Below are positions 1-56,576 of a stretch of 56,576 nucleotides of DNA, piece after piece. Position 1 is the first letter of the stretch. Each line of letters opens with the position of its first letter. The stretch spans positions 1 through 56,576 of the forward strand of contig JAOFDG010000005.1 of NCBI GenBank assembly GCA_028033615.1, read 5' to 3'. This DNA comes from Verrucomicrobiales bacterium. GTDB taxonomy: Bacteria > Verrucomicrobiota > Verrucomicrobiia > Verrucomicrobiales > DEV007. Position numbers and translations under genes: made by a program. Below the pieces are notes generated by a model. The model was not told the origin of the DNA. It ran no database searches and worked only from the letters and a program-made list of their open reading frames with translations.

Positions 1-1
1 A

Positions 2-1222
2 CATCTTTTGGGCATGTCTCACCGTAGGCCAGGTCTGATAGGAACTATAAAATATGATTTATTGGGTCAAGATGAGATAGAAGTTAAGCATACGACTCCT
101 GAGGCACCAGATTTACAATATTTCCTTTCTGAAATGGTATCAAATGGATGCTGCTCTGCCGTAATGGAGGTTTCATCACATGCTATCGTGCAAAAGAGAA
201 CAGCTCATGTTGATTTCGATGTGGCTGTTTTTACAAACCTTTCTCATGATCATCTGGATTTTCATGGAAATATGACAAATTACTACGAAGCGAAGAGGGG
301 GTTGTTTGATCAACTGGTAGATGATGCGAAGAATAATGGAAAAGTCGCAGTCATTAATTCTGATGATGAATGGGGTAGGAAATTGGTGAATTATCTTTCA
401 GGTAAAGGAGTTAAAACGGTTACTTATGGTCTTAGTAATGGCTCGGATTTTAGAGCTAGTGACATAAGTAGAAGGCGTACGGGGACTGAATTTATAATTG
501 AGGCGGGACCAAGAAAATTAAAAACATCCATTCCTCTAATTGGAAGATTTAATGTCTACAATGCGCTTGCAGCATTGGCCTCGTGTGTAGCTAGCGGTTT
601 AAATTTTAGAGAAACTGCAAAAAATCTCAAAGAGTTGCCTCAGATACCTGGTAGATTAGAAAGCGTCTCAACTGGAAGAGCGTTTGAAGTGTATGTTGAT
701 TATGCGCATACACCGGATGCATTAGAGAAAGCATTGCAATCGTTGAAAGAATTGGATCCAAGAAGGATTATATTGGTTTTTGGATGTGGAGGTGAAAGAG
801 ATGATGAAAAAAGGGCAAAGATGGGTGCTGTAGCATCTCGCATTTCTAATTACTCTATAATTACTTCTGATAATCCAAGAAATGAGCATCCCTCTGATAT
901 TATTAAAGATATTGTAGAAGGATATAAGGGAGACCATTACGAGGTTTTGGAAGATCGTCATGAAGCTATAGCTCAGGGTGTTTCATATCTTGCGCCTGGT
1001 GATATTTTGCTTATTGCAGGTAAAGGGCATGAAGATTATCAACTTTTAGGTAATGAAAGAATAGAATTTGATGATCGGATTATTGCAGGGCAAATGCTCA
1101 ATGATAGGGATCACGTTAGGCATGAAATGGTTCGTGAGAGCCGAAGGTTAAGGGAAGAAGAAGAGGCATCTAGAATAAATAGATTTCAAGATAGAGGGGA
1201 GGTTGATAGGGAGAAAAGATGA
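2..1222 (+). CDS. murE: UDP-MurNAc-tripeptide synthetase (meso-DAP adding), 5' partial
   Basis: Cytoplasmic Mur ligase that adds the third stem-peptide residue to UDP-MurNAc-L-Ala-D-Glu. The gene enters from the left edge: the frame is open from base 2, and the N-terminal UDP-binding domain and the P-loop (roughly 110 residues) lie outside. Visible are TGLIGTI-like and VMEVSSHA motifs, the HDHLDFHG stretch, the YYEAKRGLF lysine that is usually carbamylated, and the GKGHEDYQ motif near the end. A DNPRNEHP motif at about 869-892 is the signature of meso-diaminopimelate-specific MurE rather than the lysine type, so the peptidoglycan is predicted to be DAP-type. The last 35-40 residues are a highly charged Arg/Glu tail beyond the normal ligase end. 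The stop overlaps the murF start by 4 bases. Confidence 0.96.
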   Translation, partial: HLLGMSHRRPGLIGTIKYDLLGQDEIEVKHTTPEAPDLQYFLSEMVSNGCCSAVMEVSSHAIVQKRTAHVDFDVAVFTNLSHDHLDFHGNMTNYYEAKRGLFDQLVDDAKNNGKVAVINSDDEWGRKLVNYLSGKGVKTVTYGLSNGSDFRASDISRRRTGTEFIIEAGPRKLKTSIPLIGRFNVYNALAALASCVASGLNFRETAKNLKELPQIPGRLESVSTGRAFEVYVDYAHTPDALEKALQSLKELDPRRIILVFGCGGERDDEKRAKMGAVASRISNYSIITSDNPRNEHPSDIIKDIVEGYKGDHYEVLEDRHEAIAQGVSYLAPGDILLIAGKGHEDYQLLGNERIEFDDRIIAGQMLNDRDHVRHEMVRESRRLREEEEASRINRFQDRGEVDREKR

Positions 1223-2589
1223 AAGAATTAACCCTTGAAGAAATTGCCGGTTTTTCTAATGGATCCGTGAATCATAATAAATATTCATGCGCCATAAGGT
1301 CTATTTCCACTGATACTAGAAAGCTAGAAAAAGGTAGTCTTTTTGTTGCCCTAGAAGGTGAAAGATTTGATGGTCATGATTATGTAATTGATGCGCTTGC
1401 TTCAGGAGCATCAGCTGCAATGGTCTCAAAGAAAGCACACTTTGATGATGATCAAGATTTACCTCTAATTCGAGTTGAAGATACACTAATTGGATTACAA
1501 AAATTAGCACGATCTTATAGAGGCTCACTTAAAGTGAGAGGTATAGGAGTGACCGGAAGTAATGGCAAAACTTCTACCAAAGATATAATTAAATCTGTCT
1601 TGAGTCAGTCATACTCTGTTAGCGCAACAGAAGGTAATTATAACAATCATATAGGCCTTCCTCTTACCTTGTTAGAGACTAAAGAGACTGATGCTTTTGG
1701 TGTTTGGGAAATGGGTATGAGTAATCCAGGAGAGATAGGCCTTCTTGCAGGTATCGCTCAACCTGATATTGGGATAATTACAAACATAGGTGTTGCTCAT
1801 ATTGAAAACATGGGATCGCAGGATTCTATAGCACAAGAGAAAGGAGATTTAGTAGAGAGAGTTTCTAGTAATGGCTACGTGGTTCTCAATGCTGAAGATG
1901 AATATAGTATGTCTATCGCTCAGAGAACTAGCGCAGAGACTATAATGGTTGGTTTTGATTATGGAGACGTTAGAGCTGACATCATTTCAGATGACGGTTT
2001 TAGTACAAGGTTCAAACTTACTGGTGAGGGGTGCAACGAAGAAATATCTCTGCCTTTCCCTGGTAGGCATATGATTTTAAATTCGCTTATGGCGATTGCC
2101 GTGGGTCTTAGGGAGGGGATGTCGGTAGATGTTATTAAAAGAGGGCTTCTAAAGACAGAATTAAGCTCTGGTCGACTGCAAATTAAGGATATTAATAAGG
2201 TTACTTATATTGACGATACCTACAATGCTAATCCGGATTCTGTAATTGCCGCGCTTGAATGTCTTAAAAATATAAAGTCTAAGGGAAGAAAGTTTGCCGT
2301 TCTTGGAGAGATGGCAGAATTAGGGGAAGACGTTGAAAGGTATCATATGGGTGTGGGTAAAGAGGCTGCGGATATTGGAATAGAATACATCATAAGTGTA
2401 GGTGAGAGTGCTAAGCCACTAAATCGCGGAGCGGTGGCCGGAGGAGCAAAGAAAGCTATACATATTGATAGTCACCAGAATTGCGCGCAATTCCTTGAGA
2501 GCGAATTGCAAGCTGGGGACGTGGTTTTGATTAAGGGAAGCCGATCTTCAGCAATGGAGAATGTTTTAACAATAATAGAAAATTCATGA
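1219..2589 (+). CDS. murF: UDP-MurNAc-tripeptide:D-Ala-D-Ala ligase
   Basis: Adds D-Ala-D-Ala to the UDP-MurNAc-tripeptide, completing the cytoplasmic pentapeptide precursor. The 456-residue length is normal for MurF. The ATP-binding P-loop GVTGSNGKTSTKD is near residue 110, followed by the MurF-typical EGNYNNHIGLPLTLL, the GVWEMGMSNPGEI segment, NIGVAHIENMGS and the C-terminal-domain motif DDTYNANPDS. The ATG lies inside an ATGA overlap with murE, and the purine stretch gggagaaaag just before it can serve as ribosome binding site. The stop overlaps mraY by 4 bases, so the three genes are probably translationally coupled. Nothing unusual was seen. Confidence 0.97.
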   Translation: MKELTLEEIAGFSNGSVNHNKYSCAIRSISTDTRKLEKGSLFVALEGERFDGHDYVIDALASGASAAMVSKKAHFDDDQDLPLIRVEDTLIGLQKLARSYRGSLKVRGIGVTGSNGKTSTKDIIKSVLSQSYSVSATEGNYNNHIGLPLTLLETKETDAFGVWEMGMSNPGEIGLLAGIAQPDIGIITNIGVAHIENMGSQDSIAQEKGDLVERVSSNGYVVLNAEDEYSMSIAQRTSAETIMVGFDYGDVRADIISDDGFSTRFKLTGEGCNEEISLPFPGRHMILNSLMAIAVGLREGMSVDVIKRGLLKTELSSGRLQIKDINKVTYIDDTYNANPDSVIAALECLKNIKSKGRKFAVLGEMAELGEDVERYHMGVGKEAADIGIEYIISVGESAKPLNRGAVAGGAKKAIHIDSHQNCAQFLESELQAGDVVLIKGSRSSAMENVLTIIENS

Positions 2590-3695
2590 TCCCCTGGTTA
2601 TACGACTATTTAAAAGAATCAACAGGTAACGATATTCAGCTTTTGAGATATATTACTTCAAGAGCAGGTATGGCTTGTGTTTGTTCATTTGTAGTCAGTC
2701 TTATTGTTGCTCCCCCAATAATAAGGAAGCTAATCTCAATTAAAGCTGGGCAACCATTAAGAACAGCTGAAGAGGTAAATGAATTAGCTCAATTGCATGA
2801 CAGTAAGGTTGGCACTCCAACCATGGGAGGAGCAATTATCGTTTCATCTGTTATGTTAAGCGTGTTGCTTTTCGCTCGATTAAGTAATCCTTTTGTACTG
2901 GTTGTTGTATTTGTTTTTATTGGTTTATCCTTTGTTGGGTTTTTAGATGACTATAAAAAAGTTAAGGAAAAAAACTCAAAGGGTATCAGTGCGAAAACAA
3001 AGTTGTCGCTTCAGATACTGGTCTCTTTGGTGGCTGGTCTCTTTCTTTATCTGAATGAAGACACTTCAGAATTTATTACGAAGCTGTATGTGCCGTTTAA
3101 TAAAAATCCAATAATTGAAGATATGGGAATCATGTGCATTCCGTTCTTTGTATTAATTGTTGTTGGATGTTCTAATGCTGTTAATTTAACAGATGGTTTA
3201 GATGGATTGGCAATCGGATGTTCAATCTCTGTTGCACTAGCATATGCTGCACTATGCTATTTGGTTGGCAATCAACAACTAGGAGAAAAATATTTACTCA
3301 TTCCACATAGTCGATTTGCAGGTGAACTTACAATTGTTTGTCTGGCCTTAGTTGGATCTGGGTTGGGTTTTTTATGGTTTAATTGTCACCCAGCGAGAGT
3401 CTTTATGGGTGATACTGGATCACTAGGTCTAGGAGGTGCCTTCGCGGCATTAGCGATTTGTTCTAAGCACGAGATTTTACTCATTGTTATTGGAGGTGTT
3501 TTTGTAATGGAAGCGACTTCAGTAATATTGCAGGTGTTAAGTTTTAAAATTCGAGGCAAGAGGCTATTCAGGATGTCACCGATTCATCACCACTTTGAGC
3601 TTAAAGGGTGGCATGAGAGTCAGGTTATAACTAGGTTTTGGATACTGTCTCTCCTGTGCGCCTTGATAGGATTAGCCACTTTAAAATTAAGATAA
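2586..3695 (+). CDS. mraY: Phospho-MurNAc-pentapeptide transferase
   Basis: Integral membrane enzyme that moves phospho-MurNAc-pentapeptide from UDP to undecaprenyl phosphate, making lipid I. The 369 residues contain about ten hydrophobic helices. Diagnostic motifs are GTPTMGG near residue 77, the metal-binding FLDDYKK near 117, NLTDGLDGLAIG near 200, GDTGSLGLGG near 275 and SPIHHHFELKGW near 330. The start forms an ATGA overlap with murF, and murD begins 3 bases after the stop. The enzyme draws on the same carrier lipid that the DUF368 protein encoded near 18.6 kb is predicted to recycle. Confidence 0.98.
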   Translation: MIPWLYDYLKESTGNDIQLLRYITSRAGMACVCSFVVSLIVAPPIIRKLISIKAGQPLRTAEEVNELAQLHDSKVGTPTMGGAIIVSSVMLSVLLFARLSNPFVLVVVFVFIGLSFVGFLDDYKKVKEKNSKGISAKTKLSLQILVSLVAGLFLYLNEDTSEFITKLYVPFNKNPIIEDMGIMCIPFFVLIVVGCSNAVNLTDGLDGLAIGCSISVALAYAALCYLVGNQQLGEKYLLIPHSRFAGELTIVCLALVGSGLGFLWFNCHPARVFMGDTGSLGLGGAFAALAICSKHEILLIVIGGVFVMEATSVILQVLSFKIRGKRLFRMSPIHHHFELKGWHESQVITRFWILSLLCALIGLATLKLR

Positions 3696-3698
3696 GAT

Positions 3699-5027
3699 TT
3701 GAAGTACAAAGAAAAAATAATAGCTGTTCTAGGTTGTGGCAAAAGTGGAATTGCTGCATCGAGATTGGCCTTGTCTGAAGGGGCTCGCGTTAAGCTTTTT
3801 GACACCGGGAATTCAGAAGAACTTCAAAAAAAAGCACTGATTCTAAGAAATGAAGGCATTAGTGTAGCCTTGGGTGAAGAAGGTGTCTGTAAGGATTCAA
3901 CGTCATATGATCTTGTCATATTAAGTCCAGGTATAAGTTTGGAGTGGGAAATAGTAAAGCCATTTAAAGAATCTGGAATTAAGATTGTGGGTGAGATTGA
4001 ATTCGCATTTAGTTTATGTGATTCAGAAATAGTTGGCGTTACAGGTACAAACGGTAAAACGACAACCGTTGAGCTTATTGGAAAGATTTTAGAAGAGTGT
4101 GGAGAAACAGTCGCTATTGGTGGTAATCACGGAAGACCATTTGCTGACATTATAAACGACAAAATATCTTACTCTACCATAGTTCTGGAGATAAGTTCAT
4201 TTCAGCTTGAAGCTATAAACGAATTTTGTCCTAACATTGCGGTATGGATGAACTTTGCGCCTGATCACTTGGACAGGTATCAATCTGTAGATGATTATAG
4301 GAGTGCAAAAATGCAAATATTTGTAAATCAAACTGAGGGCGATTGGGCCGTTGTTAATGGTATTGATAAACTAAATAATTTAAGGGCTAAGACCGTGACT
4401 TTTTCTGCATACGACGAACGGAACGACTACTGCCTTAGGGGTTCAAAGATAATTAGTGATGGAGAGACCCTAGTTGATCAGAGCATGACTAAGCTAAGAG
4501 GTTTACATAATGCTGAAAATTTAATGGCTGCGACTGCTGTAGCTAAGATTAGAGGTTACAAAAATGAACAAATACTCAATGCGACTCTAGATTATGAGGC
4601 TCCACCTCATAGATGTGAGTTGATTGCAGAATCTCAGGGAGTGCAATTTATAAACGATTCTAAGGCGACCAACATCCATGCCATGATTAGTGCTATAAAT
4701 TCATTTAGTGATCATGACATCGTTTTGGTGGCAGGAGGGAAAAATAAAGGAATTTCCTATGCTGAGGCTGCTGAAGCTGTGTCAAAAAATGTAAACTCAG
4801 TAGTTCTTTTTGGAGAGAATAAATTCCAAGTATCCAAAGATTTAGAATCATCTTTAAGGTGTCATATGGCAAAAGATATGGATGAAGCAGTTAGGACGGC
4901 AGTCGGTCTAGCGGATGGGTCAGGGGTCGTGCTGTTCTCTCCAGGAACTTCGTCCTTTGATATGTTTAAAGGATACGAGGGTCGTGGGGACGCATTTAAA
5001 AATTCAGTAACAAAATTAATCATCTAA
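3699..5027 (+). CDS. murD: UDP-MurNAc-L-alanine:D-glutamate ligase
   Basis: Cytoplasmic ligase that adds D-glutamate as the second stem residue. The 442-residue product has an N-terminal Rossmann-like region (VLGCGKSGIAASRLA), the P-loop VTGTNGKTTT near residue 112, GGNHGRPF, SSFQLE, PDHLDRY with the following SAKMQ lysine, NDSKATN, AGGKNKG and the terminal SPGTSSFDMF motif. The start is the TTG at 3699, three bases past the mraY stop. No ATG at the N-terminus would preserve the glycine-rich dinucleotide-type motif, so TTG is preferred. The LysM gene follows after 6 bases. Confidence 0.96.
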   Translation: MKYKEKIIAVLGCGKSGIAASRLALSEGARVKLFDTGNSEELQKKALILRNEGISVALGEEGVCKDSTSYDLVILSPGISLEWEIVKPFKESGIKIVGEIEFAFSLCDSEIVGVTGTNGKTTTVELIGKILEECGETVAIGGNHGRPFADIINDKISYSTIVLEISSFQLEAINEFCPNIAVWMNFAPDHLDRYQSVDDYRSAKMQIFVNQTEGDWAVVNGIDKLNNLRAKTVTFSAYDERNDYCLRGSKIISDGETLVDQSMTKLRGLHNAENLMAATAVAKIRGYKNEQILNATLDYEAPPHRCELIAESQGVQFINDSKATNIHAMISAINSFSDHDIVLVAGGKNKGISYAEAAEAVSKNVNSVVLFGENKFQVSKDLESSLRCHMAKDMDEAVRTAVGLADGSGVVLFSPGTSSFDMFKGYEGRGDAFKNSVTKLII

Positions 5028-5033
5028 AAAGTT

Positions 5034-5966
5034 ATGAGTAAAAATAATAGGCAAACAGATAGTAAAAGCGATAAGCAGTCATGGATTGATGTCTTTGCGA
5101 GAACGCAAAGGTCTAAGTCCACGGGTGAAGAGGGATGGAAGAAAGATGTTCCAAATATAAAGCTCTCAAGAGCTTTTATTGTGGTTCTCATACTTCACGT
5201 TGTTGCGGTTGGTGGAATATTAGCATTTGAAATGTTTAAATCAAATGAGTCAAATGTTACGGCTTCTTTAAAGTCAGAGAGTTCTAACGGTGCTGTGGAG
5301 GAATCTGTAGATGTAAGAGAAAAGCCTGAAAGTCACAAATCAACTGAAAGACTGGGTACTAATGAAGGTTTTGAAAAATATATTGTTCAGAAAGGAGATA
5401 GTATAAGGGCCATTGCCGATTCTTATAAGGTTTCTAGGACAGAGATATTAGAAACAAATTTGATAGATGAAGCTCATCCATTAGTGAGTGGAAGAATTTT
5501 AAGAATTCCAAAGCCAAAAATGTCAATTAGTGGTGATGATGGTGTCGTAAATGGTGATTTTGTTTCTATTGAAGAACTTACTGCAAGCTCGGATGAATTA
5601 GATGGTGATTTAAATGAAGTTGAAGAAGTTGATAAAAAGATTGTCGAGGAAGATGATGGATATCAATTACTCTCAAAAACAGATAAACAACCAGATAGTA
5701 AAATAATCCCTCGAGCAATTCCAGTATCTGCTGAAACTGAGTACCGATCTGCAAAAGTCGTTAGAGAAATACCAGCAGAGTCATTAATTGCCAGTAGCGT
5801 TCCAGTTACAAAATTAGGTATTGGGTCCATGTACACCATTGAATCAGGAGACACTCTTTATGGTATTGCTCGTAAATATAATGTGAGTATAGATCAGATC
5901 TTGAAGCTTAATCCTAATGTTAATCCTAGGACATTAGGCATCGGTAGATCATTGCGGATGCCGTAA
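5034..5966 (+). CDS. Bitopic membrane protein with two LysM domains, embedded in the dcw cluster
   Basis: Not a classical dcw gene; a predicted septal peptidoglycan-binding protein. The 310 residues divide into a cytoplasmic, Lys/Ser-rich head (1-45), one transmembrane helix (about 47-66), and a long extracytoplasmic part with LysM domains at about 115-160 (YIVQKGDSIRAIA) and 266-310 (YTIESGDTLYGIA, ending LRMP). Between them is an acidic low-complexity linker. Residues 225-234 read IPRAIPVSAE, nearly identical to the last ten residues of FtsQ from the same operon. LysM domains bind GlcNAc-containing glycans. Placement directly between murD and ftsW suggests a structural or regulatory role at the division site; this is inference. 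I cannot assign a named family beyond LysM. Confidence 0.85.
   Translation: MSKNNRQTDSKSDKQSWIDVFARTQRSKSTGEEGWKKDVPNIKLSRAFIVVLILHVVAVGGILAFEMFKSNESNVTASLKSESSNGAVEESVDVREKPESHKSTERLGTNEGFEKYIVQKGDSIRAIADSYKVSRTEILETNLIDEAHPLVSGRILRIPKPKMSISGDDGVVNGDFVSIEELTASSDELDGDLNEVEEVDKKIVEEDDGYQLLSKTDKQPDSKIIPRAIPVSAETEYRSAKVVREIPAESLIASSVPVTKLGIGSMYTIESGDTLYGIARKYNVSIDQILKLNPNVNPRTLGIGRSLRMP
5706..5735 (+). other. Copy 1 of the shared IPRAxPxxAE motif (LysM protein)
   Basis: These bases encode residues 225-234 of the LysM protein, IPRAIPVSAE, in the linker between the two LysM domains. The same pattern recurs at the C-terminus of FtsQ (bases 12530-12559) and partly at 12431-12451. The segment should face the extracytoplasmic side. 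Function is unknown; a short docking motif is one possibility. Confidence 0.6.
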
Positions 5967-5990
5967 TTAATTGCTTTTTACTTATATTTA

Positions 5991-7148
5991 ATGGGAGAGA
6001 AAAGTTTAACGATATTCATTATTTCGATCATTAGTTTGCTCGGTTTGGGTATAGTGATGCTCTTGAGTACGAGCGTCTTTATATCTGAAAGGTCTGACGT
6101 TTATCATGATGTAAACCGACAATCTATCTGGCTAGGAATGGGAATAGTTTTATGTGCAGCAACAGCTTTGATCGATTATCATTTTTGGTATAAATCAAGG
6201 TGGTTCTGGTTTGTTATTTCTATAGTCGCATTGATTTTATGCTTTGTTCCTCCAATAGCACAGCCGGCAAACGGTTCTTCGAGGTGGATAGGTTTGGAGG
6301 CTTTTGGCCTAGGTTTTGCAAGAATACAACCATCTGAGATTGCAAAAATCTCATTAATATTTGTGCTTTCGGGGTGGTGCTCAAAATATTATGAACGAGC
6401 TTCGGAGATTAAGTGTGGATTTATATACCCAATAATAATATCTCTTATTCCTGTTACCTTAATTGCAGTTGAAACAGATATGGGAACTGCAGCACTGCTT
6501 ATTTGTGCTTCACTCGTTCTTCTTTTTGTTAGTGGGAGTAACATAAAAATGTTCATTACAACGGCGAGTGTATCTGTGGTCGTTCTCTCTTTGGCGGTTT
6601 GGTTTAATCCAAATAGGCTTGAACGATTTATTGCATTCTTAGATCTTGAAGCACATAAAACTGGCTTTGGTTTACAGCAATGGAGGGCTCAGTTAGCAAT
6701 GGGTGAAGGAGGTTTTGCAGGGCTTGGTCTAGGTGAAGGAAGAGAGAAATTAATGTATATGCCTTTTGCTCATACTGATTTCATTTTTCCGATGATAGGT
6801 GAAGAGTTAGGTGCTAGAGCTACCTTATCAGTTGTATTGATTTTTGTTCTTATTCTAGTCATTGGTGTATCGATTTCAAATTCTGCGCCTGATAGGTTTG
6901 GTAAGCTTTTAGGTTTTGGTTTAATTACACTCATATCGCTTCAGGCTTTGCTTAATATAGCTGTTACTACAGGATGTTTACCTAATAAGGGATTGCCTCT
7001 TCCTTTTGTTAGTTATGGTGGCTCAAATTTACTGTTTTGCTTGGCTGCAGTAGGGATTATTTTGAATATCTATAGGCAAGGTCATGAACCGGTAGTAGAT
7101 CCAGATAGTAAACTTTTAGAGGGGCATAGAACGCTACCAAGGATATAA
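5991..7148 (+). CDS. ftsW: Septal SEDS glycosyltransferase FtsW
   Basis: SEDS-family membrane protein that polymerises glycan from lipid II at the septum together with a class B PBP. The 385 residues hold about ten transmembrane helices. Family motifs include NGSSRWIGL near residue 94, the QPSEIAK segment, FIFPMIGEELG near residue 265, a GLPLPFVSYGGSN motif near 337 and a final helix with AAVGIILNI. The short loop after HTDFIFPMIGEE carries the conserved acidic residues of the family. It follows the LysM gene after a 24-base gap and precedes murG by 4 bases. FtsW is preferred over RodA because of the dcw location. Confidence 0.95.
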   Translation: MGEKSLTIFIISIISLLGLGIVMLLSTSVFISERSDVYHDVNRQSIWLGMGIVLCAATALIDYHFWYKSRWFWFVISIVALILCFVPPIAQPANGSSRWIGLEAFGLGFARIQPSEIAKISLIFVLSGWCSKYYERASEIKCGFIYPIIISLIPVTLIAVETDMGTAALLICASLVLLFVSGSNIKMFITTASVSVVVLSLAVWFNPNRLERFIAFLDLEAHKTGFGLQQWRAQLAMGEGGFAGLGLGEGREKLMYMPFAHTDFIFPMIGEELGARATLSVVLIFVLILVIGVSISNSAPDRFGKLLGFGLITLISLQALLNIAVTTGCLPNKGLPLPFVSYGGSNLLFCLAAVGIILNIYRQGHEPVVDPDSKLLEGHRTLPRI

Positions 7149-7152
7149 ATTA

Positions 7153-8247
7153 ATGAGCCTTCGTTTAATAATTGCATGTGGTGGAACTGGAGGCCATCTA
7201 TTCCCGGGAATTGCTGTTGCCGAGGCGCTAATTGATAAGGGAGGAGAACCTCTCCTAATAATTTCGAAAAAAGAAATTGATGCTTTGGCTATGCAGGGAC
7301 ACAGCAATATAAATTATGAATGCTTAGCATCTATTGGAATGCCAAAGTTTTATTCTCCCAAGATGATTAAATTTCTGAGTAGTTTTTTTGTAAGTTACCG
7401 GAAAAGTAAAAATATACTGAAAAGTTTTAAAGCTGATGCCGTCTTGGGTATGGGAGGGTTTACCTCTTTGCCACCATTGCTTGCAGGTAGAGCTAATAGA
7501 ACTAAAAACTTTATTCATGAATCGAATGCTTTTCCGGGTAAGGCAAACCGAGTCGCGTCACGTTGGGCTGATCATATTCTTTTGGGAATGGAGCCGTGCG
7601 GAAGTTATTTCAAGGATAAAAATTTTGAGGTGGTAGGAACACCTCTGAGGTCAGTTCTAAGAAAAGAGTATGATAAAACTGAAGCTATACAACATTTCGG
7701 ACTCAATCCTGACAAGAAGACTATTTTGGTAATGGGAGGTAGTCAAGGTGCTCAGGTGCTAAACTCTACCATTATTCAAAATCTAAATAAAATTTATGAA
7801 GCTGGTATTCAGCTTTTACATATTACAGGCCCTGCAGATTTTGAAAGAGTAAAATCACATTATGGAGAGTTTTCGAATTTTTCATGTGTTATCCCGTTCT
7901 CTAGTGAAATGCATTTAGCCTACAGTGTATCAGATATTGCAATTGTCAGATCGGGTGCGTCAAGCTTGGCTGAAATATCAGCCTATTCGATTCCCTCAAT
8001 TTTGGTTCCTTATCCATTTGCAACTGATGATCATCAAACTTTAAATGCAAATCACTACGTAAAAAATGGCGCAGCCTTCCTTTTGCCTGAGAATAAACTT
8101 AACGCAAATTCGCTTTTTGAAATTCTGGATCAATTATTCGATGAAAATAACGAAAAATATAAGAACATGAAATCATCAATGCAGAGTCTTTCGGTTGTAG
8201 ACTCTGCTGAGAGGATATGCGAAAAAATTAACAATCATTGTAATTGA
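7153..8247 (+). CDS. murG: UDP-GlcNAc:lipid I GlcNAc transferase
   Basis: Peripheral GT28 enzyme at the inner face of the membrane that converts lipid I to lipid II. The 364 residues show the N-terminal glycine-rich motif CGGTGGHLFPGIAVAEAL, GMGGFTSLPPLLAG, HESNAFPGKANR, the second glycine-rich loop GGSQGAQVLN near 196, and the donor-binding RSGASSLAEIS and PYPFATDDHQTLNA segments. The ATG at 7153 lies 4 bases after ftsW. The TGA stop overlaps the TTG start of the murC-murB gene. All recognised motifs are intact. Confidence 0.97.
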   Translation: MSLRLIIACGGTGGHLFPGIAVAEALIDKGGEPLLIISKKEIDALAMQGHSNINYECLASIGMPKFYSPKMIKFLSSFFVSYRKSKNILKSFKADAVLGMGGFTSLPPLLAGRANRTKNFIHESNAFPGKANRVASRWADHILLGMEPCGSYFKDKNFEVVGTPLRSVLRKEYDKTEAIQHFGLNPDKKTILVMGGSQGAQVLNSTIIQNLNKIYEAGIQLLHITGPADFERVKSHYGEFSNFSCVIPFSSEMHLAYSVSDIAIVRSGASSLAEISAYSIPSILVPYPFATDDHQTLNANHYVKNGAAFLLPENKLNANSLFEILDQLFDENNEKYKNMKSSMQSLSVVDSAERICEKINNHCN

Positions 8248-10553
8248 AAAATAATTGGTCAGATAGATTACATTCAGGAGCTCAACAACCGATTAAAATT
8301 CATTTAATCGGTGTTGCAGGTTCTGGGATGAGTGGAATCGCAGGCCTTTTATTAAGCTTGGGCCATGAAGTTAGTGGGTCAGATAAAGCAGACACAAAAG
8401 AAACTGAGCGGCTTATTAAATCTGGATTAAATTTCTGTGGGTCGCATTCTCCAAAACATGTGGATAATGTAGATTTAGTTATCTATTCTTCCGCAATCAA
8501 GCCTGGTAATGTTGTTTACGACAAGGCAATTGAAATGCGAATACCAATGCTTAGAAGGGCGGAGGCTCTCGTTGCAATAATGGCTGCAAAAAAAAGTATA
8601 ATAGTTGCAGGTACTCACGGTAAGACAACGACATCATCGTTAGCAGCAAAAGTTCTTAGGACAAGCGATTTAAAGCCTTCTCACTATGTTGGGGCAGAGG
8701 TACCTATACTTGGTACCAATGCTTTTTGGGATATGGAGGGTGATTATTTTATTGCTGAAGGTGATGAAAGCGATGGGAGTCTAGTTGGTTATGATCCAGA
8801 ATACGCAATACTATTAAATGTAGAAGAGGATCATTTAGATTATTATGAAAGTGGGATTGAGGGAATAAGAAATGTATTTAATGAATATCTCGATAAGTGT
8901 AGAAAAAAAATAATCTATTGTTCTCACGATGTAGAAGCGACGGAGCTTTGTTCAGATCGGGAGAATATAATATCTTATGGATTTGAGAAGGGTGACGACG
9001 TTCGAGGAGAAATAAAAGAAGTAAGAGAAGGTAGTACAGATTTTATTGTATATGCCGACGACCAACTTTTGGGATTGGTTACTTTAGGTATCCCAGGCAA
9101 GCACAACGTATTGAATGCACTTGCTGTAATTGCGCTTGCCACTGAATTGGGGATTGGGTTTTCTGCGATATCAAAATCAATGGCGGAATTTAGAGGGGCT
9201 CGTAGGAGGTATGATATTTTATATAAGTCATCAAATTATTCAATTGTTGATGATTATGGCCACCATCCTACAGAGATAAAGGCCACTATTGAAACAGCAA
9301 AACAACATAATCCTGAAAGGCTGATGTGTGTATTTCAGCCGCATCGCTACAGTCGAACAAAGATGATGTTGGAGAAATTCTCGACTGCCTTTACAGGTAT
9401 CGATAAATTGTTTGTCACTGATGTTTATGCAGCAGGAGAAGAGCCAATAGATGGTGCAGACGCTGATGCAATTGTTCGTTCCGTAATCCAAAAGGATGGA
9501 GTTGATGCAAAAGTATTGCCGTGCTTTGAAAGAGCTCACCATATAATTGGAGCTGAAATGAGAGCCGGCGATAACTTGTTAATTTTAGGAGCCGGAAACA
9601 TTCATGAGGTTGGATCTATCCTAGCTAGAGACCTTGAGGTTTTAGATAAGCTAAGAAGAGAGCTCGATGATCCAATGAGTGAATGTAGGTTATACGAATC
9701 AATGAGGAGACATACTACTTTAAAAGTGGGAGGACCTGCTCAGTATTGGATTGAACCAATTACAGTAGAGAGTTTTTCAAAGACGCTTAGGTTCTTTGAA
9801 CAATTAAATATTCCCGTCCGGGTGGTGGGAAGAGGATCAAATCTCTTAGTATGTGATGGAGGAATTGCCGGTGCTGTGATTCGGCCGTCAGGAGGTGAAT
9901 TTAGTGAAGTTAGTATTTCAGGTGATCTTATTACTGCAGGAGTTGGAGCTCGATTTAAAAAATTGAATAGTGCTGCAAAGAAAAATGAGATTAGAGGATT
10001 TGAGTGGATGGAGGGAATACCAGGAAACGTAGGAGGTGGTTTGAGAATGAATGCAGGAGCCATGGGAGTTGAGACCTTTGACCAAGTCGTATCAGTTAAG
10101 TTTTTAGACTCAAAGGGGGATTTGTATGAAAGGTCTGCGGAAGAGTTAAAAGCGAAGTATAGAAATGTTCCAGAATTAAAGAATAATTATGCAGTCTCTG
10201 CAGTATTTAAAGGAGATAAAGGAAGATTAAAAGATATTGAGAAGCTAACTCAAGATTCGATGGTGAAAAGAAAAGCAAGCCAACCTATTGCTGCAAGCGC
10301 AGGATGCATTTTTAAAAACCCTGATCATATTTCTGCTGGAAAATTAATAGAGGAGATGGGTATGAAAGGTTTTAAGGCTGGAGCGGCCAGAGTTTCTGAA
10401 GTTCATGGAAATTTTATAGTTAATGAAGGAGGAGCTACAGCAGAAGATGTGCTATCGCTAATTGATCAAGTCAAAAAAAATGCCTTAGAGAAATGTGGTG
10501 TGACGCTTGAAACTGAAGTGCAAATTATAGGAGAACAACAAATTACTTATTAG
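8244..10553 (+). CDS. murC/murB: MurC-MurB fusion: UDP-MurNAc:L-alanine ligase / UDP-MurNAc dehydrogenase
   Basis: Bifunctional enzyme for two consecutive steps: FAD-dependent reduction of UDP-GlcNAc-enolpyruvate (MurB) and addition of L-Ala (MurC). Residues 1-465 are MurC, with IHLIGVAGSGMSGIAG (19-34), P-loop GTHGKTTT (123-130), EGDESDGSL and EEDHLDYY. Residues 485-769 are MurB, with the FAD-binding GRGSNLLV (529-536), GIPGNVGGGLRMNAG (591-605) and the C-terminal ARVSEVHGNFIVN. The residue matching the E. coli catalytic serine in SAGSFFKNP is Cys688 here (SAGCIFKNP). The short MurB half lacks the extra loop of E. coli type, suggesting type II. The start is TTG inside the murG stop (TTGA overlap). 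Fusing the two activities fits PVC bacteria. Confidence 0.96.
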   Translation: MKNNWSDRLHSGAQQPIKIHLIGVAGSGMSGIAGLLLSLGHEVSGSDKADTKETERLIKSGLNFCGSHSPKHVDNVDLVIYSSAIKPGNVVYDKAIEMRIPMLRRAEALVAIMAAKKSIIVAGTHGKTTTSSLAAKVLRTSDLKPSHYVGAEVPILGTNAFWDMEGDYFIAEGDESDGSLVGYDPEYAILLNVEEDHLDYYESGIEGIRNVFNEYLDKCRKKIIYCSHDVEATELCSDRENIISYGFEKGDDVRGEIKEVREGSTDFIVYADDQLLGLVTLGIPGKHNVLNALAVIALATELGIGFSAISKSMAEFRGARRRYDILYKSSNYSIVDDYGHHPTEIKATIETAKQHNPERLMCVFQPHRYSRTKMMLEKFSTAFTGIDKLFVTDVYAAGEEPIDGADADAIVRSVIQKDGVDAKVLPCFERAHHIIGAEMRAGDNLLILGAGNIHEVGSILARDLEVLDKLRRELDDPMSECRLYESMRRHTTLKVGGPAQYWIEPITVESFSKTLRFFEQLNIPVRVVGRGSNLLVCDGGIAGAVIRPSGGEFSEVSISGDLITAGVGARFKKLNSAAKKNEIRGFEWMEGIPGNVGGGLRMNAGAMGVETFDQVVSVKFLDSKGDLYERSAEELKAKYRNVPELKNNYAVSAVFKGDKGRLKDIEKLTQDSMVKRKASQPIAASAGCIFKNPDHISAGKLIEEMGMKGFKAGAARVSEVHGNFIVNEGGATAEDVLSLIDQVKKNALEKCGVTLETEVQIIGEQQITY

Positions 10554-10571
10554 AGCAACCTAGAAATAACA

Positions 10572-11495
10572 ATGTCAGTCGATCATAAAACAATTGCAGT
10601 ATTAATGGGGGGACCAGGGAGTGAGAGGGATGTTTCAACCGCTTCAGGTAGAAGCGTTTCAAAGGCGCTTGCTGAGAAAGGGGCGGCGGTTATTGATGTG
10701 GAGCTCAAGACTAATGAATTAATTTTAGAGGATGATGTGGATCTGGTATTTAATGTTATACATGGAACTTTTGGGGAAGACGGGGAACTTCAAAAAATTT
10801 TAAATGAAAGGCGTATTCCCTACACAGGTGCAGGAGCTTCAAGTAGCGAAATTGCTTTCGATAAACTTCTAAGTAAGAAAAACTTCGTTGAAAATGGGGT
10901 TAATACTCCATTGTTTGAATTTATTTCCACTAATGGTGAAGACAAGCCTCAAATCGAAAAGCCCTATGTTATAAAACCGCCTAAAGAGGGTTCAAGTGTA
11001 GGAGTTCATATAATTAGGGCTGATTATGAATATAATGAAGCGATTGAGGATGTTGCAAAATACGATGAGATAGCACTAGTGGAAGAATTTATATCAGGTA
11101 AAGAGCTGACAGTTGGAATCCTTAATGGAGAGGCTCTACCTATAGTTCATATAAAACCTGAATCAGGTTTTTATGATATGAAGAATAAATATCCATGGTT
11201 GTCAGGTGGGCAAGGGAGCCAATATTTTTGTCCCGCAGAATTAGATGAGCATACAACGAAATTGATTCAAGAGTTAGCGATAGAAGCTCACAAATCTCTA
11301 GGAATCGAAATTTACTCTAGAGTCGATATTTTATTATCTGAAGATAACACCCCATATGTCCTTGAGGTTAATACAATACCAGGAATGACTGAGACAAGTT
11401 TGTTGCCTAAAGCAGCAAGTGCTAATGGAATTAATTTCGCTGACCTATGTGAACAAATTGCAGATCTTTCAATGAGGCTTAGAAAAAAATATTAA
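10572..11495 (+). CDS. ddl: D-alanine:D-alanine ligase
   Basis: ATP-grasp ligase that makes the D-Ala-D-Ala used by MurF. The 307 residues include LMGGPGSERDVSTASG near residue 11, HGTFGEDGELQ, TGAGASSSEIAFDK, the ATP-grasp loop KPPKEGSSVGV, the omega-loop region with KNKYPW (the tyrosine favours D-Ala over D-lactate as second substrate), and LEVNTIPGMTETSLLPKAA with metal-binding Glu/Asn. The ATG at 10572 lies 18 bases after murC-murB, and ftsQ follows by 5 bases. No sign of D-Ala-D-Lac type vancomycin resistance. Confidence 0.96.
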   Translation: MSVDHKTIAVLMGGPGSERDVSTASGRSVSKALAEKGAAVIDVELKTNELILEDDVDLVFNVIHGTFGEDGELQKILNERRIPYTGAGASSSEIAFDKLLSKKNFVENGVNTPLFEFISTNGEDKPQIEKPYVIKPPKEGSSVGVHIIRADYEYNEAIEDVAKYDEIALVEEFISGKELTVGILNGEALPIVHIKPESGFYDMKNKYPWLSGGQGSQYFCPAELDEHTTKLIQELAIEAHKSLGIEIYSRVDILLSEDNTPYVLEVNTIPGMTETSLLPKAASANGINFADLCEQIADLSMRLRKKY

Positions 11496-11500
11496 TCAAA

Positions 11501-12562
11501 ATGAAAAAGAATAAACGCTCATTATCATCAAAGGGACACTCTCGGATGCGAAAAAGAAAAGTAACCCGTAAAGGTGTTAAGCAGAGTTTGAATGTAAGAG
11601 TAAACTCTAAGAAGTCGGTCAGTGTTAGAAGAAAAATTTTCTTTGTGAGGTTTTTAAAATGGACTGCACTAACAGCTATGATGCTTGTCGTTTTATTTGG
11701 TTCATACAGAGGAGTTGATAGATTCTTGTTTGAGAGTCCAAAATTTGCGTTGAGTAATATCAATTATAAAACTGATGGAGAGTTGCCACAATCAAGGGTT
11801 CTTAAAAATTCCGGTATTGTATTAGGTCAGAATATACTTCGAATTAATATAAAAGATGCAAAAGAGAGAATTCTTAATGAATTGCCAATGATTAAAGAAG
11901 TCGAAATTATTAGGCAGATGCCTGGTGATATGACTATTAAGGTTTCTGAAAGGGTGCCAGTTGCATGGTTAAGTGGACAAAATACACCAGAATCTGACCT
12001 TAGAATTATTGGAGGTATTTTGCTTGATAGTGGAGGTAATGCTTTTGCTGCAGAAGAACCTGTTTTAAGATTTAAGAGCCTCCCAGTGATGATTTCTTCG
12101 GAATATTCTAAAGTGAGCCCTGGCTATGAACTAAATTCTTTGCCTGTTCAAAAAGGACTTGAGATTGCCTTAAATTTTTACGACTCATTTAGAAATTCAC
12201 CAGTTATTTTGGAATCTTTGCACTCCAGAAATGACTTTTCAATTATAGGATATATAAACACAGGAGCTGAGATAACCTTTGGATTTGATGATATTCCAAG
12301 GCAGGTTAGTGATTTGAAGCTTTTACTAGCTGAGGCGACTCGAAGGGGTAAAGTTTTAGCTGAAGCAAATGTTATGGTTAAGAGGAATACTCCAGTAAAA
12401 TTTGCTAATAATTTCATATCAGATTCTACTGCGCCTAGAGCTGTTCCAGTGACGACTAGATCTGTCCCTAACAATCAAGGAAGCAAAAAGAAATCTAAAA
12501 CGCATAAAAAGTTAAATAAAGTGGTCAAAATTCCTAGGGCGCTTCCTATTGATGCTGAATGA
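11501..12562 (+). CDS. ftsQ: Cell division protein FtsQ/DivIB with C-terminal IPRA motif tail
   Basis: Bitopic divisome protein linking early and late division proteins. A very basic cytoplasmic tail (residues 1-52) precedes one transmembrane helix (about 53-68). A POTRA domain (about 82-152) ends with the typical PGDMTIKVSERVPVAWL, and the FtsQ beta domain runs to about 300. The last 45 residues are a Lys/Ser/Pro-rich extension containing APRAVPV (311-317) and ending exactly in IPRALPIDAE (344-353), which matches residues 225-234 of the LysM protein. In E. coli the FtsQ C-terminal region contacts FtsB, so a tail motif there could be a partner site; that extrapolation is mine. The start ATG is 5 bases after ddl. 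Confidence 0.9.
   Translation: MKKNKRSLSSKGHSRMRKRKVTRKGVKQSLNVRVNSKKSVSVRRKIFFVRFLKWTALTAMMLVVLFGSYRGVDRFLFESPKFALSNINYKTDGELPQSRVLKNSGIVLGQNILRINIKDAKERILNELPMIKEVEIIRQMPGDMTIKVSERVPVAWLSGQNTPESDLRIIGGILLDSGGNAFAAEEPVLRFKSLPVMISSEYSKVSPGYELNSLPVQKGLEIALNFYDSFRNSPVILESLHSRNDFSIIGYINTGAEITFGFDDIPRQVSDLKLLLAEATRRGKVLAEANVMVKRNTPVKFANNFISDSTAPRAVPVTTRSVPNNQGSKKKSKTHKKLNKVVKIPRALPIDAE
12431..12451 (+). other. Partial copy of the shared IPRA motif (FtsQ residues 311-317)
   Basis: Encodes APRAVPV in the FtsQ C-terminal extension, matching the first seven positions of the LysM-protein motif in five residues with conservative changes elsewhere. It is followed by a Thr/Arg/Asn-rich spacer before the full copy at the C-terminus. 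Confidence 0.4.
12530..12559 (+). other. Copy 2 of the shared IPRAxPxxAE motif (FtsQ C-terminus)
   Basis: Encodes IPRALPIDAE, the final ten residues of FtsQ, directly before the TGA stop. Identical to the LysM-protein copy at seven of ten positions (I, P, R, A, P, A, E); the I/L and V/I differences are conservative. Confidence 0.6.
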
Positions 12563-12586
12563 GAGGCATAAAAGGAAGTCGTTTTT
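12542..12586 (+). terminator. Weak hairpin plus T-run after ftsQ (possible attenuator)
   Basis: CTTCCT (12542-12547) can pair with AGGAAG (12573-12578), with a nested ATGC/GCAT pair, followed closely by a run of seven T. The stem is short and starts within the ftsQ coding end, so it would be a leaky terminator or attenuator between ftsQ and ftsA at most. Confidence 0.25.
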
Positions 12587-12616
12587 TTGTTTCTAATATC
12601 ATCTAAGGGTTGACTA

Positions 12617-12655
12617 TTTTGCCATCTTTGTAAACGCTATGCGTAGATGGCAAAA
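12617..12655 (+). promoter_or_regulatory. Inverted repeat enclosing the ftsA start codon
   Basis: TTTTGCCATCT (12617-12627) is the exact reverse complement of AGATGGCAAAA (12645-12655). Inside, ACGC (12634-12637) pairs with GCGT (12641-12644) around a TAT loop, contiguous with the right arm; a six-base bulge lies on the left. The ftsA ATG (12647-12649) is in the right arm, so in RNA this hairpin would hide the start codon. A TTGACT hexamer at 12610-12615 just upstream could be a -35 element, but no good -10 follows. Function (translation control, operator or coincidence) is unproven. Confidence 0.55.
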
Positions 12656-13879
12656 CCTAAAATCTATGCGGGCTTAGAAATAGGGACGTCAACTATATGT
12701 GTCGTCGTAGGTGAGGTGTCGGGAAATGGTTCAATCAAGATTTTAGGAATTGGCCAAGCTCCCTCTCGAGGCGTACGAAAAGGTGAGATAGTGGACTTTG
12801 AGACGGCACAAACATGTCTTAATGATGCTCTCGTAGAGGCAGAAGAAAAATCTGACGTCATGATTAGTAATGTTTACTTGGCGATTTCGGGCTCTCACAT
12901 TGAAAGCTTATGTAATAAAGGATCCATTCGTATTCCTGCAGCTGATGAGGTTAGTGAGATTACGGAGGAGGATCTTGATGAGGTTAGGGAGATTGCTAGA
13001 GATATCAAATTGCCTCCAGAGAATGTGTTTCTTCATAGTATAATAAGAGATTATTATGTAGATGGTCAGGAAAAGGTTCAAAATCCTGTAGGACGGCAAG
13101 GGGAGGTTGTAGAGGCGGATTATCATATCATTCATGGAATAAAGACTCGTTTACAAAATACCATTCGTTGTGTTCGAGAAATTCCACTTACAGTTGAAGA
13201 GGTGGTTTTTAGCCCAATTGCCGCTGCTCAGGTCATGCTTTCACGAGAACATAAGGATAGAGGGGCTTTGCTAATTGATATTGGAGGAGGTGTAACTGAT
13301 TATGTTATGTATTCTGGAGGTTCCGTTGCTCAATCCGGCTGTGTTGGTGTCGGAGGAGATCATATCACTAATGATATTTCGGTGGTAATGAAAATCCCTA
13401 TCACTAGGGCAGAAAAATTAAAGGTTGAGCATGGTGGAGTATTAATTGAGGAGAGTGTTTCCGATTCGGTGGTCCTAGAAGATGATCCTCTTTCTTCAAG
13501 TTTTGAGATTGATAAAGAAATGCTCAATCAAATCATTAATGCAAGAGCAACTGAACTCTTTGAGCAATTAAAAGAGAGAATTACAAAACATGATGATTTG
13601 AATACTCTGGGAGCAGGTGTTTTCCTCACTGGGGGAGCTAGTAAATTAAAAGATATTGATAAATTAGCTGAGCAGATTTTAGGCCTTCCTGTTTGTCTTG
13701 CCAGAATCAATAGCATGAGTGGTCCTGCTGCCCCATTTGAAAACCCTCAACTAGCGACGTCGATGGGTTTGATTCGATATGCCCAAATGATTGATTCCGA
13801 TAAATCAGATAGTGATAAATTAATTACAAAAATTGGGAAAAAGCTTGGAGGAATTTTTGGAGGAGCTAATCTAGAATAA
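12647..13879 (+). CDS. ftsA: Cell division protein FtsA
   Basis: Actin-like ATPase that tethers FtsZ to the membrane and recruits later division proteins. The 410 residues begin with the phosphate-1 motif AGLEIGTSTICVVVGEV, contain the FtsA-specific 1C subdomain region, the phosphate-2 motif LLIDIGGGVTDY near 205 and the adenosine motif GVFLTGGASKL near 322. The C-terminus (KKLGGIFGGANLE) is a plausible short amphipathic membrane-targeting helix. The 84-base gap to ftsQ is the largest in the dcw block and holds the inverted repeat that covers this start codon; no clear Shine-Dalgarno sequence is visible. ftsZ follows after 29 bases. Confidence 0.96.
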   Translation: MAKPKIYAGLEIGTSTICVVVGEVSGNGSIKILGIGQAPSRGVRKGEIVDFETAQTCLNDALVEAEEKSDVMISNVYLAISGSHIESLCNKGSIRIPAADEVSEITEEDLDEVREIARDIKLPPENVFLHSIIRDYYVDGQEKVQNPVGRQGEVVEADYHIIHGIKTRLQNTIRCVREIPLTVEEVVFSPIAAAQVMLSREHKDRGALLIDIGGGVTDYVMYSGGSVAQSGCVGVGGDHITNDISVVMKIPITRAEKLKVEHGGVLIEESVSDSVVLEDDPLSSSFEIDKEMLNQIINARATELFEQLKERITKHDDLNTLGAGVFLTGGASKLKDIDKLAEQILGLPVCLARINSMSGPAAPFENPQLATSMGLIRYAQMIDSDKSDSDKLITKIGKKLGGIFGGANLE

Positions 13880-13908
13880 ATAGATAATTTAATTAAAAAA
13901 GGTAATAA

Positions 13909-15273
13909 ATGCTAGAATACGAGAGAAAACCTGCAGAAGGAGCCCCAGCACTGGAGCCTGAAAAAGTCAAAGTTATTGGTATTGGAGGCGCTGGGTGTAA
14001 TGTCTTGGACAGGATAGCTCTTCATGAAAGAATTGATGAGGGCGAGCTTTTAGCTCTCAACACAGATGTAAGGGATTTGGTTTCATCAGTTGCTCAGGAT
14101 ACTATTCAGCTTGGTAAGAAATTAACGCAGGGTTTGGGGGCTGGGGGAGACCCTGAACTTGGTGAGGAAGCTGCTGAGGAAGCAACTAATGAGATTAAGG
14201 AAGTTCTAAAAGGTAAGTCGTTAGTCTTTATATGTGCAGGTCTTGGTGGAGGAACTGGTTCTGGTGCTGCTCCAATTATCGCAAAACTTGCCAAGCAGGC
14301 AGGAGCGTTCGTTGTTGGTTTCGTCATGATGCCATTTTCCTTCGAAGGTCGCAGAAGGTTACAACAAGCGAATGATGCATTAACTCAGATGGAGGAATGC
14401 ACAGACGCGCTAATGACTTTTGAGAATGATAGAATGGGAGGATTAGTTGTGCCCAAGGAAGGAATTCAGCAAGCCTTTGCCGCAGCAGATCAAATCATTG
14501 GTCAGAGTGTTGGCGCTATCATCAAGTTAGTCGTCCAACCTGGATTAATTCGAATTGGCATGGATGACCTTTTGACTGCACTTAAGAATGAAAGTTCACG
14601 CTGTCTTTTTGGTTATGGTCAAGCCTCTGGTGATAATAGGGCTCAAGAAGCTCTTAAAGCAGCTCTTAAAAACCCACTGCTTGATAAAGGTCAAATGCTT
14701 AACCAGTCGACTAGCTTAATAGCGTATATTAGCGGAGGGGAGTCGACCACGCTCTTTGAAGTTGAGCTTCTAATGAATGAGATGTCTAAGTACGTTAACG
14801 ATGAAGCTCATATATTATTCGGAGTTTCCTCGGATCAGAAACAAGGAGATAATTTAAGCTTAACTATTATAAGCTCTGTCGGTAAACTAGGTGGCTCGAC
14901 GGCTGATATAAAGATAAAAAAGGAAGAGGCAGTCTCTGAAGAGACTCCAAATGAGGAGAGTTCAGTTTCTGAGGGAGAGTTGCCGGAGCCGTTTGTGTCA
15001 ACTGATGGAAATGAAGAAGTCGATGAGGAAGAAGTCGATGAGGAAGAAGTCGATGAGGAAGAAGTCGATGAGGAAGAAGTCGATGAGGAAGAAGTCGATG
15101 AGGAGGAAGTCGATGAGGAGGAAGTCGATGAGGAGGAAAGCGTTGTGGAACAACAGGATCTATTGCCCGAGAAAAGGTCTGGAAGAGGCCGATTTGAAAA
15201 AGCTGAGCCAAGTGTCACTGACGATGGAGAAGATCTAGATGTCCCTAGTTTCTTAAGGAAAAAGAAGAAATAG
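13909..15273 (+). CDS. ftsZ: Cell division GTPase FtsZ with altered T7 loop and EVDEE-repeat linker
   Basis: Tubulin-like GTPase forming the Z-ring. The 454 residues contain VIGIGGAGCNV (22-32), ALNTD (49-53), the tubulin signature GGGTGSGAAP (113-122) and PFSFEGRRR. The T7 synergy loop, normally GLINVDFAD, reads GLIRIGMDD (212-220): the Asn and the first catalytic Asp are replaced by Arg and Gly, while the last Asp is kept. The linker after about residue 330 is acidic and includes eight perfect EVDEE repeats (residues 370-409). The C-terminal peptide DLDVPSFLRKKKK matches the usual FtsA-binding tail. The Shine-Dalgarno-like aaggt lies just before the ATG. Upstream ftsA and the normal tail argue that it is the functional FtsZ. 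Confidence 0.96.
   Translation: MLEYERKPAEGAPALEPEKVKVIGIGGAGCNVLDRIALHERIDEGELLALNTDVRDLVSSVAQDTIQLGKKLTQGLGAGGDPELGEEAAEEATNEIKEVLKGKSLVFICAGLGGGTGSGAAPIIAKLAKQAGAFVVGFVMMPFSFEGRRRLQQANDALTQMEECTDALMTFENDRMGGLVVPKEGIQQAFAAADQIIGQSVGAIIKLVVQPGLIRIGMDDLLTALKNESSRCLFGYGQASGDNRAQEALKAALKNPLLDKGQMLNQSTSLIAYISGGESTTLFEVELLMNEMSKYVNDEAHILFGVSSDQKQGDNLSLTIISSVGKLGGSTADIKIKKEEAVSEETPNEESSVSEGELPEPFVSTDGNEEVDEEEVDEEEVDEEEVDEEEVDEEEVDEEEVDEEEVDEEESVVEQQDLLPEKRSGRGRFEKAEPSVTDDGEDLDVPSFLRKKKK
15016..15135 (+). repeat. Eight tandem 15-bp repeats in ftsZ encoding EVDEE
   Basis: The unit gaagtcgatgagga(a/g) is repeated eight times without interruption. The first five copies end GAA and the last three end GAG, the only variation, which points to recent stepwise duplication. 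Each unit keeps the reading frame, so copy-number change alters only the FtsZ linker length. Open frames seen here in other phases and on the minus strand are artefacts of this repeat. Confidence 0.95.
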
Positions 15274-15311
15274 TTCTAATTAAACAAATAATTGCGGTTT
15301 TGGTCGATTTA

Positions 15312-15336
15312 ACCGTTGATTCTCAGACGGTATTTT
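15312..15336 (+). terminator. Possible terminator after ftsZ
   Basis: ACCGT (15312-15316) pairs with ACGGT (15327-15331), with an inner TGA/TCA pairing and one bulged G, followed by TATTTTC. It is the only stem-loop in the gap and would close the dcw operon. The stem is modest, hence moderate confidence. Confidence 0.35.
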
Positions 15337-15381
15337 CATTCTATTGAATGCAGAACTGATATATTAAACTCCTTTAAAATT

Positions 15382-16767
15382 ATGCCTAACTCTGCCCCGC
15401 TTCTAACCAGCCGTTTATCCATAATGATGTTCCTGCAATTTTTTCTTTGGGGATCTTGGTTCGCTACTTTAGGCCTATGCTTGGGAACTAATGGGTTTAG
15501 CGAAATTATTGCAAAAGCTTACGGTACTTCTCCTCTAGGGGCTATTTTCGCACCATTGTTCCTTGGTATAATTGCTGACCGGTTTTTTCCTTCGCAAAAA
15601 GTAATGGGTTTTTTGTTTCTTATAGGTGCCGTTTTTTTATTGTTGATTCCATCTACGGCTGAGGCTGCAGCTGAATGGACTGGTGATCCTGATGAACCAA
15701 ACCCAAAAGAAAATTTAATGGTCTGGTTAATGCTTGGAAATATGCTTTGTTATATGCCAACCCTTGCTCTTGGAAATTCTATAGCATTTACTCACCTTGA
15801 TAGCATGTCGTTTCCTAAAATTAGGGTGTGGGGTACAATTGGGTGGATTGTTGCAGGTCTTGCAGTTGGATTCATGGGATGGAGTTCAAATTTGGACATA
15901 TTTTATATTGCAGGTGCAACTTCGCTAATCCTTGGAATTTATTCGTTTTCATTACCAAATACTCCAGCTCCATTGAAAGGATCTCCAGTAGATTTTAGAG
16001 GGCTTTTAATGGTCGATGCAATTAGTATGTTCAAGCGTCCAGCGTTTGCTGTATTTATGATTTGTTCCTGTCTCGTATGTATCCCACTAGCATACTATTA
16101 TTCATTCACCTCTAATTACCTTAGTAGTGTAGGGTTTACTCAGGCTGCTTCAACAATGACTATTGGACAAATGTCAGAAATTTTCTTCATGTTGTTGATT
16201 CCATTCTTTTTTAGGAAGCTCGGAGTGAAGAATATGATATTAATTGGAATGCTTGCTTGGGTGTTGAGGTACTTACTATTTGCCTTTGGTGCGGAAGAGC
16301 AGGTGATCTGGATGATTCTATTCGGTATCGCATTGCATGGAATTTGTTATGACTTTTTCTTTGTTACTGGATTTATGTATACAGACAAAATTGCACCTAA
16401 GTCCATAAGGAGTCAGGCTCAAAGTATGCTCGTTTTTTTCACACAAGGGATAGGTTTGTATATTGGCTACAAAGTAGCTGGAGATAAGTTTAGTAGTGTT
16501 GTTAAAGAGTCTGATGCAGCACTAAATACGGCTATGGCAGGAATCGGTAGTCAAGATGAATTGAGTACGGGAGAGCAGTTAGCCCAGATGTTCTCAGTGA
16601 ATGATCTTAGTGAGGTGGACTCGAATATTCTTAGTACTACTATGAGCAAATGGAATGAATTTTGGATTTATCCTGCAATCATGGCAGGAGTCATAGCAGT
16701 TATTTTCTTTGCCGCTTTCTGGGATAAAATATCAATTACCTCTGATGATGAGAATTCTTCAGAATAA
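15382..16767 (+). CDS. MFS transporter, nucleoside:H+ symporter-like
   Basis: Predicted inner-membrane permease with about 12 helices (461 residues), resembling the nucleoside:proton symporter group of the major facilitator superfamily, for example in LQFFLWGSWFATLG near the N-terminus and the TDKIAPKSIRSQAQSML stretch in the second half. The substrate cannot be fixed from sequence; a nucleoside or sugar is plausible. The open frame extends upstream to a TTG at 15316, but that start sits in the probable ftsZ terminator. The ATG at 15382 gives a standard N-terminus leading straight into the first helix. It is followed after 29 bases by a Gfo/Idh oxidoreductase, so the pair may handle an imported compound. 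Confidence 0.8.
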   Translation: MPNSAPLLTSRLSIMMFLQFFLWGSWFATLGLCLGTNGFSEIIAKAYGTSPLGAIFAPLFLGIIADRFFPSQKVMGFLFLIGAVFLLLIPSTAEAAAEWTGDPDEPNPKENLMVWLMLGNMLCYMPTLALGNSIAFTHLDSMSFPKIRVWGTIGWIVAGLAVGFMGWSSNLDIFYIAGATSLILGIYSFSLPNTPAPLKGSPVDFRGLLMVDAISMFKRPAFAVFMICSCLVCIPLAYYYSFTSNYLSSVGFTQAASTMTIGQMSEIFFMLLIPFFFRKLGVKNMILIGMLAWVLRYLLFAFGAEEQVIWMILFGIALHGICYDFFFVTGFMYTDKIAPKSIRSQAQSMLVFFTQGIGLYIGYKVAGDKFSSVVKESDAALNTAMAGIGSQDELSTGEQLAQMFSVNDLSEVDSNILSTTMSKWNEFWIYPAIMAGVIAVIFFAAFWDKISITSDDENSSE

Positions 16768-16796
16768 TATTTTAAAAATTAACAAGATATAACATT

Positions 16797-17861
16797 ATGC
16801 CAGTTAAAGTTCTCGTCGTTGGTTGTGGTAATATGGGGAAGTCCCATGCCAAAGCGTACCATTCTATGGAAGGGTTTGAAATTGTTGGCTTGGTTTCAAG
16901 AGGCGAAAAATCTCGTCAGGATTTAATTGAAATCCTTGGTCATGATTATCCTCAGTTCTCTGATTACGCAGAAGCGCTTGAGCAGACTAAACCTGATGCC
17001 GTTTCGATTAACACCTATCCTGATACTCATGCAGAGTATACAAAAAAGGCTTTTGGCGCAGGAGCACATGTGTTTTTGGAGAAGCCAATTGCTGAAAGTG
17101 TCGAAGAAGCACAGGAAATTGTTGCTGCTGCTAGAGAAGCGAATTTGAAACTAGTTATTGGATACATACTGCGTGTGCACCCTTCATGGATGAAATTTAT
17201 TGAAGTCGCGCAGGGTCTGGGTAAACCCCTAGTCATGAGAATGAATCTGAATCAGCAATCTTCTGGTAAAAATTGGGAAACTCATAAATGTTTAATGAAC
17301 TCAATGTCTCCAATTGTTGATTGCGGAGTGCATTACGTTGACGTGATGTGTCAGATGACTAGATCTAAGCCAGTTCGCGTCAGTGCTATTGGTGCACGGT
17401 TGAGCGAAGAACTTAATGAAGGAATGTATAACTATGGACAACTTCAGGTGTCTTTTGAGGATGGTTCAGTTGGATGGTATGAGGCTGGGTGGGGTCCTAT
17501 GATGAGCGAAGTTGCGTTTTTTGTTAAGGATGTAGTTGGTCCAAAAGGTTGCGTCAATATTACAGGGATGAAAGAAGGAGAAGAAACAGACGATGTTGAT
17601 GCTCACTCTAAAGCAGAATCTATTAAGTTACATCATTCTGAACTTGATGAGAATGGAGAGTTTTCAAAACCTGATGAAATTATTGATTGTGCCGATGAGC
17701 CTGATCATGATGGTCTTTGCTACCGAGAACAGGAAGTTTTTCTAAACGCAATTACCGATGATGTTGATCTTAGCGACCACATGGATGATGCGGTTAATAG
17801 TTTAAGAATTGTCCTTGCTGCAGACGAAGCTTTTAAGACTGGAAAAACAGTCGAGCTCTAA
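16797..17861 (+). CDS. Gfo/Idh/MocA-family oxidoreductase (cytoplasmic)
   Basis: Predicted NAD(P)-dependent sugar or cyclitol dehydrogenase. The 354 residues start with a Rossmann fold motif VLVVGCGNMGKSHAKAY. The catalytic-region motif FLEKPIAES near residue 92 is typical of the family, and a GVHYVDVM segment near residue 180 supplies the usual His in the active site. There is no signal peptide, in contrast to the Tat-exported paralogue at 30.9-32.2 kb. It is probably cotranscribed with the upstream MFS transporter. The stop is 10 bases from the stop of the convergent flavodoxin gene. The exact substrate is unknown. Confidence 0.85.
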   Translation: MPVKVLVVGCGNMGKSHAKAYHSMEGFEIVGLVSRGEKSRQDLIEILGHDYPQFSDYAEALEQTKPDAVSINTYPDTHAEYTKKAFGAGAHVFLEKPIAESVEEAQEIVAAAREANLKLVIGYILRVHPSWMKFIEVAQGLGKPLVMRMNLNQQSSGKNWETHKCLMNSMSPIVDCGVHYVDVMCQMTRSKPVRVSAIGARLSEELNEGMYNYGQLQVSFEDGSVGWYEAGWGPMMSEVAFFVKDVVGPKGCVNITGMKEGEETDDVDAHSKAESIKLHHSELDENGEFSKPDEIIDCADEPDHDGLCYREQEVFLNAITDDVDLSDHMDDAVNSLRIVLAADEAFKTGKTVEL

Positions 17862-17871
17862 TAGATTTTAC

Positions 17872-18435
17872 TTAGGAAAAGCTTTTGGGATCACGGGGAT
17901 AAGGCGCCTTTAGGGGATCCATGTCCTTTCTTCCTTCACTATAAAAAGCAACCCATTCAGATAGCCTTCTTCCAAGTCTTCTACATAGCTCTTTCTCTTT
18001 GTCTTCTCGTGGTTCTCCCGCAAGAACAGCACCATAGTGTGGTGTTAGCCCTTTTCCTACATAGTCAGTGACCCCAAAATAAAGGAAGCCAAAGTTAATT
18101 AGGACTGTAGCCATGGCATTACATGCAGTTTCATTACCTCCACCCCAACCTGCGGATGAAGAGAATGAGCAAGCGAATTTACCATCCACCTCTAACCATT
18201 TATTAACAGCTATAGTATCCCACCATTTTTTCATTTTCCATGCCATTGAACCAAGATTTGTGGGTGACCCCATAGCAATACCGTCACACCAAACTAGATC
18301 CTCAGCAGTGGCTTCATTACAGTTCAATGTTCGAACGTTCATTCCAGTAACGCTTGACGCCCCTTCAGCTACTAGTTTAGCCATTTTTTCAGTATTACCT
18401 GTATTACTATGATAAAGAACTAGTATATTACCCAT
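17872..18435 (-). CDS. Flavodoxin-like / NAD(P)H:quinone oxidoreductase (WrbA-like) protein
   Basis: FMN-binding flavodoxin-fold protein of 187 residues. The N-terminal phosphate loop YHSNTGNTEKMA is clear, the second loop region GSPTNLGSMAWKMKKWWDT resembles WrbA and related quinone reductases, and SSAGWGGGNETA is the typical third FMN contact. A quinone-reducing, oxidative-stress role is the usual one; an electron-transfer role is also possible. It is a single gene on the minus strand, convergent with the Gfo/Idh gene and divergent from the DUF368 gene, with 122 bases between the divergent starts. Confidence 0.8.
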   Translation of the reverse strand: MGNILVLYHSNTGNTEKMAKLVAEGASSVTGMNVRTLNCNEATAEDLVWCDGIAMGSPTNLGSMAWKMKKWWDTIAVNKWLEVDGKFACSFSSSAGWGGGNETACNAMATVLINFGFLYFGVTDYVGKGLTPHYGAVLAGEPREDKEKELCRRLGRRLSEWVAFYSEGRKDMDPLKAPYPRDPKSFS

Positions 18436-18557
18436 GATTAGTTTTCTGACACGCGCTCGGTGTTTTTGCGAGGTATTAATCCATTAAATTATCAATTAAA
18501 TTCTTACTTTCGTAATTCTCTGTTGATGATTCAAAGGTACCAAGGCATGTTTTTTTA

Positions 18558-19577
18558 GTGCCCAAGTTAATTGATGATTTAGTTCTATTATTAAAAGGAA
18601 GCGCTATGGGTGCAGCTAATGTCATTCCTGGTGTTTCTGGAGGGACAGTCGCTTTTTTGACGGGAATATACGAGCGGCTCATTAATGCGATTAAGGCCTT
18701 TGATGTAAATGCGATTAAGCTTCTTTCTACGTTAAAATTTAAGGAGTTTTCAACCAAGATAGAATTAAGATTTCTTTTTACTATTGGGCTAGGGGGCTTT
18801 TTGAGCGTACTAAGTCTTGCGAGGGTACTCGAGGTTTTATTTGAGTCTTATCAGACTCAGACTTGGGCTTTCTTTTTTGGATTAATTTTAGCCTCTGTCA
18901 TTGGAGTCAGTAGGTTCATTGAGAAATGGAGTTTCTCTGCATGGGCTTCATTAATTGTTGGAGCAATAGGAGCTATTACATTGTTGTTTGTTCCACAGAC
19001 AGAGGGGGGGGATAGTTTTGCGTATTTATTGCTTTGCGGTGTAGCTGCAATATCCAGCATGATTATTCCCGGAATATCAGGATCGTTTGTTTTATTGGTT
19101 ATGGGAAATTATCAAATGATACTTGGAGCAATCGTAGACCTAGATTTTGGCATTTTATTTCCTTTCTCTATCGGATGCATATTAGGAATAATATGCTTAT
19201 CTCATTTAATATCTTGGATTTTTAAGAATTATAGGAATGTCGCAGTTGGATTGATAACAGGTTTTGTTATAGGTTCTCTTTTTCTGATCTGGCCATGGAA
19301 GGATCATAAATATGAGACAAATGATAATGGAGAATATGCGGTAAAGCTTGAGGAAGGAGATATTGAGTATCGCAGCAATAAAATCGAAGAGGTTATTAGA
19401 AGTATCAAAGGAGAGGAAGAACTTATAATCATTGGTTATAAGAATTGGTCTTTTCCTAATCTGATAGATCCCTCATCATGGTATGCTATTATTTTTGCTT
19501 CTCTTGGATTTTTCATAGTGATATTTATTGATAGAATGGGCAAAGTGAAGACTAGTGATAATGAGAATTCTAAGTAG
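18558..19577 (+). CDS. DUF368 (PopT-type) polyprenyl-phosphate transporter
   Basis: Polytopic membrane protein of 339 residues. The family was recently shown to translocate undecaprenyl phosphate back to the cytoplasmic face, so it can be reused by MraY and other lipid-carrier enzymes. Two related re-entrant motifs are visible: GAANVIPGVSGGTVAFLTGIYE near residue 16 and MIIPGISGSFVLLVMGNYQ near 163, as expected for an inverted-repeat transporter fold. The GTG at 18558 directly precedes the conserved N-terminus. Its 3' end overlaps the start of the ABC binding protein-permease gene by 17 bases. Substrate assignment rests on family knowledge, not on the sequence alone. Confidence 0.85.
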   Translation: MPKLIDDLVLLLKGSAMGAANVIPGVSGGTVAFLTGIYERLINAIKAFDVNAIKLLSTLKFKEFSTKIELRFLFTIGLGGFLSVLSLARVLEVLFESYQTQTWAFFFGLILASVIGVSRFIEKWSFSAWASLIVGAIGAITLLFVPQTEGGDSFAYLLLCGVAAISSMIIPGISGSFVLLVMGNYQMILGAIVDLDFGILFPFSIGCILGIICLSHLISWIFKNYRNVAVGLITGFVIGSLFLIWPWKDHKYETNDNGEYAVKLEEGDIEYRSNKIEEVIRSIKGEEELIIIGYKNWSFPNLIDPSSWYAIIFASLGFFIVIFIDRMGKVKTSDNENSK

Positions 19578-21252
19578 CATTGTATATTTCTTTTTGCTAC
19601 AAGCCTGTTTCTCTGCAGAGGAGCCGCTTATTGTGGGGATGGAGTTGGAGTATCCTCCATTTGAATTCGTTAATGAAAACGGTGTTAATGATGGGGTTAG
19701 TGTTCAGTTGGCTAAAGCGCTAGCAGAGTCTCTTGAACGGCCACTAGAGATTAAGAATATCAAGTTTGATGCGTTAATAACAGCGCTTAAAACTGGCAGT
19801 ATTGATCTAATTATTTCCTCGATGACCGCTACCGATGAGAGGAGAAAATCGATAAACTTCTCAGACCCTTACGTTACGACAGGGTTGGCTATGCTTGTTC
19901 CAATTGACTCTGAAATTGAGGGCGTTGAAGATTTGATAAAAAAAGGTAGAAAAGTGGTCGTAAAGTTAGGTACGACTGGTGAAGCCTATGCTAGGAAAGA
20001 ATTAAAAAATGCAGAAATTCTTACGATGCAGCATGATCCGGCATGCGCGCTTGAAGTATCCCAAAATAAAGTTGATGCATGGATTTATGATCAACTTTCT
20101 ATTTTTAAGCACCATAAAAACCATATTGAGACAACAAGAGCGATATTGACTCCTCTCCGCAAAGAGCAATGGGCTATTGGCTTAAGAAAACCAAAAGGGG
20201 GCGAAGTTAATTATTTAGAAAATAAGGTTAACGCTTTCCTTAAGAATTTTAGAGAAAGTGGAGAGTTTAATAATCTAGCTGACATATACCTTAAAGAAGA
20301 GAAAGAGCTTGTTAATAAAATGGGAATTCCTTTTATTTTTGACCTTGAAGAATCTTCAGGAGAAGAAAAAGCTCAAATAAAAACGGTTGTAGTTTTTCAG
20401 GCAGACTTACCTTTTCTGTTCATTCTATTTTTTCTTCTGTGCGTCTGCCTGGTTTCTTTTTATTTTCTTGTTAGAGAAGATCGAAGCATTTCAAATCGTT
20501 TTAAAAATAATTCATGTGAGTTTTTGAGTTTTGCGATGTTGTGGATATTCTTAATCGGAGCGACATATTTTATTTTTTCTTCCCTTAATCAAACTTATAC
20601 TTGGAATTGGGAAGGTATATGGTCTCGGCGCTGGCAGATATTCGGTGGTTGGCTAAGAACCATTTGGGTTTCTTTATTGTCCTTGTTGTTATGCGTATTC
20701 CTTGCAGTGTGCCTCGTCGTTGGATCTAAATCACGGTTAAAAGCTGTTAGGTTTTTTTGTCGTGCCTACACTGAGATTATTAGAGGGTCTCCTCTACTGG
20801 TCATACTCATAGTTGGTTATTATGTGATTGCCGAGGCCGTAGATGTTAATAATCGATTGTTAGTTGGAGTTGTTCTTTTAGCCGTGTTCTCTGGAGCCTA
20901 TTTGGGTGAAATTATCAGGGGAGGTATAGACAGTGTAGGGAAAACACAATTTGATGCGGCAAGGGCGGTTGGGTTTTCCACATTTCAAGCATACCGATAC
21001 GTTATTATTCCACAGGCAGTTAGGCGAGTTTTACCAGCCGTAGCAGGATTATTTATAATGTTAGTCAAGGACTCTTCACTATTATCTGTAATAGGAGCTG
21101 AGGAGTTTACAAAACGTACTGAAATCGCTCGTGCGGCTACTTTTACAGGGCTCGAAGCTTTTATTCCACTTGCTGTTGGGTATCTTCTGATAACAATCCC
21201 GCTGGCTTTGGTGTCTCGTTATTTAGAGAGGAGGCTAACTTATGAGAGTTAA
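19561..21252 (+). CDS. Polar amino acid ABC transporter: binding protein fused to permease
   Basis: One polypeptide combines the solute-binding domain and the membrane domain of a polar amino acid importer. Residues 1-18 form a signal peptide ending near CFSAEEP. A type-3 periplasmic binding domain follows (about 20-250: GMELEYPPFEF, DALITALKTGSIDLIISSMTAT). Extra helices lie at about 280-340, then the HisM/GlnP-type permease with RGSPLLVILIVGYY and an EAA loop (EIIRGGIDSVGKTQFDAARAVGFS). The ATG at 19561 is preferred over the in-frame GTG two codons earlier. The end overlaps the ATPase gene by 11 bases. The binding domain would sit on the extracytoplasmic side tethered to its pore. The specific amino acid is not deducible. 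Confidence 0.88.
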   Translation: MRILSSIVYFFLLQACFSAEEPLIVGMELEYPPFEFVNENGVNDGVSVQLAKALAESLERPLEIKNIKFDALITALKTGSIDLIISSMTATDERRKSINFSDPYVTTGLAMLVPIDSEIEGVEDLIKKGRKVVVKLGTTGEAYARKELKNAEILTMQHDPACALEVSQNKVDAWIYDQLSIFKHHKNHIETTRAILTPLRKEQWAIGLRKPKGGEVNYLENKVNAFLKNFRESGEFNNLADIYLKEEKELVNKMGIPFIFDLEESSGEEKAQIKTVVVFQADLPFLFILFFLLCVCLVSFYFLVREDRSISNRFKNNSCEFLSFAMLWIFLIGATYFIFSSLNQTYTWNWEGIWSRRWQIFGGWLRTIWVSLLSLLLCVFLAVCLVVGSKSRLKAVRFFCRAYTEIIRGSPLLVILIVGYYVIAEAVDVNNRLLVGVVLLAVFSGAYLGEIIRGGIDSVGKTQFDAARAVGFSTFQAYRYVIIPQAVRRVLPAVAGLFIMLVKDSSLLSVIGAEEFTKRTEIARAATFTGLEAFIPLAVGYLLITIPLALVSRYLERRLTYES

Positions 21253-21988
21253 TATTAGCAATGTGACCAAGGTATACGGTGAAATTAGAGCCTTATCAGG
21301 AATTTCGATTGAGATAGCCGAGGACGTTTCTATCCTAACGTTAATTGGGCCATCAGGGGGAGGTAAATCTACCATTCTAAGGATCCTGGGTGGATTGGAG
21401 GTACCAGATGAAGGCGGTATATCAATTAATGGACGTGATGTATGCTTTGAGAGCAAGGAGGACTTATTGAAGCATCGACGTTCTAATGGGTTTCTTTTTC
21501 AGAGCTTTAATTTATTCCCTCATAAGTCGGCATTGGAAAATATTACGCTCCCCCTCCAAACTGTTCATGGATTGGGTAGAGCCGAAGCTATTGATAAAGC
21601 CGAAAAATCTTTAAAAAGATTTGGATTAGAATCACACTCAGAAAAGTTTCCATTTGAATTATCAGGAGGGCAGCAGCAGAGAGTTGCTATTGCGAGAGCC
21701 ATTGCCCCTGGCCCAGGTCTATTGTTTCTTGATGAGCCTACCTCAGCTCTTGATCCTGAAATGACAGGAGAAGTTTTAGATCTTATTGTTGAGTTAAAAA
21801 ATACTGGTCAAGATATCATTTTAACAACTCACGAAATGGGGTTTGCAAGACAAGTCGCTGATAGAGTTGCTTTCCTAGACAGAGGTGAGATTAGTAGTAT
21901 TGGTAACCCTGATGAATTATTCGACGAGAAACTTTATGGTATCGACACAAGATTGGGAAAATTCTTGAGCCGAGTTACTCGTTATTGA
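21242..21988 (+). CDS. Amino acid ABC transporter ATPase (GlnQ/HisP type)
   Basis: Cytoplasmic ATP-binding subunit (248 residues) for the fused binding protein-permease encoded just upstream. Walker A GPSGGGKST is near residue 36, a Q-loop in FLFQSFNLFPHKSALENI, the ABC signature LSGGQQQRVAIARA near 139, Walker B LLFLDEPTSALDPEM, and the H-loop in TTHEMGFAR. All are canonical for the polar amino acid subfamily. The start overlaps the permease stop region by 11 bases, suggesting translational coupling. Its 3' end overlaps the convergent CotH/lamin-tail gene by 14 bases. Confidence 0.93.
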   Translation: MRVNISNVTKVYGEIRALSGISIEIAEDVSILTLIGPSGGGKSTILRILGGLEVPDEGGISINGRDVCFESKEDLLKHRRSNGFLFQSFNLFPHKSALENITLPLQTVHGLGRAEAIDKAEKSLKRFGLESHSEKFPFELSGGQQQRVAIARAIAPGPGLLFLDEPTSALDPEMTGEVLDLIVELKNTGQDIILTTHEMGFARQVADRVAFLDRGEISSIGNPDELFDEKLYGIDTRLGKFLSRVTRY

Positions 21989-24900
21989 GATTAAGATCAA
22001 GGTTTAATTTTAATCTCATCTGCTCCAACCGACTTGTCTTGATTGAATGATTAGATTTTATTGTTATTATCTTGCGGAGTTTGTCTTCTGTTAGAGAAAT
22101 GGATGTGATTTCGCAGTCGTTTTGCCAATCTCTTAAATCAGTTGAGGTTTCACCAATAATTTCTATATCTGAGGCATTGGCGTTAGCCTTAAAGGTTGTG
22201 CTTAGATAATTACCCTCGTTTGAATTAATAATACTGTAACCAATAGTTGGTTTTATTTTGCTGTCTCTAGGTGATGTTCCAAAGGCATATTCCACAACGT
22301 TTATGAATCCGTCATTATCTGGATCAGAGTTTGGTAAAGAGTCCTCATCAAATTCTATTTCTGGTGGAAAATATTCTGCGATCCAATCTATATAATTTTC
22401 TTCATTCAGTAATATGCCAGCAGGGGAACCGTTAGGAAGTTTTGAAATTGTCCAACTTTTTGGGTTCGAAAGAGAAGTTGTCTCATTTGAGTTCAGTTGA
22501 AGGATATTTGAAAAGCCATCTCCATCCGAACCTATTGGCCAGGGTTTTTTATCGGAGTAATTAATACTAAATATGACTTGATCATCATTCCCTATAATAG
22601 TGATTCTTTCTCCATTGTTACTTAGCTTAGTTCCATTTTGAAATTCGCCAGCAATATGATTGGTAATACCCTCTCCATATCGGACCTGCATAGCTTTGGA
22701 GTTTTTAACTATTAAAATTTGTTGGCCAGGCTGGAGCTCTTTGGTGTTACTATGAGAATCAAAATCGAAATCTATGCCTTGTGTAAACTTTACGCCTCTT
22801 AGGCTTATCGCTAGATCTTTTGTGTTGGTGATTTCGATAAATTCAAAGTCACTTCTACCAAATTCATTGTTACTGTTTTCCAATTCATCTGCTTTTAGTG
22901 GATGATAATTAAACTCAGTAATAATTAAATTCTCTTCAGAAGCTAGATTGCCGACAGTGAATCTAGCAGAGACTAAAGCAGACCATTCGGAATTTTCTGT
23001 GCTATAAGACCTAGCTAGAATTGTAGTATCCTCTTTGAGATTTACCATTCGGGTGTATTTAGAAGCATTTTGGTTAAGTGTTTCATCAAATGAAAAAGCG
23101 GTAGCAACTATTTGAGGAATGCATAATAGATCGCTGCTTTGGGAGGTGTCATTTAAAGCTTGGATTGCAAGCATGTTTTCTCCTGCAACAAGTAGATTTT
23201 TATAATTTGAGATGTCAAACTCCTCCGGTATTATCGCCAAGCTATCAGAACGGTTTCCTGTGGATGAAGAATTCCATGATGCTTGTTGGGGCGCATTTGA
23301 AGAGGCCACTTTTGATCCGTTAATGTATGCAATAAACCCATCATCATATCGCATCAATAGTTTTAACTCGTTTATTAATTGAGGGTCAGTTGTGTCATCA
23401 ACGATAAAAGGAATTCTTATAAATACGCTAGGATTATATCCTGCCATCTCTTCAACATCTAGATTGATCAGAGAACGGTAATTAGAACCACTTCTTTCAT
23501 ATCCTATTCCAGATTCTCCATATATCCATTCGCCTAAATTTTCAGGAGCATCGACATCTTTCCATTCTAAATCAATGTCAGCGCCTCCGTTTTCGATCGA
23601 AGGAATCAATGCATGAGCTTCATTGGATTCATCAACAATAATAATATTGTCTGAGGTCCTGGGTATATAAGGATCAGTTCCGTCAGTTGTATAATAAATT
23701 TCAGAGTTCGTTGAATTCATTTTCAGCATAAAATTATCAGGTACATTTCCTCCAAATTGATTCAAATTAGGGGCCTCTGTTTTGGGATATAATCCTCGTT
23801 CTTTAAGCTGATTCATATAGATGAGGTTTCGTTGTTGTATGAATTCATCTCTGACCCATTCAATCTCTGGGTACCATGTATCATCTCTTGTGAAAGGATC
23901 AGGTGCAGTAGTTCCTTCGTCACCCCAACGCGCAGACTCAGCAATTATGGCGCTTTCAAGTTCATTGGCCATGCCCTCCCACCTAACTGTATTATTATAA
24001 GTGCTCATCGTTCCATTGTTGAACATGTGCATGTGTAGTCTGTCTCCAAAACGAATTCTAAATGGTTTGTATGACCTCAGTTTAGAATAGAATTCTGCAG
24101 GAGAGCCAGGATCGTTAACTCTCGTTAGGTCAAAATTGATTATGCCTTGTGAGGGAATGCCAAACTGAGCAAGGTTGATCATAAGGTGATTACCCATAGA
24201 CATTTCTGCATCCCAAGTGAAAAACTTAAACTTTCCATTTTCACCTCTACTCTTTCCCCCTGAGTACCAGTTTTTGTTATCGAATACTGAGACGTTAGCA
24301 TCATTTCTTTCGATAGGGGATAACCAATCATAATCTGCTGACCAGGTTCTGACGATGAAGTGGTCAATTAAGTTATCTATATCAATAAGATCACTGATAT
24401 TGTTATAATCCTCCGCCGAGTTGATGCCTCTATTAAGTAGATTTCTTGCAGTTTCCCAAGTCAGAGGATCTCCATCCACCATTGTGTAGTCTTCACCAAA
24501 AAAAGTTGGGTGATGGATGACATCAAAATCTTCTTCTTCTCCTCCAAGATGGGATTCAAAAAATGCTGCATTTGGTCTCTCATGGAGGTCATAAATTCCC
24601 CAGTATCTTTTGTTTAGGTATAAGTGTACGTATTTACCTCTTGGTGATAACAGTCCCATTTCTAATTCAGTTTTTCTTAAAAATTGATCTCTCATCAGTG
24701 TACCGTGAGGGGGTAGATCAATGATGGGGTCTCTACCAAAATCATTTGCTAAGGACCAAGAGTCGTGTCCACCGGATCTCAAGATTAACTGGTCGAATGA
24801 ACTTACAGAGCTTCCTGGAAAAAGGTCGTGCTTTAGTCTTTTTTTTCCATAAGTCTCCCTGAAATATAATCTTAAGGGTTTTTTTGGGTGTTCTCTTGCA

Positions 24901-26456
24901 TTGCCTCCATGAATTCTTAAGCCCGCATCAATTTGGAACTGATCTTCTGGTTTATTCTTTGAAAAATATTCTATTGAAATTGGCACTTCGGCATTTCTTC
25001 CAGAAAGCTCAGGATTTGAATGTATTCCAAAGGGGCCAAAGAAACTCCCATTATCAACAGTAATTGAGATCGAGGGTAAATTATTGGATAGGCTTGATTC
25101 GATTTCCCCAGAGTACCTAGGGTCTTCCACAACGTCATCATCCATATTTGACTGACTCTTTATATCATTTGGAAAGAGGTATGTTTGTGTATCAACATTT
25201 GTAGACTTATAGCCACTCTTAATAGCTATTGCTCTTATAGTTGTCGTTTCATTTAATTTGAATGGCTTCGTGTAAGTCGTTCCATTATCATTACTGGGTA
25301 ATGAACCATCGGTTGTAAATATAATGGTTGAATCAGGGGTATCGCTGGATATTTGAAGCTCTATTTGGGAATCATAAAGCCCTCTGTCGAATGAGAATTT
25401 AGTGTCCTTCACAAACCCAAGAACATTATCATTATTTATTAGACCTGGTGTTGGTTTTAAAAAATAACCTTTAGAAAGGTCTGCTTGATTGGATGCCTTA
25501 GTAATTATTAATTCTGGAGCGATGAGAAAATCTGAGCCCACTGGGCTTCGATTTAACCCTTGAATAGCGAAAGTGTTAGTTCCTTTTCTGAAGTTTCCCA
25601 AATCAAATTCTAGATTCACACTTGTTTTTTTCACAGCTTCAGAATCGGGTCGGTTGGATGTAGCTCTAGAATTCCATTGAATTAGCTCAGGCGAATTTCT
25701 GGAAGCAACTATTTGATTGTTAATCCACGCAACAAACCCGTCCTCATATCTTATATTTAACGCTACTTCGAGGATTTCATTCGGTTCAGTAATTTCAAAT
25801 TGTGATCTAACTAAAACGCTTGTCTGATTTCCTCTCATTTGTTCCTTTATGTCGGTCTCAAAAAAGGGGGCATAATCATCGGAAGTATCAAAACCAATTC
25901 CAAAGTTTCCAGTATTCCATGATTCATCATTAAAGTTGGTACTCATCCAATCATTAATAGGTGCATCAGGTAGCAACCAAGAGATTGGGGTAGAGGAAGA
26001 AATTAATACTTCCTCTATAGGCTTTGAACTATAACCGTAAGAGATATCAGTTTTTTGTTTTGGGAAATTATATTCAATCGCAATCGTTGTTCCATCCGGA
26101 TTAATTAGAGCAAGGTACTCACCCTCAGAGTTAAGCATGAAGTTTGTATGCAATTCCGAGTTGGTTTCACTTCTATTCTTTCCACTGGCAAAAACAATAA
26201 TTCTACCAAATGGGGAAATTTCGATAGAAGGGAATTCCCATTTGTTCTCAAGGGTTAGATTGTCTGTAAGTAGCCATCCACCAATATTAGTTGTAGAACT
26301 ACTGAGGCTTTTAATTTCTATCCAGTCTGAATGATCAGAATCTTCATCAGTGATTCCTGTTTCATTGTCAGTAAGAAATTCGGAAATTGTGAAATCGGCA
26401 AAACCCTTAGTTATAAAAACTAGTGCTATTAGAAAATATAGAAATTTTTGACGCAC
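21975..26456 (-). CDS. Giant exported CotH-kinase / lamin-tail-domain protein
   Basis: Secreted multidomain protein of 1493 residues. The signal peptide is at 1-20, and a lamin-tail domain (about 21-130: ISEFLTDNETG..DWIEI) follows. A beta-sandwich (about 160-320), a chitobiase C-terminal-like domain (about 350-430: STIIFTTDGSLPS) and a CotH kinase-like core (about 500-880: VHLYLNKRYWGIYDLHERPN, FTWDAEMSMGN) come next. Then follow a second TTDGTDP segment, a second beta-sandwich, a second lamin-tail domain (about 1180-1290) and a C-terminal PDNDGFINVVEYAFGTSP region. The two beta-sandwiches look duplicated (RYEDGFVAWINNQIVAS versus RYDDGFIAYINGSKVAS). CotH is a protein kinase in spore-forming Firmicutes. 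The start is GTG. A surface or extracellular role is inferred; the substrate is unknown. Confidence 0.85.
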   Translation of the reverse strand: MRQKFLYFLIALVFITKGFADFTISEFLTDNETGITDEDSDHSDWIEIKSLSSSTTNIGGWLLTDNLTLENKWEFPSIEISPFGRIIVFASGKNRSETNSELHTNFMLNSEGEYLALINPDGTTIAIEYNFPKQKTDISYGYSSKPIEEVLISSSTPISWLLPDAPINDWMSTNFNDESWNTGNFGIGFDTSDDYAPFFETDIKEQMRGNQTSVLVRSQFEITEPNEILEVALNIRYEDGFVAWINNQIVASRNSPELIQWNSRATSNRPDSEAVKKTSVNLEFDLGNFRKGTNTFAIQGLNRSPVGSDFLIAPELIITKASNQADLSKGYFLKPTPGLINNDNVLGFVKDTKFSFDRGLYDSQIELQISSDTPDSTIIFTTDGSLPSNDNGTTYTKPFKLNETTTIRAIAIKSGYKSTNVDTQTYLFPNDIKSQSNMDDDVVEDPRYSGEIESSLSNNLPSISITVDNGSFFGPFGIHSNPELSGRNAEVPISIEYFSKNKPEDQFQIDAGLRIHGGNAREHPKKPLRLYFRETYGKKRLKHDLFPGSSVSSFDQLILRSGGHDSWSLANDFGRDPIIDLPPHGTLMRDQFLRKTELEMGLLSPRGKYVHLYLNKRYWGIYDLHERPNAAFFESHLGGEEEDFDVIHHPTFFGEDYTMVDGDPLTWETARNLLNRGINSAEDYNNISDLIDIDNLIDHFIVRTWSADYDWLSPIERNDANVSVFDNKNWYSGGKSRGENGKFKFFTWDAEMSMGNHLMINLAQFGIPSQGIINFDLTRVNDPGSPAEFYSKLRSYKPFRIRFGDRLHMHMFNNGTMSTYNNTVRWEGMANELESAIIAESARWGDEGTTAPDPFTRDDTWYPEIEWVRDEFIQQRNLIYMNQLKERGLYPKTEAPNLNQFGGNVPDNFMLKMNSTNSEIYYTTDGTDPYIPRTSDNIIIVDESNEAHALIPSIENGGADIDLEWKDVDAPENLGEWIYGESGIGYERSGSNYRSLINLDVEEMAGYNPSVFIRIPFIVDDTTDPQLINELKLLMRYDDGFIAYINGSKVASSNAPQQASWNSSSTGNRSDSLAIIPEEFDISNYKNLLVAGENMLAIQALNDTSQSSDLLCIPQIVATAFSFDETLNQNASKYTRMVNLKEDTTILARSYSTENSEWSALVSARFTVGNLASEENLIITEFNYHPLKADELENSNNEFGRSDFEFIEITNTKDLAISLRGVKFTQGIDFDFDSHSNTKELQPGQQILIVKNSKAMQVRYGEGITNHIAGEFQNGTKLSNNGERITIIGNDDQVIFSINYSDKKPWPIGSDGDGFSNILQLNSNETTSLSNPKSWTISKLPNGSPAGILLNEENYIDWIAEYFPPEIEFDEDSLPNSDPDNDGFINVVEYAFGTSPRDSKIKPTIGYSIINSNEGNYLSTTFKANANASDIEIIGETSTDLRDWQNDCEITSISLTEDKLRKIITIKSNHSIKTSRLEQMRLKLNLDLNLNNE

Positions 26457-26676
26457 GAAAATATTGATTAGCCTATCTTAGTCGCCTGAGCCCTCAAAGC
26501 TCTAGCAAACCTTATACTAATGATTTGTCTAATTAAGGGGTACGTAAAGTGTATTATTAAAAGTATGCGATTGATTGTTCATATGTTATTCATTCAACCA
26601 GAATATATAACGCAAAAACGGCACCTAAAGATTTGGTGCCGTTTTTGATTAAGTGTTTAGAAGTCAGTATAGGATT
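26457..26676. other. Gap between sigma factor and CotH gene
   Basis: 220 bases between the stop of the sigma-factor gene and the start of the CotH/lamin-tail gene, both minus strand. It contains the strong palindromic terminator at 26614-26646. The remainder must hold the CotH-gene promoter, but I see no convincing -35/-10 pair. Confidence 0.5.
26614..26646 (-). terminator. Strong intrinsic terminator after the sigma-70 gene
   Basis: AAAAACGGCACC (26614-26625) and GGTGCCGTTTTT (26635-26646) form a perfect 12-bp stem with a nine-base loop, with A and T runs at the two ends. It can work in both directions; on the minus strand it lies 31 bases past the sigma-factor stop. Confidence 0.85.
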
Positions 26677-27564
26677 TTAACTGAACATGAGGCGTTCTCT
26701 GTGCCTCTTTGGGACAAGACCTTGTGCAGGTCTTGGTCCTGGATCCTCTTTCTTTTGAAGAGCACGACGAAGTTTCTTAAGAGCAATGTTCTGCAGTTGA
26801 CGAATTCTTTCTCTGGTGACTCCAAATTCTTGTCCAACCTCTTCAAGAGTCTTTGGTTTTTGACCATCAAGTCCAAAACGAGCATCGATAATTTTCCTTT
26901 CTCTATGGTCCAACACTTCGAGAAGGGTATCGAGTTGGCCATGCATATTCTTATGGCTCAATAGCTCAAAAGGCGTTTGCGCCCCAGCATCACCAACGAT
27001 TTCTCCAAATTCAGTATTGTCGTCTTCGCTAATCGGAGCATCAAGAGAAGCTGGTCTCAAAGACGCCGCTTTGAGCTGGGCTAATTTTCCTCTATCAATA
27101 CCGATTTCATCAGACAGCTCATCATCAGTTGGATCTCTTCCTAATTCCTCACTTAGAACCATAGCGACACGTCGCATTTTTGAAATTTTATCTACCATAT
27201 GAACCGGCAGTCGAATTGTCTTCGATTGGTTGGCCAACGCTCTTTTAATAGATTGCTTGATCCACCATGCAGCGTAAGTAGATAATTTTCCTCCTTTGTT
27301 AGGATCAAATCTCTCAACGGCTTTCATTAATCCTATATTGCCTTCAGAGATTAGGTCTAGTAAAGGTAAGCCGTAATTGGCATAGTCTTGCGCGATTTTT
27401 ACGACGAGTCTTAGGTTCGCCTTAATCATATGAGCCCGTGCTTTTTTGTCTCCCTTTTTGATGCGGTCAGCTAATTCGATTTCTTCCTGAGGAGTGAGTA
27501 ACGCGGTTTTACCGATTTCCCTTAGGTAAATTTTAATGCCTCCATCTAGTTCTAGATTTGCCAT
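26677..27564 (-). CDS. RNA polymerase sigma-70 factor, RpoD/RpoS-like, without region 1.1
   Basis: Sigma factor of 295 residues that directs core polymerase to promoters. Region 1.2 (about 7-38: IKIYLREIGKTALLTPQEE), region 2 with NLRLVVKIAQDYANYGLPLLDLISEGNIGLMKAVERFD and the -10-recognising STYAAWWIKQSI, region 3 and region 4 (ERKIIDARFGLDG, LEEVGQEFGVTRERIRQ) are all present. Region 1.1 and the large non-conserved insert are missing, so this is either a short primary factor or a group 2 alternative factor. There is no anti-sigma gene nearby. The 486-base AT-rich upstream region may carry complex regulation. Confidence 0.92.
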   Translation of the reverse strand: MANLELDGGIKIYLREIGKTALLTPQEEIELADRIKKGDKKARAHMIKANLRLVVKIAQDYANYGLPLLDLISEGNIGLMKAVERFDPNKGGKLSTYAAWWIKQSIKRALANQSKTIRLPVHMVDKISKMRRVAMVLSEELGRDPTDDELSDEIGIDRGKLAQLKAASLRPASLDAPISEDDNTEFGEIVGDAGAQTPFELLSHKNMHGQLDTLLEVLDHRERKIIDARFGLDGQKPKTLEEVGQEFGVTRERIRQLQNIALKKLRRALQKKEDPGPRPAQGLVPKRHRERLMFS

Positions 27565-28050
27565 ATATTTATTTAATTTCTAACTGAGTGTATTATTGAT
27601 TTGATTAACTGAAGATTTATGAAGATTGCTTCATAAGCCTAAGCGCATCATGTGGTTTTATTTGTTTTCAAATATTAGAACGTTTGCCTGTGTATTTAAT
27701 TAGACGAAATATTATGTCCTTGGATTAATGTTTCTGACTAAAAAATGGGCTATTGTTGAACAATGAATCATTTTTAATGTCAATACTTTAAAAATCAAGT
27801 TTTTCTTAATATTTAAGATATATCAAATATCAGCTAATCTTTGCAAGTTTTATTTTAATATGAAATTTTCTTCAAATATTCAAAATTTAGCTATAAAACG
27901 ACCAATTTGCGTTAAATGACCTAATCTAGGAGCGACTTTCTGTTTAACTATTTCAAAAACGATCAATGAAAATAGAACTAATAAAGGAAGATTTTTTTTA
28001 AGAATCTTCTTTTATTAAATGACTAGAATAGGAACAAATTAAATAAATAG
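27565..28050. other. AT-rich gene-free stretch between sigma factor and metallopeptidase
   Basis: 486 bases, mostly A+T. The half near 27565 is the presumed promoter/leader of the sigma-factor gene (minus strand); the other end holds the stem-loop at 27980-28016. I find no convincing open frame, tRNA, or Rfam-like structure. Several runs of T and TATA-like sequences occur, but no promoter can be placed with confidence. Confidence 0.5.
27980..28016 (-). terminator. Stem-loop ending the PDZ-esterase-metallopeptidase transcript
   Basis: AATAAAGGAAGATT (27980-27993) pairs with AATCTTCTTTTATT (28003-28016) over 14 bp with one G-U, around a T-rich loop. It lies 35 bases past the metallopeptidase stop on the minus strand. 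It lacks a GC-rich stem base, so it is a probable rather than certain terminator. Confidence 0.5.
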
Positions 28051-28788
28051 CTATTTTTTGGCAGGGCCCCATACCTTTTCTAATACTTGGTGCAGAACTA
28101 AATCATGTTTTTTAAGTTCTGCCCTGACAAATGGATAAAAATCATTTCTGTAAAAATAGGCCTCGGTGCCTTCTGCGAAGTACTCTTTATGATTCGTCAT
28201 AGCATAGTGCTTAACACTTTGGCCGGTGTATAACATGACTTTATTATAATCACCTTTTTCTTTTGCCTTATTATAGGCGGCAATTATGTCGGGTTGCTCG
28301 AAGGTCAAAAATTGATCATGATATGCATGAGCCAATTCATGAAGAATAACTGCAGGATGTTTTAGAAGTTGTCCTCGAGAGGTTAGTGCTCTGGCCTGAG
28401 GTACATGTACTTTTTTGTGTAGTCTAGGGTCGTGACCATTTGATTTAAGCCAACCTACACTAGGATGGTATTGCATAGCATGAAGGGTGGGGTGACTATG
28501 TTCTAACCATATTTGGCATGTCTTTAATTTCTTCAGTGCTTCACCTTGCACTAGAATAGAAATTCTCTGTAAATGATTAGTTAACATTTTAATAGCATGT
28601 GAACCATCTTTTGAGTGCTTTCCTTTTAAGAGTGCCGGATCAATATGAATTTGCCATCCTTCTATATTTTTTATGACTGGATCAAATCTAACAGGTGAAT
28701 TATTCTCGACTTGATTTGCATTTAGCATCGATAGGAATATCAAATTTAAAATAAATAGAGATATTAGTCGGATTTGTTTATTGGACAT
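28051..28788 (-). CDS. Exported zinc metallopeptidase (HELAH, ATLF-like)
   Basis: Secreted protein of 245 residues with an N-terminal signal helix (about 5-24). The zinc-binding motif HELAH is at 150-154, and the following KEYFAEGTEAYF segment (201-212) supplies a candidate third ligand glutamate, an arrangement like the anthrax lethal factor-type peptidase domain. It is the last gene of a minus-strand trio after the CE15-like esterase (21-base gap) and the PDZ protein. It probably cleaves an extracytoplasmic protein; the substrate is unknown. Verrucomicrobial and planctomycete genomes carry similar stand-alone proteins, judged from memory of the family only. Confidence 0.75.
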   Translation of the reverse strand: MSNKQIRLISLFILNLIFLSMLNANQVENNSPVRFDPVIKNIEGWQIHIDPALLKGKHSKDGSHAIKMLTNHLQRISILVQGEALKKLKTCQIWLEHSHPTLHAMQYHPSVGWLKSNGHDPRLHKKVHVPQARALTSRGQLLKHPAVILHELAHAYHDQFLTFEQPDIIAAYNKAKEKGDYNKVMLYTGQSVKHYAMTNHKEYFAEGTEAYFYRNDFYPFVRAELKKHDLVLHQVLEKVWGPAKK

Positions 28789-28809
28789 TTTTAAAGCTTG
28801 ATTGAATTT

Positions 28810-30030
28810 TTACTTCAGGTGTTTGTTGGCGAATTTAATATAATTTTTCCAGTCGTAATTGGTTATATCGTGTTTGCCATCTCTCAGGTGATATCCAATC
28901 CTTCCATGAATAGGCTGATTTGTAGCTGGCATTTTTTTACTAGGCAGACCTTCACTTGTAAGCATTCTATAAACAGGGTCAGCATATTTTACTGATAGAA
29001 ATTCACCTAGAGGGTCAGCCCAAAGGTCTTTAGATGCGCTAGCAACATAAAGAGGGCGTGGAGCAATGAGGCTCATGAGTATATGCTGATCGAAGGGTAA
29101 GGTTTCTTCTTTATCATTATATTGTTTAAAGTTGTTACAGAACCAGTGAGGAAAAGAGGTGTTTATTCTCTTAACTGTTTCCCCAAATTTCCTTTTAGAG
29201 AGAGCGGCTCCACCACAGCCCGAATTATTTGAGATAACTAGTGCGAATCTCGGATCACTGGCTCCAGCCCATAAAGAGGTCTTCCCAAGTCTTGAATGAC
29301 CTATGACAGAAACCCTGGATTCATCAATGAATTTTTCTTCTTCAAGGAAATCCATGACCCTACTTAGACCCCAAGCCCAACCCGAGATAGTTCCCCACTC
29401 GTGAGGTTTTGGTTCAGGGTAATTTGCGTGTATACCATTTTTGAATTCATCATGAAAATCAGGATCCACTTCACCGCAGTACACTGTGATTAATGCGTAA
29501 CCGCTTTCTATAATCGAACTCACATCCCAACGGCTACTAGACGTTCCCCGATCGCCTTCTGAAGCTTTATTGTTCTTTTTTCGAGGAACCCATTCTTTGG
29601 TTATTTTTATGCTTTCTTCTGAGTGGACTGTATGGTTACCGTTAAAGTTGTAACCTAAGAAGGCAGGGACAGGAGTGGTACTAAGTTTTGGTCTAAATAT
29701 TAATAGCCTGACCTCTTTATTGGCAAAGGTTAGTAATGGCTGGCTCATTATTCCTTTGCCGCCCAAAATTGAAACGTCCTCTGTGTCTGTCGTTACTTTA
29801 AGTGATTTTCTGTCAAATTCTGGAGCCTTTCCAAACATTTTACTTTCCACTAAGTCATATAGGAATTGACGCCTTTTAGGCCAATCTTCTTTTTTTGAGA
29901 CGCCTTCGATAGGATTGATTAATGAGTAATTGGGAACTTCTGACTCCTCATAGTTAAATCCTTTTGGGATTCCACCAACAATTCCAAGAGTGGAGAAAAA
30001 TAGAAAAAGAAATGTTACTTTGCTAATCAT
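28810..30030 (-). CDS. Glucuronoyl esterase-like (CE15) exported alpha/beta hydrolase
   Basis: Predicted secreted esterase of 406 residues with a signal peptide (about 1-20). The nucleophile elbow is GHSRLGKTS (Ser246), the catalytic histidine is in RDGKHDITNYDW (His387), and the ASKDLWADPLGEF stretch (332-344) offers acidic residues for the triad. These match the CE15 family, which cleaves ester links between 4-O-methylglucuronic acid on xylan and lignin alcohols. The related acetyl xylan esterase families cannot be excluded. It sits between the PDZ protein (37-base gap) and the metallopeptidase (21-base gap) in one probable operon. A role in plant or algal polysaccharide breakdown fits a marine or soil verrucomicrobium. 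Confidence 0.78.
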   Translation of the reverse strand: MISKVTFLFLFFSTLGIVGGIPKGFNYEESEVPNYSLINPIEGVSKKEDWPKRRQFLYDLVESKMFGKAPEFDRKSLKVTTDTEDVSILGGKGIMSQPLLTFANKEVRLLIFRPKLSTTPVPAFLGYNFNGNHTVHSEESIKITKEWVPRKKNNKASEGDRGTSSSRWDVSSIIESGYALITVYCGEVDPDFHDEFKNGIHANYPEPKPHEWGTISGWAWGLSRVMDFLEEEKFIDESRVSVIGHSRLGKTSLWAGASDPRFALVISNNSGCGGAALSKRKFGETVKRINTSFPHWFCNNFKQYNDKEETLPFDQHILMSLIAPRPLYVASASKDLWADPLGEFLSVKYADPVYRMLTSEGLPSKKMPATNQPIHGRIGYHLRDGKHDITNYDWKNYIKFANKHLK

Positions 30031-30067
30031 ACTTATTAGTAATTTTTAAAATCAAAGTGAATGTACT

Positions 30068-30790
30068 TTATGGGGTTTTGAGATCGTCATTTAAGGACGT
30101 CTCGGTTTTTTTAAGATTTTGTTGGAACCATTCGTTGAAAGCTTCAACTTTTCTATCTGAACCTAAACCTTCAGGTCTTTCGCCGAGTTTTATGTCAATT
30201 TCCATTTTCTTCAAATTCACCCCAAATCCTCTACTGACACTGAGCTTAACATTTTCACCTGAAGTCTTTGAACGGATGTATTTTGATAACTCAACATAAG
30301 CAAGTCCTTGGTTCGGAAATTTTTCTCCATCCAGTCGAGTGATTTGGTCACCAGGCCTAAGTCCTGCTTTGGACGCTGCTGTATTTGGGACAACACTCAA
30401 GATTCTAACAGCTCTAATGTTTTCAACGCCGCCATCATTATTTATTCTCATGGGCGCATCCACCATCCTGATGCCTATGAATCCTTCAGGTTTTAAATTT
30501 CCACCAATAATTTTCAACATTGACGATCGGAGTCGATACTTCACTTCTGGATCTTCAGTCTTGATGTAGAAATCAAAAGACTCCTTTAGTACGAGGTCTT
30601 TATTTTTTTTGCCTTGATCAAGAATTAGATTTTGAGTTTTTTGTCGAACTTCATAACTTTCATCACCTAGTGATTTGAAGAGATTTATCAAATTGTCTGA
30701 TTTGGATGCATCGACATCCTGACTAAAACCACTTGTCCAGCAGATTAGCGAGAGGATTCCTGAAATTATTACTCTATGCGATAGCAGCAT
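30068..30790 (-). CDS. Exported PDZ-domain protein
   Basis: Protein of 240 residues with a signal peptide (about 1-24), a helical region resembling a HEAT-like repeat (about 30-95: SLGDESYEVRQKTQNLI..DPEVKYRLRSSM) and a PDZ domain (about 100-195) with SVVPNTAASKAGLRPGDQITRLDGEKF, the carboxylate-binding type of loop. There is no protease domain, so it is an adaptor or scaffold rather than a DegP-type enzyme. It is the first gene of the trio with the CE15-like esterase and the metallopeptidase. Similar HEAT/PDZ combinations occur in PVC bacteria, but I cannot name a function. Confidence 0.7.
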   Translation of the reverse strand: MLLSHRVIISGILSLICWTSGFSQDVDASKSDNLINLFKSLGDESYEVRQKTQNLILDQGKKNKDLVLKESFDFYIKTEDPEVKYRLRSSMLKIIGGNLKPEGFIGIRMVDAPMRINNDGGVENIRAVRILSVVPNTAASKAGLRPGDQITRLDGEKFPNQGLAYVELSKYIRSKTSGENVKLSVSRGFGVNLKKMEIDIKLGERPEGLGSDRKVEAFNEWFQQNLKKTETSLNDDLKTP

Positions 30791-30842
30791 TTGGGGAATT
30801 GGAGTTTACCATTAATGACAGGCATGATCAATTAGCAATAAA

Positions 30843-30877
30843 AAGGGTGCGCCCACTCCTCAGCGAACGCACCCCTT
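30843..30877 (-). terminator. Intrinsic terminator after the Tat Gfo/Idh gene
   Basis: GGGTGCG (30845-30851) pairs with CGCACCC (30868-30874); on the minus strand the stem is followed by a T run (complement of AAAAA at 30840-30844). It lies 28 bases past the stop of the oxidoreductase gene and separates it from the PDZ gene. Confidence 0.75.
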
Positions 30878-30902
30878 AATGAGTGTCTGTGTGTAATTAT
30901 GA

Positions 30903-32225
30903 TTAAATTACCTTAGTTTTTCCAGGAACGGGTCTCTGGTAGTTTCCATTCTTATCTGGAAGCACAGGTGGATTTGAGTCCCAACCTAGTTCTTTATCAT
31001 AAGGGAAAACGTCTATTTTTGTATTCAAACAGTCATCCATTTTTAAGAGTTGTCCTGAGTAAGTAGCCATACGACCAAACACTGCAGTCATTGAACTCAT
31101 GGCGCCATTGTCGCACTCATTAAATTCTGTGTCGTTACGAATGGCATCGATGAATGCTTTTTTATGATTCATTTCTGAGCTACCTCCTCCTTGTGCACGG
31201 AATATTTCTTTACCATCATTATTATAGAGTCTGCCCCCATTCATTATTGCATATCCTTTTGATCCGTGAGCATGTTCAGAAACACTGTTAAAGACTCCGC
31301 GGATGTGACGGCATGAGCTGTGCATTCTGACGGATGGGCCATCCCACTTTGATCCATAAACATATTCTACTTGATGATGGTCAAAAGTCTCCCCGGTGTC
31401 TGGTCCGTTACGGACTTCACAACCGCCTTTACCTTGAGCGATCTGAGGGTAGTCACCCATTAGCCAGTTGCATACATCAAGGTTATGTATGTGTTGCTCT
31501 ACAATATGATCTCCGCAAAGCCAATTGAAGTAATACCAATTTTGGATTTGATATTCCATTTCGGATTGACCTTCTCTGCGGGGACGTGTCCATGGAGTGC
31601 TTCCATCCCAGTAGCATCTAAGTGATACAATATCACCTATTGCTCCATCTTGTATCCGTTTAATTGTTTCCTTATAACGTGCATCATGCCTTCTTTGAAA
31701 ACCAACTCCAACTTTAAGGCCTTTAGCCTTAGCTTTTTTATTGCTTTCTAAAAGCATTCTGCTGCCTCTACCATCTACTGAGCACGGTTTCTGCATAAAA
31801 ACATGCTTTCCTTGCTCAACAGCATAGTCAAAGTGAACAGGTCTGAATCCTGGCGACGTTACGAGAAAAACAATATCAACGCCTGAATCAATTACCTTTT
31901 GGAAGGCATCAATTCCAGAAAAGACTCGATCTTTACAGTCGACTTTTTCCTTAGTTCCTCCATTTGATAATGCTTTATATTTTCCTTGTGCGTTCCTGTC
32001 CAATGCGTCACCCATTGCCCAGAGCTTGACCTTGTCACCTACCCCAAGCACTTGCCTGATGTCGCTGGTTCCTTTACCTCCACAGCCAACTAGACCGACT
32101 TTGATTTCCTCGCTGCCGCCTTGAAATCCTTTTGCCTTTCTTGGTAATGCAGATGCTGCTGCAGCTGCGACTGTAGATGTTTTAATGAAGTTTCTTCGTG
32201 TGTTATCTTTATTTGGACTGTCCAT
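30903..32225 (-). CDS. Tat-exported Gfo/Idh/MocA oxidoreductase
   Basis: Predicted extracytoplasmic sugar oxidoreductase of 440 residues. The N-terminus has a twin-arginine signal (RRNFIKTSTVAAAAASALP, residues 10-28). A Rossmann motif KVGLVGCGGKGTSD follows, then the family motif HVFMQKPCSVD near 130. The Tat signal implies export in folded form with a tightly bound cofactor, as in glycoside-processing members from planctomycetes and verrucomicrobia. DUF1080 proteins in the same window are the kind of partner often found with such enzymes. Upstream is pyrE (82-base gap), and downstream is a terminator, so it may be transcribed alone or from the hemB-pyrE promoter. Confidence 0.88.
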   Translation of the reverse strand: MDSPNKDNTRRNFIKTSTVAAAAASALPRKAKGFQGGSEEIKVGLVGCGGKGTSDIRQVLGVGDKVKLWAMGDALDRNAQGKYKALSNGGTKEKVDCKDRVFSGIDAFQKVIDSGVDIVFLVTSPGFRPVHFDYAVEQGKHVFMQKPCSVDGRGSRMLLESNKKAKAKGLKVGVGFQRRHDARYKETIKRIQDGAIGDIVSLRCYWDGSTPWTRPRREGQSEMEYQIQNWYYFNWLCGDHIVEQHIHNLDVCNWLMGDYPQIAQGKGGCEVRNGPDTGETFDHHQVEYVYGSKWDGPSVRMHSSCRHIRGVFNSVSEHAHGSKGYAIMNGGRLYNNDGKEIFRAQGGGSSEMNHKKAFIDAIRNDTEFNECDNGAMSSMTAVFGRMATYSGQLLKMDDCLNTKIDVFPYDKELGWDSNPPVLPDKNGNYQRPVPGKTKVI

Positions 32226-32307
32226 TGTTATTGTGGTGAGTTAATAAATTTCTATTTTTGGGAAAGTTATTGTGTATTAATTTATCTATTCTTGGGAAGT
32301 TTCTTTT

Positions 32308-32895
32308 TTATTCAGATTTAAAAAGTTCATCTCTAGTGAAAAGCGAAAAGACTTTATAGCCTGATTCTTCAATTATTTCTTTACCTCCTTCTTGTCTGTC
32401 AACTAAGACTAGAACGAATTCTACTTTACCTCCCTCATTTTCAATCGCTTCAATTGCTTTAAGAGTCGATCCGCCAGTGGTAATTACATCATCTAAAGCA
32501 ACGACAGAATCTCCCTCTTTAAATCCGCCCTCAATCTGTTTTCCTTTTCCATGCTCTTTAGGCGCTTTGCGCACTACGAAAGGTTTTATGGTTTTATCGT
32601 CTTCAGCTTGATAACTGGCCATTGAGGCAGAAAGAGCTATTGGGTCAGCTCCAAGGGTGAGTCCTCCTATGCTATCAATACTGATCCCCATTTCCTTACA
32701 TTTATCATTTACCGTTTTCCTTATTGCTGCGCCAACGAGGCATGCTCCCTCGGGGTCAAGTGTAGTGAGCCTGCAATCAATGTAATAATTGCTTTTCTTA
32801 CCCGAGGCCAAAGTGAAGTCACCGGTAAAAAATGATTTTTCTTTTAAAATCTTATATAGATTTGTGATTGGGTCCGTATGAGGAAATTCTGGCAT
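32308..32895 (-). CDS. pyrE: Orotate phosphoribosyltransferase
   Basis: Cytoplasmic enzyme that joins orotate to PRPP to give OMP in pyrimidine synthesis. The 195-residue length is normal. The PRPP-binding motif VALDDVITTGGST lies near residue 126, the N-terminal SGKKSNYYIDCRLTT matches the orotate-binding strand, and RKAPKEHGKGKQIEG is the flexible loop. It lies 68 bases downstream of hemB and may be cotranscribed with it. No decarboxylase domain is fused. Confidence 0.93.
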   Translation of the reverse strand: MPEFPHTDPITNLYKILKEKSFFTGDFTLASGKKSNYYIDCRLTTLDPEGACLVGAAIRKTVNDKCKEMGISIDSIGGLTLGADPIALSASMASYQAEDDKTIKPFVVRKAPKEHGKGKQIEGGFKEGDSVVALDDVITTGGSTLKAIEAIENEGGKVEFVLVLVDRQEGGKEIIEESGYKVFSLFTRDELFKSE

Positions 32896-32963
32896 CTAAT
32901 TCTTGGATTATCCCTAAAATTCTCAACTAGTCGAGCCAAAACCGACTTTGTATAAAGGTCTGA

Positions 32964-33947
32964 TTATTTAAGCCAAGAGGCCACTTCTTTGGCGTAATAT
33001 GTTAAAATAGCTGATGCTCCAGCACGGTGAATTCCAGTTAAACTCTCTAAAACAACAGAACGGCGGTCCAGCCAACCTGCGGAGCAGGCGCTCTCTATCA
33101 TTAAGTATTCTCCGCTAACCTGGTAGGCGGCTATGGGTATTTCTATGCAGTCACTCAAGGTTGCGACTACATCAAGGTATGGACCTGCAGGCTTAACCAT
33201 TACGATGTCGGCTCCTTCTTCGATATCGAGCATCACTTCTCTGACTGCCTCTTTCACGTTGGCTGGGTCCATTTGATAAGTTTTTTTGTCTCCGGATTTT
33301 GGAGCAGAATTTAATGCACCTCTAAAGGGACCATAATAGGCCGAAGCAAATTTTGCTGAATAACTCATTATGGAAACATGCTCAAAACTTTCTTCATCCA
33401 TTGAATTTCTTATAGCTCCAACTCTCCCATCCATCATATCACTTGGGGCAATGATGTCAGCACCAGCTCGAGCATGCGATAAAGACTGCTTACATAGAAC
33501 CTCAAGGGTTTCATCATTAAGAATGGATCCATCGCTGCTGACGAGGCCATCATGGCCATCACTATTGTAAGGATCCAGTGCGACATCTGTTATAAGTGAA
33601 ATTTCTGGGAAGTTACTTTTGATTTCTCTAATCGCTCTTTGTACTAAGCCATCATCATTAAAGCACTCTTCAGCGTTCGGGCTTTTTAGGTCATTTTCAA
33701 TAGCAGGGAAAAGTACAATTGAATTAATTCCAACTGAATTTGCATCTGCAATTTCCTCCAAAACCCCATTGATACTCCATCTCATGCAGCCAGGCATGGA
33801 ATCTATGGGTTCATTGGTCGGCTTATCATGTATGAAGAGAGGGTAGATTAGTGATTCTTTACTTAATCTTGTTTCCCTACAAAGGCCTCTAATGGCATCA
33901 CTTTTACGGTTTCGTCTTGGGCGAATAGGTAATCTTTGATTAGTCAT
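32964..33947 (-). CDS. hemB: Porphobilinogen synthase (delta-aminolevulinate dehydratase), Mg-type metal site
   Basis: Condenses two 5-aminolevulinate molecules to porphobilinogen in tetrapyrrole synthesis. The 327 residues carry YPLFIHD near the N-terminus, TDVALDPYNSDGHDGLV near 120, APSDMMDGRVGAIR, the Schiff-base region SYSAKFASAYYGPFRGA and MVKPAGPYLD. The cysteines that bind active-site zinc in the classic zinc enzymes are Ala/Asp/Asp here, as in the Pseudomonas and Bradyrhizobium type, so it should not need catalytic zinc; magnesium may act allosterically. The ATG faces the divergent cupin gene across 153 bases. Confidence 0.95.
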   Translation of the reverse strand: MTNQRLPIRPRRNRKSDAIRGLCRETRLSKESLIYPLFIHDKPTNEPIDSMPGCMRWSINGVLEEIADANSVGINSIVLFPAIENDLKSPNAEECFNDDGLVQRAIREIKSNFPEISLITDVALDPYNSDGHDGLVSSDGSILNDETLEVLCKQSLSHARAGADIIAPSDMMDGRVGAIRNSMDEESFEHVSIMSYSAKFASAYYGPFRGALNSAPKSGDKKTYQMDPANVKEAVREVMLDIEEGADIVMVKPAGPYLDVVATLSDCIEIPIAAYQVSGEYLMIESACSAGWLDRRSVVLESLTGIHRAGASAILTYYAKEVASWLK

Positions 33948-34100
33948 TTGAGTAATAGTAAGAAACTGATCACTGAAAGCAGAGCTGCTATCAACTAAAT
34001 TAGCGCCTTAGTTACATCATATCACATAAATTTATCTATAATAATCGATTTATAGCCTTGGATTCAATAGTGATTAGCATAAGATTATTACATTCTTTCT

Positions 34101-34448
34101 ATGCAAACTTCACAAAGATTCAGTGTCGCAAAATTAGATGAACTTGATCCAGTTTCATGTCCATGCGGAATGGCCCGGAGAGCATTTAGCGAATTGGGTG
34201 GGGTAGCTAGCCTTCATTTAGTAGAAATATCTAAGGATGCATCAACTCACTATCACAAGGAGATGCATGAGATTTACCTAGTTCTTGAAGGTGAGGGGTA
34301 TATAGAGCTTGATGGCGAAAGAATTCCAGCCAAGCCAATGACATCAGTGCTTATAAAACCTGGCTGTCGACATCGAGCGGTCGGCAATATGAAGATTATT
34401 AACATTCCAATACCAGCATTTGACCCCAAAGACGAATGGTTCGATTAA
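34101..34448 (+). CDS. Small cupin-domain protein
   Basis: Single-domain beta-barrel protein of 115 residues. Metal ligands of cupin motif 1 are visible as THYHKEMHEIYLVLEGEG (His, His, Glu-containing) and motif 2 as PGCRHRAVG. This resembles mannose-6-phosphate isomerase-like cupins that bind a divalent metal and a small ligand. It may be an enzyme or a sensor. The gene overlaps the downstream glutathione peroxidase-methyltransferase fusion by 13 bases, so the two are translated from one message. A TATAAT at 34037-34042 is a possible -10 element. Confidence 0.75.
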   Translation: MQTSQRFSVAKLDELDPVSCPCGMARRAFSELGGVASLHLVEISKDASTHYHKEMHEIYLVLEGEGYIELDGERIPAKPMTSVLIKPGCRHRAVGNMKIINIPIPAFDPKDEWFD

Positions 34449-35650
34449 ATATATTATTTCAAGTTTTACTAACGGCATCAGTCATAGCTAAATCTCCAAT
34501 CTATGACATTAGCTTTAAGACAATTGACGGCAAAAAAACTTCATTGTCCGAGTTTGCTGGCAAGCCAATCTTGATTGTAAATGTTGCTAGCGAATGCGGC
34601 TACACTCCGCAATATGCTGGATTACAACTTTTGTTTGAGAAATACAAAGGCAAGGGGCTGAATATTATTGGGTTTCCTTGTAATGATTTTGGAGGTCAGG
34701 AGCCAGGAATCGAGAGTGAAATAAAAAAATTCTGTAAAGAAACTTATGACGTCAGTTTTACCATGGCTTCTAAAGTCAGTCTTAAAGGTAAAGATGTTCA
34801 TTTGCTTTATAAGTTTTTACAGTCAGAGGAGACTAATCCTGATTTTTTTGGTACTGTGAAATGGAATTTCGAAAAGTTTCTTATTGGTAGAAAAGGAAAT
34901 GTTGTAAATAGATTCAGACAGAGAGTGCGCCCCACTTCAAATGAAATCATATCCTCAATTGAGTGGGCATTATTGACAGCCGCAGAACAAAAAACGGCCT
35001 ATGATAAGGAAGGGCCTCCTGCACTTCTTGAGTACAAGGGTAGAGAAATCGCCAGAACAATGCATTGGCAGGGAGCTCCATGGTTAATGCGAAAGGTAAG
35101 AGAAGAAGAGGAAAGAACTTCTGAAATGATTAAAGAACTACAGCTTAAGCCTGGAATTTCAGTAGCAGATATTGGCTCTGGTAATGGTTACCATACTCTA
35201 ATGATGGCCAATATTATAGGTGAAAAAGGACTGGCCTATGCTGTTGATATACAGCCTGAAATGCTCGTAATGCTCGAAGATAGAGCTAAAAAATCGGGAC
35301 TAGATAATATTAAATCAATTGAGAATCGCTATTGGGATGCGGATTTGCCAGACAATAGCGTCGATTTTGTTTTAATGGCTGATGTTTACCATGAATTTTC
35401 ACATCCTCAAGAAATGCTAGCTAGTATAAAGAAGTCTCTTAAAAAAGATGGGGTAGTGTGCTTGCTAGAGTTTAGAAGCGAAGATCCGAAAGTTCCGATC
35501 AAAACAGAGCATAAGATGTCTAAAGTTCAGGTCATAAAAGAAATGTCTAGTAATGGTTTCGTGCTCAGCCGATCGTATGATAAATTGCCATGGCAACATT
35601 TACTATTTTTTAAATCTGACTTAGCAAATAACTCAATTAAATCTCAATAA
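34436..35650 (+). CDS. Glutathione peroxidase-like domain fused to SAM methyltransferase
   Basis: Two-domain exported protein of 404 residues. After a short hydrophobic N-terminus (1-19) comes a complete glutathione peroxidase fold (about 20-185). It has the peroxidatic Cys54 in NVASECGYTPQY, Gln88 in PCNDFGGQEPG and Trp143-Asn144 in VKWNFEKFLI, the usual catalytic set. Cysteine, not selenocysteine, is used. A linker leads to a class I methyltransferase (about 205-400) with motif I VADIGSGNGYHT (243-254) and an acidic DIQPEM. The methyltransferase half resembles stand-alone PVC proteins with a KGREIARTMHWQGAPWL lead-in. The ATG at 34436 overlaps the cupin gene. Peroxide reduction coupled to methylation of a lipid or quinone is a guess; the substrate is unknown. 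Confidence 0.85.
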   Translation: MVRLNILFQVLLTASVIAKSPIYDISFKTIDGKKTSLSEFAGKPILIVNVASECGYTPQYAGLQLLFEKYKGKGLNIIGFPCNDFGGQEPGIESEIKKFCKETYDVSFTMASKVSLKGKDVHLLYKFLQSEETNPDFFGTVKWNFEKFLIGRKGNVVNRFRQRVRPTSNEIISSIEWALLTAAEQKTAYDKEGPPALLEYKGREIARTMHWQGAPWLMRKVREEEERTSEMIKELQLKPGISVADIGSGNGYHTLMMANIIGEKGLAYAVDIQPEMLVMLEDRAKKSGLDNIKSIENRYWDADLPDNSVDFVLMADVYHEFSHPQEMLASIKKSLKKDGVVCLLEFRSEDPKVPIKTEHKMSKVQVIKEMSSNGFVLSRSYDKLPWQHLLFFKSDLANNSIKSQ

Positions 35651-35690
35651 ATATATTAAACAATATTCTAATTATAACTTAACACTTTTT

Positions 35691-36308
35691 ATGAAACTAA
35701 AAATTAAATCTATATTATCATTGTTTACATTATCACTGTTAATTACCTCAGCGAATGCCGGTGAATGGGTAAGTATGTTTGACGGTAAAACTTTAAATGG
35801 CTGGAAAGTTAATACTGAGAATCCAAAGACTTTTTCAGTTGTGGATGGAACCATTAAGGTTTTTGGACCGCGTGCTCACATGTTTTATGGTGAAGATGGA
35901 AATGCTAAGTTTAAAAACTTTGAATTTGAATGTGAGGTAAAAACCACTAAAGGTGCTAATGCTGGAATATTTTTTCATTCAGCTTATCAGGCTAGTGGAT
36001 GGCCAGTGGTTGGTTATGAAGCACAAGTAAATGCGACTCATTCCGATTGGAGAAAAACTGCAAGTGTTTATAGTTTTAAAGATGTAAAGAAAGCACCCCA
36101 CGCTGATGATGAGTGGTTCACCTACAATATTAAAGTTAAAGGAAAGAAGGTAACGATCACTATTAATGGGAAAGTTGCTAATGAATACACTGAACCTCTC
36201 GACCACAAGGAGAAGACAAAAAAATTAGGCGAGGGAACTATAGGTATACAAGGTCATGATCCAAAGAGCCTCATTTACTTCAGGAAGTTAAAAATTAGAA
36301 AGATATAG
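35691..36308 (+). CDS. DUF1080 exported protein (3-keto-glycoside hydrolase-like)
   Basis: Secreted concanavalin-like beta-sandwich of 205 residues. The signal peptide is about 1-23 (ending SANAGEW), and the N-terminal WVSMFDGKTLNGWK is the hallmark of the family. DUF1080 proteins are frequent in PVC bacteria. Some are reported as 3-keto-disaccharide hydrolases; many are only predicted glycan binders. A paralogue of 318 residues is encoded at 54.0-55.0 kb. It is 40 bases downstream of the peroxidase-methyltransferase gene and is followed by a strong terminator, so it probably closes that transcript. Confidence 0.85.
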   Translation: MKLKIKSILSLFTLSLLITSANAGEWVSMFDGKTLNGWKVNTENPKTFSVVDGTIKVFGPRAHMFYGEDGNAKFKNFEFECEVKTTKGANAGIFFHSAYQASGWPVVGYEAQVNATHSDWRKTASVYSFKDVKKAPHADDEWFTYNIKVKGKKVTITINGKVANEYTEPLDHKEKTKKLGEGTIGIQGHDPKSLIYFRKLKIRKI

Positions 36309-36360
36309 GTAAATATCTTAGGAAAGGTTTTCCTTAATCTTTTTTTATACAAATCATAAA

Positions 36361-36398
36361 AAACACCGCACCAGATCGAATTCTGGTGCGGTGTTTTT
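36361..36398 (+). terminator. Strong intrinsic terminator after DUF1080 gene
   Basis: AAACACCGCACCAGA (36361-36375) and TCTGGTGCGGTGTTT (36382-36396) form a perfect 15-bp stem around a six-base loop, then TT. It has flanking A and T runs and can act in both directions. Confidence 0.9.
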
Positions 36399-36437
36399 AT
36401 TTGAAGAAAAAGACAAAAAGCATTGAAAATTATTGAA

Positions 36438-36454
36438 ATTATAGTAATTATATA
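36438..36454 (+). promoter_or_regulatory. 17-mer attatagtaattatata upstream of the TPR gene
   Basis: An AT-only sequence apart from one G, 47 bases before the TPR gene start. The identical 17-mer occurs on the minus strand at 45320-45336, upstream of the secretin gene. Given the base composition this could be chance; see findings. Confidence 0.25.
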
Positions 36455-36501
36455 TATTTCACTCGGTAATTAATTAAAGAGGGGATAAGGAGCAGGTAAG
36501 A

Positions 36502-37998
36502 ATGAAGATTCAATTTATGCAATTATACACATACTTTGCGCTAATTGTTTTTTTGATTAATGGAACTAATGAGAACTGTTTTTGTCAATCGACCAATGAC
36601 TACGCTGATGAAGAGTCAAAGTTACTTCAGAAGCTACTGGATTCTAATCAATACGATGAAGTTTTAAAAATTGCAGAGTCAATTGCACTTACAGCCGAGA
36701 AAAATGATATTCGATTAAGCGTATCTTCATATTATGCTGGGGTAGCCGCTTTTAAAAAAAGAAAATTTAAAGACTCAATAAAATTTCTTCAAAACTATAG
36801 ATCATCAGAAAGAGAATCGTCATTTGATGAGATGGCGGAATTCTATTGGGCAGCAAATCTTATCCAATTAGACTATAAAGTTCCGGCTCTAAGAGCGTTA
36901 GATGAATTTATCAAAAAGTATGAGTATTCATATTTTTATCCAGATGCAATATACAACAAAGCATCGGTACTTTTTTCGCTCAATAAATTCGATGAGTCGA
37001 TTAAGAATCTACAAGAATTAGATTCTTATCAACTGGACTCAGATCTTAAAATAAGAATTCATTTATTAAAGGGTAAGTCTTTAATTAAACTTAGTAGGTT
37101 TGCAGAATCTGAAGCTGAATTTTTGAATGCTAAGATATCGAGCCAGAAGTTAGATAAATCTTACCTCGATGAAGCCTCAAGTTATTTAGTAAAAGTGTCG
37201 GGATTGCAATACCGGTGGGATGACTCTCTTTTATACTATAAAAAGTTCAAACAAGGTTTTACAACTTCAATTCATGCGCTTAATGCTTCAGCTTTTGTTT
37301 TGGTCTCAATGGAGCAAATGGATAGAATAGATGAAGGTATTGAAGATTTTGAGGGTATTCTTATCACGCTGCGCCTTCCATTTTTACAGGATTTATTTAG
37401 TGAGGCGATAAGTACGTATGTCGAATTTCTGATTAAGAGATATGGATATGAAGAAAGTATATCGAGGGTCAGAAATCTAATGTCTCACTCTAGTTTAAAT
37501 GATTCACTAATTGAGGTTCTTGCAATGATAGGTCTTGAAGTTATTGAGCAGAACTCTTCCAAAAGATCTGAGGAGATTGAAGTCTATTATAAAAATTTTG
37601 TTGATCAATTTAGGCTTAATGATCTTTCAAATAATACCTTATTGAAGATTGCTAAATTTTTTTCCAAAATGGATTTCGAAATTGCTCAAACGTATTATAA
37701 CGAGGTTTTGAAAAGGGATGATTATGAATTTACTATCACCGCATTACTCGGCCTCTTTAAACTTTATGATGAATATGAAGAAATAGAATTAATAGATTCA
37801 GTTAGAAGGAGGTTGAATTCTTCAGTTAAAATTAATGGAATGAGTTTTTTAGGTGATATTGCCTTACAAGATAGACATATTATTAATAGTATTATTGGTT
37901 CTGATTTACCATCAGATGACGAAGTAATTATAAAAGAATTAGATAAATTAGTTTCTCCTAAGAGATCCGCTATTAGAAAAATTTCGAAAGTTAATTGA
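36502..37998 (+). CDS. Exported tetratricopeptide-repeat protein
   Basis: Protein of 498 residues with an N-terminal signal helix (about 5-24) followed by helix-turn-helix TPR units, such as DEMAEFYWAANLIQLDYKVPALRALDEF, FYPDAIYNKASVLFSLNKFDESIKNL and the next unit. Cys residues at about 26 and 28 follow the hydrophobic stretch, but the lipobox is not typical. It resembles in shape CpoB/YbgF-like or BamD-like outer-membrane-linked TPR proteins; no family name can be given. The next gene (Fe-S carrier) starts 108 bases later. A protein-interaction role in the periplasm is inferred. Confidence 0.65.
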   Translation: MKIQFMQLYTYFALIVFLINGTNENCFCQSTNDYADEESKLLQKLLDSNQYDEVLKIAESIALTAEKNDIRLSVSSYYAGVAAFKKRKFKDSIKFLQNYRSSERESSFDEMAEFYWAANLIQLDYKVPALRALDEFIKKYEYSYFYPDAIYNKASVLFSLNKFDESIKNLQELDSYQLDSDLKIRIHLLKGKSLIKLSRFAESEAEFLNAKISSQKLDKSYLDEASSYLVKVSGLQYRWDDSLLYYKKFKQGFTTSIHALNASAFVLVSMEQMDRIDEGIEDFEGILITLRLPFLQDLFSEAISTYVEFLIKRYGYEESISRVRNLMSHSSLNDSLIEVLAMIGLEVIEQNSSKRSEEIEVYYKNFVDQFRLNDLSNNTLLKIAKFFSKMDFEIAQTYYNEVLKRDDYEFTITALLGLFKLYDEYEEIELIDSVRRRLNSSVKINGMSFLGDIALQDRHIINSIIGSDLPSDDEVIIKELDKLVSPKRSAIRKISKVN

Positions 37999-38106
37999 TG
38001 CACCAGAGTTGCAGCATTAACGAGATGTGATAGGTGTTGGGTTAAGTCTTTTTATGCAAAAACTTTGCCTATATGGTTATGTGATATTAGGTTGAATTTG
38101 ATAAAA

Positions 38107-38475
38107 ATGTCAGCTTCTGAAGTTAGCTATAAAATTGGTAATGAAAGCCTAATTGAGGTGTTGCCTAATGCGTCGTCTCGATTGCTCGGGCTTTTAGAGA
38201 AACAGGGAAAATCTGACTACGGTGCATTGAGAGTGGCGGTAGTGGGAGGCGGTTGCTCTGGACTTCAATATAAGATGGACTTAGTGGACGGTCCAGTTGA
38301 ACGAGATATTATGGTTACTTCAAATGAGGTTAGAGTGGTTGTTGATCCTAAGAGTGCACTATTTGTATCTGGTTCACAGCTTGATTGGAGTGATGATCTT
38401 CAAAGTGGTGGTTTTAAGGTTTCAAACCCTAACGCTGAGGTTACTTGCTCCTGCGGGGAAAGTTTTTCTGCCTGA
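38107..38475 (+). CDS. A-type Fe-S cluster carrier (IscA/ErpA/HesB family)
   Basis: Small Fe-S carrier of 122 residues. It contains the three conserved cysteines of the family: Cys50 in VGGGCSGLQYKM and Cys114/Cys116 in VTCSCGESF. The open frame runs upstream to a TTG at 38065, but the ATG at 38107 gives a normal family length and drops an unrelated 14-residue lead. It is followed within 7 bases by hscB and then hscA, a compact gene order for cluster transfer to apo-proteins. IscS, IscU and ferredoxin genes are not nearby. ErpA versus IscA cannot be distinguished. Confidence 0.85.
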   Translation: MSASEVSYKIGNESLIEVLPNASSRLLGLLEKQGKSDYGALRVAVVGGGCSGLQYKMDLVDGPVERDIMVTSNEVRVVVDPKSALFVSGSQLDWSDDLQSGGFKVSNPNAEVTCSCGESFSA

Positions 38476-38482
38476 TATTTAA

Positions 38483-39052
38483 ATGCATATAACGAATTTT
38501 TATGAGGAACTTGCTCAGACACGTTGTCTGTCCCTAAATTCTGAAGAATTACGATCCAAGTTTCAGGAGTTATCCAAAAAACATCACCCAGATGCAGGAG
38601 GTCATGAGGAAAGGTTTACGCAAATTAATCAGGCTCATCAAACTTTAAGCAATCCAGCTTCACGGATAGGGCATCTTTACGAGTTGATTTTTGAAGTTTC
38701 ACTAAGATCTGACGGTTCACTTTCATCCGATGTTATGGATTTGTTTAGTGAAATTGGGAAGGTGATATCCTCTGCAGATACATTTATAAGAAAAAAAGCA
38801 CAAACATTAAGCTCTATAGGAGAGGCCTTATTGGCTAAAGAACTAGTCCAAATCCAGTCTGAACTTTTTGAAGCTAGTGGTAAGGTTAGAGAAGCAAAAT
38901 CTAACATTATGAAATCATTCGCAGAGATTGATCGTTTGCTTGAATGCGACAAGGATTCTGCAAAGATAAAAATGGAGATAAGCTTCAGGGATATTTGTTT
39001 CCTTATAAAATGGGAAAAAGAAGTCATGAATCGGATGCAATCCATTATTTGA
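38483..39052 (+). CDS. hscB: Fe-S cochaperone HscB (J-domain)
   Basis: J-domain cochaperone of 189 residues that stimulates HscA ATPase and presents the scaffold protein. The J-domain spans about 1-75 and contains the obligate HPD motif at 35-37 (KHHPDAGG). The C-terminal half is a helical bundle (about 90-189) like the HscB scaffold-binding domain. The ATG lies 7 bases after the carrier gene, and hscA starts 17 bases after the stop. The small size and neighbour support HscB over a general DnaJ. Confidence 0.9.
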   Translation: MHITNFYEELAQTRCLSLNSEELRSKFQELSKKHHPDAGGHEERFTQINQAHQTLSNPASRIGHLYELIFEVSLRSDGSLSSDVMDLFSEIGKVISSADTFIRKKAQTLSSIGEALLAKELVQIQSELFEASGKVREAKSNIMKSFAEIDRLLECDKDSAKIKMEISFRDICFLIKWEKEVMNRMQSII

Positions 39053-39069
39053 TTATTAGGTAAAATAGA

Positions 39070-40800
39070 ATGTCTGAAAAAATCTTAGGTATTGATCTTG
39101 GGACTACTAATTCGTTAGTAGGTGTTGTGGATTCAGGTTTTCCAATTCTTTTTGCTAATAGCGAAGGTTCTCGGATTACTCCATCAGTGGTCTGGTATTC
39201 GAAAGAGAGTTCTCCTGTTGTTGGTGAATCGGCTAGAAGAATGATGACTGTTAGCCCTAACGAAGTCGTTGCCTCAGTAAAAAGAAAAATAGGGAGTGGA
39301 GAAAAATGCAAAGTTGGAGATAAGGAATTGAGTCCTGAAGAGGTTTCGTCTTCGATTTTATCGCATCTCCGTGATGTTGCTGAGGAGGCTTCTGGAGAAA
39401 ATTTTACTAAGGCAGTCATTACGGTTCCAGCATACTTTAATGACTCTCAGAGAGCTTCTACGAAATCTGCTGCTGAGATGGCTGGTCTTGACGTTGTTAG
39501 AATAATTAGTGAACCGACTGCTGCGGCTATTGCTTATGGGATGGACAAGATGGAGGATAAATCAAGGATAGTAGTTTATGATTTTGGAGGTGGGACATTT
39601 GATGTTTCAATACTTGAACTAAGTGAGGGTGTTTTTCAGGTTATTTCAACTAGTGGTGATACTAAACTGGGAGGAGATGATATAGATATAGCTGTTGCGG
39701 ATTTCATTTATCATAAGGCTGAGGGCAGTTCTATAACCGAAACTAGTTCTAAGGTTCGGGCATTATTTCTTGATGCAGGTAGAAAATGTAAAGAAGTGCT
39801 TAGCTCAGAGAAAAATTATAATATAAAGATCCCTTTTTATGATGGAGTGAAAAGTTTCGAGCTTGTAATTACCATCGATACATTGAATGAAATTTTAAGA
39901 CCCATCATTGAGAAAACCATCAGCCATTGCCATAAGGCGCTCATAGACTCGGGTTTTTCTAAAGATGATATAGACTCAATCATATTAGTTGGAGGAAGTA
40001 GCCGGATTCCATTAGTGCATGAGCTAGTTGAGTTGTTCTTCGATAAAAAACCAGACCTTTCTCAAAACCCTGATGAGTCTGTTGCATTAGGTGCTGTTAC
40101 TCATGGAGGAGTGCTCTCAGGTGCTCTCAGAGAGATCATTTTGCTTGATGTTACGCCTTTATCATTGGGAGTTGAAACATTTGGCGGTCTCATGAATGTG
40201 ATTATTCCCAGAAATACAACTATTCCCGTAAAGAGAGGGGAGTTATTCACTAATGCGGTCGCGCAGCAGAGAGAAATGGCTATTAATGTTTTACAGGGAG
40301 AAAGAGAAATGGCTAAAGATAATTGGAAACTTGGTGAATTCGCAATTGATTTTGATTCCTCTGGAAGGGGGGCGGCAAGAGTTGGGGTAGAATTTTCTCT
40401 TGATGCAGATGGGATTCTTACCGTTTTGGCTAGAGATACAATTACAAGTAGAGAAAAGATAATGGAGATAAAGAATTCAGCTGTTGATGTTGATGATGAG
40501 AGCGTTGAGAAAATGGTTAATGAATCAATTGAGCATGCTTTTGATGATATGAATGAGCGCTTATTTGCAGAAGCAAAGATGAAAAGTGATGAACTCATTC
40601 CCTCTGTAGAGGAAGGACTAAAAATGCTTGCCGAGGATTTGTCTTCTCAGGAAATTAATGAGATAAACTTAAAGTTAGAGAATCTAAAAAAAGCACTTAA
40701 AGAAAATTGTCCTAAAGACTTAAAGAATGCTAATGAGGCTTTAGATAAAGCCACAGAGCCCTTAGCTGTACTTATAATTGAAAAGGCTTTAACAGGCTAG
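39070..40800 (+). CDS. hscA: Fe-S cluster chaperone HscA (Hsp70 family)
   Basis: Hsp70-type ATPase of 576 residues, shorter than DnaK (about 640) and E. coli HscA (616). The nucleotide-binding domain shows GIDLGTTNSLVGVV at 6-19, the VPAYFNDSQR stretch, the phosphate-2 motif VYDFGGGTFDVSIL near 172 and VGGSSRIPLV near 310. The substrate-binding domain follows, with a reduced C-terminal lid and no EEVD-like tail. Adjacent hscB and the A-type carrier identify it as the Fe-S-dedicated Hsp70. It releases clusters from the scaffold in an ATP-dependent cycle. Confidence 0.92.
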   Translation: MSEKILGIDLGTTNSLVGVVDSGFPILFANSEGSRITPSVVWYSKESSPVVGESARRMMTVSPNEVVASVKRKIGSGEKCKVGDKELSPEEVSSSILSHLRDVAEEASGENFTKAVITVPAYFNDSQRASTKSAAEMAGLDVVRIISEPTAAAIAYGMDKMEDKSRIVVYDFGGGTFDVSILELSEGVFQVISTSGDTKLGGDDIDIAVADFIYHKAEGSSITETSSKVRALFLDAGRKCKEVLSSEKNYNIKIPFYDGVKSFELVITIDTLNEILRPIIEKTISHCHKALIDSGFSKDDIDSIILVGGSSRIPLVHELVELFFDKKPDLSQNPDESVALGAVTHGGVLSGALREIILLDVTPLSLGVETFGGLMNVIIPRNTTIPVKRGELFTNAVAQQREMAINVLQGEREMAKDNWKLGEFAIDFDSSGRGAARVGVEFSLDADGILTVLARDTITSREKIMEIKNSAVDVDDESVEKMVNESIEHAFDDMNERLFAEAKMKSDELIPSVEEGLKMLAEDLSSQEINEINLKLENLKKALKENCPKDLKNANEALDKATEPLAVLIIEKALTG

Positions 40801-40887
40801 GGGCTTCAGTCTTTAACGCTATTAAGGTTCTTACAGCTATTAAATATTGTTATCTTTGTTAGTGTATATTATTTGTTATAACAGATA

Positions 40888-41058
40888 ATGGTGTTCGAAT
40901 TTCTATTTGGAATGGATTGGAAAGAGTTTAAAAGCCTTCCTTGGTGGTCAAAGGTCCTAAGTATTCTTATTGCAGCCCCTTTTAGAATTCTTATAGCTGT
41001 TCTTAAATTCTTGTTATGGCACCCCCTTATTTATATTTGGCTGCTTTTATTTGATTAG
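40888..41058 (+). CDS. Possible 56-residue membrane peptide
   Basis: Small frame with ATG at 40888, encoding a peptide that starts MVFEFLFGMDWKEF, contains WWSKVLSILIAAPFRIL and ends in WLLLFD. About 35 of 56 residues are hydrophobic, with one or two potential short helices (about 22-36 and 37-55). It lies 88 bases after hscA and before the convergent glycosyltransferase gene, in an otherwise gene-free 343-base gap. I know no family match; it could be a chance frame. Confidence 0.35.
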   Translation: MVFEFLFGMDWKEFKSLPWWSKVLSILIAAPFRILIAVLKFLLWHPLIYIWLLLFD

Positions 41059-41143
41059 CCTTAGAATTAAGCTTCTCTGATCCCCAAGATCGTTATAGCT
41101 GTCCCTAGACCGTTTGGGTTTGGGTAATATCTTGCTCAGACTT

Positions 41144-41920
41144 TTATCTATTAAATAAGAGTTTTATTCTTATGATAAAGAGAGATATCAGCATTCTAAT
41201 TGCAGAGCTTAACTTTACTGTTGAACCTGGGCTTTCTTGCCAATCTATAGGAATTTGTTTGAGCGCATACCCTTTTCTAGTGAGTAGTGCTGCAAGTTCA
41301 ACGTCAAAAACAAACCGCCTTTCGGTTAATCGATTGCAAATTTCACGGTAAGCTTTTAGAGGAATGCATTTCATGCCGCACTGCGTATCCTTAACAGGGA
41401 TAAAGAAAACACATTTCACGATGATCCTGAATACATTACCAAGTAGATTTCTGATTGCTGTTCTTTTAATGCTTTTACCTTCTTCGTTTACCCTAACCGA
41501 CCATAGGCAAATTTTCTTTTCAGCGTTATCTGAGGTGGCACCTTTTAAAAAGCGCAATGTTTCGCTGGGGCTTATGGCTCCATCTGCATCAACAAAAGCA
41601 ATCCAATTGAAGGTGTCTTCGTTGGCATAATCCCATCCACTATAAATGGCGCCACCTTTACCCTGGTTCGTTTTGAGGAGAATTGGGTCTAATAAAAAAT
41701 TATATTCTTTTTGAAGCTTTTTTACCAGTGAGGTCATGAGAGCAGCCTCCTCTGGGCCTGAGCCATCCTCGACTGTCATGATTGATAATGGAATATCAGA
41801 ATCCTTAAAGGTTTCACACAATCTATTTAGGAATCTAGGCAAGCGGGAGCCCTCCTTGTAACAGGGTATGACTAATAAGATTTGTTTGGTCTCTTTCGTT
41901 TTCTCTGGATCCTTTTCCAA
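41144..41920 (-). CDS. GT2 glycosyltransferase, polyprenyl-phosphate type
   Basis: GT-A fold enzyme of 258 residues. N-terminal LLVIPCYKEGSRLPRFL, TVEDGSGPEEA, LKTNQGKGGAIYSGWDYA and AFVDADGAISP contain the nucleotide-sugar and metal-binding DxD-like motifs. CGMKCIPLKAYREI and a W..SPGSTVKL segment resemble dolichyl-phosphate glucose/mannose synthases. A hydrophobic C-terminus (RMLISLFIIRIKLLF) may dock to the membrane. Start is TTG, 9 bases after the stop of galM, so the two are probably cotranscribed. It may load a sugar onto a polyprenyl carrier; the sugar is unknown. Confidence 0.82.
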   Translation of the reverse strand: MEKDPEKTKETKQILLVIPCYKEGSRLPRFLNRLCETFKDSDIPLSIMTVEDGSGPEEAALMTSLVKKLQKEYNFLLDPILLKTNQGKGGAIYSGWDYANEDTFNWIAFVDADGAISPSETLRFLKGATSDNAEKKICLWSVRVNEEGKSIKRTAIRNLLGNVFRIIVKCVFFIPVKDTQCGMKCIPLKAYREICNRLTERRFVFDVELAALLTRKGYALKQIPIDWQESPGSTVKLSSAIRMLISLFIIRIKLLFNR

Positions 41921-41929
41921 TTAGCGAGA

Positions 41930-43063
41930 TTACTTTGTCTTGAAACGATAAATGCAGACGTGCTTGTAAGTCTCTCCAGGATTTAGAATTGATTTTGGAA
42001 ACCCATCTTGGTTTGGGCTGTCAGGGTGAACTTGAGTTTCTAGACAGAAAGCATTTCTGTGATTATAAACCTTATTTCCTTTGCCGATGTTTGAACCATC
42101 CAAGTAATTGCCGGTGTAGAATTGTATTCCAGGCTGGTCAGTAAGGACTTCCATAATTCTACCAGTTTTTGGCTCTGTGACTCGGGCAGCCATATTTAGT
42201 GTTTTTCCTTCATCATTTATGACCCAATTATGGTCGTATCCTATTCCAAATTCTATTTGCTGATCCTTGGCATCTATACGTTTTCCAATTTTATGTGCGG
42301 TTAGGAAGTCAAAGGGTGTACCTTTAACAGGTGCTATCTTTCCAGTTGGAATTCCACCTGAATCTGTTGGAACATAATTGTCGGCAAAGAGCTCAACTTC
42401 ATGGTTCAAGATATCGCCACTTCCTTCACCGGCTAGGTTGAAGTAAGAGTGATGAGTAAGGTTGATTGGGGTGGATTTGTTAGTGCTCGCTTTATATTCA
42501 ATTTCCAACTCATTGTTATTTGTTAGCCAATAAGTGACAGCAGATTCCAGATCGCCTGGGTAACCTTCTTCACCATCCTTACTTAGATAGGTTAATTTAA
42601 TTCCAGCCTTGCCAATACCTGTTACTTCAGTGGCTTTCCAAACGCGTTTATCAAATCCAACCTCTCCACCATGCAGATGATTGTCTCCATTGTTTGTAGC
42701 TAGCTGATAAGTCTTGCCATTAATTGTAAATTGCCCTTTTGCTATTCTGTTGGCATACCGCCCAGTAATACATCCGAAGTAAGGACTTGCCTTAATGTAA
42801 CTTGAAAGTTTGTCATAACCTAGAACGACATCACCTAAGTTCCCGTCTTTATCTGGAACATGAAGCTGTGTGACAATTCCACCATAATTAGTAATTTTAG
42901 CTTTCATACCACTTGAGTTTTCAAGAGTGAATAACTCAACGGGAGTACCGTCACTGGTTTTGCCAAAAGGTACTTTACTGACTTTCACTGTGCTGCAGTT
43001 TGATAAGATAATTGTTAATAGACCAGCTCCTACGAGCTTGGAGGCTTTGATGAGTGTTTCCAT
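41930..43063 (-). CDS. Aldose 1-epimerase (mutarotase), probably exported
   Basis: GalM-family enzyme of 377 residues that interconverts alpha and beta anomers of aldoses. N-terminal residues 1-23 form a hydrophobic signal with LSNCS, a possible but atypical lipobox, so it may be a lipoprotein. Catalytic-region motifs are TNYGGIVTQLHVPDKDG, YFGCITGRYANRIAKGQF, NNGDNHLHGGEVGFDKRVW, LTHHSYFNLAGEG and the terminal FCLETQVHPDSPNQ with the catalytic Glu. Export suggests it acts on sugars in the periplasm during carbohydrate use. The gene lies directly upstream of the GT2 gene. Confidence 0.9.
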   Translation of the reverse strand: METLIKASKLVGAGLLTIILSNCSTVKVSKVPFGKTSDGTPVELFTLENSSGMKAKITNYGGIVTQLHVPDKDGNLGDVVLGYDKLSSYIKASPYFGCITGRYANRIAKGQFTINGKTYQLATNNGDNHLHGGEVGFDKRVWKATEVTGIGKAGIKLTYLSKDGEEGYPGDLESAVTYWLTNNNELEIEYKASTNKSTPINLTHHSYFNLAGEGSGDILNHEVELFADNYVPTDSGGIPTGKIAPVKGTPFDFLTAHKIGKRIDAKDQQIEFGIGYDHNWVINDEGKTLNMAARVTEPKTGRIMEVLTDQPGIQFYTGNYLDGSNIGKGNKVYNHRNAFCLETQVHPDSPNQDGFPKSILNPGETYKHVCIYRFKTK

Positions 43064-43155
43064 AATAAATTATTTAGCGGAAATCTGCAATAACTGCAAG
43101 TTTCAGAATGATAAGTTATGAAAAATGCCTAAAATTTGCCAAATTTTGGTGTAAA

Positions 43156-43187
43156 GGAGGCCCCGATACCATAGTTTCGAGACCTCC
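43156..43187 (-). terminator. Hairpin after the secretin gene
   Basis: GGAGGCCCCGA (43156-43166) and TCGAGACCTCC (43177-43187) pair over 11 bp with two G-U pairs in one strand sense and a ten-base loop. On the minus strand it lies 31 bases past the secretin stop but is followed by only three T, so termination is likely but weak. Confidence 0.55.
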
Positions 43188-43217
43188 AACCACACAAGGA
43201 GATTGTTATTATTAACC

Positions 43218-45248
43218 TCAAAAAGCTTTGCTTAGAGGTCTACTAAAGAGCTGAAAGTTTTTTCTTTTTAGAGATTTTCGTGTGCTCAAAATGTCATCGG
43301 ATATTTGGTTTAGTGACCACAGTTTAGATTTCATTTGTTTTCTGGTCTCAGGATTTCTGCTGAGGTGATCAGTTACCTGTTGTTGGAGAACTGTCACACT
43401 ATTGTTAAGTGCCTCAAGTTTGTCGTTGTGCTTTTTTGAGGCTCTTGTTTCTTTAACTATTTGTTTGAGAATAAAGTGTTCTTTTTGAATCCATTGCATT
43501 GCGCTATCAATTGAATTTATTCCACCCACGAGAGTTCCGTCGGATTTCATTACTGGAATTTTCTGGACGACTTTGTTTCCTCTAATCGGCACTTCCGATA
43601 TAGGAGTTTCTGAGATTCCTCCACTTTTAGGATCAAGGAGAGTGGGGGTGATAAAGATTAGCATGTTTTTTCTGCTATGTGTTTTGTTGTCACTTTTAAA
43701 ACCGTTTCTCAATAGTGGAATCTTACTGAGTATTGGTAACCCGACTCCTTCCCTAGAGTCACTGGCTTCATCAAGACCTCCAATAGCTAGAGTATAACCA
43801 CTCTCTACTTCTAAAGGTGCAGTAAATACTCTGGAGCTTGCAACAGGGTATGAGTTACCATCTATAATTTCAGAGCCGATAATACTGGATACGGTTATGA
43901 GGACTTGGAGTGAGATCCTTCCATCTTCAAGACGTTTGGGGAGAACGTTAATACTTGTTCCAATTGGTAAATAGGATACAGATGAGGTAGTTGTTCCGCC
44001 CACTCCAGGAGTCGTACTTGATTGAGCTGAGAGCACGGGCTGATTTACTACACTCTTAATCGCAACTTCTCTGTTATTCTTTGTTAGAACCCTAGGGTAG
44101 CTCACCGTCGTGGTTTCTCTATCTTTAACAAGTGCAAGGACCTTAGCTTGTACATCTGGAGCACTTAGAATAGCCGTCATTGGCATGTCTGTATTGCTAA
44201 TTTTATTAAGGTCAACGTTTGAAGAGAGTCCAGATAAGTTAAGGCCATAACCTCCGTCCATTGTTCCTGACCAATCAACCCCCATTTGCTTTCTTGGATC
44301 CTTAGTCGTTTCAAAAAATTTAACCTCAACTGCTATTAAGGGTTGCGGCTTATCTATAGTCTCAAGGTATTTTTCGACGAGTTGATGTTGCTGTATGTTG
44401 GCTACAATGAACAAAGAATTATTATCAGAGTTCCAAATAACCTGGCCACCATTAGAATTTGATTCATTTTTTGAATCTCTGCCTAAATGTTGAGCCGGTT
44501 CAATGTTACTAGTGTGTTGTGGAGAAACAAGATTTCCAAAATTTCCAACGCTATTAATTCCTGGCGTAATAATATGGTTTATGCCTGTTGTTCTAATACC
44601 TACAATACCTTTAACGGCTTGAACCAGTTCGTTAGCAGTCGTAGAAAAGGTGTTGCTCATACCGCTCAGTCCTATCTGACCTATACCAGATGATGTATTA
44701 TTATGTTGGTTACTAGAGTGACCTGAATTTCCCGCCATTGCTGAGTTGTTAAAAGACTGACTGCCGCCTATTGAATTTCCTGAAGAGTTATTAACTTCAC
44801 CAGAAGTGAAACGTATTTTGTAAGTTCTCGCTATTAAGCTCTTGTCACTTAGGGCACGCATATGCCAAATGTCATCTTCATATACGAGGGTGACACCATT
44901 CATTCGGGCTATTGTCTCTAGTGCAGAAAATGGGCTTTTCTTGAGAGAGAAAGTAATTAATTTCGCACCATCATTTCCTTCCTCTGGCATCGCTACAAAA
45001 TCGATATTCGCATCGTCTGCCAGAAATCTTAAAACATCTCTTACTGAAGCCCGGTCGAAATCATATTCTTTAATGGGAGCTGACCTCAGTGGTTGGGCCG
45101 CCTTTTCATAGATAGGGGAACTGATGAGCCTGCTCTGGGCTAAAGCATTAATGCTGTTAAATAAGCATGTTAAAACAATAATAATACAAAATTGGGAGTT
45201 ATTTCCGCCAAAAGTGGTCAAGAATACTGTAAATTGTGGTCCTTTCAT
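43218..45248 (-). CDS. Orphan secretin-family protein (GspD/PilQ-like)
   Basis: Predicted outer-membrane pore protein of 676 residues with a signal-type hydrophobic stretch (about 20-38). An N-domain (about 62-135: YDFDRASVRDVLRFLADDANIDFVAMPEEG) precedes an Asn/Ser/Gly-rich low-complexity insert (about 155-215). A second N-domain with NSDNNSLFIVANIQQHQLVEKYLETIDKPQP follows, and the secretin core includes VEVKFFETT, SYPRVLTKNNREV, a GVGLPILSKIPLLRNGFK stretch and KNMLIFITPTLLDP. The last 140 residues form a helical, Lys-rich tail. No other type II secretion or type IV pilus gene is adjacent, so this is a stand-alone secretin; its partners would be elsewhere. Confidence 0.85.
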   Translation of the reverse strand: MKGPQFTVFLTTFGGNNSQFCIIIVLTCLFNSINALAQSRLISSPIYEKAAQPLRSAPIKEYDFDRASVRDVLRFLADDANIDFVAMPEEGNDGAKLITFSLKKSPFSALETIARMNGVTLVYEDDIWHMRALSDKSLIARTYKIRFTSGEVNNSSGNSIGGSQSFNNSAMAGNSGHSSNQHNNTSSGIGQIGLSGMSNTFSTTANELVQAVKGIVGIRTTGINHIITPGINSVGNFGNLVSPQHTSNIEPAQHLGRDSKNESNSNGGQVIWNSDNNSLFIVANIQQHQLVEKYLETIDKPQPLIAVEVKFFETTKDPRKQMGVDWSGTMDGGYGLNLSGLSSNVDLNKISNTDMPMTAILSAPDVQAKVLALVKDRETTTVSYPRVLTKNNREVAIKSVVNQPVLSAQSSTTPGVGGTTTSSVSYLPIGTSINVLPKRLEDGRISLQVLITVSSIIGSEIIDGNSYPVASSRVFTAPLEVESGYTLAIGGLDEASDSREGVGLPILSKIPLLRNGFKSDNKTHSRKNMLIFITPTLLDPKSGGISETPISEVPIRGNKVVQKIPVMKSDGTLVGGINSIDSAMQWIQKEHFILKQIVKETRASKKHNDKLEALNNSVTVLQQQVTDHLSRNPETRKQMKSKLWSLNQISDDILSTRKSLKRKNFQLFSRPLSKAF

Positions 45249-45319
45249 GTGATATGAAGTTGGAATTAATCAAAGAATAAATCACAATAGTTTATAAAAA
45301 CTATAAATACAATAACAAT

Positions 45320-45336
45320 TATATAATTACTATAAT
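45320..45336 (-). promoter_or_regulatory. 17-mer attatagtaattatata upstream of the secretin gene
   Basis: Read on the minus strand this is identical to 36438-36454 upstream of the TPR gene. It lies 71 bases before the secretin start. On the plus strand the same stretch and the following bases hold three TATAAT hexamers at 45322, 45331 and 45340, spaced 9 bases apart. Confidence 0.25.
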
Positions 45337-45372
45337 CTTTATAATCTAACAATTTCTCACTTAATGATAATA

Positions 45373-45948
45373 CTAAAACTTAAGGATTTCCTGATAAGAA
45401 AGCTTTCCTTTCACCATGAATAATAGTCTTTTTAGCAAAATAAGGTTAGCCACGGCATCAAAAAGCGCATCATGCCAGGTTAAATCGGGACACAATTCTT
45501 TGAGTTCTTCATGCGAACAATGCTCATTAATAAGTGCGCCTAATGAGTAATCACTACAACTAGGAATGATTTTTTTGGCAAGTTGTAGCGTGTCAATCCA
45601 TGGGTCGAATCCATGCATTGGAAAAGCTCTTAAAAAGCGTTTTTCTGTACCAGCTCCATGAGCAACGACGACTCTTTTTTTCAATAGTCCGTTAATTTTA
45701 GGCCATAATTCATACATTATCGGTGCATTTGTTAGATCTTTGTCACTAATCCTATGAACTGAACGAGATCTAGCTGTCACTTTATTTTCTTGAGAAGGCT
45801 TTATAAAGGAGCGGAAGAAACTTTTCTGATCGATGTTAAATCCGGTCATTATAGCAATTCCTACTTGAATAGGTTCATCTCCAATACCTTCTCGATGACC
45901 AGTGGACTCAAAATCAATAGAAGAGAACTCAATTTTTTCAAAATTCAT
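45373..45948 (-). CDS. DEDD-type 3'-5' exonuclease (DnaQ/RNase T superfamily)
   Basis: Small exonuclease of 191 residues. The first acidic pair is in SIDFEST (Asp12, Glu14), the region after HRISDKDL gives the exo II context, AHGAGTEKRFLRAF places a Glu where the third aspartate usually lies, and WHDALFDAVA gives His159 and Asp164 of the DEDDh exo III motif. It is a free-standing nuclease that could trim DNA or RNA ends; no polymerase domain is fused. The upstream neighbour is the divergent subtilase gene at 46.1 kb. Confidence 0.82.
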   Translation of the reverse strand: MNFEKIEFSSIDFESTGHREGIGDEPIQVGIAIMTGFNIDQKSFFRSFIKPSQENKVTARSRSVHRISDKDLTNAPIMYELWPKINGLLKKRVVVAHGAGTEKRFLRAFPMHGFDPWIDTLQLAKKIIPSCSDYSLGALINEHCSHEELKELCPDLTWHDALFDAVANLILLKRLLFMVKGKLSYQEILKF

Positions 45949-46104
45949 AGGTTTGTTCCAAGTTTATTGGGCGTTATTCTTGAAATGGCTCATCTTCAAA
46001 ACCCATTAGGACTTATGAAAATTCGAAAAAACTTCATACACATAATTCCATTCTCATGTTTTAGGTGTTTATGTAAAGTGTATTAAGGGTTTTCACTAAA
46101 TCTA

Positions 46105-47817
46105 ATGAACCAGAAGCCAACTATAATAACTTTTGCTGCGGTATCTGCTGCGCTGGTTCTTATGGTGTTTTTTTTGGTTTTCAAGTTCGCATCTAAAAGT
46201 TCCAAGGATGGGTCCGAAATTGGAATCCTAAATGAAATTGATCTCGAATTAACTGATCTGCCTGAATTCATTGATCCTAATCTTGTTGAGTCCAATGAGA
46301 GTATGCCGTTCGCAAAAAGTGCTTTCAGTGCTCTGAGAGATTTATTAGCTGCTCTGGCTGCAGAAAATGTAGCTCTTAGGGATGAGGTAATAATAAATTT
46401 CGATTCATCTGAGGCTTACCAAAATTTTTTAAAGAGTCTATCAGGAAGAAATTTCAAACTGTTAGGAAACTCAGATATGTTCAATTCCGTCAGAGTAGGG
46501 TTTGAAAATTTCGGAGATCTTTTTTCTGAGCTTTCCTCAATGGATCCAGATTCTTATGATCTTGAGACAAACTTTTTAGTCAGCCTGCCCAGTCAGCCTG
46601 GAATTGGCAATTCCCCAGGAGCGGGGGATAATGCCATACCGGTTGGGAGAAATGCCTTAAGCGTTATTGGTATTAATGGGGATAATTCTGAATATGGAAA
46701 TGGAGTCAAGGTGGCTGTTATTGACAGTGGAGTGCAGGAGCATGAAACCTTTACAGGTAAAGAAATCAAGGAGTTCGATTTTGTTGTTGGTCAGAATGGA
46801 GAGGGATTACCTATTGATCCAGACAATGGTCATGGGACAGCAGTTGCATCAATTATTGGTGGATCAGACTCGCGCAACCCTGGTGTTGCCCCTGCGTCAG
46901 AATTGCTTAGCTTTCGTGTTTTGGATAATGATGGATACACGGACAGTCATACATTAGCCGAAGCGATCGTTGCGGCCACTGATTCAGGTGCTGATATTAT
47001 AAACATTAGCCTTGGTTCAAATGGTGATAGTGGATTAGTGAGGAGGGCCGTTGAATATGCAATATCAGAGGGAGCTTTGATCGTTGCAGCAACAGGTAAT
47101 GAAGGTATAGGTTCTATTAGCTTTCCTGCCGCCATTGATGGGGTCGTTGCCGTAGGTGCAAATGATGCGGTCGGCCAGCATGTAGATTTTGCAAATTCAG
47201 GAACTAATCTCGAAAACGGAGGTATGAGTGCTCCTGGATTTGGAGTTCTTGCAGCTTGGCCAGATGGTGAAGTTGTGAGTTTTAGTGGAACTTCGGCAAG
47301 TGCGCCGTTTGTTTCAGGAGCAGTCGCAGCAGTTATGTCTGAGAACCCAGGAATCTCTGCAAGCTCAGCATATGAATTGCTATTAACTTATAGTAACGAG
47401 GCGGGTGCGCCTGGGTCAGATATTATTTATGGATCTGGAACACTGGATGTCGGAAGAGTTATGGAAAGAGACGTCCCGGGTATCACAGACGCTGCAGTTG
47501 CAAGTTACTATTACGAATCAAGCGCAGGTTCTCAGGAACGGGCACAGATAGTTATTGAAAATAGAGGGACTACAGCACTTCATAATCTTACTCTTGAAGT
47601 CAAATCTGGTAATAACGAGCAGACCTACAACGTATCATTTGTGCCTGTCGGTGAGACTTCTATCGTTGAGACTTCGGTTGGCTTGTCAGCTGGAGTTCAA
47701 GAGGGAGGGGCCAGCGTTACAACTAAAGTAACAGTTAACGAAAACTTGAATAATTCGGATAGGAATACAGACAATAATTCACTAAACACGATCATAGTGA
47801 ATGAATCTAATCCTTAA
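46105..47817 (+). CDS. Membrane-anchored or secreted S8 subtilisin-like protease
   Basis: Serine protease of 570 residues. An N-terminal hydrophobic helix (about 7-28) acts as signal or anchor, followed by an inhibitor-like prodomain (about 90-165). The S8 catalytic domain contains Asp207 (VAVIDSGV), His243 (NGHGTAVAS), Asn332 (ATGNEG) and Ser397 (SGTSASAP), so the triad and oxyanion residue are intact. A C-terminal CARDB-like beta-sandwich (about 480-565: AQIVIENRGTTALHNLTLEV) may bind substrate or cell surface. It is convergent with thiC (17-base gap). A role in extracellular protein turnover is inferred. Confidence 0.92.
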   Translation: MNQKPTIITFAAVSAALVLMVFFLVFKFASKSSKDGSEIGILNEIDLELTDLPEFIDPNLVESNESMPFAKSAFSALRDLLAALAAENVALRDEVIINFDSSEAYQNFLKSLSGRNFKLLGNSDMFNSVRVGFENFGDLFSELSSMDPDSYDLETNFLVSLPSQPGIGNSPGAGDNAIPVGRNALSVIGINGDNSEYGNGVKVAVIDSGVQEHETFTGKEIKEFDFVVGQNGEGLPIDPDNGHGTAVASIIGGSDSRNPGVAPASELLSFRVLDNDGYTDSHTLAEAIVAATDSGADIINISLGSNGDSGLVRRAVEYAISEGALIVAATGNEGIGSISFPAAIDGVVAVGANDAVGQHVDFANSGTNLENGGMSAPGFGVLAAWPDGEVVSFSGTSASAPFVSGAVAAVMSENPGISASSAYELLLTYSNEAGAPGSDIIYGSGTLDVGRVMERDVPGITDAAVASYYYESSAGSQERAQIVIENRGTTALHNLTLEVKSGNNEQTYNVSFVPVGETSIVETSVGLSAGVQEGGASVTTKVTVNENLNNSDRNTDNNSLNTIIVNESNP

Positions 47818-47834
47818 GTCCTTGCCTAAAATTT

Positions 47835-49790
<1,956 letters not shown>

Positions 49791-49835
49791 TCAATTGACA
49801 GATAGAAACCTTTCCTAAGTTAGAAACTTATAAAA

Positions 49836-49925
49836 AGGCTCCCTACGTCGGTATTATCCATTTCAGGTTCAAAGGGTATTGTCATAAGACAATTCTCAGC
49901 TGAACTAACAGCACTCCCGCTTTTT
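49836..49925 (-). promoter_or_regulatory. TPP riboswitch (THI element) in the thiC leader
   Basis: On the minus strand the region reads in order: CGGGAGTGCTG, CTGAGA (pyrimidine-sensor box), ACAATACCCTTTGAACCTGA, then GGATAATACC (49850-49859) and CGTAGGGA (49839-49846). These are the diagnostic TPP-riboswitch core elements with helices P2-P5 in the right order. A T run (complement of 49832-49836) follows directly, suggesting overlap of the 3' end with a terminator-like or RBS-sequestering structure. It sits between the TIGR01777 gene and thiC. Confidence 0.9.
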
Positions 49926-49985
49926 ACTTTTTTTAATATTAGGGCTGCAGAAGGGGTTGGTCAAAACCAATTCATTGGGTAATCG

Positions 49986-50897
49986 TTATTTTTTACTGTT
50001 GCCCAGAATGTGTGTAAGTGCTTTATAAAGATCAGGATGAGAAAGTTTATAGCCCAGTTCATTAAGTCTTTTGGAGTATACAGGTAAGTCAGCGAGGAGT
50101 GTTTCTTCAGCCATTTGTCCAAATATGAATTTCGCCATAAATTCTGGGAATGGAAAAATAGCAGGCCTTTTTAAAGCCTTCGCAAGTTTTGCCGTAAATA
50201 CTTGGTTGGTAATTGGTTCCTTAGAGACTGCGTTTACTTTGCCTCGCCATCTATCATCAACAATTGCATGATGGATGATTTGGAGGAGATCTTCAATAGC
50301 GATCCAACTCATGTGTTGTTTTCCAGACCCTATTTTTCCTCCCAGGCCAAGCCGCATGGGGAGTAGCATTTTTTTTAGGGCTCCTCCATTTTTTGAGAGA
50401 ACAATTCCAATTCTTAAGTGACAAACCCTAATGCCTGCGGACTCTGCAGAAGCTGTAGCAATTTCCCATTCGTTGCAAACAGATGATAAAAAACTTGTGC
50501 CTATTGAAGAATTTTCATCATAGGGTTTTTGGCTATTACCGTGATAGAAGTTGATTCCTGATGCGCTAATTAATGCTTTGGGGGGATTCTTCAGTTTTGA
50601 TATCGCATCACATAGTAGTTTTGTGCCTTGTTGCCTACTCTTTAGTATTCTATCTTTTTGAGAGTTATTCCATCTACCGCTTGTAATATTCTCTCCAGCA
50701 AGATGTACGACCGCATCCACGCCTTCGAGCAAGGAAGAATCTAAAGACATGGACTCTGGATCCCATTTAATGTCCGCTGATGACTTGGGATTTCTAGATA
50801 ATTTAGTCACTTTCATACCCTGAGATGTCAACATTTGCGTTAATGATGACCCTATGAGACCAGAGGCTCCACTGATGAGTATGTTTTTGTGGCTCAA
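49986..50897 (-). CDS. TIGR01777-family epimerase-like protein (extended SDR)
   Basis: NAD(P)-binding Rossmann protein of 303 residues similar to YfcH and other TIGR01777 members. The N-terminal motif ILISGASGLIGSSLTQML is the dinucleotide-binding glycine pattern. DAVVHLAGENI, RWNNSQKDRILKSR and a final YAVTGLWLL-less DUF1731-like segment (about 250-295: FPFPEFMAKFIFGQMAEETLLAD) fit the family. The reaction is not known for most members. Start is TTG at 50897. It precedes the thiC riboswitch on the same strand, so thiC is regulated independently. Confidence 0.85.
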   Translation of the reverse strand: MSHKNILISGASGLIGSSLTQMLTSQGMKVTKLSRNPKSSADIKWDPESMSLDSSLLEGVDAVVHLAGENITSGRWNNSQKDRILKSRQQGTKLLCDAISKLKNPPKALISASGINFYHGNSQKPYDENSSIGTSFLSSVCNEWEIATASAESAGIRVCHLRIGIVLSKNGGALKKMLLPMRLGLGGKIGSGKQHMSWIAIEDLLQIIHHAIVDDRWRGKVNAVSKEPITNQVFTAKLAKALKRPAIFPFPEFMAKFIFGQMAEETLLADLPVYSKRLNELGYKLSHPDLYKALTHILGNSKK

Positions 50898-51023
50898 TTT
50901 TCTATTCGATTGTTAACTATTTATAAAAAGCTATCATATATTGGCCTAAACCAATGACTAACCATAATGTTAACGATTTTTAGCATATTTCGGATTCCGA
51001 TGATATGATCAATATTTAGTTTG

Positions 51024-52154
51024 ATGTCAGCAAAGAGAAAAGAGCAACCTGTGATTACGTCTCGTGGCAAAGGACTAATGGGGATGTCTTTATTGATGTT
51101 TTTGGTGGGTTCTTTATTTGGGCAACCCTTCGTGGTTCAGTCAGGCATCTTTGGCATTTTGGTTCTCTTTGTTTGCTATTGGATAGCGAGGGTTAATTTG
51201 AAGAGTATTCAATTTATTAGAAAAATGCCGAGTGCTGTTTTTTCTGGGATTGATTTTGATTACCAGGTTGAAATGGTAAATCATGGGAAATGGATAGGTT
51301 CAAAAAATGTAATGGTTTACGATCATTATTTACCTTTCGCTGAGAAAGGTTTTGCCGTTGATGTTATTCGTTCGGGTCGTCGTGTTGTTGAGGTCTTCAA
51401 GTCTAGAATCATTGAGAGGGGAATATCAAGTGGACGAGGGTTCAGAGTCACTTCTGATTTCCCTTTGGGCTTATTTGAAGTCAGTAAGCGCAGAAAGGGA
51501 AATGAGAAAGTTCTTGTGTATCCAAGACCAATGCTTACCCGAAGATTAGAATCTGCCGTCCTTGGACATGGTCAGTCTGAAAGTTCGTTCCCTGGTGCGG
51601 GGAATAGAGACGGAGAATTTTGTGGGGTTAGGGAGTTTCAGAAGGGTGACAAGGTTAATCAGATCATATGGACGAGTTATGCGAAGACTGGAAAATTTAT
51701 TGTTAGGGATTATGATTTTCCAATTTCAGAAAAGCTATCGATTATTTTTCATTCGTACTGCCCTTCGGGTAAATTAATTTGGCCTGAAGTCTTTGAGCAT
51801 TCAATGAGTCTCATTGCAGGTTTACTTATGATGTGTCGGGAAAGAGGTATTCGGTTTGAATTGTGTGGTCCTTTTACAGGGTGGCGTAATGTAGAATGTA
51901 AGAACCCTTCAAAGATTGAAAAGTTCTTGGAATTTCTCTCTTATGCAAGACATGAGCCTGAGTCGAGTATTGATAAAATTTCTAAAGTTCTAAGTCAGAT
52001 AGCAGGAAGACATCCTGTCTTTTTAGTGAGTGAAACAGACGTCAAATTATGGGCTGATCAATTACCCGCTATGCAAAGAGTAATTCATTGTGTTGATAAC
52101 AAAGCACTAAAGTCCAAGCATCCGGATCTTAAGTTAATTAAAAGAGTTGCATGA
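51024..52154 (+). CDS. DUF58-domain protein
   Basis: Membrane-linked protein of 377 residues (one codon fewer from the ATG at 51024 than from the TTG at 51021). Two N-terminal helices lie at about 18-55, followed by a Rossmann/VWA-like DUF58 region containing the hallmark REFQKGDKVNQIIWTSYAKTGK near residue 208. DUF58 proteins usually occur with MoxR ATPases and transglutaminase-like proteins, and the next gene is exactly such a partner, overlapping by 4 bases. No MoxR gene is in view upstream, which is unusual. Role in extracytoplasmic protein assembly is inferred. Confidence 0.85.
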   Translation: MSAKRKEQPVITSRGKGLMGMSLLMFLVGSLFGQPFVVQSGIFGILVLFVCYWIARVNLKSIQFIRKMPSAVFSGIDFDYQVEMVNHGKWIGSKNVMVYDHYLPFAEKGFAVDVIRSGRRVVEVFKSRIIERGISSGRGFRVTSDFPLGLFEVSKRRKGNEKVLVYPRPMLTRRLESAVLGHGQSESSFPGAGNRDGEFCGVREFQKGDKVNQIIWTSYAKTGKFIVRDYDFPISEKLSIIFHSYCPSGKLIWPEVFEHSMSLIAGLLMMCRERGIRFELCGPFTGWRNVECKNPSKIEKFLEFLSYARHEPESSIDKISKVLSQIAGRHPVFLVSETDVKLWADQLPAMQRVIHCVDNKALKSKHPDLKLIKRVA

Positions 52155-54022
52155 ATAGCGTTACTTATCTGATTTTATTTGCGCTGATTTTAGTCAGTTT
52201 GCTAATCAGTATGTTTTTTTCTTCTCGAGGAAACTTGCAACGGTCTCTTTTCACATCGGCCATATTTTATGGTTCAGTCATTTTAGCAGTTCTAATATTT
52301 TCTCTTGTAAACTCAGAGACTATTATTTCATTGGTTATTGGTTCAGGCATACTCACTGTTGGAATTTCAGTTTGGATATTTGAGTGGAACTTAAAAAAGT
52401 TAAGAACCGTCGATGCTGGAAAAAACAGAAATTCTCATTGGATTAGGATCTTTGGGATGCTCATTGTGTTGTCTGCAATTATATCATTATTATATGCAAG
52501 GCCGCTTCCTTGGATTGGAAATCAGGCTATGGAAGCAGGCCAAGAGGTGAGAGCGATGCTGCCTTCATTTAACCAAATTAATGAAAGAATTAGAAATAGG
52601 ATTGGATCTAAGGCTAAGGAGACTGGGGAGAGTAATCAAAGCTCAAAAGGATTTGGTAACCGTAGGGAGTTGCCAAGAAGTGGTAATATTACATTAAAGG
52701 AAAATGAAGTGATGTATCTTAGAATTCCAGATGAGGAGGACTTTAATAGATTTATTTCTAGGCCCAACTATGTGAGAAGCAGAGTGCTTGATAAGTATAC
52801 TAGTGATGCCTGGGAGCTTGATGGTGATTCTAAGGAATGGATTTCAGATGATTTAGATGGATCAGAAGATGGATGGGTGATGATAGGTAAAGGTGACGGA
52901 ATTGAGCATGAGATTTTTTTACCGAATGCTGGGGGAGTTGGTATACCATCAATTCAGAACGCTATAGGGTTTGGCCTCGATTTTGTCCTGGATTCAGGCG
53001 CTGATAACTTTGATGCAGAATTAAGAGGTGATGTAACCTACAAAGCTCTTTCAAGACCATTGGTTTGGAGAGAAGGGAGTGATGATTTTATTCCAGGTAA
53101 GATTGATAACAAATTTAGCATTGGAGCCGAGGGTAATCTAGGTCGTAGAATAAAACTGCTTTTTGCTGAGATAACGGAAGGACTGGAGCAAAATTCCGCT
53201 CAGAGGTTGAATGCCGTTCTATCTCACCTAAGGCAAAATTATAAGTACAGCACCGAGATAAAGAATGAATCGAGTTTACCCCCAATGGAGAATTTTTTAT
53301 TTCATGAGTATTCTGGCTGGTGTGATTATTTTGCCACAGCTGCAGCGCTCTTGGCAAGAGAAGCAGGCTTTCCTTCGAGAACAGCTTATGGTTATTCCGG
53401 AGGAGTCGTTTATGAAGATGAGAGCGCTATAGCTTATCGTTCAAAGGATGCTCATTCATGGGCTGAGATATTTGTAGAGAATAAAGGGTGGGTTGTTTTT
53501 GATGCCACTCCCCCAGGTAGTGGAGCTGCTGTGGTCGCAGAGAAAAAGTCGGAGAACGCTAACTTTCCAGATTTACAGAGTTATAAAGATGCTAATTTTG
53601 ATGATTCAGAGGCAACGGTTGAAATTTCAGAGAGAAAGCCAAAATCACTCTTTATGTGGCTTGCTATTATTTTTGGAATTTGTGGTTTTTTCTTGATAAG
53701 GATTATGATTAAGAATGTTGCCAAACAGGCCAAAGAAATCAGACCAGATGAGAGTGGTAAAAAATACTCACCTTGGGATAGGAACTCTCCTGCTTATCTT
53801 ATTGAATTTTTAAAAATGTGTATGGAAATAGGGCAGCCCAAGGTTAAGGGGGAAACGGTCCGCGAGGCGATAAGTAAAGTCAGCGGGCTAGTCAAAGGAG
53901 AAGAGTCTTTTGAAAAGCTTTCAAATTACCATTATTCAATTCAGTATGCGGGAGGTCACCGGGATAGATCAATTGAATCGCAATTGAAAAGGTCCTTTAG
54001 GCGGTTGCGTAAGAAAGTCTAG
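52151..54022 (+). CDS. TgpA-like membrane transglutaminase-like protein
   Basis: Polytopic protein of 623 residues with N-terminal helices (three to four within about 1-115), a large extracytoplasmic region with a transglutaminase-like core, a helix at about 500-520 and a small cytoplasmic DUF4129-like C-terminus. The catalytic triad is complete: Cys391 in SGWCDYFATA, His435 in DAHSWAEI and Asp451 in VFDATPPG. In Pseudomonas TgpA has been reported as essential. The exact substrate is not known. It starts within an ATGA overlap with the DUF58 gene and converges with the DUF1080 gene, overlapping its stop by 4 bases. Confidence 0.87.
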   Translation: MNSVTYLILFALILVSLLISMFFSSRGNLQRSLFTSAIFYGSVILAVLIFSLVNSETIISLVIGSGILTVGISVWIFEWNLKKLRTVDAGKNRNSHWIRIFGMLIVLSAIISLLYARPLPWIGNQAMEAGQEVRAMLPSFNQINERIRNRIGSKAKETGESNQSSKGFGNRRELPRSGNITLKENEVMYLRIPDEEDFNRFISRPNYVRSRVLDKYTSDAWELDGDSKEWISDDLDGSEDGWVMIGKGDGIEHEIFLPNAGGVGIPSIQNAIGFGLDFVLDSGADNFDAELRGDVTYKALSRPLVWREGSDDFIPGKIDNKFSIGAEGNLGRRIKLLFAEITEGLEQNSAQRLNAVLSHLRQNYKYSTEIKNESSLPPMENFLFHEYSGWCDYFATAAALLAREAGFPSRTAYGYSGGVVYEDESAIAYRSKDAHSWAEIFVENKGWVVFDATPPGSGAAVVAEKKSENANFPDLQSYKDANFDDSEATVEISERKPKSLFMWLAIIFGICGFFLIRIMIKNVAKQAKEIRPDESGKKYSPWDRNSPAYLIEFLKMCMEIGQPKVKGETVREAISKVSGLVKGEESFEKLSNYHYSIQYAGGHRDRSIESQLKRSFRRLRKKV

Positions 54023-54975
54023 TCCTTTTCAAGGATCCAGATATTACGGTACCTTACTGGGTTGCTGTGATTTTGTAATTGGATACTCCCTTGTGAATTC
54101 TTTTTTCTAAGTTTCACCTGTTCGTGAATAATCACGCCGTTATGTTTAACTGTCATTATTGGGGCGTCACCATTTTTTGCAGCTTTGAATTCCACATCAT
54201 AGGTCTGCCAACTAAGAGGAGGGTAACACATGTTTAAGTCAGGTCGTCTCCATTTATAGATGCCCCCACACTCATTAGGTTCACCTGATAAACCAAATGA
54301 GTCGAGCATTTGTACTTCGGTTCCAAGAAGAAACATGCCGCTATTACTTCTACCTTGGCCTCTTGCCTTTGGCATATATGGCAGTCTGAATTCAATGTGC
54401 AGTGTAAAGTCTTTGAAGTTATTTCGGATAGAATTAACTCCTTCCATAAGAAGTTTATTTTTGGTTATTCTGGCGCCCTGCTTCCAGTGCTCAAGGGATG
54501 TTCCATTGAATAATTCAATTGCTCCTTCTGGAGCTTTGAGGCCAAGAGTTGTACTCTTTCTTTCAATTCGATTCAGTGTTCCTATAACATTGTTATCATT
54601 TCCTTTGATCTGAAGTTTGCCCATTTTAAGAACGGCAGACGCACCCCCATCGTCTTTCATGAATGTTACTGAGCCATCGTCTGATCTTCTAGCCTCAGCT
54701 TCAGATTTTTCGCCAAGATCCCAACCGTCTCCAGGGAGTCCTCCTTCAAAGCCGACAGCTCTGAAAGTTTCATCGCCAAGTGCTATGACTTGAATTCCTA
54801 CTCTTGCTTCTTTGCCGTTACTTTTGGTGTAAGTCCCTTGGTACTCGCCTTGGAGGGCAAAGTCAGGATCATTTGAAGCATCTTCTGGAGTGGAGTAGGC
54901 ACCTTTTTTATCAGGAGCAGCGTTAACGTAGGAGAGTGTTGATAATATAATTATGGAGGATATGAGTTTTCTCAT
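54019..54975 (-). CDS. DUF1080 exported protein, long form
   Basis: Exported protein of 318 residues. The signal peptide is about 1-19 (ending YVNAAP). An N-terminal extension (about 20-145) of beta-rich character comes before the DUF1080 domain, which begins at IELFNGTSLEHWKQG near 157 and contains FRLPYMPKARGQGRSNSGMFL, GIYKWRRPDLNM and PVRYRNIWI typical of the long family members. It is downstream of the PVC cytochrome gene with an 11-base gap, so the two form an operon. Members are predicted to act on or bind carbohydrate; function here is inferred. Confidence 0.85.
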   Translation of the reverse strand: MRKLISSIIILSTLSYVNAAPDKKGAYSTPEDASNDPDFALQGEYQGTYTKSNGKEARVGIQVIALGDETFRAVGFEGGLPGDGWDLGEKSEAEARRSDDGSVTFMKDDGGASAVLKMGKLQIKGNDNNVIGTLNRIERKSTTLGLKAPEGAIELFNGTSLEHWKQGARITKNKLLMEGVNSIRNNFKDFTLHIEFRLPYMPKARGQGRSNSGMFLLGTEVQMLDSFGLSGEPNECGGIYKWRRPDLNMCYPPLSWQTYDVEFKAAKNGDAPIMTVKHNGVIIHEQVKLRKKNSQGSIQLQNHSNPVRYRNIWILEKD

Positions 54976-54985
54976 GGCTTCGTTT

Positions 54986-56576
54986 TTATAATGATTTCAG
55001 GTAAGCCACGATGTCAGCAACATCCTGCTCAGATAGAGCTTGTTGGCCTGCAGATAACATTAAGGACTTACCAAAGTTACCTTGGCTTTTAACTCGACTC
55101 TTTGGAATGGTTTGAGTGATGCCACCCATTGATTGTATGATTAAAGGATCGCCTGCTGAAAGCAGTCGGCCTTGTATTTTAATACCGTCTTTGGTTTCAA
55201 TCTGGTAACCATTGTAACCGCTAGCAATATCGGCAGATGGATTGATTATTGACTGCACGATGACTTCAGCGGTTTGAGTTTTCCCATAGTCAGTCAGAGT
55301 TGGTCCATATTCTACTCCTGTCCCATCAATGTGGTGACACATATAGCACCTTGATGCTAAAGTTTTGCCCTTCTCAGGGTCTCCCTTGAGTGCGAGTATT
55401 TCTGAATTTGGTGGATATTTTCTGTCTACCTGTGGTGGAAGTTCTGCAGCAACAATTTCTATGCTAGAAGGGTTGTATATCTTTCTGGATTTTAGAGAAT
55501 TTACAATGTCATGGTCCTTCCATCTGTGATTTCTATTATTAAGGAGCCACCATAACGATTCAGCTTTAGCTATTCCAGTGGCTCGATTTGCAATTTCTAA
55601 CATCGTGTTAGAACCAATCTTTGAATCTATGAAAGCGATTGCTACAACAGCTGCTTTCTTTTGAGCGTCGGTGATTCCTGCTGCCATTGCTCTGCCCGCC
55701 AGCATTAGCGCTGACTTTTCAGGGTGTAATCGCCAAACGATATCTGCAAATGCTTTACTCCACTTCGCAGGCTCATTGTTGCCCATTTCTCTTCCTATCG
55801 CATTGTAGGTCTCTGTTTCCTTACCGGTAGAAGCTATTCCTAAAGCATCAAGGTAGGTCCTATCTTTGCCATCATAACCTTTGGCTAGTTCTATAATATG
55901 TTTGCCGGACTTATCAAAGGAGACGTTTCGAAGAGCAGTGGCAAGCTCTCTGCGGACTTGAGGGTCGGTGTCTTTGGCTAATCTATCGGCATGTTGAAGA
56001 AAGTCGTTATTAGAGCGTCTTAGAGAGCGCAATGCCGCTAATCTTAACCGAGGGTTCTTATCACTAAGTATTTCGTGAACCGTTTTTAATCCATTGTCAC
56101 CTAAATGAGGTAATAGAAATACGGCTCTCGCTGCGATGTAAGGATTAGGATCGTTTAGTAAGGCTTTGACAGGCTCTATCGACTTATCTTTTTCTTTAGA
56201 TAATGCGGTGAAGCCAAGATTTCTTACATTTACGGCCTGGCTCTTGAGGGCAAGAACTTGTCCTTCTACGGAATTAATATCAATCTTTGGAGAAGAAGGT
56301 TTAAACCCTTTTGGAGCAACCCTGTAAATGGCACCTGATAATGTGTTATCCAGGTCAGCGTGTCCCCCGACGCGTGGATCGTACCAATCTGCAACGTAAA
56401 TAGCGCCATCAGTACCGACGGCTACATCAGAGGGTCTAAATAGTGTCTTTTCCTCTTTGCTAGTTCTTCCTCCTTTAAAGTCGGCACCTGCAAACTCCTT
56501 TTCTTCGTTAGTTGTTAAGAAGTCAAAGCGCTCAAGTTTAAAGCCAGCGCCTTCTTGAACAGGTAAGTAACCAAAG
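54986..56576 (-). CDS. PVC-type HEAT-repeat and heme-binding (cytochrome c) protein, 5' partial
   Basis: Exported large protein whose N-terminal part lies beyond the right edge; about 530 C-terminal residues are seen. The upstream frame is open to the edge, and I translated it through. It shows the end of a beta-propeller-type domain (FRPSDVAVGTDGAIYVADWY, then DPRVGGHAD), HEAT repeats in the middle (LGDNGLKTVHEIL..NPRLRLAALRSLRRS), and a C-terminal cytochrome c module with CYMCHH (CxxCH) near 55340, YGPTLTDYG and a distal SLMLSAGQQALSEQDVADIVAYLKSL. Such membrane-associated proteins are typical of planctomycetes and verrucomicrobia and often go with DUF1080 genes. A start at an internal TTG near 56032 would miss the propeller, so it is rejected. 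Confidence 0.9.
   Translation of the reverse strand, partial: FGYLPVQEGAGFKLERFDFLTTNEEKEFAGADFKGGRTSKEEKTLFRPSDVAVGTDGAIYVADWYDPRVGGHADLDNTLSGAIYRVAPKGFKPSSPKIDINSVEGQVLALKSQAVNVRNLGFTALSKEKDKSIEPVKALLNDPNPYIAARAVFLLPHLGDNGLKTVHEILSDKNPRLRLAALRSLRRSNNDFLQHADRLAKDTDPQVRRELATALRNVSFDKSGKHIIELAKGYDGKDRTYLDALGIASTGKETETYNAIGREMGNNEPAKWSKAFADIVWRLHPEKSALMLAGRAMAAGITDAQKKAAVVAIAFIDSKIGSNTMLEIANRATGIAKAESLWWLLNNRNHRWKDHDIVNSLKSRKIYNPSSIEIVAAELPPQVDRKYPPNSEILALKGDPEKGKTLASRCYMCHHIDGTGVEYGPTLTDYGKTQTAEVIVQSIINPSADIASGYNGYQIETKDGIKIQGRLLSAGDPLIIQSMGGITQTIPKSRVKSQGNFGKSLMLSAGQQALSEQDVADIVAYLKSL

Follow-up and report, generated by a model that had tools for sequence, protein, structure and literature searches.

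A short peptide motif shared by cell wall elongation and division proteins of Verrucomicrobiales

We found that a seven-residue motif, roughly (A/V/I)-P-(R/K)-A-(L/I/V)-P-(V/I/L), is carried by at least four core proteins, FtsQ, a LysM membrane protein, RodZ and a PBP2/MrdA-like class B PBP, the last two of which are encoded outside the dcw cluster. By Pfam, these four belong to unrelated families whose only common ground is wall synthesis. The motif, which in a wider form reads [AVI]-[P/L]-[RK]-A-[LIV]-P-[VIL], probably serves as a short linear docking motif: tethers of the elongasome and the divisome, anchored in the inner membrane, would present it to one shared periplasmic partner. Its distribution suggests a single docking partner for the two machineries, elongation and division, of marine Verrucomicrobiales.

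The motif in the dcw cluster

The window, that is, the whole stretch of 56,576 nucleotides analysed here, contains a dcw cluster in the order murE, murF, mraY, murD, LysM, ftsW, murG, murC-murB fusion, ddl, ftsQ, ftsA and ftsZ, in which the genes that were not scanned against profiles are named by sequence recognition. Translation places three copies of the motif exactly where the original prediction had them, one in the LysM protein and two in FtsQ:

5034..5966, + strand: gene of the LysM membrane protein, between murD and ftsW (open reading frame; two stretches matching PF01476; AF2 helix at residues 46-67)
5706..5735, + strand: IPRAIPVSAE, residues 225-234, in the linker between the two LysM domains (translation; genus alignment; low AF2 confidence)
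11501..12562, + strand: ftsQ, encoding a TM segment, a POTRA_1 domain, a beta domain and a disordered C-terminal tail (open reading frame; PF08478; AF2 tail 285-353)
12431..12451, + strand: APRAVPV, in the FtsQ tail, aligned as PRA[VL]P[VI] in 5/5 genus sequences
12530..12559, + strand: IPRALPIDAE, the final ten residues of FtsQ; the same place in relatives has IPRALPIESE, IPKALPVDSE, LKALPIDSG or LKALPVSSG

Apart from one stop-interrupted frame, these are the only in-frame PRAxP sites in the window, and in the whole assembly of the window (54% complete) the LysM and FtsQ sites alone match a DNA pattern for IPRA[x]P. The arginine codons vary among the copies (CGA, AGA or AGG), so the copies did not arise by DNA duplication, and a repeat at the DNA level was ruled out on these grounds. 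The identity of FtsQ follows from a TM segment preceding an FtsQ-type POTRA domain (PF08478, 41 bits over a cut-off of 23) and from the gene order ftsQ-ftsA-ftsZ. The LysM protein is laid out as a cytoplasmic N-terminus, one TM segment, a first LysM domain, a disordered linker and a second LysM domain. As had been proposed, the motif segments of the two proteins are consistent with one extracytoplasmic compartment, since in each a single TM segment is followed by LysM domains or POTRA on the outside. Elsewhere in the cluster, the C-terminal linker of FtsZ (window 14835-15218) holds a tandem acidic repeat, (DEEEV)n.

Nine LysM genes were found in the genus, and each of them encodes the motif, kept as PRAIPVS (PRAIPV plus S). 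In seven aligned LysM sequences PRAIPVS is invariant inside an otherwise variable linker, where it is the sole run of seven invariant columns; given 15 invariant columns among 105, a run of this length has a chance of about 3e-5. The same linker contains two other conserved islands, DG[FY]Q[LF]L at residues ~208-213 (window ~5655-5672; DGFxPL in other genera) and [KR][IV]V[RK]EI[PS] at residues ~242-246 (window ~5757-5771). FtsQ has two or three copies in 7/7 genus members with the gene, either APRAVPV and IPRALPIDAE or IPRALPI, VPRALP and LKALPID. FtsI is without the motif in the dcw stretches that contain ftsI.

Carriers outside the cluster and spread across the order

Pattern searches of the whole genomes of ten genus members, followed by reading of the frames, revealed two further disordered carriers that recur across the genus, and both are wall proteins. 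The PBP2/MrdA-like protein, encoded beside uvrC, has three or four copies directly after its signal or anchor in 6/6 genus members (for example, IPKAIPI..APRALPV..VPKAIPL); it scores 449.3 bits with TIGR03423, against a curated cut-off of 455, with PBP_dimer and Transpeptidase both over their cut-offs. RodZ, encoded behind an FtsK-like gene, has APKAIP[IV] near the C-terminus of its periplasmic tail in 7/7 of the genus members that encode it, among them the genome of the window (C14:31701). This protein combines a cytoplasmic HTH_25 domain (PF13413, 59.1 bits over a cut-off of 24.6), one TM segment, visible as a hydrophobic stretch in the sequence, and a periplasmic tail; the NCBIfam RodZ model is its best match, though below that model's own cut-off. 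The PBP2 and TPR genes were not found in the 54% complete assembly of the window.

A TPR protein whose gene accompanies those of ExbB and ExbD has one to three copies of a variant, P[RK]AEP[VIL], behind its signal peptide. This gene set adjoins uvrC-PBP2, and its TPR copies read PRAEPV, with PRARP at one locus. DUF6600 proteins, which have a tryptophan-rich domain, carry a copy in four of the genomes examined, at a position that varies from before to after the domain. The remaining in-frame matches that we inspected lie in globular or unrelated proteins. Domain-internal matches in globular proteins, named by sequence inspection, were set aside: LPRAVPM in chorismate synthase, GPRAVPL in a PQQ-like protein, a protein with TPRAMPV and a HEAT-like protein.

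Beyond the genus, PBP2 carries the motif in several genera of the family, with four PRALPV in one genome (G020) and three PRALPV plus one PRAIPL in another (G014). In other families of the order, PBP2 copies lie immediately past the signal peptide (AQDAPKALPVEN, AQDAFIPRALPVEN and AQDVPKAVPMQN). RodZ tails of other genera have LRAVPV, LRATPI or LRAVPL, and RodZ of another family has PPKAVPVSEEE at its C-terminal end. Within the family, some genera but not all keep the motif in FtsQ (APRALPV, VPRALPV...APRALPV, APRAQPV and IRATPI), and the exact motif was not found in the LysM protein outside the genus; the set of carriers thus turns over. PBP2 of a family provisionally called Akkermansia-like has no motif, and class-wide sampling of PBP2 outside the order gave no convincing one apart from stray C-terminal look-alikes. 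The motif is nearly restricted to this order.

Other terminal features of these proteins emerged from the same comparisons. In other genera of the family, the C-terminus of FtsQ is [LIV][RK]SILxGG in place of the PRALP copy. Across the order, PBP2 finishes with a tail of basic and aromatic residues (for example, FRRLFxR, FGRRRR or FNPFRKKR), which may be another conserved peptide, and [HN]RFPR[PTR] closes the RodZ tails of several genera. By its sequence, PBP2 of one family appears to have a cleavable signal peptide, with SPAQ before the apparent cleavage site and DVPKAVPM after it; if cleaved, that protein would be without a membrane anchor and the motif would stand at its mature N-terminus.

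Excess over chance and predicted disorder

We assembled 93 segments of extracytoplasmic linkers or tails in relatives, excluding the copies of the window and the near-identical LysM and FtsQ of one relative (G003). Of the 93, 32 contain the strict pattern P[RK]A[ILV]P[VIL], with 51 copies in total, compared to 0.08 in within-segment residue shuffles; these sequences are related, so the 51 copies are not independent events, and LysM copies are undercounted as some LysM segments were shortened by the script. Six reversed, scrambled or substituted control patterns gave 0-1 matches in the same segments. Each of the four families singly exceeds its shuffles (29 compared to 0.01, 7 to 0.02, 11 to 0.01 and 4 to 0.01). 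At position -2, which the search pattern left free, A, V, I or P stands in nearly every copy.

Rather than being absent from the same proteins of close relatives or occurring at random in many proteins, the two outcomes against which the original prediction had set itself, the motif is kept by every genus member that bears the gene, and strict in-frame matches in the most complete member (G008, 94%) fall in nine proteins, of which four are wall machinery. This corresponds to a hypergeometric probability of 1e-7 to 4e-6 for assumed wall sets of 20-50 proteins in an assumed proteome of 3500.

In AF2 models built from shallow alignments (five sequences for FtsQ and seven for LysM), the FtsQ tail (residues 285-353) and most of the LysM motif segment have pLDDT below 50, and the motif segments are presumably disordered. 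By topology, each carrier is either exported or held in the inner membrane by an anchor, so the motif should face the periplasm. Three features of a short linear motif are found here: a segment predicted to be disordered, recurrence in unrelated proteins above chance and conservation above the flanks in orthologues. Searching PDB sequences with the PBP2 tether (phmmer) returned nothing useful.

Interpretation and known systems

The original prediction saw the peptide as a feature of two division proteins in one dcw operon, which is too narrow given that elongation proteins at unlinked loci also carry it. Its idea of a putative common docking partner is supported in part, is still the best reading and gains from RodZ and PBP2 as carriers. 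We favour docking to a shared reader because unlinked elongation and division proteins share a disordered, conserved, multicopy peptide. In this view, peptidoglycan-synthesis proteins anchored in the inner membrane would expose the motif on flexible tethers in the periplasm. Those of the divisome are FtsQ and the LysM protein, those of the elongasome RodZ and PBP2, and the TPR protein of the ExbB/ExbD system would expose the variant form. We consider it most likely that a single reader, a protein or domain of the periplasm found at the two wall-synthesis sites alike, would bind the peptide in extended form; given its alternation of aliphatic, P, basic, A, aliphatic, P and aliphatic positions, the peptide could, speculatively, lie stretched out in a groove. 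With 3-4 copies in PBP2 and 2-3 in FtsQ, a tether could gain avidity, and the reader would bring synthases and regulators together or hand on a wall-synthesis factor that elongation and division share. More tentatively, a dedicated reader of Verrucomicrobiales might bind the common tag on PBP2, RodZ, FtsQ, LysM and the ExbB/ExbD-associated TPR protein, forming a single physical hub where wall-synthesis capacity would be contested by elongation and division or transferred from one to the other.

The motif might instead mediate contacts among known wall proteins, the reader being one of them, for example a SEDS protein (RodA/FtsW), the pedestal of a class B PBP, or the TPR or DUF6600 domain of a co-carrier, with no separate hub. 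SEDS proteins and class B PBPs have paralogues in both complexes, the LysM gene adjoins ftsW, the genes for ExbB/ExbD and the TPR protein with its PRAEPV variant adjoin uvrC-PBP2, and DUF6600 proteins sometimes carry the motif themselves. The very low confidence of the motif segments means that the single-chain AF2 models of FtsQ and LysM predict no docking of these segments onto FtsQ or LysM domains, although the alignments are shallow and SEDS/PBP2 pairs lie outside such models; overall, we consider this arrangement unlikely. The basic residue and rigid prolines could also attach the segments directly to peptidoglycan or to some other envelope polymer, which would fit core carriers that are all wall proteins, with R or K at the basic position of every counted copy (as fixed by the search pattern). 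Such binding is improbable given that each copy has a single charge, often followed by acidic residues, that the aliphatic positions are constrained too and that two domains of the LysM protein already bind the wall.

A short, exposed peptide repeated within one compartment could also be what a periplasmic protease or a modifying enzyme recognizes, and the original prediction had offered a shared processing site. We regard this as quite improbable: the copies are multiple, spaced and N-terminal in PBP2, C-terminal in FtsQ and RodZ and in the middle of LysM, so that the outcomes of cleavage would be unrelated; X-P bonds resist most proteases, and the core has no conserved Ser, Thr or Asn acceptor. 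Against docking stand the turnover of the carrier set, the lack of the motif in FtsI and the fact that no reader came to light. Proline-rich linkers can also drift alike, and the PBP2 tethers are indeed proline-rich, with one to four copies across relatives. Yet functionless drift of Pro/Ala/Val-rich linkers, or repeat expansion, is strongly disfavoured and very improbable, as the shuffles that yield 0.08 copies preserve composition, scrambles of the same residues are practically absent, the motif is conserved within variable linkers across the genus and it sits in four unrelated genes with differing codons.

How cells apportion wall-synthesis capacity to elongation and to division is not settled, and a tag on PBP2, RodZ, FtsQ and LysM offers a testable handle on this question; the motif also marks a layer of the wall machinery peculiar to this lineage, in a phylum whose division is little studied. 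A literature search for the motif strings, or for a motif shared by elongasome and divisome, gave nothing relevant in the papers searched, and the main text of a paper on the essential genome of V. spinosum mentions neither LysM nor RodZ (PMC12283558).

Docking to a shared periplasmic reader would have partial precedents in known systems. Like the conserved C-terminal peptide of FtsZ, which is bound by FtsA, ZipA, ZapD and SlmA, the motif is a short conserved peptide ending the disordered linker of a division protein; the FtsZ peptide is cytoplasmic and serves many partners from one protein, whereas the present motif would be periplasmic, on many proteins and with apparently one reader. The E-domain peptide of FtsN, which activates FtsQLB/FtsWI, is likewise a short periplasmic peptide acting on a wall-synthesis complex, but it differs in sequence and is confined to one protein and to the divisome. 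The R-A-L-P core resembles class I SH3 ligands ([RK]xxPxxP, of the RALPPLP type), and PBP2 often has P at +6 (16/38 copies); this second proline is rare in FtsQ, RodZ and LysM and missing from most of their copies, and we know of no matching SH3-type reader in the periplasm. The contacts among MreC, RodZ, PBP2 and RodA in the elongasome involve two of the same carriers, PBP2 and RodZ, but those known are between domains and not through a motif common to FtsQ.

Follow-up and report, generated by a model that had tools for sequence, protein, structure and literature searches.

A probable ftsA promoter and a predicted genus-specific hairpin over the ftsA start codon in an uncultured marine Verrucomicrobiales bacterium

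In an uncultured marine bacterium of the Verrucomicrobiales, a perfect inverted repeat spans the start of the cell-division gene ftsA. Does this repeat act in RNA, where it could hide the start codon, in DNA, or not at all? E. coli cells with too much FtsA cannot divide, a defect that extra FtsZ corrects (PMC5508204). We analyzed the whole 56,576-nucleotide stretch of DNA that carries the locus (the window). The repeat described in the original prediction is exact: its two 11-nt arms form 11 of 11 pairs across 17 nt, a further pair (ACGC, 12634–12637, and GCGT, 12641–12644) lies inside, and the right arm contains the ftsA ATG (12647–12649). Its setting was also described correctly, as the 84 nt between ftsQ and ftsA are the only large gap of the dcw block, with all remaining gaps, from 1219 to the ftsZ stop, at most 29 nt.

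11501–12562, + strand: ftsQ, the upstream gene, an open reading frame with a POTRA_1 domain (Pfam PF08478, E 2.5e-10); its stop is 84 nt 5' of the ftsA ATG
12617–12627, + strand: left arm of the inverted repeat, TTTTGCCATCT, between the putative -35 and -10 regions described below
12645–12655, + strand: right arm, AGATGGCAAAA, with the ftsA ATG and codons 2–3 (Ala-Lys)
12647–13879, + strand: ftsA (Pfam FtsA PF14450, E 1e-33, and SHS2_FTSA)
13909–15273, + strand: ftsZ, the downstream gene (Pfam PF00091 and PF12327)

The folding calculation that had been proposed as a check gave -22.1 kcal/mol for RNA 12600–12680 (z -2.85), a value reached by 4 of 200 shuffles. Perfect inverted repeats with arms of at least 11 and loops of 3–30 occur three times in the window, compared to a mean of 0.5 (range 0–3) over 20 dinucleotide shuffles; the two besides the ftsA repeat are terminator-like. 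Since three repeats of this length class are present, the length alone is weak evidence, and it is the position that stands out. The ftsA start is the costliest to open among the 43 window start codons scored (15.4 kcal/mol; next 9.8, median 4.1), and in RNA starting upstream of 12617 the ATG is predicted to be fully paired, with an unpaired probability of 0.00. Both values favor the mechanism first proposed, a simple damper in which the hairpin resides in the sole ftsA mRNA and sets its translation low; the comparison with relatives, below, bears on it differently.

A search of 12300–12900 with the Rfam 15 covariance models returned a single match (MIR6274, 21 bits compared to a gathering cut-off of 80, E 0.25), so that a catalogued RNA family, such as a riboswitch, thermometer or leader, was rejected on score. 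A repeated element or regulon was rejected as well, the best other match of the region in its own genome having an E of 0.8, and a viral-contig scan found nothing.

The relatives search gave a match in all 95 genomes, although for some the listing shows only a weak match to a related protein with the actin fold. We read 71 segments upstream of ftsA from 70 of these genomes; the 25 left out include seven without a full ftsA match among the matches listed (G002, G004 and G007 of the host's genus, g1, and G031, G032, G040 and G045). In 14 of the 70, belonging to five genera (seven genomes of g1, four of g17 and one each of g6, g12 and g15), a box with the clade consensus TTCTRGGGGTTGACT, or a form near it, places TTGACT 37–42 nt 5' of the ftsA ATG. 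Two of the g1 genomes are identical in this stretch to others (G003 to G000, the host genome, and G009 to G006), and the 12 distinct sequences were aligned; GTTGACT is invariant across them, and the spacer beyond it varies. Of the box genomes, 13 are represented in a tree of 30 FtsA proteins, and they make up one side of a branch with support of 100/99. A strict pattern for this family of boxes matched in 11 of 74 genomes, at ftsA in ten, with G096 as the eleventh, and its reversed control matched two. Outside the box clade, G050 has TTGACT at -37 and lacks the remainder of the box. In the sister genome G016, TTGACT is found at -97, where ftsQ stops, and the leader of ftsA is longer; the promoter may be the same one with about 55 nt added.

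12542–12578, + strand: candidate weak terminator-like stem at the ftsQ end, before the T-run (-12.2 kcal/mol by folding)
12582–12588, + strand: run of 7 T, an UP-like tract or terminator tail, 28 nt 5' of TTGACT, from comparison of relatives
12602–12615, + strand: conserved box, TCTAAGGGTTGACT, from comparison of relatives
12610–12615, + strand: TTGACT, the putative -35 of an ftsA promoter
12630–12636, + strand: GTAAACG, a conserved GTWWWCG-like segment in the alignment and candidate non-canonical -10 region
12643–12647, + strand: predicted transcription start

The box overlaps the end of ftsQ in several genomes, and could have been conserved merely as the FtsQ C-terminus. This explanation is rejected by the reading frames. 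The box is read in frame as the end of ftsQ (ILGVD-stop) in G014, G023 and G020; ftsQ of G025 and G039 runs into the box in a different frame and ends at a TGA inside TTGACT; that of G044 and G033 ends with a TAG at the front of the box, immediately 5' of GGGTTGACT; and the box of all seven g1 genomes is wholly non-coding. This comparison is limited by short flanks in many outgroup rows and, in G044, by a contig end that cuts ftsQ. The letters of the box thus stay while the reading frame of ftsQ changes, which argues for selection on the DNA. A DNA element that survives while the frame of the gene overlapping it shifts provides a natural control for selection at that level.

Given its conservation as DNA, TTGACT at 12610–12615 most probably serves as the -35 of an ftsA promoter. 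An ftsA promoter is the simplest reading of a box conserved as DNA with T runs upstream, and we regard its placement at 12602–12636 as probable. No canonical TATAAT was found 17–18 nt past TTGACT, and GTAAACG of the host is loosely -10-like. The GTWWWCG-like segment lies 14–17 nt after TTGACT in the aligned sequences, and the spacer from TTGACT to TWWWCG is 15–16 in four of the five sequence types of the g1 clade-A genomes and 18 elsewhere. A consensus promoter and terminator scan, uninformative here, reported no promoter at the ftsA start. A run of six to eight T at -70 to -65, 28–30 nt 5' of TTGACT, is present in 7/7 g1 genomes and in none of the 64 other segments; such runs occur within -80 to -45 of 19 of 448 sampled gene starts of the congener G008. 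The stem preceding this run in the host has only weak counterparts in the remaining g1 sequences (-4.4 to -5.8), and a strict terminator scan found none at the ftsQ end. A weak terminator there, in the host genome only, is possible on the folding model.

Standard promoter geometry, that is, the usual distance from a -35 to the start, places the start of transcription at about 12643–12647. A start after the TTGACT had been named as an alternative in the original prediction, and one downstream of 12627 as a finding that would count against the hairpin by removing its left arm. The former gains from the conservation of TTGACT at a nearly fixed distance from the ATG, although the start itself is a prediction and the -10 is non-canonical; the latter, predicted from the same TTGACT, bites in part. 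Since such a start would remove the left arm, the hairpin would act mainly on RNA that reads through from ftsQ. For the damper, the conserved -35-like box thus predicts an ftsA mRNA without the left arm, and a wide clade has the box without the hairpin. We consider the damper very improbable, despite the predicted pairing and opening cost of the start codon.

No Shine-Dalgarno (SD) sequence precedes the ftsA ATG in AACGCTATGCGTAG. We compared 448 uncurated starts in 736 kb of G008, each being the first ATG of a long frame, with 3009 internal ATGs. Near these starts SD words show no enrichment, with GGAG, GAGG or AGGA at -8 to -5 in 4 compared to 39.0 expected; as the control is coding DNA, the depletion should not be over-read, and the point is the lack of enrichment. 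TTGAC is enriched at -49 to -36 (13 compared to 2.7 expected), as are -10-like words at -16 to -9 (53 compared to 10.4 expected; about 2-fold further upstream). The G008 starts combine an absence of SD words with -10-like words near the ATG, a hint that many transcripts have short leaders or none. Leaderless mRNAs are defined by a 5' UTR under 8 nt, and the order-mates Akkermansia and the verrucomicrobium IMCC26134 appear among organisms that are SD-scarce but have a conserved anti-SD (PMC10783764). The ftsA mRNA would resemble leaderless mRNAs in its 5' UTR, predicted at 0–4 nt from the position of the -35, and it resembles them in lacking an SD. It differs in that its 5' end is deduced here from a -35 and that its -10 is non-canonical.

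The hairpin has a narrower distribution than the box. Folding covered the aligned sequences and 12 non-box segments, and the opening energy was scored for 20 of the 71 segments. From -38 to +9, folding energies are -14.7 to -20.2 kcal/mol for the five distinct sequences of g1, which places all of them in the bottom 1.1% of the 448 G008 starts; those of the seven distinct outgroup sequences are -1.7 to -7.2. When upstream letters were shuffled with TTGACT and the codons fixed, p was 0.0045, 0.0205, 0/2000, 0/2000 and 0.001 for G000, G001, G006, G005 and G008, respectively, and 0.45–0.985 for the outgroup sequences. With the genus-invariant columns fixed and the variable upstream columns randomized, the g1 values, in the same order, were 0.003, 0.025, 0.0033, 0/3000 and 0.0067. 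The hairpin is genus-specific, with strong folding in g1 and none in the sister genera. The g1 data represent three lineages and five distinct sequences of shared ancestry, among which G000 alone was chosen for its hairpin; G006 and the G005/G008 pair are unselected.

The folding is achieved with different left arms: TTTTGCCATCT in G000, GCTATC/GATGGC in G006, and TTAGC and GTCATATATAGCG in G005. From G000 to G001, three outer pairs are lost with the right arm unchanged, and in G006 one inner pair of the G000 helix is lost and other helices form instead. Covariation on the G000 helix was not detected (51.5% of cells paired compared to 50.1% in shuffles) and was dropped as a proof of structure. 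Of the expectation that relatives would preserve the pairing by compensatory changes, strong folding is kept throughout g1 and the exact pairs are not, those lost in G001 being uncompensated. Sequestration of the ATG in RNA likewise stands as a prediction, with strong folding around the ATG in 5/5 distinct g1 sequences, and not as a set of pairs that is conserved or compensated.

Opening the start from -3 to +12 in read-through RNA costs 15.4, 10.0, 11.0, 6.9 and 9.8 kcal/mol in the five distinct g1 sequences. The value is reached by 1 of the 448 G008 starts for G000, 7 for G006, 13 for G001, 15 for G008 and 62 for G005, so that G005 is unexceptional by this measure. In g1 RNA starting at -4 the cost is 3.9–5.6 kcal/mol, and up to 8.0 if it starts at -6; the transcript from ftsA's own promoter would therefore also be partly structured.

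These comparisons bear most directly on a serious rival, in which the promoter is the sole functional element and the hairpin an incidental by-product of an AT-rich promoter beside a fixed Met-Ala-Lys start, plus chance. It would account for the same promoter without a hairpin in 7/7 distinct outgroup sequences, for exact pairs that are neither conserved nor compensated, for left-arm changes that break pairs within the close pairs G000/G001 and G005/G008, and for the ordinary opening cost of G005. It explains less readily why all five distinct g1 sequences fold strongly through different left arms, beyond both nulls. We give this rival a substantial chance, well short of even.

A second rival places the function in the DNA, with the dyads at the promoter as an operator bound by a regulator of ftsA transcription. 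The repeats do overlap a probable promoter, g1 retains CGCTAT and a TAG immediately 5' of the ATG, and the comparison of strands is mixed: the + strand RNA is the stabler in three of the five distinct g1 sequences, and the - strand has a slight advantage in G000 and G001, which a dyad acting in DNA would permit. However, the dyads of the three g1 lineages have no common sequence, and a search of 13 genomes for GGGGTTGACTAR found no second non-coding copy of the box, its nine matches being six at ftsA and three without start-like context, apparently within coding frames. An operator is therefore improbable.

Our best explanation, to which we give nearly an even chance, is that ftsA has its own near-leaderless promoter and that, in g1, a hairpin blocks translation of read-through RNA. 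It draws on the conservation of the box as DNA, its position, the lack of an SD signal and the strong folding across g1, and it supposes a start site, leaderless translation, and a read-through RNA that is silenced. The promoter would start RNA almost on the ATG, giving a near-leaderless mRNA in a lineage whose translation does not depend on SD sequences. In g1, the region spanning the -35 through codon 3 would fold in RNA reading through from ftsQ and bury the ATG. As the left arm is promoter spacer, ftsA's own transcript, if it starts as predicted, cannot form the hairpin. The ftsQ stop is 69–84 nt from the ftsA ATG in g1, compared to 31–45 in the other box genera, a distance that would let the hairpin fold behind the last ftsQ ribosome. 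If read-through RNA is poorly translated, FtsA output would be set by the ftsA promoter. We regard that promoter as fairly secure, and the function of the hairpin as insecure; a functional block of read-through translation is a tentative proposal that, on these folding models, we put at somewhat under even.

A stronger form would have the position of initiation alone decide FtsA synthesis, the ftsQ read-through RNA being silent and the short RNA active: in an SD-less lineage, a leaderless internal promoter would be combined with a start-codon hairpin that arose as the ftsQ–ftsA gap lengthened and was kept as left arms turned over, without pairwise covariation. We find this version doubtful.

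Comparable arrangements are known. The transposase genes of IS10 and IS50 are shielded from outside transcription by terminal fold-back; there, as predicted for ftsA, the gene's own promoter starts inside the repeat, and read-through RNA folds and is not translated. The ftsA locus differs in that no mobile element was seen there, and its repeat is not an element's terminal repeat. In phage T4, gene e (lysozyme), soc, 49 and I-TevI have the start codon or SD within a helix in long transcripts, and for gene e the 5' strand of the helix harbors a late promoter, whose short transcript lacks that strand and is translated, the long form being reduced 100-fold (PMC3014915). The ftsA ATG is similarly predicted to lie in a stable helix of a long transcript, with a putative promoter of its own overlapping the 5' strand, which the short transcript would lose. 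In contrast to gene e, ftsA is a chromosomal gene for division in a bacterium that shows no SD signal, its start site and effect are predictions, and its hairpin pairs are not conserved beyond close relatives. None of the titles and abstract openings that a literature search returned describes this design for ftsA.

If our preferred reading holds, RNA from the upstream gene would be hard to translate and RNA from ftsA's own promoter would not. Such an uncoupling of ftsA from the ftsQ transcript, if true, would show how the dose of one gene in a packed division operon can be set without SD control.

Additional features were observed in the window. FtsZ carries an acidic EEVDEE repeat near its C-terminus, followed by DVPSFLRKKKK, according to its translation. 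MurC and MurB are fused in a single protein of 769 residues (8244–10553, by Pfam); a murCB fusion is mentioned for Verrucomicrobium spinosum, a species open to targeted mutagenesis (PMC12283558). A perfect 17-bp inverted repeat with a 6-nt loop and flanking A and T runs, terminator-like on both strands, is located at 36359–36398, and a 13-bp inverted repeat at 26613–26647 resembles it.
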